From the IMG/VR virus record IMGVR_UViG_3300035698_002392, positions 1 to 37,660 of that record: DNA of 37,660 bases; one strand, given 5' to 3'. The stretch comes from a virus. A program made the translations under genes and the position numbers. The notes under the pieces were generated by a model. The model saw only the letters and a list, made by a program, of their open reading frames with translations. It was not told the origin of the DNA and ran no database searches. Positions 1-37,660 of the stretch are shown piece after piece. Position 1 is the stretch's first letter. Each line of letters opens with the position of its first letter.

Positions 1-93
1 CAAGGATATTCGTATGAGGTATGGCTCTTCACGACTAAAACCAATTATCAAATACTAAAAACGAAGGATGATTTTGAAAAATGGGTGATTTAG
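1..93 (+). CDS. C-terminal end of a probable homing endonuclease (partial)
   Basis: An open frame enters from the left edge and ends with TAG at 91-93, giving about 30 residues (begins QGYSYEVWLFTT, ends FEKWVI). It overlaps the intein-bearing terL half by 13 nt in another frame. No catalytic motif lies in this stub. The assignment rests on position: the same place in uvsX and uvsW of this window is filled by a free-standing endonuclease gene between the two intein halves. It could be any small upstream gene, so the function is inference. Confidence 0.5.
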   Translation, partial: QGYSYEVWLFTTKTNYQILKTKDDFEKWVI

Positions 94-416
94 CTCCAAA
101 CATAAAAAACTATAAAGTATTGACGCCGGATGGCTATAAGGATTTTTCCGGAGTATCTTTTATGGGAGATAAGGCAGTATGGAAGCTGACTTTTGAACAA
201 GGTGTAATATTGGAATGCACAGAAGATCATAAATTATATCAAAACTTGATTGACTATAAAGAGGCAAAGGATTTTGATATAGGAGATGTGGTATTAAGTT
301 CAGAGGGACATCTTGCACTTATTGCACGAGAATATATTGGTGTTCGGGCTGTGTTTGATTTGGTAGAAGTCGAAGATGGCCACCGATATTATGCTAATAC
401 AGTATTGGCATCAAAC
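81..416 (+). other. C-intein of TerL (atypical, N-side split)
   Basis: The 112-residue intein piece contains everything after the first strands, including the region VLTPDGYKDFSG, block B and block F. The missing N-intein must therefore be very short, like the known atypically split TerL inteins. The penultimate residue is Ser instead of the usual His; the terminal residue is Asn112 and the +1 extein residue is Cys113. Confidence 0.85.
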
Positions 417-1181
417 TGTGAGTTTATTATTCACGAAGAAACTTTGATTAGCGGGTTGAAGCTAGTTGATATGGAAGGTGTTACGCCAGTAAGAGTGGAT
501 GGTCAGGTGCGATGGTATAAAGAACCATCAAAAGGTCATGTATATCTTGTTGGATTGGACCCCGCTATGGGAACAGGCGGCGACAACGCAGCCATCCAAA
601 TATATGAACTACCTGAAATGATTCAATGCGGTGAATGGATGCATAATAAGTCCGATATTCCAACACAAGTGAGAGTAATGAAATCTATTTGTGCCCACCT
701 AACCGATGTTACAGGGACAAAAAATGATGTATATTATTCTGTTGAAAATAACTCAATCGGAGAAGCTGCATTAATCAATATTGCCGAACTTGGTGAGGAA
801 AATATCGATGGTATATTCCTGTCAGAACCGAAGAAACTTGGTAATGTTAGGAAGTTCCGCAAAGGATTTAACACGACTGAGAACTCTAAGATTGCGGCTT
901 GCGCTAAGTTTAAAGTAATGATTGAATCAGAACGAATGATTGTTTATAGCAAACCACTTATATCTGAAATGAAAACGTTTGTTGCAAAGGGACGGTCATA
1001 TTCATCAAAGGAAGGTGAAAACGACGACTTGGTAATGGCTTCATTGCTTGTAGTGCGTATGGCAACGGTATTAAAAGACTATAATCCCACGTTAGAAAAG
1101 CATATGCGGGACCATAATGAGCAAATGGTGGCACCATTGCCGTTTTTCTCATCTATATCTGGAATGAGTGGCTGGAGATAA
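81..1181 (+). CDS. terL: Terminase large subunit, C-terminal half, fused to C-intein (split terL)
   Basis: This encodes the nuclease half of the packaging terminase (T4 gp17) behind a C-intein. Residues 1-112 are an intein Hint fold lacking its first strand: block B is CTEDH (residues 46-50) and the block F region ends LASN before Cys113 (+1). Residues 113-366 are the gp17 RNase H-like nuclease domain, with candidate metal ligands Asp160 (LVGLDPAMGTGGDN), Glu222 (SVENNS) and Asp315/316 (ENDDLVMAS), spaced much like T4 D401/E458/D542. The ATPase half and the N-intein must lie upstream of the window. The start at 81 is the first in-frame ATG after a stop; AAGGA at 64-68 is a rather distant Shine-Dalgarno. 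Headful cutting would need trans-splicing to the N half. Confidence 0.9.
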   Translation: MGDLAPNIKNYKVLTPDGYKDFSGVSFMGDKAVWKLTFEQGVILECTEDHKLYQNLIDYKEAKDFDIGDVVLSSEGHLALIAREYIGVRAVFDLVEVEDGHRYYANTVLASNCEFIIHEETLISGLKLVDMEGVTPVRVDGQVRWYKEPSKGHVYLVGLDPAMGTGGDNAAIQIYELPEMIQCGEWMHNKSDIPTQVRVMKSICAHLTDVTGTKNDVYYSVENNSIGEAALINIAELGEENIDGIFLSEPKKLGNVRKFRKGFNTTENSKIAACAKFKVMIESERMIVYSKPLISEMKTFVAKGRSYSSKEGENDDLVMASLLVVRMATVLKDYNPTLEKHMRDHNEQMVAPLPFFSSISGMSGWR

Positions 1182-1182
1182 G

Positions 1183-1211
1183 CTGACTTAATAATCTGTC
1201 AGTGATAAATA
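1183..1211 (+). promoter_or_regulatory. T4-type late promoter (GATAAATA, 1204-1211) after a small hairpin
   Basis: GATAAATACC lies 22 nt upstream of the ATG at 1234, with a separate Shine-Dalgarno-like AAAAGG in the leader. CTGAC (1183-1187) and GTCAG (1198-1202) could form a short hairpin directly after the terL stop. Confidence 0.6.
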
Positions 1212-1233
1212 CCATTAATAGAAAAGGTGCGCT

Positions 1234-3165
1234 ATGAAAAACAGAGAAACAATCGCCGACGAACTTTATTATAAGCTGAGTAAGTTTGCAGACCTACATA
1301 TGATGGATAGTGAAGGTAATGTTACTGATACTATCGATGAAGCTGTAATCTTTGAAGTAAACTACGGAACAACCACTAATACCAAAATCATCACATTTAA
1401 TATGTTTGATCCAGAAGTTCTTGAAATGCTATATAGTGATAATATTACTGATGGTATGCGAGGCGATGAACGTAAAAAATTCTATAGCTTTGTAGACGAA
1501 ATGCGCGACTTTGCTAATACAAGAATGATGAACTGGACTGTTGAGCCATACACCAAGGCTCGATTTGATAAGAACGATTTTGATTTAAAACGTAACAACA
1601 GCACCTATGATCATAAAGATGCAAGAATGGAGAGTAAAATGTACGGTTCAAGACGCAGTTCTTATACAGAACAAGCAAATACACGATTAATCGTTCGTCA
1701 TAATAGACCGATTGATGAAGAAGTTCAAGGTTCACGTTCAAGAAATATCAAAAGCATTTATATTGAGAATGCTGCTGGTGAACGTTTCTTGGTGCCTCGT
1801 AATCATATGCCTACCGCCCGTGCAATGGCACGACATGTAGCAAATGAAGGAGCAATCAATGATGATATTGCGGAAGCAATCGTTGAAATGCACGACGAAA
1901 TGAAGGCGCTTAGTAAGTTTAATCGCAAAGCTCGTGACACATCAAATATGATGGAAGGCGCAGCCGAAGTTCTTGAAGCATCTAAATGCCGTTACAAAAA
2001 AGTAAAGAATACACTAGAATCTCTCCAGAAGCAAAAAGGGTATTCAACATTCGCCGAAAGTTTTGCAGTAAGTTCACAGCTAGACGAAGAAGACACATTC
2101 GAAAGTCTTCGTGACACACTTACAAAGAAAATATACAATGAAGAGTTTGATGATGTTCTTCCATATCTTAATCGTGCAATCGCAGAAAAACAAGAAATGG
2201 ATGTTGCTGAAAACGAAAAGAAAATCGAAGAAAGAGCGCAAAACGTATTGCGTATGGAAAGCCTAACACTAGACGGTAATCCAGATATTGACGAAAGCCT
2301 ACGTGCACAGGTATCCGAAATGATTGAAGAAATGCAAATGATGCAGTTTGAATCAGAGGATGCTAAAAAAACAGCAGTAAAAGAAACACAAAAGACCGTC
2401 CTTGAGTTCTTTAATGAAAACGTATTATCACGCACGGATGAGTTCAATGAAGCATTGGACCTTGAAAACCGTGTTGACGAAGGCATGGCGAAGCATATGT
2501 TTATGCTATGGAATAATGGTTCGGTTGGATACAATCAACCTACTGTAACGGAAAGTGAACTTGGTGTATTTGAAAACTGGGTTGACGAACTGGGCGGCAA
2601 CGACGATGATATTTCATCAGAAACCGAAAATGCTGCCGACGAACTAATGCAGTTCGGTTACGATATTGGTAACACACACGCACATTATGATTTTATCATG
2701 CACACGGGTGAGCTACTACGTGACAATGAGTTTGATGCACTAGAAGATTATGTAATGAGTGCAGATGAAGAAGCACGAGACAAAGCTATCGATGTCATGA
2801 TGGACGCTGGAACAAATCTTTCTGATATGGTTCAGGCTTGGGAAAATGATCCAGAAGCTGACGTAGAAACAGGTGATGAAGATATGGATGTCGAAGAAGG
2901 CTATACTGTATTCCCAGAACTTACTGACCACGAGAAAGAACGCTATAAAAATCGTGACGCAGAAGGTCTTGAAGGTCCATTCCGATTGAAGTCAGGCAAG
3001 TTTGTTTATTATGACAAGCAAGCAGGAAAATACTATGACCCAGATAGTGATTTCTTTATGAGTGACGAAGACTATTTCGCCCACGATAAACCTGAACGCT
3101 TTAACGAAAGTGACGAAGCGGACGACGACATGGAATATATGAAAAAGATTGCAGGATTAAAATAA
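1234..3165 (+). CDS. Large acidic hypothetical protein, possibly virion or prohead associated
   Basis: This 643-residue acidic protein has no catalytic motif that I recognise. The middle (about 200-420) is rich in charged, helix-forming stretches and looks coiled. The last residues read EYMKKIAGLK, closely resembling the start of the next gene (DLDYMRKLAGIG). It follows terL and has its own late promoter at 1204, which fits a late structural or assembly role, but that is inference. The start at 1234 follows AAAAGG. Antisense frames here are shadows. Confidence 0.75.
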   Translation: MKNRETIADELYYKLSKFADLHMMDSEGNVTDTIDEAVIFEVNYGTTTNTKIITFNMFDPEVLEMLYSDNITDGMRGDERKKFYSFVDEMRDFANTRMMNWTVEPYTKARFDKNDFDLKRNNSTYDHKDARMESKMYGSRRSSYTEQANTRLIVRHNRPIDEEVQGSRSRNIKSIYIENAAGERFLVPRNHMPTARAMARHVANEGAINDDIAEAIVEMHDEMKALSKFNRKARDTSNMMEGAAEVLEASKCRYKKVKNTLESLQKQKGYSTFAESFAVSSQLDEEDTFESLRDTLTKKIYNEEFDDVLPYLNRAIAEKQEMDVAENEKKIEERAQNVLRMESLTLDGNPDIDESLRAQVSEMIEEMQMMQFESEDAKKTAVKETQKTVLEFFNENVLSRTDEFNEALDLENRVDEGMAKHMFMLWNNGSVGYNQPTVTESELGVFENWVDELGGNDDDISSETENAADELMQFGYDIGNTHAHYDFIMHTGELLRDNEFDALEDYVMSADEEARDKAIDVMMDAGTNLSDMVQAWENDPEADVETGDEDMDVEEGYTVFPELTDHEKERYKNRDAEGLEGPFRLKSGKFVYYDKQAGKYYDPDSDFFMSDEDYFAHDKPERFNESDEADDDMEYMKKIAGLK

Positions 3166-3399
3166 ATGAATGATTTGGATTATATGAGAAAACTGGCTGG
3201 GATCGGTGAACCAACGGTTAATGGACAACTACCAGCATCATTCACGGATACAACCCCCCGTTCATTGAATGCACGTAAAGTAGCAGCTGAAGAAATGCGT
3301 CAAAAAATGTCGGAAGTCGAACAGCATACTGTAACGGAACTACCCCCACCGAAGATCGATGGTTACGGATGGTTGAAAAAACCAGTAACCAGTAAGTAA
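3166..3399 (+). CDS. Small hypothetical protein with N-terminal LAGI-type motif
   Basis: This 77-residue protein starts directly after the upstream stop, with no spacer, so it is probably translationally coupled. It begins MNDLDYMRKLAGIGEP, a short amphipathic motif mirrored at the C-terminus of the preceding protein. The rest is Pro/Glu-rich and probably disordered, with PPPKIDGYGW near the end. I do not recognise a family. Co-transcription with the large gene from the late promoter suggests a linked structural or scaffold role. Confidence 0.65.
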   Translation: MNDLDYMRKLAGIGEPTVNGQLPASFTDTTPRSLNARKVAAEEMRQKMSEVEQHTVTELPPPKIDGYGWLKKPVTSK

Positions 3400-3435
3400 T
3401 AATACCCAAACTTTTTTTATTTTTATATAGTATTT

Positions 3436-3443
3436 GATAAATA
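3436..3443 (+). promoter_or_regulatory. T4-type late promoter (GATAAATA) upstream of gp32
   Basis: GATAAATAC lies about 130 nt upstream of the gp32 start. A TATAAT at 3452-3457 follows but has no convincing -35 at 17 bp. The transcript would carry a long leader with the hairpin and repeats described at 3506-3567. Confidence 0.5.
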
Positions 3444-3505
3444 CAATGCGTTATAATGGTTATATTGAATAAGCATTGCAACGATAGATCGCACAAAGTG
3501 ATCAA

Positions 3506-3567
3506 GGCATAGACTACAATAGGCTACACATAGTAGCCAAGGCATATACGGCATAAAGGCATAGGAG
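3506..3567 (+). promoter_or_regulatory. Structured gp32 leader: hairpin, GGCATA repeats and Shine-Dalgarno
   Basis: A perfect hairpin GGCTAC-ACATA-GTAGCC occupies 3522-3538. GGCATA occurs at 3506-3511, 3541-3546, 3550-3555 and 3558-3563, the last three tightly spaced and running into the Shine-Dalgarno AGGAG (3563-3567). T4 gp32 represses its own translation by nucleating on a leader pseudoknot and spreading over unstructured repeats. This layout looks analogous, but the function is inference. Confidence 0.5.
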
Positions 3568-3574
3568 CATAAAC

Positions 3575-4603
3575 ATGGCACGTAAATCATTAGCGGACAT
3601 CCGCGACCAACTAAAAAAAGAAGCAGCAAACGAAGGTAAATCAACCTTTGTGAACGATAACGCAAGTTATCCATTTTGGCAAATCCCAGTAGATACCACA
3701 GCAAAAGTAAGATTTTGCCCAGACGGCGACGAAGCTAACGTTGAAGGTTTTCACGTTGAGCGTCTTATGATCAATCTTGAGTTTTCAGGCGTTGTGGGCG
3801 ATCCAACCAAAGAGTTTGTAAAACTACAAGTTCCTTGCGTGGAGATGTATAACGATGGGTCTAGCTGCCCGGTTCAGGCTGAAATCAAGCCTTGGTATAA
3901 AGACCCAGCAATGGAAGCGCAAGCTAATAAATACTGGAAGAAGCGTTCTTATATCTATCAGGGATTTGTACTTGAGCATCCGGGATTTGTTGATCGCAAC
4001 AACAATGCGATGGAAGATAATACCCCAGAAAACCCAATCCGTAGGTTTGTAATGAACCCCGGCTTACACAAAAAAGCACGTTCTATTCTTTTAGACGACT
4101 TGGATGCGTGGCCAGATGATTATGAAGCAGGTCTTGATTTTAACATCCGCAAAACACAGGATGGTAAATGGGCTTCTTACGATCAATCTTCGTGGGCACG
4201 TAAGGAATCTGCATTAACAGCAGAGCAACTTGCGGCTATTGAAGAATACGGTTTGAGTACACTAAGTGACTTCCTACCACGCAAACCTTCTGATGTTGAT
4301 TTGAAGGTTATTATGGAAATGTTTGAAGCGTCAGTTGACGGTGAAAAATATGACCCAGAAAAGTGGGCGGCATATTACCGTCCTTGGGGAGTAGACAAAC
4401 CAGAAGGTGCGACACGTGATGATACAACATCATCAACGACAACATCAACTCCAACAAAAACTACGAATGATGACGAAAAGCCACCGTTCGACGTTGAAGA
4501 ACCAAAGAAAGAAGCTCCAGTAGCTGAATCTAAAGGCGACTCATCTGATCGTGCGGCGGACATTCTATCAAAAATTCGTTCACGTAAACAACAGGAAGCT
4601 TAA
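3575..4603 (+). CDS. 32: Single-stranded DNA-binding protein gp32
   Basis: A 342-residue homolog of T4 gp32, the cooperative ssDNA-binding protein of replication and recombination. Order: N-terminal cooperativity arm (MARKSLADIRDQLKKEA), OB-fold core (about 30-250), then an acidic Ser/Thr-rich linker and tail (about 280-342) as expected for the protein-interaction domain. Cys88 and Cys98 have the C-x9-C spacing of T4 Cys77/Cys87, but the residue at the Cys90 position is Gln101, so the zinc site looks degenerate. The start follows AGGAG 7 nt upstream. It sits just before uvsX and uvsY, whose products work with it in strand exchange. Confidence 0.92.
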   Translation: MARKSLADIRDQLKKEAANEGKSTFVNDNASYPFWQIPVDTTAKVRFCPDGDEANVEGFHVERLMINLEFSGVVGDPTKEFVKLQVPCVEMYNDGSSCPVQAEIKPWYKDPAMEAQANKYWKKRSYIYQGFVLEHPGFVDRNNNAMEDNTPENPIRRFVMNPGLHKKARSILLDDLDAWPDDYEAGLDFNIRKTQDGKWASYDQSSWARKESALTAEQLAAIEEYGLSTLSDFLPRKPSDVDLKVIMEMFEASVDGEKYDPEKWAAYYRPWGVDKPEGATRDDTTSSTTTSTPTKTTNDDEKPPFDVEEPKKEAPVAESKGDSSDRAADILSKIRSRKQQEA

Positions 4604-4637
4604 ACCCCCACGTGGCTGTGACGTTTAAGTAATCTTT

Positions 4638-4691
4638 TTGGACCCCGCCGATATATCTTTTCGCTATTAGATATAGCGTTACAGAGTCCAA
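4638..4691 (+). other. Nested inverted repeats in the gp32-uvsX gap
   Basis: TTGGAC (4638-4643) pairs with GTCCAA (4686-4691) and encloses a second perfect hairpin, CGCTAT (4662-4667) with ATAGCG (4673-4678). It precedes a terminator-like hairpin. It may protect the gp32 mRNA 3' end or form a control element of the uvsX leader; the sequence alone does not say which. Confidence 0.45.
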
Positions 4692-4693
4692 TA

Positions 4694-4729
4694 GTGATGC
4701 GAATGCAGGGATAGCATCACATCTTTTTT
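4694..4729 (+). terminator. Probable intrinsic terminator after gp32
   Basis: GTGATGC (4694-4700) pairs perfectly with GCATCAC (4714-4720) around a 13-nt loop and is followed by ATCTTTTTTA. The stem ends only about 20 nt before the uvsX start, so it would attenuate read-through into uvsX rather than isolate it completely. Confidence 0.6.
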
Positions 4730-4741
4730 AGGAGAATAATA

Positions 4742-4981
4742 ATGCCCCGTCCCTTCGATGTGAGCAAATTTCGAAAAGACTTAACTAAATCTATTGAGGG
4801 AATCAGCTTTGGTTTCCACGATCCTACCGATTGGATTTCAACAGGAAACTATCTACTAAACTATCGTATTAGTGGTGATTTCAATAAAGGTATCCCGCTT
4901 GGTAAAGTAACCATTCTTGCCGGTGAATCTGGGTGCTTGCCTAAAACCGCATCAATAAAAATCAGATATAAGCCGAAATAA
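4742..4981 (+). CDS. uvsX: UvsX recombinase N-terminal fragment fused to ultra-short N-intein
   Basis: Residues 1-64 are the N-terminus of the RecA-like recombinase UvsX, ending in the first half of the Walker A motif (ILAGESG). Cys65 opens an N-intein of only 15 residues (CLPKTASIKIRYKPK) before TAA. The other half is encoded at 6162-7415; joining would restore GESG+SGKS, a complete P-loop. The start follows TAGGAGAATAAT, the same 12-mer that precedes the second half. Without trans-splicing this fragment has no ATPase site. The N-intein is strongly basic, which fits pairing with the acidic C-intein. Confidence 0.92.
   Translation: MPRPFDVSKFRKDLTKSIEGISFGFHDPTDWISTGNYLLNYRISGDFNKGIPLGKVTILAGESGCLPKTASIKIRYKPK
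4934..4978 (+). other. N-intein of UvsX, 15 residues
   Basis: It starts at Cys65, inside the P-loop, and has block A character (CLPKTASIKI). Published ultra-short N-inteins (VidaL type) are about 16 residues, so this is at the lower limit known to me. Confidence 0.88.
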
Positions 4982-4989
4982 ATGTATCT

Positions 4990-5030
4990 TACCAGTCTTC
5001 TATGCTAAATACTATAAAAGGAGACTGGTA
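4990..5030 (+). promoter_or_regulatory. RBS-occluding hairpin with internal late promoter (I-TevI-like control)
   Basis: Positions 4990-5001 pair with 5019-5030 (12 bp, one G-U). The 3' arm contains the Shine-Dalgarno AGGAG (5019-5023) of the endonuclease at 5033. A late-promoter box GCTAAATA (5004-5011) sits in the loop; a transcript starting about 6 nt later (near 5017) would lack the 5' arm and leave the Shine-Dalgarno free. Read-through RNA from uvsX would be occluded. Confidence 0.75.
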
Positions 5031-5032
5031 TA

Positions 5033-6160
5033 ATGATAACCAAACAAACAGAGCGATTTTTAAAAAGAAAGCACGTAAGGGATATTTTATTAAGTAAGGT
5101 TTTAACTTCATGTCATTATGAACGACTGAATGATTTCTTTGATCATTATGGAACCCCGAAAAAAGTAGAAAATATGTTAGCCACTATTGCATGTTTTGTG
5201 TTATATGATTTGAATAATTATAAAGGGAGATATAGGCGGCTCAAAGGGATTTCAGGCACTTCAATATATACGCAAGTCTTGCGTTATGGCAAAGCTAATT
5301 TTAAAGAAATATATAAAACGCAAACAACCCGGAAGAAAGCAGGGTTTAAAAATTGCTCAGAATACTGGATTAATCTTGGATATACTGAAGAAGCCGCCAA
5401 GCAGGAAGTAATTAAAATACAGAAAGCCCGAAATATGTTGTCAGTTGAGAAAACAAAAGGAACTAGTGAATATACATGTAGGTCAGTAGCTTTTTGGCTA
5501 AAACAAGGTTATACTGAGCTTGAAGCTAAAGCAGAGGTTTCAAATATTCAAACAACCAACGGATTGATATATTATACAAAGAAATATGGCGAAGATATAG
5601 GGCGTGTAAAATACGAAGCTAGAATTAAACAATGGCAACAAACTCTTTCAAATAAATCAAAAGAAGATAACGCTCTCTTTAATTTAAAAAAATCACATAG
5701 TATAAAAGGGGGCATGGCCCGTGGTTTATCATATGAGGAAGCTTTAAATAAATACAATGATTATTGTGAAAAAATGAAAAGTAAACCAACGCAACGGTTT
5801 TCAAAGATTTCCCAGCATTTATTTGATGCTATAACGAAGTATGTTCAGGGAAATATGTATTATGAAACGAGAAATTATGAATATTTAATTGATGGCTTGC
5901 GTGTTGATTTCTTTCATAAAGATTCAGGGACGGTTATTGAATTTCATGGTGATTACTTTCATCGTAATCCATTAATGTATGAAGCAGATATGAAGTCATT
6001 CGGGTATACGTCCAAAGAGAAATGGGACTCGGATTTTATCCGGGAAAATAGAATACGAGATTGCGAACTAGTAAAAAAATTAGTTATTATTTGGGAATCA
6101 GAATACCGATCAACCCCTGATATAATTATTAAAAAATGCGTAACTGAAATAGGAGAATAA
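5033..6160 (+). CDS. EDxHD (Vsr-like) homing endonuclease in the uvsX gap
   Basis: A 375-residue free-standing endonuclease lying between the split halves of uvsX. The C-terminal domain (about 255-365) has the EDxHD/Vsr-like signature: Asp292 (GLRVDFF), then Glu303, His305, Asp307 (IEFHGDYFH), and a conserved tail with WDSDF, NRIRDCEL and IIWESEY. Two imperfect repeats, around 108-130 (SEYWINLGYTEEAA) and 151-173 (VAFWLKQGYTELEA), with a weaker third near 225-245, probably form a DNA-recognition region. Expected role: cut intein-free uvsX alleles so that the whole insert is copied. AGGAG lies 9 nt upstream but inside the control hairpin at 4990-5030. Its last codons (IGE, stop) encode the Shine-Dalgarno of the second uvsX half. 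Confidence 0.85.
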   Translation: MITKQTERFLKRKHVRDILLSKVLTSCHYERLNDFFDHYGTPKKVENMLATIACFVLYDLNNYKGRYRRLKGISGTSIYTQVLRYGKANFKEIYKTQTTRKKAGFKNCSEYWINLGYTEEAAKQEVIKIQKARNMLSVEKTKGTSEYTCRSVAFWLKQGYTELEAKAEVSNIQTTNGLIYYTKKYGEDIGRVKYEARIKQWQQTLSNKSKEDNALFNLKKSHSIKGGMARGLSYEEALNKYNDYCEKMKSKPTQRFSKISQHLFDAITKYVQGNMYYETRNYEYLIDGLRVDFFHKDSGTVIEFHGDYFHRNPLMYEADMKSFGYTSKEKWDSDFIRENRIRDCELVKKLVIIWESEYRSTPDIIIKKCVTEIGE

Positions 6161-6161
6161 T

Positions 6162-6530
6162 ATGTTTACTGAAAAAACAGTATCAGTTGAAGAATTAGAA
6201 CAGCTGTATAAGTCAAATAGTTATGATATTGAGATTGATACACCGGACGGTTATCAATCAATAGTCAGCTGGTTTGATAAGGGCGTTATGGGGATGGTTA
6301 AAATTGGAACTGAAAATCATCAGACTGAGTGTGCTGAAAACCATTTAGTTCAGCTTGAAAGCGGTAAATGGTTACTTGCGTCTGAATTAAGCTATGGTGA
6401 TGTGATTTTGACTACTTCAGGCCCCGAGAAAATTATCTTAGTATCCACAATTGATGATGCTGAATGTTTTGATTTTGAGGTCAATCATGCTAATCATCGA
6501 TATTGGGGAGATGGCATTTCCAGTCATAAT
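6162..6530 (+). other. C-intein of UvsX, 123 residues
   Basis: It contains almost the entire Hint fold, ending HN before Ser+1. Its N-terminal 30 residues are acidic and would complement the basic 15-residue N-intein. Confidence 0.88.
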
Positions 6531-7415
6531 TCTGGTAAATCATTTATCGCATCGGGTAACGTAGTAAAAAATGCACAAGATCAAGGCATCTATGTTGTCC
6601 TTATTGACAGCGAAAACGCACTTGATGAATCTTGGCTACACGCACTAAACGTAGATACAAGTGAAGATAAACTACTACGTTTGTCAATGAGTAAAGTAGA
6701 CGATGTAGCAAAAACTATCGCATCGTTTATGAAAGATTATAAAGAAATGGATGAAGCAGAACGTCCGAAGATTCTATTTGTTATTGATTCTTTAGGTGCA
6801 TTGCTTACTGACATTCAGATTGACCAGTTTACTGCTGGTAATATGAAAGGTGACTTTGGACACAAACCACGTGCATTAAAGTCATTGGTTATGAACTGTG
6901 TTAATATGTTCGGTAACTACAATGTCGGTCTAGTGGCTACAAACCACACATATGCATCACAGGATATGTTTGATCCAGATGATAAAATCAGTGGCGGTTC
7001 AGGTCCAATCTATGCGGCATCTATTGTTATCGCTATGAAAAAGCTGAAGTTGAAAACTGATGCTGATGGCGTAAAGACTTCAAAGGTTCACGGTATTCGT
7101 GCTAAGTGTAAGATTATGAAAACACGATACAACAAACCTTTTGAGGATGCAGAACTTCAAATCCCATACGAAACAGGCATGGACCCGTATTCGGGTATGT
7201 TGGATATGTTTGAGGAAAAGGGTATTCTTGTTAAGCAAGGAAATCGCCTTAAATATGAAACCAAAGCTGGTGAAGAAATCATTGAGTTCCGTAAAAACTG
7301 GTCTAACGATAAACTTCAAATCGTTATGAACGAGTATATGGATACACTTGATAATCCAGAGCCGGTGGTTGAAGAAATCGAACCAGAAGAAGTCGTCGTA
7401 GAAGAAGTTGAATAA
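6162..7415 (+). CDS. uvsX: C-intein fused to UvsX recombinase C-terminal part
   Basis: Residues 1-123 are the C-intein: acidic lead-in (EELEQLY), Hint strands, block B (ECAENH, 56-61), block F (FDFEVNHANHRYWGDG), ending SSHN, with Ser124 as +1 residue. Residues 124-417 continue UvsX from the second half of the P-loop (SGKSFIASG), with Walker B LFVIDSLGALLTD and the DNA-binding core, ending in an acidic Glu/Val tail. The spliced recombinase would be about 358 residues, against 391 in T4. The block B Thr is Ala58 here. AGGAG of 6151-6155 gives the start. Confidence 0.92.
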   Translation: MFTEKTVSVEELEQLYKSNSYDIEIDTPDGYQSIVSWFDKGVMGMVKIGTENHQTECAENHLVQLESGKWLLASELSYGDVILTTSGPEKIILVSTIDDAECFDFEVNHANHRYWGDGISSHNSGKSFIASGNVVKNAQDQGIYVVLIDSENALDESWLHALNVDTSEDKLLRLSMSKVDDVAKTIASFMKDYKEMDEAERPKILFVIDSLGALLTDIQIDQFTAGNMKGDFGHKPRALKSLVMNCVNMFGNYNVGLVATNHTYASQDMFDPDDKISGGSGPIYAASIVIAMKKLKLKTDADGVKTSKVHGIRAKCKIMKTRYNKPFEDAELQIPYETGMDPYSGMLDMFEEKGILVKQGNRLKYETKAGEEIIEFRKNWSNDKLQIVMNEYMDTLDNPEPVVEEIEPEEVVVEEVE

Positions 7416-7418
7416 ATA
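7411..7418 (+). promoter_or_regulatory. Late-promoter box AATAAATA at the uvsX stop
   Basis: AATAAATAC overlaps the uvsX stop codon and lies 20 nt before the ATG at 7438, which has its own GAGGAT Shine-Dalgarno. It could drive the small acidic gene and uvsY late. Confidence 0.45.
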
Positions 7419-7437
7419 CACGAAACGAGGATAACAA

Positions 7438-7662
7438 ATGGATACAGAACTACTAGAAATCTTTTGGGAAACAGTTAAAGAATATGTTCCAGCCAAGGAT
7501 CGTCAAGTCGCAGCGGACCACGTTGTTACAAACTTGATTGATTCCGGATTGGATGAAGAAACTGCAATGGTATTAAAAGCATTGGATTCACATATGAAGG
7601 ACGCTGTGTTAGACCATTTCCCCGAAGATGAAGACGAAACCGAAGACGAAGATTGGGAATAG
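7438..7662 (+). CDS. Small acidic hypothetical protein between uvsX and uvsY
   Basis: A 74-residue protein beginning MDTELLEIFWETVKEYVP and ending in a run of Asp/Glu (EDEDETEDEDWE). It resembles a short helical protein seen near recombination genes in marine T4-like phages, but I cannot name a function. GAGGAT lies upstream. It is separated from uvsY by only 3 nt, so the two are probably one operon; the acidic tail could mimic DNA or bind a recombination protein, which is speculation. Confidence 0.8.
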   Translation: MDTELLEIFWETVKEYVPAKDRQVAADHVVTNLIDSGLDEETAMVLKALDSHMKDAVLDHFPEDEDETEDEDWE

Positions 7663-7665
7663 AAT

Positions 7666-8130
7666 ATGAGTTGGTATGGACGTATTACAAAAGACCTCGG
7701 GGAAATCCCCGGTTTTATCAGATATTGTGAAAAAGAACTCCTTGAAGCAAGGGAAGACATTGACACATCTGGTAACTTGGAAAAGAATCTAGCCCAACTT
7801 CCAGCTATTACCGAAGTAAGATTTAGCCAGCTTCAAGAAGTTGAGGCTGTGCTAAACCTTCTTAATATCGAAATGAGAAAAATCCGCAAGGGTGAATACA
7901 TCAAATATGAACGATACCAAAAAGCATTATCATCCCGAGAGATTGAAAAATATGTTGATGGCGAGGATGATGTAACTGAAATGGATATGGTAATCAACGA
8001 GGTTGCCCTTATCAGAAATAAGTTCCTTAGTATTATGAAAGCATTGGAATCAAAGAACTTTATGCTTGGTCATATTACCCGACTGCGCAGCGCAGGGATG
8101 GAAGATGTAGAGATTCAAAAAACCTATTGA
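7666..8130 (+). CDS. uvsY: Recombination mediator UvsY
   Basis: A 154-residue homolog of T4 UvsY (137 residues), which loads UvsX onto gp32-coated ssDNA. Family marks are the C-terminal stretch VINEVALIRNKFLSIMKAL followed by SKNFMLGHITRLRSAG, plus the central helical, charged core. Its position right after uvsX fits. The stop TGA lies inside the TTGACA -35 hexamer of the promoter at 8127. Confidence 0.9.
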   Translation: MSWYGRITKDLGEIPGFIRYCEKELLEAREDIDTSGNLEKNLAQLPAITEVRFSQLQEVEAVLNLLNIEMRKIRKGEYIKYERYQKALSSREIEKYVDGEDDVTEMDMVINEVALIRNKFLSIMKALESKNFMLGHITRLRSAGMEDVEIQKTY

Positions 8131-8154
8131 CATATCCTTTGGATGTGCTACTAT
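8127..8154 (+). promoter_or_regulatory. Sigma70-type promoter TTGACA-16-TACTAT
   Basis: TTGACA (8127-8132) and TACTAT (8149-8154) have a 16-bp spacer. The -35 overlaps the uvsY stop. It drives the small genes that follow. Confidence 0.75.
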
Positions 8155-8210
8155 GCATCATAACAAAAGGAGTCCTTTGGATGTGCTACTATGCATCATA
8201 ACAAAAGGAG
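8135..8210 (+). repeat. Perfect 38-bp tandem duplication (8135-8172, 8173-8210)
   Basis: The unit begins TCCTTTGGATGTGC and ends AACAAAAGGAG. It carries the -10 element and the Shine-Dalgarno, so both are present twice, but only the first copy has a TTGACA in front. The two copies are identical and abut directly, pointing to a recent duplication. Confidence 0.95.
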
Positions 8211-8217
8211 AAAAATG

Positions 8218-8382
8218 ATGAGTGAAGTAGAGAAGTTAGCCCAGACGCTTAATCGAATGATGATGATTGTGGGTATTGTGTGTTTGGTCGTGGTCGTTGA
8301 TACGGTGTTCGGTCCATTTACCGGAACTGATAGCACGGATAGTCCTGATAAACGAAGCGGAATGTCACTATACACTGTATGA
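8218..8382 (+). CDS. Small single-pass membrane protein
   Basis: A 54-residue protein: short N-terminal helix (MSEVEKLAQTLNRMM), one hydrophobic segment (MIVGIVCLVVVVDTVF), then a Ser/Thr/Asp-rich tail ending SGMSLYTV. The start is chosen at 8218 (ATGATG; AAGGAG at 8205-8210, 7 nt spacing); 8215 is the alternative. Related phage membrane proteins, as far as I recall, continue past SGM-LYT, and coding-like sequence does continue here in the +1 frame (see 8383-8500), so a frameshift is possible. Function unknown. Confidence 0.65.
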   Translation: MSEVEKLAQTLNRMMMIVGIVCLVVVVDTVFGPFTGTDSTDSPDKRSGMSLYTV

Positions 8383-8500
8383 CGTATCATTAGAAGATGG
8401 TATTTTTATTGCGTCAGTAGACACGACATTTGGCACACGCACCGAAGCCGATACTGATCGTGAAGGATTTGCCGTAACCGCCGATGCCGAAGATGATTGA
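8342..8500 (+). CDS. Coding-like stretch in the +1 frame, start unclear
   Basis: The frame ending TGA 8498-8500 reads coding-like from about CHYTLYDVSLEDGIF to VTADAEDD, but has no ATG or GTG with a Shine-Dalgarno nearby; the only in-frame start is a GTG at 8267 inside the membrane-protein gene. It may be a separate gene with a non-canonical start or the continuation of the membrane protein after a +1 shift. The left boundary given here is approximate. Function unknown. Confidence 0.35.
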   Translation, partial: VLINEAECHYTLYDVSLEDGIFIASVDTTFGTRTEADTDREGFAVTADAEDD

Positions 8501-8696
8501 TAAACAACAGTTTTGGGACAGTCTATCGCTACCCGCATTGAAAACCCGTGTATGTAACAACTGTCTTCATTCCAATGAAGGTTGTGAATCCAACGGAAAC
8601 GATAGTAAATATTATGCCGATAGCATATACAGTGATTGTTCGGATGATTATGGTAATGATATTCAACCACGGCATTGGGAATGGAATAACAGTTGA
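8493..8696 (+). CDS. Small Cys-rich FW/CxxC family protein
   Basis: About 67 residues starting MIDKQQFWDSL, then CNNCLHS...C and a closing W-E-W motif: a probable zinc-knuckle domain. It belongs to a paralogous set in this window (9849, 10075, more distantly 16840 and 20886). It overlaps the upstream frame by 8 nt; ATG 8484 is an alternative start. It ends NNS and its TGA lies inside the TTGACA of the next promoter. No function is known to me. Confidence 0.65.
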   Translation: MIDKQQFWDSLSLPALKTRVCNNCLHSNEGCESNGNDSKYYADSIYSDCSDDYGNDIQPRHWEWNNS

Positions 8697-8721
8697 CATA
8701 TCCTGACTGATGGGGTATATT
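8693..8721 (+). promoter_or_regulatory. Sigma70-type promoter TTGACA-17-TATATT
   Basis: TTGACA (8693-8698), 17-bp spacer, TATATT (8716-8721). The preceding bases ATAACAG are the same as before the promoter at 21376. It drives 8758 onwards. Confidence 0.85.
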
Positions 8722-8757
8722 GTATTTGTAAGTTGATTCAAACAGGAGTTTATACAA

Positions 8758-9099
8758 ATGGCATATTTCACCAAAGACGACGCAAAAGCAGTTCGCACCG
8801 AGTTAAAAGCAGCATTTCCAAAATCGTCGTCAACAGTCGCCGCTGGTCCCGGAATAGTTGATTATGGGGAGTGGCAGCGATACTTCTATGAAGTACGGGA
8901 AACGATTGAACACGTTCACGATATCAATACCCGTAAAGACTTGAAGATACTTTTTGAAAATGTTCAACGGACGTGGATTGAATATTCATCGGCGTCATTG
9001 CGGTTTAAGAAACGTCAGCCGCATTTATATAAACGATTTGAAGAAGCAAAAGAAACGCTGGGTAAACATATCATGATGGCGGGATTAATGGGATTATGA
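8758..9099 (+). CDS. Hypothetical early protein
   Basis: A 113-residue, mostly helical protein (MAYFTKDDAKAVRTELKAAF; later LKILFENVQRTWIEYSSASL). I recognise no catalytic motif. It sits directly behind a strong sigma70-type promoter and a CAGGAG Shine-Dalgarno, so it is expected early and abundant, which is typical of host-takeover proteins. The next gene overlaps by ATGA. Confidence 0.75.
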   Translation: MAYFTKDDAKAVRTELKAAFPKSSSTVAAGPGIVDYGEWQRYFYEVRETIEHVHDINTRKDLKILFENVQRTWIEYSSASLRFKKRQPHLYKRFEEAKETLGKHIMMAGLMGL

Positions 9100-9389
9100 A
9101 CGAAGTAAGAATACAGTTAGAATACGAAGATAACGAAGATATTGATCTTGGTCAATATTTCCATTCGGTTATTCCACGCATCGGTGAAACTTTATGGATC
9201 GATAAGCCCGATGAAATACAGGCTGTGGAAAAAGATAAACCGAATTTTTGTAGAATATGGGAAGTTGTGGTAGTAGATATTATTCACATCATTAAACGTC
9301 TTTCACCATCTGGTGTATACCGATATCAGCCCACAGAACTGGGGAACGTTTATATTATAGTAAGGGATAAAAATGGATTACAAGATTGA
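9096..9389 (+). CDS. Hypothetical protein
   Basis: A 97-residue protein starting MNEVRIQLEYEDNEDID, with predicted beta strands (WEVVVVDIIHIIKRL; GNVYIIVRD). Its ATG overlaps the previous stop (ATGA), so translation is probably coupled. It overlaps the next gene by 17 nt. No family recognised. Confidence 0.7.
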   Translation: MNEVRIQLEYEDNEDIDLGQYFHSVIPRIGETLWIDKPDEIQAVEKDKPNFCRIWEVVVVDIIHIIKRLSPSGVYRYQPTELGNVYIIVRDKNGLQD

Positions 9390-9762
9390 AAAAGGTTACA
9401 CGTTAACCGAAGCAACATATACATCAGAAGATGGTAACAAAAAGGTTACCGTAAAAGAGGGTGGTAACGATGTTCGATATACTGCTCTAGTCGGCGGCAA
9501 CTGGAGTTGGGCATCGTGGAAAACGCACCGAGAAGACGGTCCAGCCACTATCAAAAATGGTGTTGAAAAGTATTATCGTAACGGTATGCTACATCGTGAA
9601 GATGGTCCTGCATCTTTTGACAAAAATGGAAAACCGATGTATCGACTTAACGGCACGAAGGTAAGTGCATATAAGGTGCTAGGCGATTCCAAGGAAGCGT
9701 TCTCCCACGCTATTATTAACGAAGGCAAAGATTTTGGAACAGGTAAGAAAATCCTTACATAA
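9373..9762 (+). CDS. HREDGPA-repeat (MORN-like) protein
   Basis: A 129-residue protein with two copies of HREDGPA (residues 52-58 and 74-80) in units of about 22 residues with the pattern Y-x-N-G-x-x-HREDGPA. Such units occur in phage and bacterial proteins as MORN-variant beta-hairpin repeats. The repeats probably bind a partner; no enzymatic residues are evident. The start at 9373 follows AAGGGATAAAA. Confidence 0.7.
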   Translation: MDYKIEKGYTLTEATYTSEDGNKKVTVKEGGNDVRYTALVGGNWSWASWKTHREDGPATIKNGVEKYYRNGMLHREDGPASFDKNGKPMYRLNGTKVSAYKVLGDSKEAFSHAIINEGKDFGTGKKILT

Positions 9763-9856
9763 GGATAAAGATGACTTTTGGAATAGTTTGCGTGAACCAG
9801 TCAAAAGACATTGCGGCAACTGCAAGCAGATTATTGGGAATGGGAAGAATGACTGA
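9761..9856 (+). pseudogene. Remnant or shifted copy of the FW/CxxC family
   Basis: In the frame of codons beginning at 9761 the sequence reads KDDFWNSLREPVKRHCGNCK, then stops at 9854-9856. This is an unmistakable FW...CxxC family start but has no ATG or GTG in frame nearby. The ATG at 9771 is in another frame. It looks like a decayed copy, or the front of the following gene displaced by an indel. Confidence 0.55.
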
Positions 9857-10082
9857 TGAAGAAAAAGCCAAAGAAGAGTTCTGGATAAGTATCAAATATG
9901 ATATCTCAAAAAAAAGTTGCAAAACCTGTAAGTATCACGAACCGAATAGTGACACACTTGAACTACGTAATAAAACAAAATGCTTAATACCATTTTCTGC
10001 GGAAGGCGAACTGCCTTCCGATGCCAGTGAGTTTCGATGTGTTATGAATAACTATAAATATTGGCGACATATCGATGGATAA
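9849..10082 (+). CDS. Small Cys-rich FW/CxxC family protein
   Basis: About 77 residues from ATG 9849 (MTDEEKAKEEFWISIKYD), with CKTCKYH, further Cys residues (KCLIP; RCVMNN) and a Trp near the end: a probable four-Cys zinc site. A longer in-frame start at 9771 exists, but its first 26 codons overlap the better family match in another frame, so they are probably not translated. It belongs to the same paralogous set as 8493 and 10075. Confidence 0.65.
   Translation: MTDEEKAKEEFWISIKYDISKKSCKTCKYHEPNSDTLELRNKTKCLIPFSAEGELPSDASEFRCVMNNYKYWRHIDG
10053..10060 (+). promoter_or_regulatory. Perfect TATAAATA inside the end of the 9849 gene
   Basis: TATAAATA lies 14 nt upstream of ATG 10075. It is also the codons for Y-K-Y in the upstream gene, so it may be chance. 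Confidence 0.3.
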
Positions 10083-10302
10083 AGACGAATTTTGGTTTCT
10101 ACTTTCACAAGAAAAATCGTGTGATAACTGCAAGCATAGTATGGGATATCAGGCGTTCAGCTATTCACACCACCATGATAATCCAGAGTATATACATACC
10201 GTGTGCAGGGTACACTTCCCGCCGATAGACGTGTGTAATATTAACGTGAACGTTAGCAATGACGCAGAATGTCTATGGGAATGGAACGAAGTTAGCGATT
10301 AA
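10075..10302 (+). CDS. Small Cys/His-rich FW/CxxC family protein
   Basis: A 75-residue protein starting MDKDEFWFLLSQEKSCDNCKH, with a His-rich middle (SYSHHHD), then C...C...C and a closing LWEWNE. It probably binds zinc. It overlaps the upstream gene by 8 nt and meets the convergent small membrane protein gene tail to tail (4-nt overlap). Function unknown. Confidence 0.7.
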   Translation: MDKDEFWFLLSQEKSCDNCKHSMGYQAFSYSHHHDNPEYIHTVCRVHFPPIDVCNINVNVSNDAECLWEWNEVSD

Positions 10303-10424
10303 CGTTTGATATTCTTTTTCCAAATATAATATCCAAACCAAGCCAATGCGCCAAGTGCAGCCAATCCGATAGCAGCTACGCCAGCAAGCATTGATAATAT
10401 CATAACAGGGTCTAATCCGTGCAT
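10299..10424 (-). CDS. Small single-pass membrane protein (41 residues)
   Basis: The minus strand encodes a 41-residue protein: MHGLDPVMILSML, one long hydrophobic helix with Ala/Gly faces (about residues 8-34), then a basic end KKNIKR. The start follows AAAGGA about 6 nt upstream and overlaps the last codons of the glycan gene at 10412. The shape fits a small membrane effector (holin-like or inner-membrane peptide), but nothing proves one. Confidence 0.65.
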   Translation of the reverse strand: MHGLDPVMILSMLAGVAAIGLAALGALAWFGYYIWKKNIKR

Positions 10425-11260
10425 AGTTTTTCCTTTAATCGATTCCAAGGTTCACCAGCAGCAATCTCGTCTATTGTCCACTCAGTGTAACTAATCTTAT
10501 TTATCCACTTATCACGTGGAAACAATAACGGTGTCTCTATGTGTTCCAACTCAGTAATATCCATAGCGACAGGATAAGCCATATTATGATGTGAGACAAA
10601 AGCGGGAACACCATTAAGAACACTAACCACAGCAGGACCACTACTATGGCAAATGACACAGTGAGCATTGCCCAAAGTATCTTCAAAATCAAAGTCATCA
10701 TACGATCCTTTTAAATGTTTCGGTTTATCAATAATAACATCGTTAAACTCTTTTATATAATGTGGTGATACGTGAAAACGTGGATGGGGTCGTAGTATAA
10801 TCTTGCGGTCAGTATGTGCACGAACCTTGCGACATATACTAATCATCCATTCGTCCATAGGCGGCATACCTTTCCATTGTTCACTAAACCCGTGCTGACC
10901 ACAAATAATAATATTGTCGCCAGTTGACCAAGGTTTGGCTTCAAGTCCAAGGCGTGTTGGTCCATTAGCCGTAGCCCAAATAGCATCGGCATTAATGCCA
11001 TTAATCCCGACCTTCCACGTTTCATTACGTTTCAAGCACCCGACTTCCAATACAATAACCGGCTTTTTCTGTGAACGATAATGTTTCCAAATCTGTTCAT
11101 TTGGTTTCATTCTGCCGTTCCATAGTTGCGACCATATAACAGCAACGTCCGCATCCATATTGTTATGAACGACATCTTCGCCTTTTAGCGACTTAATAAA
11201 TGCGTCAAATACTGGTCGCCCAGCCATACTTGAGTGTTCAGGGAATACTGCTATTTTCAT
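10412..11260 (-). CDS. Capsule-synthesis-like GT-B family protein (paralog 1)
   Basis: A 282-residue protein of a phage family resembling capsule polysaccharide transferases (KpsS-like GT-B fold): RPHPR-type motif (KIILRPHPRFHVS), HCVICHSSGPAVVSVLNGVPAF, and the C-terminal signature ISYTEWTIDEIAAGEPW. Four relatives are at 11289, 14261, 15208 and 16031. The likely role is sugar transfer in a phage-directed glycan pathway. ATG 11260 lies 5 nt after a late-promoter box, so the mRNA would be leaderless. Confidence 0.75.
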   Translation of the reverse strand: MKIAVFPEHSSMAGRPVFDAFIKSLKGEDVVHNNMDADVAVIWSQLWNGRMKPNEQIWKHYRSQKKPVIVLEVGCLKRNETWKVGINGINADAIWATANGPTRLGLEAKPWSTGDNIIICGQHGFSEQWKGMPPMDEWMISICRKVRAHTDRKIILRPHPRFHVSPHYIKEFNDVIIDKPKHLKGSYDDFDFEDTLGNAHCVICHSSGPAVVSVLNGVPAFVSHHNMAYPVAMDITELEHIETPLLFPRDKWINKISYTEWTIDEIAAGEPWNRLKEKLCTD

Positions 11261-11265
11261 AAAGG

Positions 11266-11273
11266 TATTTATT
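11266..11273 (-). promoter_or_regulatory. Late-promoter box AATAAATA (minus), 5 nt before ATG
   Basis: On the minus strand AATAAATA is followed by CCTTT and the ATG at 11260. It forms one arm of a 19-bp perfect palindrome (11266-11284) shared with the divergent promoter. Confidence 0.7.
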
Positions 11274-11276
11274 TCA

Positions 11277-11284
11277 AATAAATA
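11277..11284 (+). promoter_or_regulatory. Late-promoter box AATAAATA (plus), 4 nt before ATG
   Basis: AATAAATA is followed by TCAT and the ATG at 11289. It lies back to back with the minus-strand box, separated by 3 bp. Confidence 0.7.
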
Positions 11285-11288
11285 TCAT

Positions 11289-12152
11289 ATGAATAAAGCC
11301 GTGTTTTATCGCAAAACTATTGGAATAAAAAAACGAAAGCAAGAAATCGTAGAATCTTTTAAACAAGGTATCATTAAATGCGGTGATGATTTCACTGTAT
11401 GTGATGACGTAGGCGACGGCGACCCCAATGCATGTGCGATTATTCTAGGGGCAATGCCTACGGGTAATCGTGATGGATTTATTGCCAATACATTGAAATC
11501 CGAAAGATTGCGAGTTCAAGAAAAGCATAAAAACGTAATCATTATCGAATCGCCATTAATAGGTGAAGACCATTATCGAGTATCGTTATCCAGTCATTTA
11601 CCCAATCTAGGAAACTTTGCGTTGGGCAATATTGATGGTAGCCGACTTCATTTGAATATGAAACCTTGGCGTAAAAATGGCAATCATATACTATTATGTC
11701 TACAACGAGCAAATGCTTTTTCGGCTTTGGATTTTGATAAATATCAATGGATAAACAAAACAATATCAAAAATAAAATCAGTTACTGACCGTGATATAGT
11801 AGTCAGACCAAAACCAGACGACCTTGAAATGAATGTATTTTTAGACACATTAACTGGTGTGACCATATCAAGGAAGAATACATTAGAAGAAGACCTTCAA
11901 AACTGTTGGGCTGGTGTGGCTATAATATCGACGGTTGACTTAAAAATAATACAGTTGGGATATCCTGTATTTGTAACGAATGAACGATCATTCAGTTGGG
12001 AGTTAGGAAACACCGATTTGAATAATATAGAAAATCCGAGTATGTCGGATACCGATAGATTAGCATTATTTCAAAAGGTATCGTATATGCAGTGGACAAT
12101 GGAAGAAATGAAACAGGGATTACCTTGGGAAAGAATGAAAAATGAAATATAA
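11289..12152 (+). CDS. Capsule-synthesis-like GT-B family protein (paralog 2)
   Basis: A 287-residue relative of the 10412 protein: IVVRPKPDD motif, a middle with Ala/Ser-rich switch region (CWAGVAIISTVDL), PVFVTNE, and the C-terminal signature VSYMQWTMEEMKQGLPWERM. First gene of a plus-strand glycan operon and divergent from paralog 1. The leaderless-type start is 4 nt after the late box. It overlaps the next gene by 11 nt. Confidence 0.72.
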   Translation: MNKAVFYRKTIGIKKRKQEIVESFKQGIIKCGDDFTVCDDVGDGDPNACAIILGAMPTGNRDGFIANTLKSERLRVQEKHKNVIIIESPLIGEDHYRVSLSSHLPNLGNFALGNIDGSRLHLNMKPWRKNGNHILLCLQRANAFSALDFDKYQWINKTISKIKSVTDRDIVVRPKPDDLEMNVFLDTLTGVTISRKNTLEEDLQNCWAGVAIISTVDLKIIQLGYPVFVTNERSFSWELGNTDLNNIENPSMSDTDRLALFQKVSYMQWTMEEMKQGLPWERMKNEI

Positions 12153-12966
12153 TATTGTAACAACATTTAACGACGATGGATATAATGTATATGGCAAACG
12201 AATGATTGAAACATTTGCCGCAAACTGGAAAGGTGATGTAACTATTCACGCATATTACGAAGGCACACGACCAACCATCGATTATGATAACGTTGTGTAT
12301 CACGACTTAATGGCGTATGATAAAATAATTGATTTCAAGCACCGTCACCAAAACGATCCAGTTGCTAATGGTATGCCTAACACGCATAAGATTGAAGGCG
12401 GCGTTGAACGCAAAGGTATTATCAAGCCGAAATGGGAACAAAGCGAAAGTTACTTATGGAATGCTGTAAGATTTTGTCATAAGGTATTTGCACAGACACA
12501 CGCAGCCACAGTGGTCGATGGCGATGTTATGTTTTGGTTCGATGCCGATACCGTTACATTTGCGCCTGTTAATGAATCCGCAATGAAAAAACTATTACCA
12601 ACGGATTACTTCTGTTCATATCTTGGACGTATTACATATTCGGAATGTGGATTCCTTGGATACGATATGAACCATCCATACTTTCGTGAGTTTATGAATA
12701 GGTTTGAGTTATTGTATACGTCCGATGCTATTTTTGATGTTCGTCAGTGGACGGATTGTCATGCATTTGATCTTGTCCGTAATGAAATGGAAGCAGAAGA
12801 AAAGATTGTCAACTTCGATTTGAATCCAGACAATGTAAAAGGACATCCATTTGTGAATAGTATTATCGGTGACTATGTTGACCATCTAAAAGGTAAGCGT
12901 AAGCAAAATGGTAAATCACATAAGAATGATATTGTTGCCGCTAAAAAACAGGATTACTGGAAATGA
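12142..12966 (+). CDS. GT-A glycosyltransferase with DxD motif
   Basis: A 274-residue protein beginning MKYNIVTTFNDDGYNVYG, with a DxD metal-site motif (VMFWFDADTVTF) and a conserved RITYSECGFLGYD segment, as in phage-borne transferases of GT-A fold. It probably transfers a sugar from a nucleotide donor. It lies in the glycan operon, overlapping the GT-B gene upstream and the sulfotransferase gene downstream (ATGA). Confidence 0.75.
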   Translation: MKYNIVTTFNDDGYNVYGKRMIETFAANWKGDVTIHAYYEGTRPTIDYDNVVYHDLMAYDKIIDFKHRHQNDPVANGMPNTHKIEGGVERKGIIKPKWEQSESYLWNAVRFCHKVFAQTHAATVVDGDVMFWFDADTVTFAPVNESAMKKLLPTDYFCSYLGRITYSECGFLGYDMNHPYFREFMNRFELLYTSDAIFDVRQWTDCHAFDLVRNEMEAEEKIVNFDLNPDNVKGHPFVNSIIGDYVDHLKGKRKQNGKSHKNDIVAAKKQDYWK

Positions 12967-13307
12967 TTGTTAATCGACATCACGATTTCTTTTTTTATCA
13001 TATGATGAAATGCGGCGGCACAAGCATCCGTGAAATGTTGGCAGGAACAGGCGTAGAGAAATATCGATTGTATAAACATTCGAAGGTTTCGATGATTGAA
13101 TATGAATACGATGTTAGTAAGTTTAAGAATAGTTTTACGGTAGTGAGAAATCCGTGGGAACGTATGTATTCATTGTATTGTGATATTCATACAAGATTTG
13201 CAACGATTAACGGCACGGGGCAGTCTAAACGTATTTTATGCGAAACAATACGAAGAAGCCAAACGCCTAAGTTTTTCCGATTGGTTAGTTCAATCCAACT
13301 ATATTAA
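12963..13307 (+). CDS. Sulfotransferase-like protein, 5' part (frame broken)
   Basis: The N-terminal part of a PAPS-dependent sulfotransferase-like protein: 5'-phosphosulfate loop MMKCGGTSIREML and 3'-phosphate motif FTVVRNPWERMYSLY. After INGTG the frame becomes unrelated and stops at 13307; homologous-looking sequence continues one frame over (13180-13599). A G-run at 13217-13220 is where the frames join: dropping one G gives INGTGSLNVFYAKQYEEA. Either a sequencing or assembly error, a decayed gene or slippage. Confidence 0.7.
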   Translation: MIVNRHHDFFFYHMMKCGGTSIREMLAGTGVEKYRLYKHSKVSMIEYEYDVSKFKNSFTVVRNPWERMYSLYCDIHTRFATINGTGQSKRILCETIRRSQTPKFFRLVSSIQLY

Positions 13308-13599
13308 TCCAAATAATGTACACGAAACAGTTTCAGAAACACGTATAAGTCAGTGTGATAATCTACGTAGCCGAGATGGTAATATCCATATTAAGCAAAT
13401 ATTCCAAATGGATAAAATGGATGGAATTATTGATTACCTAAATATGATTACGAATAATGAATATAATCTTACTAATATGACAACGGCTAACCGATCCCGT
13501 AAGCTGAAGCCATACCGAGATGAATATAACGACAATAGTAAGCGTTTTATCGAAAAGTATTACGCCAAAGATATAGAACGATTTGATTTTAAGTTTTAG
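13180..13599 (+). CDS. Sulfotransferase-like protein, 3' part (frame broken)
   Basis: The C-terminal part of the sulfotransferase-like gene, readable from about 13217: KRLSFSDWLVQ, SQCDNLRSRDG, IFQMDKMDGIIDYLN, and a family-like ending RFIEKYYAKDIERFDF. The apparent start at 13180 is not a real start; the stretch continues the gene from 12963 after a +1 shift. The whole gene would be about 211 residues. Confidence 0.65.
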   Translation: MIFIQDLQRLTARGSLNVFYAKQYEEAKRLSFSDWLVQSNYINPNNVHETVSETRISQCDNLRSRDGNIHIKQIFQMDKMDGIIDYLNMITNNEYNLTNMTTANRSRKLKPYRDEYNDNSKRFIEKYYAKDIERFDFKF

Positions 13600-13607
13600 G
13601 AGATATG

Positions 13608-14261
13608 ATGAAAAGAGTTGGTAACTATTGGATGCCCGATGAGGAAAATACCCCACATTTTTTAACCGAGTTTGAGAATAAAGGTGGATGGCAGTTGAAT
13701 AAACTACATCTATTTATAGACACTATGAAAGCTAACAATGCCCCATTTAAAGTAGCCATCGATTGCGGCGCACACGTTGGTTCTTGGACAAAAGTGTTGG
13801 CAGAGAACTTTGACCATGTATACGCATTCGAGTTGAACCCCGATACATTTGAATGTCTTGAACGTAATATTACAGATTGGGGATTAACCAATGTGACGTT
13901 ATTAAACAAAGGCGTCGGCGACGTTAACGAGCAAGTATCAATCACAAAAGATGATATATGGAATGAATGCACTGGATCATATCACGTCAATGTAGGTTGC
14001 GAAGGTGACCTTGATGTTGTTCCTGTTGATTCAATGGAAATCAAAGACGCATCATTTATTAAACTTGATGTTGAGGGTTATGAATATAGAACACTTGTGG
14101 GATTAAAAGAAACCGCAAAAAGCAATCCATATATTATGATCGAATATAAGGTAAAACTTATTAACCGTTTCGGCGGCGATGACCCGCTTCAACTGTTAAA
14201 ATCTTGGGGATACGAACACGCTATTAAAAAAGGCAGCGATCATTTATATCGGAGAGGTTAA
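13608..14261 (+). CDS. FkbM-family methyltransferase
   Basis: A 217-residue SAM-dependent methyltransferase: motif I VAIDCGAHVGSWT, acidic motif II YAFELNPDTFECLERNI, and the FkbM-typical FIKLDVEGYEYRTLVGL. FkbM enzymes O-methylate sugars and related hydroxyls; here it probably caps a glycan made by the neighbours. AGGAG (13598-13602) favours ATG 13608 over 13605. The downstream gene starts within its stop codon. Confidence 0.88.
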   Translation: MKRVGNYWMPDEENTPHFLTEFENKGGWQLNKLHLFIDTMKANNAPFKVAIDCGAHVGSWTKVLAENFDHVYAFELNPDTFECLERNITDWGLTNVTLLNKGVGDVNEQVSITKDDIWNECTGSYHVNVGCEGDLDVVPVDSMEIKDASFIKLDVEGYEYRTLVGLKETAKSNPYIMIEYKVKLINRFGGDDPLQLLKSWGYEHAIKKGSDHLYRRG

Positions 14262-15211
14262 TGGCAAAGGTAGCCATAATGCGACGAACGGGTAAACCGA
14301 AAGATTCCAAACATCAAGGAATATGGAAAGTTCACGCAGGAAATATTATCGAAGAAGTATTTCAAGGTATTGAAGATGGGATTAAAGCAGCGGGCGATAC
14401 CCCCGTTATATACGACGATAAGTTTATTATTCCACAAGAAAATAATGTAGTTATATTTGGATACGGTAGACGAGAAGATAATAATCCCAAGCATTGGTTA
14501 CAAAACTGGAAGCACAGTATCATCACTAAAGTAGAAGCACGCGGCGGTAAGGTTTTTTGTTGGGATGGTGGATTTTTTAAAAGCCTACGCAACTTCAAGT
14601 ATTTTAGATTTGGAATGAATAGTCCGCTGCGTAACGGCGTGTTCTTAAATGAAAATAGCACACCTGACCGCTGGAATATGCTACAGAAAGAGTTCAATAT
14701 TCCATATAATATGGATCGTCGTAGTGGCAATCGTGTTCTTATTTTGGCACAACCGTTCGAAGGCTTCTCGATGAATATGGTAAAAATGACCGACATTTTT
14801 GAAAGACCCGTAACGTTGTTTCAAAAACTAGGCAAACAAGTTCAAATAAAACCGCACCCCAATACCAAACGTGCTGAATATGATGAGATTAGTAAGTTTT
14901 GTGATACTAAAAAAATAACGTTAATCCCAAAAGAAACGCCGTTATATGAAACGTTTGATGATGTATGTCTTACGGTAACATTCAACTCTACCGTAGCAGT
15001 AGAAAGTGCGTTATATGGAATCCCGACGATAGCAATGGATAGCTTGTCACACGCTTATCCCGTGTGCCATAATAATGTAAACAACGCAGTATCAAACTAT
15101 GAAATCTTTGACCGTAATCAGTGGATACACGACTTGTCGCATACGATGTGGTCAGCCAACGAACTGGCAACTGGTGAACTATGGAATAGATTTAAGGAAT
15201 ATAACGCATGA
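14261..15211 (+). CDS. Capsule-synthesis-like GT-B family protein (paralog 3)
   Basis: A 316-residue protein, the longest of the five paralogs: IKPHPNT motif, FNSTVAVESALYGIPTIAMD (sugar-nucleotide-site-like switch), and the C-terminal signature LSHTMWSANELATGELWNRF. It resembles KpsS/LipB-type capsule transferases. The ATG shares its A with the preceding TAA stop; the next gene overlaps by ATGA. Confidence 0.75.
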   Translation: MAKVAIMRRTGKPKDSKHQGIWKVHAGNIIEEVFQGIEDGIKAAGDTPVIYDDKFIIPQENNVVIFGYGRREDNNPKHWLQNWKHSIITKVEARGGKVFCWDGGFFKSLRNFKYFRFGMNSPLRNGVFLNENSTPDRWNMLQKEFNIPYNMDRRSGNRVLILAQPFEGFSMNMVKMTDIFERPVTLFQKLGKQVQIKPHPNTKRAEYDEISKFCDTKKITLIPKETPLYETFDDVCLTVTFNSTVAVESALYGIPTIAMDSLSHAYPVCHNNVNNAVSNYEIFDRNQWIHDLSHTMWSANELATGELWNRFKEYNA

Positions 15212-15996
15212 CATTTTATTGCCTGAATAATGATAACAAAAATACGACAGCTATTTACGAAGCTATGTTTCGAAGAAGCACAAAAATAGATTTGACATTT
15301 GAAGACCCTATGCCAACAATCGGTATAAATGATTATTATGTTTTTAGGTCACGTTCACGTAAGATTTGTCACCACGTAAGATCGTGTTGGAATAAAAGCA
15401 CAGACTTTATCTTTATTGATACGGGATACTTTAATCGTCCTGCAAGTAAGTTTTATCATCGGGTAACATTAAACCATTATCAAAACAATAAAATCATTGA
15501 CCGACCAGACGACAGATGGAAAATGTTTCAACAGAATGGCATCGAAGCAAAGCCTTGGAAAAAGGATGGCTCAACCATTATGGTATGCCCGCCTACCGAT
15601 AAAACAATGCTTTCGTATGATATCACATCCCCTGAATGGACCGACCGCACGATGCAACAGCTAAAGGAAACCCATCCAACAAAGAATATCGTGTTGCGAC
15701 CAAAACCACCAAAGGATGAAAGATTTGCGGGCGATACATTGCAAAAATCTATCGCTGATAATGATGTATTTGCCATCGCATCGTTTGCTGGTGGTGTGGC
15801 AGTCGAAGCAGCATTAGAAGGCGTTGCTTGTTATGTAGACCCAGAAAATGCCGCCGCCCCTGTATTTCAAACAGACTTCACACAACCATTGAAATATCCC
15901 GACGATAATCTATATCAAGCGTGGCTTCAATCGGTGGCATACGACCAATACAGTGTTCGTGAAATGGACGAAGGCATTCTGCATAACATTTTATAG
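15208..15996 (+). CDS. Capsule-synthesis-like GT-B family protein (paralog 4)
   Basis: A 262-residue relative: IVLRPKPPKDE, IASFAGGVAVEAALEGVACYVD, and a diverged C-terminal signature VAYDQYSVREMDEGIL. Coupled to paralog 3 by an ATGA overlap. The stop at 15996 directly abuts the TTGACA of an internal sigma70-type promoter. Confidence 0.72.
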   Translation: MTFYCLNNDNKNTTAIYEAMFRRSTKIDLTFEDPMPTIGINDYYVFRSRSRKICHHVRSCWNKSTDFIFIDTGYFNRPASKFYHRVTLNHYQNNKIIDRPDDRWKMFQQNGIEAKPWKKDGSTIMVCPPTDKTMLSYDITSPEWTDRTMQQLKETHPTKNIVLRPKPPKDERFAGDTLQKSIADNDVFAIASFAGGVAVEAALEGVACYVDPENAAAPVFQTDFTQPLKYPDDNLYQAWLQSVAYDQYSVREMDEGILHNIL

Positions 15997-16025
15997 TTGA
16001 CAAAATGATTAAGATGATTTAATAT
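15997..16025 (+). promoter_or_regulatory. Sigma70-type promoter TTGACA-17-TAATAT
   Basis: TTGACA (15997-16002), exact 17-bp spacer, TAATAT (16020-16025). The expected +1 falls at about 16032, on the ATG at 16031, so this transcript too would have no leader. Confidence 0.75.
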
Positions 16026-16030
16026 TACGT

Positions 16031-16843
16031 ATGAATTTAAATATATACGTTCCCCGAAACAAAGAAGATAGTAAGTGTTGGCACGTTTTTTCACCCTTTA
16101 TGCAGGGCTGGAAAGGTGGTGACACGCATATCGAACACGATTACGAATATCAGGGCGGAATGGGTATGTTTTGGGGATTGGTCGGTCAAAATCATCAGAT
16201 GATTAAGACTTATGATGCAAAACATGGTTCTTGGCTGTTCAGTGATATGCCATATTTCGGACGCTGGAATCCACATAGACCTGATGATGAATGTTATTGG
16301 CGCATTTGCAAAAACTCAGTTCATCAACGAGATATTTTCCGAAATGATCCACCTGATCGATTTGACAAGTTTGGTATTAGTATTGCTAAGAAAAGAGTAA
16401 AAGGCGATGAAATAATACTTTGCCCAAGTTCTAATAATATGCATATACTGGTCGGTAATATGACCCAACGGGATTGGATATTATCAACTATCGAAACTAT
16501 ACAAAAGATTACAGATAGACCAATCCGTGTGCGGCATAAGCCACGTAAGAACGGAACTAGTGGTCCGCACGTCGCTGATATTCCATTTGCAGAGGATATA
16601 AAAAACGCATATTGTGTAGTAGCATCAGCAAGCATGGCAAGCGTTGAAGCCATCATTAATGGTGTGCCGGTGGTAACTACGTCTAATCATAATCCAGTTA
16701 CTAGTTTAGGGATATCATGCATTGAAGCTGTTGACTGGTATCCCGATGAAGCTAAAAATATATGTAATACGTTGGCATATTCACAGTTTACGTCAAAGGA
16801 AATGTATAGTGGATTTGCATATGAAATGTGCGGAATCCGATGA
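16031..16843 (+). CDS. Capsule-synthesis-like GT-B family protein (paralog 5)
   Basis: A 270-residue relative: IRVRHKPRKNG, CVVASASMASVEAIINGVPVVTT, and the diverged signature LAYSQFTSKEMYSGFAYEM. Unlike its siblings it has its own sigma70-type promoter, with the ATG near the predicted +1. The next small gene overlaps its stop (ATGA). Confidence 0.72.
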   Translation: MNLNIYVPRNKEDSKCWHVFSPFMQGWKGGDTHIEHDYEYQGGMGMFWGLVGQNHQMIKTYDAKHGSWLFSDMPYFGRWNPHRPDDECYWRICKNSVHQRDIFRNDPPDRFDKFGISIAKKRVKGDEIILCPSSNNMHILVGNMTQRDWILSTIETIQKITDRPIRVRHKPRKNGTSGPHVADIPFAEDIKNAYCVVASASMASVEAIINGVPVVTTSNHNPVTSLGISCIEAVDWYPDEAKNICNTLAYSQFTSKEMYSGFAYEMCGIR

Positions 16844-17103
16844 ATAAAGATAAAGAAAAGTTTTGGGATGCGTTAAAAGCCCCGCCACCCCGATCATGGC
16901 GACAGACTATGGACGATATATTGAAAACGCCCGTAAAGCTTGGAACAAACAATCGTGGCAATGATATTATTACCCAACGCAGTCAATGTCTGGATCAAAC
17001 GGCTTCCCGAACGTGTGATGGTATTGAGCCTTCCAATACTCTGAGTAATCCGCATAAAGTTTTTCACGGTATATCATCGGACCCAACGTATGATGAAGAT
17101 TGA
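16840..17103 (+). CDS. Small FW-family protein, 3' half antisense to 16970 gene
   Basis: From ATG 16840 (overlapping the upstream stop) the protein reads MNKDKEKFWDALKAPPPRSW, the FW-family start, but the CxxC part is missing. From 16970 it runs antisense through the end of the minus-strand glycosyltransferase gene. The 134-nt overlap suggests the 3' part was replaced, leaving a truncated family member with an accidental tail. Confidence 0.45.
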   Translation: MNKDKEKFWDALKAPPPRSWRQTMDDILKTPVKLGTNNRGNDIITQRSQCLDQTASRTCDGIEPSNTLSNPHKVFHGISSDPTYDED

Positions 17104-17722
17104 ATGGCATTGATTTAGCCAACTCGTATTCTTCAACTAAAAAGTTAAACTCAATCGGCAATGCACCAATCTCGGAATCCTCTAACCATTCAAAACGATG
17201 AAGGAACTGCGGCGTTGATTGTTCTACGCTGCCTTTCGTTAACACACTATTGGACGGATGTGCGCAGTTATATATAACCGCACTTGACCAGTTTTTACGT
17301 GGATATGTTGACTGCGGTTTGCCACCCATCTTCGGATCAGCTTTCGGTATGTAATCGTGTCGGACGCATTGCACTGCATAGTTTGAATCATATAAGTTAA
17401 ACATTTCATGAATATCACGTGTAATCAGCATATCACAATCAAAGAAAATCCCGATACCTGTAAATCCCATTAATGTTGGCACCATGAACCGTGTGATTGA
17501 AAACTGTGTAGAACCATTCGGATCAACGGGACGTTCAAATATACCATACGCTAACAGTTCGTCACGCACAATCGGAATGATTTTTAAATCCATTGTGGTT
17601 TTGGAACGAATGCTATGTGCTAACATTTTGGCGCATTGGTCTTCGAGTGGGTCATACCCGATGAAAACCACGTATTCTGCGTCTTTTGCTTCTTCTAATC
17701 TATCAAAATAATATGTGGACAT
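16970..17722 (-). CDS. GT8-like glycosyltransferase
   Basis: A 250-residue protein: VVFIGYDPLEDQCAKML, DxD-type motif IFFDCDMLITRDI, RKNWSSAVIYNCAHPSN, and a final HHTLGPMIYREK. It resembles phage GT8/GT-A glycosyltransferases. The start at 17722 is 4 nt after a perfect TATAAATA on the minus strand, giving a leaderless-type late mRNA. Its end overlaps the 16840 gene tail to tail. Confidence 0.78.
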   Translation of the reverse strand: MSTYYFDRLEEAKDAEYVVFIGYDPLEDQCAKMLAHSIRSKTTMDLKIIPIVRDELLAYGIFERPVDPNGSTQFSITRFMVPTLMGFTGIGIFFDCDMLITRDIHEMFNLYDSNYAVQCVRHDYIPKADPKMGGKPQSTYPRKNWSSAVIYNCAHPSNSVLTKGSVEQSTPQFLHRFEWLEDSEIGALPIEFNFLVEEYELAKSMPFNLHHTLGPMIYREKLYADYSEYWKAQYHHTFGKPFDPDIDCVG

Positions 17723-17726
17723 AATG

Positions 17727-17734
17727 TATTTATA
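17727..17734 (-). promoter_or_regulatory. Perfect late promoter TATAAATA (minus), 4 nt before ATG
   Basis: On the minus strand TATAAATA is followed by CATT and the ATG at 17722. Confidence 0.8.
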
Positions 17735-17764
17735 CAGGAAAATAATATCCTAGTAATATACACA

Positions 17765-17772
17765 TATAAATA
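17765..17772 (+). promoter_or_regulatory. Perfect late promoter TATAAATA (plus), 5 nt before ATG
   Basis: TATAAATA is followed by TAACT and the ATG at 17778. It is divergent from the promoter at 17727-17734. Confidence 0.8.
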
Positions 17773-17777
17773 TAACT

Positions 17778-18098
17778 ATGAATAATAGCAACTTACCATC
17801 TAAACCCTTTACGACCGATGGATGTTCTGGCGGAATGTCTTGGTTTTGGAAAACGTTTCTTAGACGCCCGCCACCATGGGAAGGACATTGTGTTGAACAT
17901 GATAAATCCTATTGGGCTGGCGGCACAGCAGAAGAAAGAAAACGTGCTGATTTAATATTGGCATCATCTGTTACCCGTCAAGGTTATCCAATAATCGCCG
18001 CATTAATGTATTACGGTGTTCGTATAGGCGGGCATCCACGATTACCATTTCCTTGGCGTTGGGGATACGGGTATGAATATTATCAACCATATAGATAG
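17778..18098 (+). CDS. Phospholipase A2-like small protein
   Basis: A 106-residue protein with FTTDGCSGGMSW, then HCVEHDKSYW, which resembles the His-Asp catalytic dyad motif of PLA2-fold enzymes, and a Pro/Trp-rich end (GHPRLPFPWRWGYG). Only one Cys precedes the HD pair, so the standard CCxxHDxCY is incomplete. It could be a lipid hydrolase or a phage structural relative. First gene of a late operon. Confidence 0.55.
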   Translation: MNNSNLPSKPFTTDGCSGGMSWFWKTFLRRPPPWEGHCVEHDKSYWAGGTAEERKRADLILASSVTRQGYPIIAALMYYGVRIGGHPRLPFPWRWGYGYEYYQPYR

Positions 18099-18107
18099 GA
18101 AATAAAA

Positions 18108-18245
18108 ATGAGCGAAGATGATATTATTGTAAAGCGTATTCAGAGTGCCCCGACACGTAAGGTTTATTATATTGATGTTGGTAATATGCCACCGGAGAAA
18201 TCGGTATCCTTTGTAAAGAAGCAAATGAAAAAGAATAAAAAATGA
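18108..18245 (+). CDS. 45-residue free-standing fragment resembling the gp20 portal protein
   Basis: Encodes 45 residues with APTRKVYYIDVGNMP, which closely matches the conserved portal (T4 gp20) stretch of the form APERRVFYIDVGNLP, followed by a basic helix ending KKQMKKNKK. It has its own ATG, 10 nt after the upstream stop, and overlaps the cupin gene by ATGA, so it looks translated rather than decaying. Not a whole portal gene. Possible roles: a portal-binding peptide or a relic. Confidence 0.6.
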   Translation: MSEDDIIVKRIQSAPTRKVYYIDVGNMPPEKSVSFVKKQMKKNKK

Positions 18246-18592
18246 GCAAGCAAGGAAAAGTATGGGGTCAGACTGAACTCCTGTTAGAAACGCCATTTGT
18301 GGAGTTTCACCGCATTGATATTAAGGCTGGTGGATTCTGTTCACTGCATAAACACTCGTATAAACATAATGCTTTTTATGTAGTAGAAGGCGAGCTTGAG
18401 ATTGAAGTTCATAAGAATGATTATGACTTAGTTGATACTACCTTATTAAAAGCTGGCGACATCACTATATGCAAGCCGAACGAGTATCATCGGTTCAGGG
18501 CACTAACCGATGTAGTATGTTTTGAAGTATATTACCCAGAACCTTTATCAGCAGATATTCAAAGAAAAGATGTTGGCGGAACACCCGATTAA
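18242..18592 (+). CDS. Cupin-domain protein (sugar isomerase/epimerase-like)
   Basis: A 116-residue single cupin barrel: metal motif HKHSYKHNAFYVVEGELEI, then GDITICKPNEYHRF as cupin motif 2. It resembles the C-terminal cupin of type II mannose-6-phosphate isomerase/GMP proteins. In this glycan setting it probably handles or modifies a sugar nucleotide, but the substrate is unknown. Coupled to its neighbours by overlaps. Confidence 0.82.
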   Translation: MSKQGKVWGQTELLLETPFVEFHRIDIKAGGFCSLHKHSYKHNAFYVVEGELEIEVHKNDYDLVDTTLLKAGDITICKPNEYHRFRALTDVVCFEVYYPEPLSADIQRKDVGGTPD

Positions 18593-19334
18593 GACCCTTG
18601 ACGTTGTTTGTGTATGGGTTGGCGACAAATACAGTGAAGATTATGTAATCAATCTTTACAACGCTGTCGTTCGTAATACAACACACGAAATAAGATTTAA
18701 TGTAATAACTGATAACAGCAGCATTGCAAGTAAAATACCTTGTCGTGTTATTCCTATTCCCGACTGGTCTAATATCGGTATCAAGATGTTTGATCATCGT
18801 AAGGCGTGGTGGTTCAAAATGTGTATGTTCGATCCCACCAATGGCTTTGGTGATAATACTTTATATTTTGATCTAGATTTAGTAATCATTAATAGCATCG
18901 ATAAGTTCTTCGATCATCAACAAGATAAGTTTAGTATTTGCCAAGACTTCAATCGCCAGTATGTTAGTGACTATCGGGTAAGCAACAGTTCTATTATGAA
19001 GTTTAGTCCAGAACAAGTTACGGGTATATGGAAAGAATGGAGCAATAATATTCAAGGAATCATAACCCGATTCCGAGGCGACCAAGATTTTCTAACACAA
19101 TATTTTGACAATAATCCAGATCAAAAGGCGTGGTGGCCACGTGAATGGGCAATGTCTTGGAAATGGGAACTTGAAAAAGGCGGCAAGATAAACAACGGAA
19201 CTGAACGTTCGTCGTATTTGCAGCCAGATATTCCTTTCATATTACCAGAAGATTGTGCTGTTGTCGTGTGTCATGGCGACCCAAAACCCCACGAGATTGA
19301 TGAAAAAATAAAAAAGTATTGGATAAATAAGTAA
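18570..19334 (+). CDS. Glycosyltransferase with DxD motif
   Basis: About 254 residues from ATG 18570 (MLAEHPIKTLDVVCVWVG): donor-binding strand, KAWWFKMCMF, DxD motif LYFDLDLVIINSID, FNRQY, RGDQDFLTQYF and an ending with CHGDPKPHEI. This is the pattern of a common GT-A/GT8-like phage and bacterial transferase. The longer frame starts with TTG at 18522 inside the cupin gene; the ATG is preferred. Confidence 0.8.
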   Translation: MLAEHPIKTLDVVCVWVGDKYSEDYVINLYNAVVRNTTHEIRFNVITDNSSIASKIPCRVIPIPDWSNIGIKMFDHRKAWWFKMCMFDPTNGFGDNTLYFDLDLVIINSIDKFFDHQQDKFSICQDFNRQYVSDYRVSNSSIMKFSPEQVTGIWKEWSNNIQGIITRFRGDQDFLTQYFDNNPDQKAWWPREWAMSWKWELEKGGKINNGTERSSYLQPDIPFILPEDCAVVVCHGDPKPHEIDEKIKKYWINK

Positions 19335-19349
19335 AAGAAGGATATTATA

Positions 19350-19769
19350 ATGACCGAACACACTTTTGAACTTGACTTCACCGCCGTTAAAATAGATGCA
19401 ACCAATCCAATGGTATGTGTTATGATTGACGATGTGTGGCATTCACTGAACACGGATATCACCTCGATTGATCCGTTAAATCCAACCACTATTTCCATTA
19501 CGCTTGATTTGGCGGATGGCGCACATACCCTTGCAGTCACATTTATGAATGATGAGTATACCGATTCCGATAACGACAGAAATGTGGAATGGCTTGGAAC
19601 CCGAATCGATGGCAATGCTATGCGTTGGAGAACTATTGATTTTGGCGGTGTTATTCATACGGCTGATATTGATAATGAAGCTACTGGGAGCTGGTGGAAG
19701 TTTGTTATTACCCACAACGCCGAAGCTAAGTTTACGTTTACCACACCATATGATTACAATGCCGTTTAA
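19350..19769 (+). CDS. Carbohydrate-binding-module-like protein (CBM36/60-type)
   Basis: A 139-residue all-beta protein with VTFMNDEYTDSDNDRNVEW and a following TRIDG, the DRN-type signature of Ca-dependent CBM36/60-type xylan-binding modules. There is no signal peptide. It could be a small virion decoration lectin or a glycan sensor. AAGGA upstream gives the start at 19350. Its end overlaps the convergent 19766 gene by 4 nt. Confidence 0.68.
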   Translation: MTEHTFELDFTAVKIDATNPMVCVMIDDVWHSLNTDITSIDPLNPTTISITLDLADGAHTLAVTFMNDEYTDSDNDRNVEWLGTRIDGNAMRWRTIDFGGVIHTADIDNEATGSWWKFVITHNAEAKFTFTTPYDYNAV

Positions 19770-20758
19770 GACCAAGATTTGAGTAACTGCTGTTGAAGAC
19801 TATTGATAAGATAGTTTCCAAACTCGTTAAAGAAATAGTCACGGTTATATTCAATATCATCATGGCAATAGTGCTGTAGTTCATACATAGACTTCGCTGC
19901 CATCGTTTTGCCAATCATCAGCCAGTTAGCGTGAAGCGCATCGACCCCACGTTTGCTATTATCTTCAGCATCATAATCTTCATTGAACATATTGTCAAAC
20001 GTTTTAAACCCGTAACTCTTTATATCTTGTAATGCGGATTGGTGACCTATCATAATAAATGGATGACCCGCCACCATAGCATTAAAAGTTTTTTCAGTAA
20101 TAATACCGTAGCGTTCATAGTATTGTGATTCACAAATGATACTGAATAGACTGGTATTGAAGTTCTTCTTTAACGTGAGTAAGTTCAATAGATTATCGTA
20201 ATGCTTGTTGTATTCGGTATAGGAAAAGCCGGGATACTTTAACTCGATTCCCATATGCTGATAGCTACTATTGCCGGGACAATCTTTAATCGCACCGTAT
20301 ATCGCTCGTCGATGAGGCTTATCAATCCTATTCATGCAAAGGAAATTATCTTCATAATCTTTGTGTTTGAATTCTTCACGTAATACATCTTCAGATTGCT
20401 TATATGCTTCCCATAAGTTATATTGGTGCGAACTAAACTCCACGACTGTAAAGCTGTTTGTTTGGTTCCAATCGGCAGCTAACCCACATGGCCAAGTAAT
20501 CACAATGAGTTGATTTAAATCAACCTTGTTAAAATAATGACTGTGTATTTGGGTTAGTTCACGTGGAAATAAACTTGTGTCATCTATAGTAAGCATATCT
20601 TGTAATATTAATATAAGTCGAAAGTCTTTTAAATGAAACCGACAATCTTCTATTTCGGGCATATCGACTTCCCATCCATCTTCGGTGATTGGATACTTCA
20701 GTGCGGCGTCTACTATTAGACTGTCGGGGAATATTTGTCTTATTTTTTCTATGAACAC
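19766..20758 (-). CDS. Glycosyltransferase-like protein (GT10/exostosin-like pattern)
   Basis: A 330-residue protein; late motif YGIITEKTFNAMVAGHPFIM followed by IGHQSALQDIKSYGFKTF, close to the donor-site pattern of fucosyltransferase/exostosin-like enzymes (TEK...A...G-P). N-terminal half uncertain. The start is a GTG at 20758, 4 nt after GATAAATA on the minus strand; an ATG 2 nt upstream is out of frame. Confidence 0.68.
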   Translation of the reverse strand: MFIEKIRQIFPDSLIVDAALKYPITEDGWEVDMPEIEDCRFHLKDFRLILILQDMLTIDDTSLFPRELTQIHSHYFNKVDLNQLIVITWPCGLAADWNQTNSFTVVEFSSHQYNLWEAYKQSEDVLREEFKHKDYEDNFLCMNRIDKPHRRAIYGAIKDCPGNSSYQHMGIELKYPGFSYTEYNKHYDNLLNLLTLKKNFNTSLFSIICESQYYERYGIITEKTFNAMVAGHPFIMIGHQSALQDIKSYGFKTFDNMFNEDYDAEDNSKRGVDALHANWLMIGKTMAAKSMYELQHYCHDDIEYNRDYFFNEFGNYLINSLQQQLLKSWS

Positions 20759-20762
20759 ATAA

Positions 20763-20770
20763 TATTTATC
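20763..20770 (-). promoter_or_regulatory. Late-promoter box GATAAATA (minus), 4 nt before GTG
   Basis: GATAAATA is followed by TTAT and the GTG at 20758. It abuts the -35 of the plus-strand promoter at 20771. Confidence 0.65.
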
Positions 20771-20798
20771 TTGACAAATGTGGAAGGTATGGTAGAAT
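20771..20798 (+). promoter_or_regulatory. Sigma70-type promoter TTGACA-16-TAGAAT
   Basis: TTGACA (20771-20776), 16-bp spacer, TAGAAT (20793-20798). It drives the 20886 gene; the leader holds a small unrelated ORF at 20839. Confidence 0.7.
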
Positions 20799-20885
20799 AC
20801 ATTAACAGCAATCCTAGCGTCATTGACCGAGTATTAAAATGAAAATACCTACTGTTCTTCCTAACACTGATTATTTCTTGATAGC

Positions 20886-21203
20886 ATGCGACCGAAAGTT
20901 GACTACGATACTGAAGTGATTTCGTTCGGTATTGATATGCTGGTCAAGATTGACCTTCCAGACCCGAAGGACGATTTTTGGGATACTCTGACTGGTGATG
21001 AACTACGATCCACTGCACAATGGAAGAGCATTGAACATATGGTTAACGCTATGTTGATGCGGGGCAGATATTCGCCTGACAATCACGGATTATATGCATT
21101 GACCACAGAACGTGATATGTTCACTGAAAAAGAGTTTGAAGAATTTGCAATGACCGCTGAAGGTCGAAAACTAATCAAAGAAAAAGGAATACTTGTATCA
21201 TGA
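20886..21203 (+). CDS. Small FW-type hypothetical protein
   Basis: 105 residues with KDDFWDTLTGDELRSTAQW, the FW element shared with the 8493/9849/10075 group but without its CxxC. C-terminal part helical and charged (FTEKEFEEFAMTAEGRKLIKE). No good Shine-Dalgarno precedes ATG 20886; ATG 20937 is an alternative. It lies behind an early promoter. Function unknown. Confidence 0.55.
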   Translation: MRPKVDYDTEVISFGIDMLVKIDLPDPKDDFWDTLTGDELRSTAQWKSIEHMVNAMLMRGRYSPDNHGLYALTTERDMFTEKEFEEFAMTAEGRKLIKEKGILVS

Positions 21204-21379
21204 TATATGTATATATGATAACCACGATTATTAGTTGGACAATGTTTTATGGTATGCATGATACGGGTGCATCAGGTACGGCTACTGGAGTAATGTTAGG
21301 ACTTGCGGTGGTGCTAACGTGTGCAACACTTTGTGAAGGAATCAGCATTGAACTGGACAAATTTCGAAATAACAGTTGA
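21200..21379 (+). CDS. Small two-helix membrane protein (59 residues)
   Basis: 59 residues: hydrophobic segment MITTIISWTMFYGM, a Gly/Thr turn (DTGASGTATG), second hydrophobic segment VMLGLAVVLTCATL, then a charged end with DKFRNNS. The ATG overlaps the previous stop (ATGA). The TGA lies inside the TTGACA of the promoter at 21376, as for the gene at 8493, which also ends NNS. A small inner-membrane effector is possible. Confidence 0.6.
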   Translation: MIYVYMITTIISWTMFYGMHDTGASGTATGVMLGLAVVLTCATLCEGISIELDKFRNNS

Positions 21380-21404
21380 CAAACCCAATCGTTTCGTTTA
21401 ATAT
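21376..21404 (+). promoter_or_regulatory. Sigma70-type promoter TTGACA-17-TAATAT
   Basis: TTGACA (21376-21381), 17-bp spacer, TAATAT (21399-21404); same ATAACAG upstream context as the 8693 promoter. It drives the AAA ATPase gene. Confidence 0.85.
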
Positions 21405-21440
21405 GCTTAAAGTAAGTCAATACATACACGGAGTTTACAA

Positions 21441-22493
21441 ATGACTGCATACGCAAGAGTATCTACAGGTCGGGTTCGCCAGACCATTATCAGCGACAAG
21501 GTTTTCCCTGTCATAAAGAATTTTAATAACGGTACACAAGGAACATTCCTAACCGTTGATGCAACACAAGTATTGGGCGCAAGCTTCGGTAAGGTCCGCT
21601 TGTATACTGCCCCCGATAATGTGCAGTTCGTTGATGAAGACGAGTATCATTCAACTGTTGCCTTTTCTGGTGCATCCACACCAAACAAGAAAATCGTTCT
21701 AGATAAAACTGATGAAGAACGCATCGAAGAAATCAGCACCCGCTTTGAAATGCTGGATTCAATGACCAAAGCAATGATGGCACGTAAAATCCGCGGCGTG
21801 GTTGTGTCGGGACCACCGGGCGTTGGTAAGTCATACGGTGTTGAGCGTGAGTTATCCAAGATGCAAATGTTCACTGATCTTGGTGCAACCCATAAAGCCG
21901 AAATGGTAAAGGGTGCAATGTCGCCACGAGGTCTTTACGAGAAACTTTATGAGTTCTCAGACAAAGGTTCGGTTCTGGTATTTGATGATTGTGATACCGT
22001 TCTCGAAGATGTACAAGCGTTGAACCTCTTGAAAGCCGCACTGGACTCAAGTGATGCACGTTGGTTGTCTTGGAATAGTGACCGTATGGGGCGCAAGGAT
22101 AAAGCAGAAGCACCATCGAAGTTCAAGTTTCAAGGTTCGGTTATGTTTATTACGAACGTCAACTTCGAGAAAGTCAAAGCACCAAAAATCAAGCCACACC
22201 TTGATGCGCTTATGTCACGGTGCCATTATCTTGACCTGACGCTGAACACGATGCGAGACAAAATCTTGCGGGTAAAGCAAATCGCCGCAACGGGCAAGTT
22301 GTTTAATCCAGCCAAGTATACGCTGACTGAAGAAGAACAAAACGAAATCTTAGAGTTTATGTATGAGAATAAAGATAAACTACGTGAGGTTTCACTTCGG
22401 ATGGCTTTGAAAATCGCAGATTGCCGCATCCTTGCGGAAACCAGTGACAAGGATTGGACAACATTCGTTCGTAACACTTGTATGAGGGATTAA
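21441..22493 (+). CDS. AAA-family ATPase
   Basis: A 350-residue protein. Residues 1-90 are a beta-rich N-domain. Then an AAA+ core: Walker A GPPGVGKS (124-131), Walker B LVFDDCD (179-185), sensor-1-like VMFITNVNF, and an arginine-rich alpha-lid. Not gp44. The family is frequent in marine phages without an assigned job; possible roles are remodelling of replication or transcription complexes. A strong early promoter and CGGAG lie upstream; terminator after the stop. Confidence 0.8.
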   Translation: MTAYARVSTGRVRQTIISDKVFPVIKNFNNGTQGTFLTVDATQVLGASFGKVRLYTAPDNVQFVDEDEYHSTVAFSGASTPNKKIVLDKTDEERIEEISTRFEMLDSMTKAMMARKIRGVVVSGPPGVGKSYGVERELSKMQMFTDLGATHKAEMVKGAMSPRGLYEKLYEFSDKGSVLVFDDCDTVLEDVQALNLLKAALDSSDARWLSWNSDRMGRKDKAEAPSKFKFQGSVMFITNVNFEKVKAPKIKPHLDALMSRCHYLDLTLNTMRDKILRVKQIAATGKLFNPAKYTLTEEEQNEILEFMYENKDKLREVSLRMALKIADCRILAETSDKDWTTFVRNTCMRD

Positions 22494-22518
22494 GGCGTCA
22501 ACTTACACTGAGCCTTGA

Positions 22519-22547
22519 GGGGGTGGCAGAAATGCTGCCCCTTTCTT
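22519..22547 (+). terminator. Probable intrinsic terminator after the AAA ATPase
   Basis: GGCAG (22525-22529) pairs with CTGCC (22535-22539) and is extended by GG/CC across a bulged T, followed by TTTCTT. It separates the early ATPase gene from the late radical SAM gene. Confidence 0.55.
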
Positions 22548-22553
22548 ATGTAT

Positions 22554-22561
22554 GGTAAATA
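22554..22561 (+). promoter_or_regulatory. Late-promoter box GGTAAATA, 4 nt before ATG
   Basis: GGTAAATA is followed by CTAT and the ATG at 22566. Confidence 0.55.
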
Positions 22562-22565
22562 CTAT

Positions 22566-23606
22566 ATGTTCCCAGTACAAAATATTAAATACGCCAACGT
22601 TGAGATAACATCAAGGTGCAATGCAGCCTGTCCATTTTGCCCCCGTAACTTTAATGGATACGGTGTTCGAGATGGTTTCCCTATAATGGATATGACATTG
22701 GATCAATTTAAAACAATATTCGATCAGATACTTTCCAATGAAAATATGGTATTGGATATGTGTGGAACATACGGCGATCCATGTGTATCGCCATATTTTG
22801 TGGAGATTGTGGAATATGTAAACGAAAAATATCCGCATGTTGAAATAGAAGTTCATACCAATGGATCGTTACGTTCGCCTGACTGGTGGAAAAACTTAGC
22901 CAGTAAAAACCTTAAAGTGACATTTGGTATCGATGGGCTTGAAGATACTCATAAGATTTATAGACAGCAAACATTCTGGAATAAAATCATTGAAAATGCA
23001 CGTGCGTTCAATGATGCTGGCGGATATGCAACTTGGCAGTTTATTGAGTTTGCCCATAATCGACACCAACGCAATGATTGTAAAATATTAGCAGAGAAAT
23101 ATGGGTTCAGTGAATTCAAAGTGTTTGATGATAACCGAAACGAAGGTGCGGCATATACGCCCATGGGTGAACCTTTTTGGATTGGCGACAATCCCGAACC
23201 ACTTGTTCCACTAGATGAATATCTTAAACTAGAAAAACAAATGCAACAAAACTACGAAATAGACAATCAAATGATATTGTCAACATCGGTTGACTATGAA
23301 ACAATCCAATGCAAATCAATCGATAGTAAAATGATATATGTGGCGGCGAACGGTGACGTGTGGCCTTGCTGTTGGCTTGGTGGATCATTCCCGCATACAT
23401 ACGACAGCGACTTTGGATATGAATTAAAGGATTTGAAACTTAATATCAATGGATATAAAAGATCGATGGTAGAAATAATGAATGAGTTTTTAAAGATTAA
23501 TAATGCATGGGATTCAAAATCACTTACACGGTGTGGGCATGAGTGCGGTCGGTGTGCGGATGGCACGGGTGGCGTTGAGCAAGGGATGGAAATCCAATGC
23601 TTTTAA
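22566..23606 (+). CDS. Radical SAM protein with SPASM-like C-terminus
   Basis: 346 residues from ATG 22566. The Fe-S motif CNAACPFC supplies Cys18, Cys22 and Cys25. Core segments CGTYGDPCVSP and EVHTNGSLRSP follow the radical SAM barrel pattern. The C-terminus has ANGDVWPCCWLGG and CGHECGRC, like an auxiliary-cluster SPASM domain. The chemistry is unknown; modification of a peptide, sugar or nucleotide is possible. An upstream in-frame start exists but lies in the promoter; the late box places ATG 22566 near +1. Confidence 0.85.
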   Translation: MFPVQNIKYANVEITSRCNAACPFCPRNFNGYGVRDGFPIMDMTLDQFKTIFDQILSNENMVLDMCGTYGDPCVSPYFVEIVEYVNEKYPHVEIEVHTNGSLRSPDWWKNLASKNLKVTFGIDGLEDTHKIYRQQTFWNKIIENARAFNDAGGYATWQFIEFAHNRHQRNDCKILAEKYGFSEFKVFDDNRNEGAAYTPMGEPFWIGDNPEPLVPLDEYLKLEKQMQQNYEIDNQMILSTSVDYETIQCKSIDSKMIYVAANGDVWPCCWLGGSFPHTYDSDFGYELKDLKLNINGYKRSMVEIMNEFLKINNAWDSKSLTRCGHECGRCADGTGGVEQGMEIQCF

Positions 23607-24289
23607 TGACAAACGGTTGTAGTTTTACCGAAGGGGTTTATGATAACTTTAATAAATCGGATTCATGGCCATATCAGTTACAGCGAAAATATGATTGCGA
23701 TTTAGACCAACTAGCAAAAGGCGGTGGTTCAAACGCCCGAATATTTAGAACAACGATTGAATATCTTTTGGATAATGATCCCGATATGGTTGTTATCGGA
23801 TGGACACAGCACGAAAGATATGAGCTACCGTATCACGATGGGGATATGATACGCATTATGCATTCAATGGCATTACCGGAGAGAGAAGCATTTGGCGATA
23901 TAGTTGAGATGCGTGAGTTTTATTATAAAAACTGTTATAATAACTTGACTTTACTATACCAAACCGTGTATTATATAAGGACTGTACAGCGTATGTTAGA
24001 AGACAGAGATATCCATTATCTGATGTTTAATGCTTTAGAAAATGACTACTTGCATCAGTTTGAAGATGATAATCATCCTATTACTAAACAAATGCAACCA
24101 CCTTATATGGGCATCGATAAGATAAACAATGATAAGTGGTTAATGTGGGGTTCAAGTATGGAGCAATACTTAGAGACATATCCAAAAGCCGATGATTACG
24201 GGCATCCTGATATCGAAGGGCATACAGTCTGGACAGATTTGATATACAAGGATTTAAATGCCAAAAGCGAAAATTATAGTAAACGATGA
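23597..24289 (+). CDS. SGNH/GDSL-like hydrolase-fold protein
   Basis: 230 residues: block I-like NGCSFTEG, GGGSNARI as Gly/Asn region, and YGHPDIEGHTVW as the Asp-x-x-His-like block V. These match SGNH esterase-fold proteins (often sugar deacetylases or lipases). A second SGNH-like gene is at 33476. It overlaps the radical SAM gene by 10 nt and uvsW by 32 nt, so all three may share a transcript. Confidence 0.7.
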   Translation: MLLMTNGCSFTEGVYDNFNKSDSWPYQLQRKYDCDLDQLAKGGGSNARIFRTTIEYLLDNDPDMVVIGWTQHERYELPYHDGDMIRIMHSMALPEREAFGDIVEMREFYYKNCYNNLTLLYQTVYYIRTVQRMLEDRDIHYLMFNALENDYLHQFEDDNHPITKQMQPPYMGIDKINNDKWLMWGSSMEQYLETYPKADDYGHPDIEGHTVWTDLIYKDLNAKSENYSKR

Positions 24290-25280
24290 ATGCAATTGTA
24301 AGGTTACTGGTTTAGATACCTCTATACGAAAAAAGTTATACAACAAGTTCAAATATGAAGTACCGGGTGCGTTCCATATCCCTTCGGTCAAACTAGGTCG
24401 GTGGGATGGGAAGATTGCATTCTTTCAAATGGGTGGCGGAACATATATCAATCTGCTTCCTGATATTCTTGAAGATATTGAGAAAGAAGGATATACAGTC
24501 GATCTTGATGACCGCCGCAAATACGATTCATATGTTGAACCATTTGAAAAAGTAAAAGAAGATTCATATAAAGATTTCATCTGGCCAGAGGGTCATCCCG
24601 TAGCTGGAACACCCGTGGCGGTTCGTGACTATCAGGTAGAGATTATCAATGGTTTCCTAGAAAACCCCCAAGGTGTCCAAGAAATCGCCACAGGGGCTGG
24701 AAAAACGCTTATAACCGCTATTCTATCGCATAAGTGTGAAGACCGAGGGCGAACCATTGTTATTGTCCCGAATAAGTCATTGGTCACGCAAACGGAAGAA
24801 GACTATATCAATATGGGTCTAAACGTGGGCGTCTATTACGGTGATCGTAAAGACATCGGATTTCAGCATACTATATGCACTTGGCAAAGCCTTGGTGCAC
24901 TTATGAAGAAGACAGCTGCCAAAACCGAAGGCATTACTATCGAAGAGTTTTTATACGGGGTAGTGGCGGTTATTGTTGATGAATGTTTGGATGAAAAAAC
25001 ATTAGTGAGCACATCGAAGGGGAATGTGATGATTAAAGATATTAGCGTAGGCGATATTGTGCTGACACTCAACGAACAAACCGGTGCCATGGAGTACAAT
25101 CGCGTTATGAAACGACACGAGAACCTCGCATCGTCTAATGCGGAAGACATGTACGAGATTACGATGGACGATGATACCGTGTTGGAGATAACTGGTAATC
25201 ATAAAATAAAAACTACTGAAGGATGGGTTCAGGCGAAGCATCTGACTATTAATCATGATATAATTTCGTACTTTGCATAA
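24258..25280 (+). CDS. uvsW: UvsW helicase N-terminal half fused to N-intein
   Basis: Residues 1-242 are the front of UvsW, the T4 SF2 helicase for branch migration and R-loop removal: N-terminal DNA-binding domain, RDYQ motif (123-126), Walker A ATGAGKT (144-150), ending in the first half of motif II (VIVDE). Cys243 starts a 98-residue N-intein with CLDEKTLVST (block A), VGDIVLT, and block B TGNH (312-315). The partner half is at 26199. Spliced UvsW would be about 490 residues (T4: 503). The ATG lies inside the upstream gene with AAGGAT. Confidence 0.92.
   Translation: MPKAKIIVNDECNCKVTGLDTSIRKKLYNKFKYEVPGAFHIPSVKLGRWDGKIAFFQMGGGTYINLLPDILEDIEKEGYTVDLDDRRKYDSYVEPFEKVKEDSYKDFIWPEGHPVAGTPVAVRDYQVEIINGFLENPQGVQEIATGAGKTLITAILSHKCEDRGRTIVIVPNKSLVTQTEEDYINMGLNVGVYYGDRKDIGFQHTICTWQSLGALMKKTAAKTEGITIEEFLYGVVAVIVDECLDEKTLVSTSKGNVMIKDISVGDIVLTLNEQTGAMEYNRVMKRHENLASSNAEDMYEITMDDDTVLEITGNHKIKTTEGWVQAKHLTINHDIISYFA
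24984..25277 (+). other. N-intein of UvsW, 98 residues (canonical split position)
   Basis: Starts at Cys243, contains blocks A and B, and stops after HDIISYFA. This is the usual split-intein break point, unlike uvsX and terL in the same window. Confidence 0.88.
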
Positions 25281-25319
25281 ATACTATGAACACACCGCAC
25301 TAAAGCGGGTGTATTTATG
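25276..25319 (+). promoter_or_regulatory. Hairpin with late-promoter box before the uvsW endonuclease
   Basis: CATAAATAC (25276-25284) pairs perfectly with GTATTTATG (25311-25319), with a further inner stem (ACCGC with GCGGGT, one bulge). The 5' arm is a late-promoter box; a transcript starting at about 25289 would lack that arm. It may also act as a terminator for uvsW-N. Confidence 0.55.
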
Positions 25320-25329
25320 GGATATTTAG

Positions 25330-26202
25330 ATGGCAAAAAAAGTTGATTGGAACAAAAGGTTGGAAGACGCAGGATTTGAGATTACAGTGACACAGATGGC
25401 AGATGGGTTGTTCGAAACGTCCACCGGTATTGTAGAGAAGGGTTACCTGCTATGGAATAGATTCCGAGCAGGTTGGGACATTGATATTGCATATCACCAA
25501 AATCAAACATTGCGTGCCGAATATATTTCTAAACGCAAGTCTTCGGCGGCAAACCTTGGCGGAAGTGAATGTCAGAGACAGCACGGCGACAAGATAAGAA
25601 AAAACCTTAACACTGGTACGCCGTGGAATAAGGATAGCCATACCGGGACTGTTCCGTGGAATAAAGGATTGACGAAGGAGAATGATGATAGGTTGATGAA
25701 ATTATCCACCGATAGAATCGGGAAAGGTAATCCGATGTACGGTATTTCACCTACCATCGCACAGCGACACGCATCATCTGTTCGCGTCAAGGAAAATATT
25801 AGGACTGGGAAATTCACTCCTAATATTCATAATAGTTGGACACACTGGCAAGTAGAATACAACGGAATGAAATATAGATCATCGTGGGAGGCTGCATGGC
25901 ACTCGATTAACAGTGATTATGAATACGAGAAAATTAGAATACCATATATGCATGATGGTGTAGAGCACATTTACATAGTTGACTTTCACAATGAAGCACT
26001 TGGTATACTGATAGAGATAAAGCCTACCGAGTGTATGAATGATAAATCCCGTGCCAAGGAAAAATATGCTACGGAATGGGCTAATCAGATGGGATGGGGA
26101 TACGCTATTGTATCGCAGTCGTGGTTCAAGCATAATATAGATGAGATAATGCTAACTGATTTACCAGACAGCATAAAGGATAAGGTGAGTAATATACGAT
26201 GA
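25330..26202 (+). CDS. NUMOD3 / PD-(D/E)XK-like homing endonuclease in the uvsW gap
   Basis: A 290-residue free-standing endonuclease between the uvsW halves. Residues 95-140 contain NUMOD3-like DNA-binding repeats (TPWNKD, VPWNKGLTKEND, GKGNPMYG). Residues 170-265 form a PD-(D/E)XK-like nuclease: Glu187 (RSSWEAAW), Asp218 (YIVDF), Glu229 and Lys231 (IEIKP), with a closing AIVSQSWF. Distinct from the EDxHD enzyme in uvsX. Its TGA overlaps the ATG of the second uvsW half. No strong Shine-Dalgarno; the upstream hairpin may control it. Confidence 0.8.
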   Translation: MAKKVDWNKRLEDAGFEITVTQMADGLFETSTGIVEKGYLLWNRFRAGWDIDIAYHQNQTLRAEYISKRKSSAANLGGSECQRQHGDKIRKNLNTGTPWNKDSHTGTVPWNKGLTKENDDRLMKLSTDRIGKGNPMYGISPTIAQRHASSVRVKENIRTGKFTPNIHNSWTHWQVEYNGMKYRSSWEAAWHSINSDYEYEKIRIPYMHDGVEHIYIVDFHNEALGILIEIKPTECMNDKSRAKEKYATEWANQMGWGYAIVSQSWFKHNIDEIMLTDLPDSIKDKVSNIR

Positions 26203-26303
26203 AAATGAAATCTAAGATAATAATAAAAAAGCCAGCAATAACATACAATCTTCATGTGGAGAATAACCACAATTATGTGGCGAACAACGTAGTCGTATCG
26301 AAC
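26199..26303 (+). other. C-intein of UvsW, 35 residues
   Basis: Blocks F and G: HVENNHNYVANNVVVSN before Cys+1. The penultimate residue is Ser, as in the TerL C-intein, not the usual His. Confidence 0.85.
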
Positions 26304-27050
26304 TGTCACGGTGCAAAAGCTGATATGCTGAAAAATATTCTAACGGGTCCAATGGCACATATTCCTGTTCGTTGGGGATTGACGGGAACCGTTCCGAAAG
26401 AAGAGTTAGCAAAGGCTGGTATCCTATGTGCTATCGGTCCTGTATTGAATGAGGTATCAGCAAAATCACTTCAGGAGAAAGGAGTGCTTGCAAATTGCCA
26501 TGTAAATGTGGTACAATTAATAGACATTAAAGAATACCCGAACTACCAAAGCGAACTGAAATATTTGTTAACAGATAACGAACGTCAGAACTATTTGGCG
26601 GGTCTTATTGCAACGGTAAGTAAAAGTGGTAATATGCTTGTCCTTGTAGACCGTGTTCAGGCGGGTAAAGATATTGTAGTAAAACTAAACGATAACGGCT
26701 TTGATGCTATGTTCGTAAGTGGTGCTACAAAAGGCGATAAGCGAAAGGAAACCTATGACGAGATTAAAACAGGAACTAATAAGATTATCGTTGCCACCTA
26801 TGGCGTTGCTGCTGTGGGTATCAACATACCTCGCATCTTTAATCTTATGTTGTTGGAACCGGGCAAGAGTTTCATTCGTGTTATCCAGAGTATTGGGCGG
26901 GGTATCCGTAAAGCGGAAGACAAGGATTTCGTGCAGATTTGGGACGTTACGTCAACGTGTAAGTTTGCGAAGCGGCATCTTACCCAAAGGAAGAAATTCT
27001 ACAAAGAAGCGCAATATGAATATTCAATCGAAAAAGTGGACTGGCAATAG
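26199..27050 (+). CDS. uvsW: C-intein fused to UvsW helicase C-terminal half
   Basis: Residues 1-35 are the C-intein (YNLHVENNHNYVANN, ending VSN), and Cys36 is the +1 residue. The rest continues motif II as CHGAKAD (joined: DECH) and carries motif III-like LTGT, then the second RecA-like domain with MFVSG, ATYGVAAVGINIP and the motif VI region VIQSIGRGIRKAE. Starts within the endonuclease stop codon (ATGA). Needs trans-splicing with the 24258 product for a complete helicase. Confidence 0.92.
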   Translation: MKMKSKIIIKKPAITYNLHVENNHNYVANNVVVSNCHGAKADMLKNILTGPMAHIPVRWGLTGTVPKEELAKAGILCAIGPVLNEVSAKSLQEKGVLANCHVNVVQLIDIKEYPNYQSELKYLLTDNERQNYLAGLIATVSKSGNMLVLVDRVQAGKDIVVKLNDNGFDAMFVSGATKGDKRKETYDEIKTGTNKIIVATYGVAAVGINIPRIFNLMLLEPGKSFIRVIQSIGRGIRKAEDKDFVQIWDVTSTCKFAKRHLTQRKKFYKEAQYEYSIEKVDWQ

Positions 27051-27060
27051 GTTTAAGTAA

Positions 27061-27309
27061 ATGACAGCAATATCCACTTATGGTAAACCGTTTGTCCCTA
27101 TTCCGCACATCAGCCCCCACGACCGAATAGACATTGAACAAATCAATCATATGATTGCGGCAATAAACTATATAATGCCATTGATTGAAGATATTAAAGA
27201 AGATCAACGAATGCGAACAGAGTATCCAGCTGTTGAAGAAGCACATAAGAAATATGAATTTGTAAAAGGATTATGTAATGAAACCAGTAACAACACTACA
27301 AGCATCTAA
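27061..27309 (+). CDS. Small hypothetical protein with C-terminal YPA...Y.F motif
   Basis: 82 residues, helical, with the C-terminal motif RTEYPAVEEAHKKYEFVKGL shared with the next two genes. Begins 10 nt after the uvsW stop. It overlaps the next gene by 32 nt. Function unknown. Confidence 0.7.
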   Translation: MTAISTYGKPFVPIPHISPHDRIDIEQINHMIAAINYIMPLIEDIKEDQRMRTEYPAVEEAHKKYEFVKGLCNETSNNTTSI

Positions 27310-27577
27310 CATTTATTATGACCCCGATGATTATTCAAATCGTAATTATATTACGGATTGCTATATTTCAAGTGGAAACTCCCAACCGAAAGAACTTGGC
27401 AATAACCATATCGGATATCAGTTAACAATGATGCAAGACGAAATTAAAAGATTGGCGACAGAAATTAGCATATTGAAAGCTGAAAAAGAAGAAGAAAATA
27501 AAATCCGTGAAGATTTTCCAGCAGCACAAAAAGCGTGGGAACATTATCAATTCACAAAACAAATGGTAAGTAAATGA
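27278..27577 (+). CDS. Small hypothetical protein with C-terminal FPA...Y.F motif
   Basis: 99 residues; a coiled-coil-like middle (DEIKRLATEISILKAEKEEE) followed by REDFPAAQKAWEHYQFTKQM. Overlaps its neighbours on both sides (ATGA at the 3' end). Function unknown; the coil suggests an oligomer. Confidence 0.7.
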   Translation: MKPVTTLQASNIYYDPDDYSNRNYITDCYISSGNSQPKELGNNHIGYQLTMMQDEIKRLATEISILKAEKEEENKIREDFPAAQKAWEHYQFTKQMVSK

Positions 27578-28038
27578 TTTTTGAAAAACTACGATCACGG
27601 GACAAATTCAAACTCGAAGAATTTTTTCATCGAAATTCCATAACAAATATTCGCATGGATGATACTCGTAAATATATCCGAGCCACGCTTCCAGAAAATT
27701 TTTATGCGGTCAACCCAATGGATGCGTCTGTTATGATCGAACACGAAGTTGAAGAAGTGTCTAATGTTAGGGCAACAATGCCACTCGATGCTTTATTATA
27801 TATTTCCGAATTAGATCGTGAAAATATTATGTTAGAAATTGATAAAAAGCGCAGCGACTTTGATCAATATCAAGAATACGATAGAAAACGCCGAGCAGAA
27901 GAAGTTCTTGCAAACGAACGGTTCGAAACGTGGACAAGAGCAAACTATCCAGTGGCACAGAAAGCATGGGAACACTATCAGTTTACATTGGAAATGTGTG
28001 CTGATAGTGATAATCCATATAAAAAGGATAACAAATGA
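27574..28038 (+). CDS. Hypothetical protein with C-terminal YPV...Y.F motif
   Basis: 154 residues; a beta-rich N-terminal part, a charged helix (KKRSDFDQYQEYDRKRRAEE) and the closing RANYPVAQKAWEHYQFTLEM. Third consecutive gene with this tail, coupled by ATGA to the previous one. Function unknown. Confidence 0.7.
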   Translation: MIFEKLRSRDKFKLEEFFHRNSITNIRMDDTRKYIRATLPENFYAVNPMDASVMIEHEVEEVSNVRATMPLDALLYISELDRENIMLEIDKKRSDFDQYQEYDRKRRAEEVLANERFETWTRANYPVAQKAWEHYQFTLEMCADSDNPYKKDNK

Positions 28039-28535
28039 GAATTTTAACAAACGAAAATAGCACATTTGAGATTGATGAGCTACCAGAAGAAATCGATGAT
28101 ATGCGTTTTTGTGTCCTTGATAACAGTGATCCGTCCGACCCTGACTATTACTTTTCACCACTAATCTTTCTTGAATCATTCAACGCCCCCGCACTAGTTA
28201 TGCAGATTGGCGACAAGCGTATCAAGATGCCAGTGGATTGGCAAATATTAATCGGTGAACCAGATTTCGGCGACCTTGAAGTTGTGCCATTAACCAGCAT
28301 CAATGACCGTGGATTCAAAGCATTTGTCTTTAATCCTATCGGCAAAAAGACACCGCAATATCATCTTATTGAGTTGGCAGATGTATATACTGAAGTCCGC
28401 TGGTTCTTTCCGAAGTTAAAGCCGGGTCAACTATTAGCTATACCACTTGAAGGTGGCGACAGTCCAGATTGTGTATACTTCGTTAAAGATATTACGAGAC
28501 AATGTGAAGTCGTAGATATCAGTAAGGTATGGTAG
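28035..28535 (+). CDS. Conserved T4-like phage hypothetical protein
   Basis: 166 residues, beta-rich. Segments YYFSPLIFLESFNAPALVMQ, MPVDWQILIG, VVPLTSINDRGFKAFVFNP and RWFFPKLKPGQLLAIPL match my memory of a conserved cyanophage/T4-like protein without an assigned role. ATGA overlap with the upstream gene; the next gene follows immediately. Confidence 0.78.
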   Translation: MRILTNENSTFEIDELPEEIDDMRFCVLDNSDPSDPDYYFSPLIFLESFNAPALVMQIGDKRIKMPVDWQILIGEPDFGDLEVVPLTSINDRGFKAFVFNPIGKKTPQYHLIELADVYTEVRWFFPKLKPGQLLAIPLEGGDSPDCVYFVKDITRQCEVVDISKVW

Positions 28536-28934
28536 ATGGAATTGTGCGACATAAAAGAGATTGACGACTTATTAGACGAACGACTTGCGATTATGAAATC
28601 ACTTGATAATCTTAATTTTAATGAATTTAGATGTGCGTCTGTAAAAGTATCAGGTAGATTAAAATGTCGCAAGGCTATTCACGATTCTATTAATCGAGTT
28701 GAATATATTATCGCTTCGGAAATCTATAAGCTTTTAGTAGAAGAATATAATGACGTGATTGGCAAGTTACAATCAAAAGGTATTAAAGTAGATAAAAAAG
28801 AGTTCGTTGAGTTTGACAAACAAGCAATGATTGATGGGTTATCCAAGTCTACTAATCGTGCCCTAATCAATCACGCCTATGTAGGTCCAGATGACGACAA
28901 GGTTTACGCAACCGAACAAAAGTATGAGCAGTAA
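28536..28934 (+). CDS. Hypothetical helical protein
   Basis: 132 residues, predicted helical (IDDLLDERLAIMKSLDNLNF; SEIYKLLVEEYNDVIGKLQ). It starts at the base after the previous stop, so it is probably coupled. No motif recognised. Confidence 0.65.
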   Translation: MELCDIKEIDDLLDERLAIMKSLDNLNFNEFRCASVKVSGRLKCRKAIHDSINRVEYIIASEIYKLLVEEYNDVIGKLQSKGIKVDKKEFVEFDKQAMIDGLSKSTNRALINHAYVGPDDDKVYATEQKYEQ

Positions 28935-29190
28935 TACAGCAACGATTTTAAAAGTGGAGCCGAGAGTTTATCACTATAATCTACGCAACACCCAAATAGT
29001 TGACGAGATAAGTGAATTCATTAAACGGTCGGGAATGATTGAACGGATTGAATTCAGAACTGAAATAGTAGTTATGAAAATTAATTCTACTACCATTTAT
29101 GTGTTACACTTTAAGGAACTAAAAGATACGTTCTTTTTCGATCTTATGTTCGCAAATGAAATTAAACAGGTATACGACAACTATGGCTAA
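28924..29190 (+). CDS. Hypothetical small protein
   Basis: About 88 residues from ATG 28924 (MSSNTATILKVEPRVYHYN), which lies inside the end of the upstream gene; a longer frame from 28891 is less likely. Beta-rich middle (RIEFRTEIVVMKINSTTIYV) and hydrophobic DTFFFDLMFANEI. Function unknown. Confidence 0.6.
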   Translation: MSSNTATILKVEPRVYHYNLRNTQIVDEISEFIKRSGMIERIEFRTEIVVMKINSTTIYVLHFKELKDTFFFDLMFANEIKQVYDNYG

Positions 29191-29644
29191 ACTAGCATTA
29201 TCATCAGTATTATCCGCACTGGATCGTAAAGACCGAGCGTTCTTTGATAATCTGAACGAAGAAGAACAAAAGGAAATCCAGCCGTATGTGCTAATACGGT
29301 ATATGGCATTTTGTAAAGGTGGCGGCAAAGACCTTAAAGAATGGTATTTCCGTGCTACCAATGAGTTTGTGAATACAGGATTTTGGGATTTGAATAGCAA
29401 ACACAAGAAGTTAATGTGGAATATGCTATGTGATATTAGTCCGAATATGGGTAAACAATTTCACGAATGGGTGCCTATGGCGAAGAAGACTAAGAACAAG
29501 AAAATTGCAGTCCTTGAAGAAATATTTCCCAATCTGGGTGACATGGAATTGGAAACGCTAGATGTGATATATACTAAGGAAGATGTTAAACAGATGCTAC
29601 TAGATAGGGGATGGGATGCAAAGCGAATTAAGTCCGCAATTTAA
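29183..29644 (+). CDS. 62: Clamp-loader small subunit, gp62-like
   Basis: About 153 residues from ATG 29183. The order LSSVLSALDRKDRAFFDNL, PYVLIRYMAF, WYFRATNEFVNTGFWDL, MWNMLCDISPNMGKQFHEW and a closing YTKEDVKQMLLDRGWD fits phage clamp-loader subunits that pair with gp44 to load the sliding clamp. gp44 is not in the window. An earlier in-frame ATG at 29156 lies within the upstream gene. Homology is from pattern recall only. Confidence 0.72.
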   Translation: MAKLALSSVLSALDRKDRAFFDNLNEEEQKEIQPYVLIRYMAFCKGGGKDLKEWYFRATNEFVNTGFWDLNSKHKKLMWNMLCDISPNMGKQFHEWVPMAKKTKNKKIAVLEEIFPNLGDMELETLDVIYTKEDVKQMLLDRGWDAKRIKSAI

Positions 29645-30308
29645 GTGCAACTTTTGTGGTAAATCATACCGCAGGGAAACAACATTATTTGCGCATTCCT
29701 GTGAAAAGAAACGTCGCAAAGAACAAGAAAACGAGCGAGGTGTCCAGCTTGGTTATCGAACCTATCTGCGATTTTATAAGATAAAGCAAAACAAGCAAAC
29801 CCCGCCAACCTATCAGGAATTTATGGAGTCACAATTCTACATAGCGTTCGTAAAATTTGGACGCCATATCAAAATGATTAGTGCTAAAAAGCCAGAGAAG
29901 TATATTGATTTCGTAATCAACAGTGGAAAAAAATTAGACAAATGGTGTAGTGATGCATTATATGAAGACTATCTTATTGATATGCTTCGTAAAGAAAATC
30001 CAAGCGATACCTTACATCGGGCATTTGAGACTATGATTAGATGGGCAGATACGCACGAAGGTGAATGGTATCACTATTTTAAATATGCGGCACCATCGGT
30101 TATTTGTAATGATATATTACGTGGTGATATATCGCCGTGGGTATTATATAACTGTGATAGTGGACAGGAATGTTTGGGAAGTTTTAATGCAGACCACGTT
30201 GGAATGGTGTTTCGTTATATTGATCCAGATTATTGGATGAAACGATTTGAGAACTACATATCAGATGTAGAATATATGAAGACAATGTTAAAGGAAGCAA
30301 GATTATGA
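29616..30308 (+). CDS. Zinc-finger hypothetical protein after the clamp-loader gene
   Basis: 230 residues. The N-terminus has a C2HC-type finger (FKCNFCGKSYRRETTLFAHSC), then a basic patch (EKKRRKEQ) and a helical body with FVKFGRHIKMIS and a C-terminal DPDYWMKRFENYI. It probably binds DNA or a replisome protein. It overlaps the gp62-like gene by 29 nt, so a replication role is suggested by context only. Confidence 0.72.
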   Translation: MQSELSPQFKCNFCGKSYRRETTLFAHSCEKKRRKEQENERGVQLGYRTYLRFYKIKQNKQTPPTYQEFMESQFYIAFVKFGRHIKMISAKKPEKYIDFVINSGKKLDKWCSDALYEDYLIDMLRKENPSDTLHRAFETMIRWADTHEGEWYHYFKYAAPSVICNDILRGDISPWVLYNCDSGQECLGSFNADHVGMVFRYIDPDYWMKRFENYISDVEYMKTMLKEARL

Positions 30309-30478
30309 GATTACACTTATCAGAAACAAATGTAGAAGTTTATGTGATACCCGAGCATATCCAATCGATTGAACACTTAGGGGCAAACACGCTTGTACGC
30401 ACGCAAGGCGTTGACTATCGTGTACGTGAAACACACGAGGTAGTAATACGGATGTACGAGGAAACAAAAAATGTTTGA
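30305..30478 (+). CDS. Small FlbD-like protein (57 residues)
   Basis: 57 residues: MRLHLSETNVEVYVIPEHIQ, then LVRTQGVDYRVRETHEVV. The pattern (R-L-x-L..., V-Y-V-x-x-x-x-I, V-R-E-x-x-E-x-V) resembles small FlbD-like beta proteins common in phages. Starts inside the upstream stop (ATGA) and overlaps the next start. Function unknown. Confidence 0.6.
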   Translation: MRLHLSETNVEVYVIPEHIQSIEHLGANTLVRTQGVDYRVRETHEVVIRMYEETKNV

Positions 30479-30842
30479 TTGGAAAAAGCCGACAGTGCAA
30501 CTATTGGGGAGATTTCAGCCATGGCATGATGGTCACCTTGAACTATTCAAGCGAGCCTATGCCAAGACGGGTCAGGTAATGATTCAAATACGTGATGTGA
30601 ACGGTGTCGAAGACAACCCATTTGATTTCAATACCGTTAAGGCAAATATTATTGAAGGTTTGAATAGTCACAGTTTTCATATCGGTAAGCAATATGATAT
30701 TATGTTAGTGCCGAATATTACAGAAATCGTTTATGGTCGTGGGGTAGGGTATGCTATTACCGAAGAAGTATTAGATGAAGCAACCCAAGAAATCAGTGCA
30801 ACCAAAATCAGGGAACAAATGCGTAAAGATGGCACACTTTGA
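30471..30842 (+). CDS. Nucleotidyltransferase (HxGH family)
   Basis: 123 residues of the nucleotidyltransferase alpha/beta phosphodiesterase-like fold: GRFQPWHDGHLELFKRA gives the HxGH site, and ISATKIREQM matches the ISxTxxR loop. Related to NMN/pantetheine-phosphate adenylyltransferases and cytidylyltransferases; the substrate is unclear, though NAD metabolism is possible. Overlaps its neighbours on both sides. Confidence 0.82.
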   Translation: MFDWKKPTVQLLGRFQPWHDGHLELFKRAYAKTGQVMIQIRDVNGVEDNPFDFNTVKANIIEGLNSHSFHIGKQYDIMLVPNITEIVYGRGVGYAITEEVLDEATQEISATKIREQMRKDGTL

Positions 30843-31413
30843 TTTACCAGACGTTGACATAGATACAGCCGACAGAACAAAAGTTCTAGAGCATATTTCC
30901 TATGTCAACGCTTCTATCAATCGTGAAGGGAAAATGGTCAAGCACAATACTGGTATATACGTCACCGATATTGGCTTCGACCCCCGCACGAAAATGGCGG
31001 CGATTGATTATAAAGAAGCAGAAACCCTTGGCTATATCAAGCTTGATATTCTGAACGTGCATGTATATGAACTTGTGCGAGATGAAGAACACTTGAACGA
31101 GTTGATGGCACGTGAACCTAACTGGAAAAGAATATGGACTGACAAAGACTTTTGTGGTAAAATAATACATATTGGTAACTACTTTGATTTACTTATCAAA
31201 ATGAAACCAGATAGCGTAGCCCGAATGGCTATGTTTATATCAGTTATTCGTCCCGGAAAGAAACATCTTCAAGATAAACCTTGGAAAGAAATATCACAAA
31301 CGGTATGGGATAAGACAGACGATGGCTATGCATTTAAACATAGTCACGCAATCAGTTACGCAGAACTGGTTAAAGTGCACATGAACTTGCTTGATGAAAC
31401 TATTTCGGCTTGA
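30829..31413 (+). CDS. Miniature DnaE/PolC-like protein (C-family polymerase fragment)
   Basis: About 194 residues from ATG 30829 (MAHFDLPDVDIDTADRTKVL). LPDVDID closely resembles the catalytic PDxDxDF element of bacterial DNA polymerase III alpha, and HNTGIYVTD, MAAIDYKEAETLGYIKLDIL parallel its following segments (H...G, D-x-x-x-x-E-x-x-G-x-x-K-x-D-x-L). Far too short for a polymerase. Possible roles: a polymerase accessory protein or an antagonist of the host enzyme. It overlaps the convergent 31400 gene by 14 nt. Confidence 0.6.
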   Translation: MAHFDLPDVDIDTADRTKVLEHISYVNASINREGKMVKHNTGIYVTDIGFDPRTKMAAIDYKEAETLGYIKLDILNVHVYELVRDEEHLNELMAREPNWKRIWTDKDFCGKIIHIGNYFDLLIKMKPDSVARMAMFISVIRPGKKHLQDKPWKEISQTVWDKTDDGYAFKHSHAISYAELVKVHMNLLDETISA

Positions 31414-31783
31414 CACGGCGCACCAGCTGAATGTTGGTGCGTTTAATACGCTTTGATGATATTTCGGATAGACTTACGTATGGACCGTTGATAATGTCAC
31501 AGTCCTTGCTATTCATAGTTACTAGAACGTCTTTAAAATCCCATAGATTCTTGAGAAAGATATTTATTGGGATTTGACGATTCGATTCCCACCACCAAGT
31601 ATCGCCCAGTTCGATAAACGATGTCTTTTCTTCCATAGATTTAATCTTGGAATAATCATATAATGATGTTATCATCTTATCCTTATTTTGAATAATACCG
31701 ATGAACTCATTCCCGCCATAGGTTATATGACTGATAAATGGATACTTTTTTGCGATTTTAGCGAATAGATTTGCATCTTCCAT
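31400..31783 (-). CDS. Conserved phage hypothetical protein
   Basis: 127 residues with NEFIGIIQNKDKMITSLYDY, ELGDTWWWESNRQIPINIFL and a basic end KRTNIQLVRRVKPK. I recall similar phage proteins, unnamed. The start is 5 nt after a late-promoter box (ACTAAATA), a leaderless-type arrangement. Late expression is inferred from that. Confidence 0.7.
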   Translation of the reverse strand: MEDANLFAKIAKKYPFISHITYGGNEFIGIIQNKDKMITSLYDYSKIKSMEEKTSFIELGDTWWWESNRQIPINIFLKNLWDFKDVLVTMNSKDCDIINGPYVSLSEISSKRIKRTNIQLVRRVKPK

Positions 31784-31788
31784 AGGTT

Positions 31789-31796
31789 TATTTAGT
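31789..31796 (-). promoter_or_regulatory. Late-promoter box ACTAAATA (minus), 5 nt before ATG
   Basis: Minus strand ACTAAATA is followed by AACCT and the ATG at 31783. Confidence 0.55.
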
Positions 31797-31799
31797 GTA

Positions 31800-32324
31800 T
31801 CACATCAGATGCAATTTAAATGTACCATTGTCGTTATCATATCGTATGTGCTGTCTGTCCAGCATCTTTGCATATAGTCTCTGTCTATTTGGTTCGTCAG
31901 CCTCAAACCTTATATATGTTGGCTGATAGCCATAAGCAAAGTCTTTCAATATTCTAAGTACCGTGGAGAAAATAATGAAGTTCTCACCATCGCCGGTTAC
32001 CTCGTAACTTTCACCGGTAGTAAACGTAGCATCCCAATCTCCTTCATTCGTTTCGGAGAACACTACTATTATTTCCTGACCTTTCGGGGTGTGGAAGTAG
32101 GCACTAACCTCGCCGTCATTATTTGTATCGCCCCATTCCCATCGTAAAACCTTATCGTGAAGTTCGGTCAGTACGTTTTCTTTTATTCTTTTTTTAGGGT
32201 TGACGAAGCCATTATCGGCATTGATGAGCGTATCATCAATCTTATTCCAATCAGCTTGCATCATTGGGCTATCCTTTTCGGATTTCTGTTGGGCTATTGC
32301 GGCGATAATCTCAAATGCTTTCAT
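31800..32324 (-). CDS. Hypothetical phage protein
   Basis: 174 residues from ATG 32324 (MKAFEIIAAIAQQ). The central part is beta-rich (WGDTNNDGEVSAYF; EIIVVFSETNEGDW), and the C-terminus has YIRFEADEPNRQRLYAKMLDR, a motif recalled from many phage proteins of unknown function. The frame can be extended upstream to 32381, but that would run through the divergent promoters; the late box 5 nt before 32324 supports the shorter form. Confidence 0.7.
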   Translation of the reverse strand: MKAFEIIAAIAQQKSEKDSPMMQADWNKIDDTLINADNGFVNPKKRIKENVLTELHDKVLRWEWGDTNNDGEVSAYFHTPKGQEIIVVFSETNEGDWDATFTTGESYEVTGDGENFIIFSTVLRILKDFAYGYQPTYIRFEADEPNRQRLYAKMLDRQHIRYDNDNGTFKLHLM

Positions 32325-32329
32325 ACGAG

Positions 32330-32337
32330 TATTTAGT
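32330..32337 (-). promoter_or_regulatory. Late-promoter box ACTAAATA (minus), 5 nt before ATG
   Basis: Minus strand ACTAAATA is followed by CTCGT and the ATG at 32324. It shares one base with the plus-strand box. Confidence 0.65.
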
Positions 32338-32344
32338 ATAAATA
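32337..32344 (+). promoter_or_regulatory. Perfect late promoter TATAAATA (plus), 4 nt before ATG
   Basis: TATAAATA is followed by CCAT and the ATG at 32349. The two divergent boxes fill the 24-bp intergenic gap. Confidence 0.75.
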
Positions 32345-32348
32345 CCAT

Positions 32349-33110
32349 ATGAATAAACAATACATTTACCTTTACAAACAAACTATGGATATCAATCTAA
32401 CTACCAGTGTATTGACAGCAGGGAGACAGGAAAACGTGTATAGTAGAAATATGACATTGTATAGAGGAATCGATAACACCGTTTCCTTCAACTTTAGAAA
32501 CAACGACCAAAAGAAGGTGAATATGTTAGATAAGGTAATCACTTTTAATATTATCGATAACGAAAGCCATATTACACACCTTACCCGACCGATGACACTT
32601 GAAGATGGTCCGAATGGTATAGCCAAGTTGGTTATCAGTGAATCCGACTTACTTGATATTAATGAGCAGTATTACACGTGGAGTGTTAAAGTGGTGGACG
32701 GCGAAAACGTTCAGCACGTAGCGTATACCGACGACAACTATAGTGCAGCAGGTCAGTTACAAGTTAAGCACGGTGTATTTCCAGAGTTTCGTGAAAGTGT
32801 GTCATTAGCATTCACTGGCGGCACAGTAACATCAGCAGCACAAGCATATCCACGTTTGAACAATAATAATAACGCACTTCATACCGCACAGTTCTATTTC
32901 ACTGAGCCATATACGGGAAGCGTGACTATTCAAGGAACAATGGACGATGTTGCTAACCAAACCACATTCAACTGGGTTGATATTAATACGGTGAGTTATA
33001 CTGCACAGACGGGTAATGCTTATGTTAACTGGACTGGTGTTTTTAGTGCTATTAGATTCGTTAAGGCAGATACAACCAATACGGTATCCAGCGTTCTTTA
33101 TAGGCATTAA
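32349..33110 (+). CDS. Probable virion structural protein (tail or fibre accessory)
   Basis: 253 residues, almost all beta: AGRQENVYSRNMTLYRGIDN, then FRNNDQKKVNMLDKVITFNI (BppU-like N-terminal fold pattern) and a C-terminal beta domain. This looks like a tail or receptor-binding accessory protein. The start could be 32349 (leaderless from the late box) or 32385 (MDINLTT); no clear Shine-Dalgarno decides. Confidence 0.65.
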   Translation: MNKQYIYLYKQTMDINLTTSVLTAGRQENVYSRNMTLYRGIDNTVSFNFRNNDQKKVNMLDKVITFNIIDNESHITHLTRPMTLEDGPNGIAKLVISESDLLDINEQYYTWSVKVVDGENVQHVAYTDDNYSAAGQLQVKHGVFPEFRESVSLAFTGGTVTSAAQAYPRLNNNNNALHTAQFYFTEPYTGSVTIQGTMDDVANQTTFNWVDINTVSYTAQTGNAYVNWTGVFSAIRFVKADTTNTVSSVLYRH

Positions 33111-33113
33111 ATA
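33106..33113 (+). promoter_or_regulatory. Possible late-promoter box ATTAAATA before the ART-like gene
   Basis: ATTAAATA overlaps the upstream stop and lies 2 nt before ATG 33116, closer than at other genes. Confidence 0.3.
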
Positions 33114-33115
33114 AT

Positions 33116-33469
33116 ATGCGATTGTATGAGTTTGAGAATCACACTATATTATGGCACGGAACTTCTTCAGATGTGAAATCTAAAGGTCTTCGTATGGGTG
33201 GTAGGCTAAATGGCGTTTATCTTACAGATAACCCCGACCTTGCTTTTGAATACGCGATGACTGATGCTGAAAGAACTGGCAGTGATGTTATATATCTATT
33301 GAGTATTGATATTACCCAACTTGATATGAGTTTGATGCAACCAGACGACGACCATACAAACTCTGCTAATGATTGGGTTGAAAGCTTGTCCGAGACAGAC
33401 CAGTGTGTTTATTACGGGGATATTCCTTCTTCTGCGATAAACGTTGAACAAGTTGATGAGGTAGATTAA
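33116..33469 (+). CDS. ADP-ribosyltransferase-like small protein
   Basis: 117 residues: LWHGTSSDVKSKGLRMG, GVYLTDNPDLAFEYA, and the C-terminal CVYYGDIPSSAINVEQV. The H-G-T-S start, Y-L-T-D-x-x-x-x-A strand and the ending resemble the KptA/ART fold that binds NAD. A catalytic Glu is not obvious. It might modify a host protein or RNA, as T4 Alt and Mod enzymes do, but that is inference. Confidence 0.55.
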   Translation: MRLYEFENHTILWHGTSSDVKSKGLRMGGRLNGVYLTDNPDLAFEYAMTDAERTGSDVIYLLSIDITQLDMSLMQPDDDHTNSANDWVESLSETDQCVYYGDIPSSAINVEQVDEVD

Positions 33470-33475
33470 TAGAGT

Positions 33476-34114
33476 ATGAAGTATGTAGGATTTGGTTGCT
33501 CTTGGATGTATGGTTCAGAGCTTGTACCGCCTAATGCAACCACGTGGCACGACACAATAAAATATCAACACGATAAATGTTTCCTTGGATTACTTGGACC
33601 AAACGAAAACTTAGCACACCCCGGCGGAACAATGAAGTCAATGTTTTATGCGTTTATGAACCATGCCGAGACAGCATCCCCTGATACATTCTATGTGTTC
33701 GCATTCACCGACCCATCCCGTGAAAGCTGGTACGATAGCACTGACCGTGAATGGAAACATTCATCTTGGATAACAAACGGAACAAATGCAAATAATGTAA
33801 ATCGTTTCGATAACTCGTATAAAGATTATGTTACACATACGTGGTCAGAAGAATATGAACGTATGCAATATGTAACAATGGCATCAGCTATGATGAACAC
33901 GGCGAAAGCAAAAGGTTTCAAATATATTGGCTTCAATTCGTTGCCCGCTTATTCAATCAATGATAAAAATATGTTTTGGTCAGGCACTTGTATGAAAGAC
34001 CATCTATTGCCCAATCATTTCGCAAGTGGCGGGCATCCGAATGAAGAAGGTCATATATGGATAGCCGAAAGAGTAAAAGAATTTATAGACACGGCTTACC
34101 CCAATTTGATATAA
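33476..34114 (+). CDS. SGNH-like hydrolase-fold protein (second copy type)
   Basis: 212 residues: VGFGCSWMYGSEL (block I), AHPGGTMKSM, YVFAFTDPSRESW, and GGHPNEEGHIWIAERV (block V with Asn/His). Same general plan as the 23597 protein but low identity. Probably an esterase-fold member whose Ser follows Cys in GCS. Six nt after the ART-like gene. Confidence 0.68.
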   Translation: MKYVGFGCSWMYGSELVPPNATTWHDTIKYQHDKCFLGLLGPNENLAHPGGTMKSMFYAFMNHAETASPDTFYVFAFTDPSRESWYDSTDREWKHSSWITNGTNANNVNRFDNSYKDYVTHTWSEEYERMQYVTMASAMMNTAKAKGFKYIGFNSLPAYSINDKNMFWSGTCMKDHLLPNHFASGGHPNEEGHIWIAERVKEFIDTAYPNLI

Positions 34115-34116
34115 TA
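34109..34116 (+). promoter_or_regulatory. Weak late-type box ATATAATA, 4 nt before primase ATG
   Basis: ATATAATA is followed by TACT and the ATG at 34121. It deviates from TATAAATA and could also be a sigma70 -10 without a clear -35. Confidence 0.35.
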
Positions 34117-34120
34117 TACT

Positions 34121-35158
34121 ATGAATAAAATTCAAGATGCCGTATCGTCTGCTTGGACAATGGGGCGCAAAACACGTAAATCCAGTAAAGGTTGGATCAC
34201 GTCAAATGGCGTGTGTTGTGTCCATAACGGGGAAACTCCTGACAAACGAGGTCGGGGTGGACTAATCCTTAATGGCGATATGGTATCATATCATTGCTTT
34301 AACTGCAACTTTAAGACTGGTTGGCAACCCGGATGGCATCTTAGTTACAAGATGCGGAAGTTTATGTCTTGGATTGGTATCGACGAAGGCGTAATTAAGC
34401 GATTAGTTTTTGAATCAATGCGCATTCGTGACGAAGAGGGTGTTGTTGAAACCGATAAGGAAGAAATCAATATTCACTTTGAACCGGAACCGTTGCCAGA
34501 AAAGGCGAAACGCATTGAAGAACTATTGACATTTTATGCTATCGCCGACTTTGAAACAATACCCGACGATTTAATGGATGTTGTTGCATACGCAGTTGAA
34601 AAACGTGGACTCACACACGAACAAGTTTCTGATATGTATTGGACACCTGAAAAAGTTTCCATAGCACAAAAAATGAATCGCCGACTTATTATCCCGTATA
34701 AGTGGAATAATGAAATCATCGGATATACTGCTCGTTGTATTGATGACAACAAGCAAATGAAATATTACAACAAATCGGATTCCAACTATGTATTCAATAC
34801 TGACGCACAGATGCCCGATGCAAAAGTTGTGCTTGTTACCGAGGGTCCATTTGATGCTTTGGCTATTAACGGGGTGGCGATGCTTGGTAATGAAGTTAGT
34901 GAAACAAAAGCGGAAATCATCGATATGCTAAACCGAGAAGTTATAGTGGTGCCAGATCGGGGCGCACCGGGACAAAAGCTTGTAGACGTGGCATTGGAAT
35001 GTGGCTGGAATGTAAGCTTTCCAGATTGGGAAGACCCCGATATCGATGATGTCAATGCCGCTGTATGTAAGTATGGAAAACTATATACATTCCAGCATAT
35101 TATGGCACATAAGTATGATACGAGATTGAAGATTGAATTGACGAGGAAGAAGTATTGA
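34121..35158 (+). CDS. 61: DNA primase gp61-like
   Basis: 345 residues. N-terminal zinc site (CCVH at 32-35, CFNC at 59-62), a helical linker, then a TOPRIM domain with VVLVTEGPFDALAING and VVPDRGAPGQKLVD. This is the T4-type primase that makes RNA primers with the gp41 helicase encoded next. Its last codons overlap the helicase start (TTG within the stop region), so the two are coupled. Confidence 0.9.
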   Translation: MNKIQDAVSSAWTMGRKTRKSSKGWITSNGVCCVHNGETPDKRGRGGLILNGDMVSYHCFNCNFKTGWQPGWHLSYKMRKFMSWIGIDEGVIKRLVFESMRIRDEEGVVETDKEEINIHFEPEPLPEKAKRIEELLTFYAIADFETIPDDLMDVVAYAVEKRGLTHEQVSDMYWTPEKVSIAQKMNRRLIIPYKWNNEIIGYTARCIDDNKQMKYYNKSDSNYVFNTDAQMPDAKVVLVTEGPFDALAINGVAMLGNEVSETKAEIIDMLNREVIVVPDRGAPGQKLVDVALECGWNVSFPDWEDPDIDDVNAAVCKYGKLYTFQHIMAHKYDTRLKIELTRKKY

Positions 35159-36555
35159 GCGAATATACACCAGATTTACAACGACTATTTTTAGAAATGA
35201 TGCTAGAAGATGCACAAAGTTATGTGCGAGTACAAGATATTTACAATGTAAGCAACTTTGATAGATCATTGCGCAAGGCTGCTGAGTTTATGGCTGAACA
35301 CGCAGAGGCGCATAGCACACTGCCTACCAGAGAACAAATCAAAGCTAAGACCGGAACACAATTAGAACCCGTTCCAGAACTAACAGAGGAACATTACGAT
35401 TGGTTTTTGAAGGAATTTGAAGGATTCACTAAATTTAGCGAGTTGAATCGTGCTATCTTGACAGCAGCAGATATGATTGAAAAGCAAGAATACGAGCCAA
35501 TCGAAAAGCTAATTAAAGACGCAGTGCAAATATCATTGACTAAGGATATTGGGACGGATTATTTTGATAATCCCCGCGCCCGCCTACTGAAGTTGAGAGA
35601 TAGCAATGGACAAAATTCTACGGGCTGGCCGACGCTTGACCGTCGCCTATATGGCGGATTTAACAAAGGTGAACTAAACATTTTCGCTGGTGGATCAGGA
35701 TCGGGGAAGTCACTGTTTATGCAGAATATTGCCGTGAACTGGGTATTTAATGGTTTGAATGGCGTGTATATATCGCTGGAATTGGCTGAAGAGCTATGTG
35801 CGATGCGTATTGATAGTATGGTCACTGGCACACATTCGCGTGAAATCTTCAGGAACCTCGATGACGTTGAGTGGAAAGTTAAGAGTGCGGGTACGAAATC
35901 AGGTAGTCTTCAGATCAAATATATGCCATCGCAAAGCACTGTCAACAATATGCGTTCGTATCTTAAAGAGTTGCAAGTAAGAACGGGACGAAAGATTGAC
36001 TTCCTTATGGTTGACTATCTTGATTTGTTGATGCCGGTTTCTGCAAAGGTATCTCCTAGTGACTTGTTTGTTAAGGACAAGTATGTGTCGGAAGAATTGC
36101 GCAACTTTGCCAAGGAACTTGATATATTATTTGTTACGGCATCCCAGCTAAACCGCACGGCGGTCGATGAAGTTGAATTCGATCATTCGATGATTTCGGG
36201 CGGTATTTCAAAGATTAATACGGCGGACAACCTGTTTGGTATTCGTACCACACGCAAAATGCGAGAACTAGGACGCTATCAAATCCAGCTTATGAAGACA
36301 AGATCATCGGGTGGTGTTGGGCAAACGATTGACCTTGGGTTTGATACCGAAACACTTCGCATTACTGACATAGGCGAGGAAGCTCAAGTCCTCGGAACCG
36401 AGCCGTCCAGTGACATCATGCAACGTATTAAAACCCGTCAAGAAGGCAACGAGGACAATGATGAACCTACGTTAATAGAACCAATGCATGTCAAAGCGGA
36501 TGTTCAGTCATCCAAACTTACAGATATGCTGCAAGCGCTGAGTGGAAAAAGTTAA
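35155..36555 (+). CDS. 41: Replicative DNA helicase gp41 (DnaB family)
   Basis: 466 residues. N-terminal helical domain (1-150), then a RecA-like core: STGWPTLDRRLYGGFNKGEL, Walker A GGSGSGKS (179-186), Walker B FLMVDYLDLL, and the helicase loop SQLNRTAVDE. T4 gp41 homolog, 5'-3' fork helicase. Starts with TTG at 35155 overlapping the primase stop. No intein here, although gp41 genes of other phages are known intein hosts. Confidence 0.92.
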   Translation: MSEYTPDLQRLFLEMMLEDAQSYVRVQDIYNVSNFDRSLRKAAEFMAEHAEAHSTLPTREQIKAKTGTQLEPVPELTEEHYDWFLKEFEGFTKFSELNRAILTAADMIEKQEYEPIEKLIKDAVQISLTKDIGTDYFDNPRARLLKLRDSNGQNSTGWPTLDRRLYGGFNKGELNIFAGGSGSGKSLFMQNIAVNWVFNGLNGVYISLELAEELCAMRIDSMVTGTHSREIFRNLDDVEWKVKSAGTKSGSLQIKYMPSQSTVNNMRSYLKELQVRTGRKIDFLMVDYLDLLMPVSAKVSPSDLFVKDKYVSEELRNFAKELDILFVTASQLNRTAVDEVEFDHSMISGGISKINTADNLFGIRTTRKMRELGRYQIQLMKTRSSGGVGQTIDLGFDTETLRITDIGEEAQVLGTEPSSDIMQRIKTRQEGNEDNDEPTLIEPMHVKADVQSSKLTDMLQALSGKS

Positions 36556-36683
36556 TGATAGCCCCTAAATGTTTTGCTCCATGGACTAATATTGATATAT
36601 CCCCGTCTGGTGAAATTTCACCATGGCATAGTGGATGTATCCGTTGTAAGATTGAAGAAGATCAAGAGCCGACAGAATGGTGA
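36555..36683 (+). CDS. 42-residue SPASM-like Cys protein
   Basis: A short ORF starting on the last base of the helicase stop (TAATG): MIAPKCFAPWTNIDISPSGE, then HSGCIRCKIEE. C-x2-PW-x4-I-x-x-x-G-x-I resembles the start of a SPASM auxiliary Fe-S domain, without a radical SAM core. It may be a relic or a small metal-binding protein. Too short for certainty. Confidence 0.5.
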   Translation: MIAPKCFAPWTNIDISPSGEISPWHSGCIRCKIEEDQEPTEW

Positions 36684-36705
36684 CGGTGTACAAGAAGCAG
36701 AACCG

Positions 36706-36780
36706 ATGGAACCGATGAAGATAAACGACGATACAAAGCGTCAAGAACTCAAAGATATGATATCGAAGTTGAACCGATAA
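36706..36780 (+). CDS. Possible 24-residue peptide
   Basis: ATG at 36706 opens MEPMKINDDTKRQELKDMIS..., a charged helix, ending just before ATG 36783. No clear Shine-Dalgarno. It is coding-like but very short; it could be only leader sequence. Confidence 0.25.
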   Translation: MEPMKINDDTKRQELKDMISKLNR

Positions 36781-36782
36781 CG

Positions 36783-37625
36783 ATGGACACAATAAAAGTA
36801 AGACTTAGCACTCGCAATGATTACGAGACTACCTGTGATTTCAACTTTAGGCTAGAGAGTAACCACTTCGTGAAAAAGTGGTTATCAAGATACAAAGAAG
36901 CACAACAGCGTGGGTATCCGATAAGCGAGCCGGATGCATTCTACAACCTCAATATGGATTGGTCTGAAAATCGTATATTGGATAATATAAATGAGTTGAT
37001 TAGGCAGATGCCTAATATGTTTGGTGGCGTCGAACTAGGCAGCACCGACGATCAAGACACCCTAAATCACATCCATAGCGTATTTGAGATTTACCATGGT
37101 AGCTTAGACGCATGGCAAGGAAGTGGATTGACATTAGAGGAACAGCAAAGACTGAGCAAGGTAAACCAACTCGTACATCGTGCAGAGAACTTTGGTGCCG
37201 ACAAAAGAATCAGGGTTGTGTGGTTTGATTTACCAAAAACAAAGACCTATGACATCGAAGATTATAAGCTGTTCCAAAACACCAAAGAGTTCGGCGGTGT
37301 ATACGTTATGTATGCAGACGTGGGTAAGAACGTTGAGAGTTTAGCAAAGGACAACGACGATCATCACCATGACTTTGTTCCTAACCTACACTATAGCTCC
37401 GATTTCATAATCAGCTTTTCAGATACTAAGGATAACTCAGCCTTGTATGAACAGTATAAGATAGATAACTCAGAGTATTTTATAGACAAAGGTTACGATA
37501 TTGGCGACCCTAGGCTAACCACGGGCAACATAAAGATAGCACAACTAGATTCCACACAGTCACAAGAAGACATCCTCGACACATTATCAAAATACAATCA
37601 TGTTCAGTCCGTATATGTTATTTGA
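36783..37625 (+). CDS. Hypothetical protein
   Basis: 280 residues. Contains FNFRLESNHFVKKWLSRYKE, a central helical part (LTLEEQQRLSKVNQLVHRAE), RVVWFDLPKTKTYD and a charged DNDDHHHDF loop. Resembles conserved phage proteins of unknown function. No catalytic motif is clear. It ends 35 nt before the window edge. Confidence 0.75.
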   Translation: MDTIKVRLSTRNDYETTCDFNFRLESNHFVKKWLSRYKEAQQRGYPISEPDAFYNLNMDWSENRILDNINELIRQMPNMFGGVELGSTDDQDTLNHIHSVFEIYHGSLDAWQGSGLTLEEQQRLSKVNQLVHRAENFGADKRIRVVWFDLPKTKTYDIEDYKLFQNTKEFGGVYVMYADVGKNVESLAKDNDDHHHDFVPNLHYSSDFIISFSDTKDNSALYEQYKIDNSEYFIDKGYDIGDPRLTTGNIKIAQLDSTQSQEDILDTLSKYNHVQSVYVI

Positions 37626-37651
37626 TTTTGTTTATATAAATGTTTGAAAGC

Positions 37652-37659
37652 CATAAATA
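37652..37659 (+). promoter_or_regulatory. Late-promoter-like CATAAATA at the right edge
   Basis: CATAAATAC closes the window and probably belongs to the next gene, outside the sequence. Confidence 0.45.
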
Positions 37660-37660
37660 C

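What the first reader, a model, noticed from the sequence alone, without database searches (positions are those of the whole stretch)
4985..5040. I-TevI-like control: hairpin hides the endonuclease RBS while a late promoter sits in its loop
Seen: a 12-bp stem (4990-5001 with 5019-5030) contains AGGAG of the 5033 gene; GCTAAATA lies in the loop at 5004-5011, with expected +1 near 5017. Known: T4 I-TevI is silenced in early read-through RNA by such a hairpin and expressed from an internal late promoter. Here the same design serves an unrelated endonuclease next to a split intein instead of an intron, suggesting convergence.
Basis: partly seen in the sequence, partly recalled or inferred. Interest (0 to 1): 0.85.

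Follow-up and report, generated by a model that had tools for sequence, protein, structure and literature searches.

The report
Hairpin delaying a phage homing endonuclease
A selfish DNA-cutting gene that interrupts a phage recombination gene is predicted to stay untranslated in early RNA, because a hairpin hides its start site, and to be switched on by a late promoter inside the hairpin loop; the same design recurs, with different hairpin sequences, in most of 14 related phage cassettes.

Summary
A 12-pair stem (4990-5001 with 5019-5030) covers the Shine-Dalgarno of the ORF at 5033, and GCTAAATA sits in the loop. The ORF is a Vsr-like homing endonuclease gene lying between the two halves of a split-intein uvsX (Walker-A insertion). 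Comparative data strongly support the proposed switch. Of 15 non-redundant uvsX cassettes that carry the endonuclease (35-54% protein identity to the window's in those aligned; one is Pseudomonas phage PA5oct), 14 have TAAATA between a 5' arm and the start region (1.8 expected), 14 hide the start region better than at least 97.5% of shuffles, and the arms co-vary. Ten cassettes that lost the endonuclease lack the module. In this window TAAATA is the hexamer most enriched just upstream of gene starts, so it is a credible late promoter. The design itself is known (T4 I-TevI/II/III, segB, Aeh1 mobE, gene e). Here it is a new variant: a different nuclease family, a split intein instead of an intron, and conserved. 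A further possibility is that the 5' arm mimics the inverted target site, as in the I-TevI operator; that is suggestive, not proven. No transcript has been mapped.

The parts
4742..4981 (+). uvsX N-terminal half plus very short N-intein (GESG^CLPKTASIKIRYKPK*, 15 aa IntN)
   Evidence: phrog_97 UvsX-like E 5e-12; intact uvsX reads GESG|SGKS in the empty loci
4990..5001 (+). 5' arm of the hairpin; overlaps an element (4992-5005 CCAGTCTTCTATGC) that resembles the reverse complement of the uvsX target site
5004..5011 (+). GCTAAATA, predicted T4-type late promoter in the loop; predicted +1 at 5017
   Evidence: L165 has the identical octamer at the same place
5019..5030 (+). 3' arm of the hairpin, containing the AGGAG Shine-Dalgarno (5019-5023) of the endonuclease
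5033..6160 (+). Vsr-like (PD-(D/E)XK superfamily) homing endonuclease, 375 aa, phrog_22677
6162..7415 (+). C-intein (to SHN^S at 6530/6531) plus uvsX C-terminal half; its own SD (AGGAG) lies in the end of the endonuclease ORF and is predicted unstructured

Best explanation
A cis-acting timing switch of a mobile cassette. The cassette (split intein plus Vsr-like homing endonuclease gene) has inserted at the Walker-A codons of uvsX. uvsX mRNA that reads through the cassette must yield both uvsX halves, for protein trans-splicing, but not the nuclease. In that RNA the leader folds into a hairpin that buries the nuclease SD (in some relatives the start codon), while the start sites of uvsX-N and uvsX-C stay open. 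Late in infection the gp55-type RNA polymerase starts at TAAATA in the hairpin loop. The late RNA begins 12-25 nt before the start codon, lacks the 5' arm, and exposes the SD. Shown here: anatomy, predicted folding, conservation, arm co-variation, motif position, loss together with the nuclease. Inferred: actual late 5' end, actual repression, trans-splicing and homing activity.
For: Hairpin far beyond chance. Fifteen non-redundant endonuclease-bearing uvsX cassettes: TAAATA in 14 of 15 leaders, 1.83 expected, shuffle P about 8e-15. Start-region opening energy median 14.6 kcal/mol; 14 of 15 reach p <= 0.025 against shuffles. Predicted late RNAs open at 0.2-5.5 kcal/mol. In the same transcripts the nuclease start is the least accessible of the three in 15 of 15 loci (median 13.2 against 4.4 for uvsX-N and 2.5 for uvsX-C, p 6e-5). 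Each 5' arm pairs best with its own 3' arm in 13 of 15 rows (0 of 20,000 permutations). Split inteins without the nuclease: motif in 1 of 10, lying in a nuclease remnant; opening median 3.5. A relative with a frame-broken nuclease (L116/L148) has lost hairpin and promoter. In the window TAAATA ranks first of 4096 hexamers for ATGs of ORFs >= 100 aa at 10-11 nt. gp55 sigma in PA5oct and two large relatives. Known T4 I-TevII leader scores alike: 14.5 read-through, TAAATA at -24, 2.6 late.
Against: No transcript or protein data. The 15 leaders share ancestry, so shuffle P values overstate independence. L180 has the motif but no significant hairpin (z -0.3); L145 has a strong hairpin but TAACTA instead of TAAATA; L135 does not self-pair best. 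gp55 was not found in the 78-kb relative contig, which is a fragment. When uvsX is transcribed in this phage is inferred from T4.
Confidence: 0.88

Rival explanations
1. The inverted repeat works mainly as DNA: it is an operator bound by the endonuclease, flanking the late promoter, and the RNA hairpin is a by-product.
For: The 5' arm matches the reverse complement of the target codons for GESG (mean 8.9 of 14 against 6.6 in shuffles, z 9.7, 0 of 200; seven other elements around the site z <= 1). Leader consensus CCAGTTTCTCCTGC against target CCTGATTCTCCAGC, 11 of 14, best only in register 0. The I-TevI operator overlapping its late promoter resembles its homing site at 15 of 20 (PMC2988022).
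Against: Operator need does not explain why the 3' arm falls on SD or start codon, switches between SD-type and AUG-type, and co-varies with the 5' arm. The arm is not closer to its own target than to others' targets (p 0.34), so common descent plus the anti-SD need (TCTCC) could give much of the match. Both roles may hold.
Confidence: 0.07
2. The stem is an RNA processing site (RNase III or E type) or an mRNA stabiliser separating uvsX-N from the downstream genes, not a translational lock.
For: Processing in or near T4-type endonuclease mRNAs is known for segB, segG and Aeh1 mobE (PMC2988022).
Against: Placement of the 3' arm on SD or start codon and of TAAATA in the loop is not required for processing, yet conserved. 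Cutting in the loop would free the SD early.
Confidence: 0.04
3. Chance: an AT-rich leader with an incidental hairpin and an incidental TAAATA.
For: TAAATA occurs 39 times in the window, and about one shuffled leader in eight contains it.
Against: 0 of 200 shuffles fold as well; recurrence in 14 of 15 cassettes with different stems, and absence in cassettes without the nuclease.
Confidence: 0.01

Closest known systems
Phage T4 I-TevI (also I-TevII, I-TevIII) late promoter / RBS-hairpin control (PMC2988022, PMC3014915)
   Same: RBS buried by a hairpin in early/middle read-through RNA; late promoter placed so that late RNA lacks the 5' arm; endonuclease nested in an early/middle gene. T4 I-TevII gives the same numbers in the same calculation.
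   Different: Those are endonucleases in group I introns (GIY-YIG, HNH); here a Vsr-like enzyme in a split-intein cassette with no intron, so the 'protects intron folding' role proposed for I-TevI cannot apply.
Aeromonas phage Aeh1 mobE in split nrdA, and T4 segB (PMC2988022, PMC3014915)
   Same: Free-standing endonuclease with RBS-sequestering hairpin and late promoter; mobE lies in a gene split in two.
   Different: HNH/GIY-YIG families. The comparison with Aeh1 is from the reviews; its sequence was not examined here.
T4 gene e (lysozyme) leader (PMC3014915)
   Same: Long early transcripts repressed by a stem; late promoters within the 5' strand of the structure.
   Different: A lysis gene, not a mobile element.
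'Fractured genes': split inteins flanking a Vsr-like homing endonuclease gene (Dassa et al. 2009, from memory; paper not held); Aeromonas Aes508 gp43 cassette
   Same: Split intein in an essential replication gene with a Vsr-like endonuclease ORF between the halves.
   Different: In Aes508 the endonuclease ORF overlaps the N-half, leaving no room for this leader; the hairpin/late-promoter module is seen in the uvsX cassettes.

Membership tests
I-TevI-type hairpin/late-promoter control of phage homing endonucleases | SD or start codon sequestered in read-through RNA | tested here: met
   predicted folding:
I-TevI-type hairpin/late-promoter control of phage homing endonucleases | Late promoter motif between 5' arm and SD so that late RNA escapes the hairpin | tested here: met
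   TAAATA in 14 of 15 leaders, predicted +1 at -12 to -25; motif supported by position in the window
I-TevI-type hairpin/late-promoter control of phage homing endonucleases | Mapped late 5' end and hairpin-dependent translational repression | not testable with these tools
   needs 5' mapping and reporters
I-TevI-type hairpin/late-promoter control of phage homing endonucleases | Operator resembling the homing site at the promoter (autorepression) | tested here: inconclusive
   z 9.7 for one element, but no self-over-others preference
I-TevI (GIY-YIG intron endonuclease) itself | GIY-YIG nuclease inside a group I intron | tested here: not met
   only PDB profile hits are Vsr; Foldseek Vsr 1cw0 prob 0.99; Rfam finds no group I intron
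Split-intein 'fractured gene' cassette with Vsr-like endonuclease | Two intein halves on separate ORFs at a conserved extein site, nuclease ORF between, empty alleles elsewhere | tested here: met
   (uninterrupted uvsX in the relatives spanning the site)
Split-intein 'fractured gene' cassette with Vsr-like endonuclease | Vsr-like catalytic domain | tested here: met
   PDB profile hits 1odg/1vsr/1cw0 (weak, E about 0.6); Foldseek prob 0.98-0.99, TM 0.54-0.58 of the target; invariant D292, E303, H310
Split-intein 'fractured gene' cassette with Vsr-like endonuclease | Trans-splicing activity and homing | not testable with these tools
   needs bench work
T4-type late promoter | TATAAATA read by gp55 sigma | tested here: inconclusive
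   first two bases are GC here (TA, GA, CA or AA in most relatives); gp55 in PA5oct and two large relatives, not in the 78-kb fragment

The most novel reading that the evidence does not exclude
The 5' arm does three jobs in about 14 bases: it is an inverted mimic of the endonuclease's own uvsX target (an operator for autorepression next to the late promoter), it is the anti-SD or anti-start strand of the RNA lock, and it is excluded from late RNA. The operator stays fixed, and the SD or start region evolves complementarity to it, which would explain how such locks arise repeatedly in homing endonucleases.
Probability: 0.35. Interest if true: 0.75.

Novelty: new variant of a known kind. Interest (0 to 1): 0.58.

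Why it matters
It shows the early-silent, late-on lock of phage homing endonucleases as a conserved, fast-evolving module in a different nuclease family and a different host element (a split intein). Because no intron is present, these cassettes separate the two reasons proposed for the I-TevI lock: protecting intron splicing, or timing and limiting the nuclease. They also supply a natural series at one site (empty, contiguous intein, split intein without nuclease, split intein with nuclease) in which the module comes and goes with the nuclease, and cultured members (PA5oct-like phages) in which it can be tested.

Tried and rejected
Terminator: no U-run after the stem. Known RNA family: no Rfam hit. 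Covariation by MAFFT alignment of leaders: the 3' arms misalign because loop lengths differ, so cross-pairing of arms was used instead. terL cassette of the same phage as an independent copy of the lock: TAAATA sits in a 9-pair hairpin loop upstream of that nuclease too, but the fold is not beyond chance (z -1.6; opening z 0.3), so it is not counted. Genome-contig scan with the endonuclease: no relatives. PA5oct transcriptome paper and the 'fractured genes' paper are not in the library. A literature search for this control in intein cassettes found only the T4 reviews. L126 (another nuclease) appears by eye to have an SD-covering stem, but the stretch folded did not contain its 3' arm, so nothing is claimed.

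Full report
1. Observation. The hairpin is the minimum-free-energy structure (-17.2 kcal/mol, z -4.6, 0 of 200 shuffles). It has 12 pairs, one of them G-U, and a 17-nt loop holding GCTAAATA. By the T4 rule (+1 six bases after the last A; from general knowledge) the start is 5017, and the late RNA would begin AAAGGAGACTGGTATAATG.

2. Context. ORF 4742-4981 is the UvsX N-half ending GESG followed by a 15-residue N-intein. ORF 5033-6160 is the endonuclease. ORF 6162-7415 is a C-intein ending SHN followed by SGKS and the rest of UvsX. UvsX relatives in viral contigs show the site uninterrupted, with GESG and SGKS contiguous, in every locus of that search outside the window's own group for which both sides were found, so the whole 1.6-kb block is an insertion. 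The endonuclease has no Pfam family above threshold. A profile of eight relatives finds only Vsr endonucleases in the PDB, weakly. Its AlphaFold model matches Vsr (prob 0.98-0.99, TM 0.54-0.58 of the target). It is thus of another family than I-TevI.

3. Relatives. Searches with the endonuclease and with the C-intein gave further split-intein uvsX cassettes. They include 11 PA5oct-like Pseudomonas jumbo phage records, where in PA5oct the halves and the nuclease are annotated as hypothetical or structural proteins. At this one site there are empty alleles, contiguous inteins, split inteins without a nuclease, and split inteins with one. Fifteen non-redundant nuclease-bearing leaders of about 47-65 nt were compared with ten from cassettes lacking the nuclease.

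4. The module is conserved. TAAATA is present in 14 of 15 nuclease leaders (1.83 expected from shuffles) and in 1 of 10 of the others, where it lies in a nuclease remnant (Fisher p 5e-5). The start region needs a median of 14.6 kcal/mol to open in nuclease leaders against 3.5 in the others (p 6e-5); 14 of 15 reach p <= 0.025 against shuffles of their own upstream part. The exception is L180. In predicted late RNAs the cost is 0.2-5.5 kcal/mol. Some stems bury the SD (window, PA5oct, L115, L156, L165), others the start codon (L136, L140, L176). In all 15 loci the nuclease start is harder to open than both neighbouring uvsX starts (medians 13.2, 4.4, 2.5), as expected if uvsX must be made early and the nuclease must not. 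Each 5' arm pairs best with its own 3' arm in 13 of 15 cases; the summed self-pairing energy (-292.9) was never reached in 20,000 permutations (minimum -233.0). So the arms change together. These leaders are related by descent, so P values are not for independent events; the arm-swap test is the least affected.

5. The loop motif is a credible late promoter. In this window TAAATA lies 10-11 nt before the ATG of eight ORFs of at least 100 aa, more than any other of the 4096 hexamers (next: 3), on both strands. The relatives carry TATAAATA, GATAAATA, CATAAATA or AATAAATA and, in L165 as in the window, GCTAAATA. The related jumbo phage CBB has a predicted ATAAATA late promoter upstream of structural genes and a gp55-like sigma factor (PMC5259590). 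gp55 is found in PA5oct (4e-18) and in two large relatives. As a positive control, the T4 I-TevII leader gives 14.5 kcal/mol in read-through RNA, TAAATA at -24 and 2.6 kcal/mol in late RNA, the same as this family.

6. What is known. RBS-sequestering hairpins escaped by late transcripts are documented for I-TevI, I-TevII, I-TevIII, segB, Aeh1 mobE and gene e (PMC2988022; PMC3014915). The design is therefore known, also for unrelated and free-standing endonucleases. New here, as far as this library shows, are its use by Vsr-like endonucleases of split-intein cassettes and its conservation across a whole family with turnover of the stem. For I-TevI the hairpin was argued to protect intron splicing (PMC3014915); with no intron here that reason cannot apply, which favours timing or limitation of the nuclease.

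7. A possible extra layer. The 5' arm has a conserved scaffold (consensus CCAGTTTCTCCTGC) that resembles the reverse complement of the target codons for GESG (CCTGATTCTCCAGC; 11 of 14). Only this element of the site, in this orientation, matches better than chance (z 9.7; others z <= 1), and only in one register. Outside the TCNCC core, which an anti-SD needs anyway, the excess remains (5.8 against 4.9 of 9; 0 of 300). Leaders do not match their own target better than other targets (p 0.34), so common descent is not excluded. For I-TevI, such a target-like operator at the late promoter is known (PMC2988022).

8. Verdict. Real, well supported as a timing switch, and a new variant of a known kind. 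Shown: anatomy, predicted folding, conservation, co-variation, motif position, association with the nuclease. Not shown: transcript ends, translation, trans-splicing, homing.

Noticed in passing
window, e.g. 11279/11289 (+), 11271/11260 (-), 17767/17778 (+), 17732/17722 (-), 32339/32349 (+), 20768/20758 (-): TAAATA stands 10-11 nt before the ATG of eight ORFs >= 100 aa, so the predicted late +1 falls on the start codon: late mRNAs of this phage may be leaderless. Several sites form back-to-back pairs that would drive divergent genes.
   Followed up: partly
window 1-1181; L086 1232-178: Second split-intein cassette in the same phage, in the large terminase (intein C-half joined at N^CEF), with another endonuclease between the halves; its leader also has GATAAATA in the loop of a 9-pair stem over the SD, but the fold is not beyond chance.
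   Followed up: partly
L105 and L014 (same contig IMGVR_UViG_3300035034_000053): A sister phage with an uninterrupted uvsX (81% identical) carries a terminase endonuclease 99% identical to that of the window's phage, with a different N-intein sequence just before it: looks like recent homing with a recombination edge inside the intein.
   Followed up: no
window 4934-4978; relatives: The uvsX split inteins are cut very near the N-terminus: IntN is only about 15-20 residues (CLPxxAxVxIRxxxK), IntC about 123 residues.
   Followed up: no
L087 2798-5804 (MK797984): In PA5oct the uvsX C-half is annotated 'structural protein' and the N-half and nuclease 'hypothetical protein'; they form a split-intein uvsX cassette.
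   Followed up: yes
L122 2745-2825; L123; L127: The L122 nuclease leader, outside the main set, also folds into a stem over its start (ACAATAGCA/TGCTATTGT, z -5.0) but lacks TAAATA; it may use another promoter type. L123 and L127 share CTATTTATAATAAAG at the same place before related nuclease ORFs.
   Followed up: no
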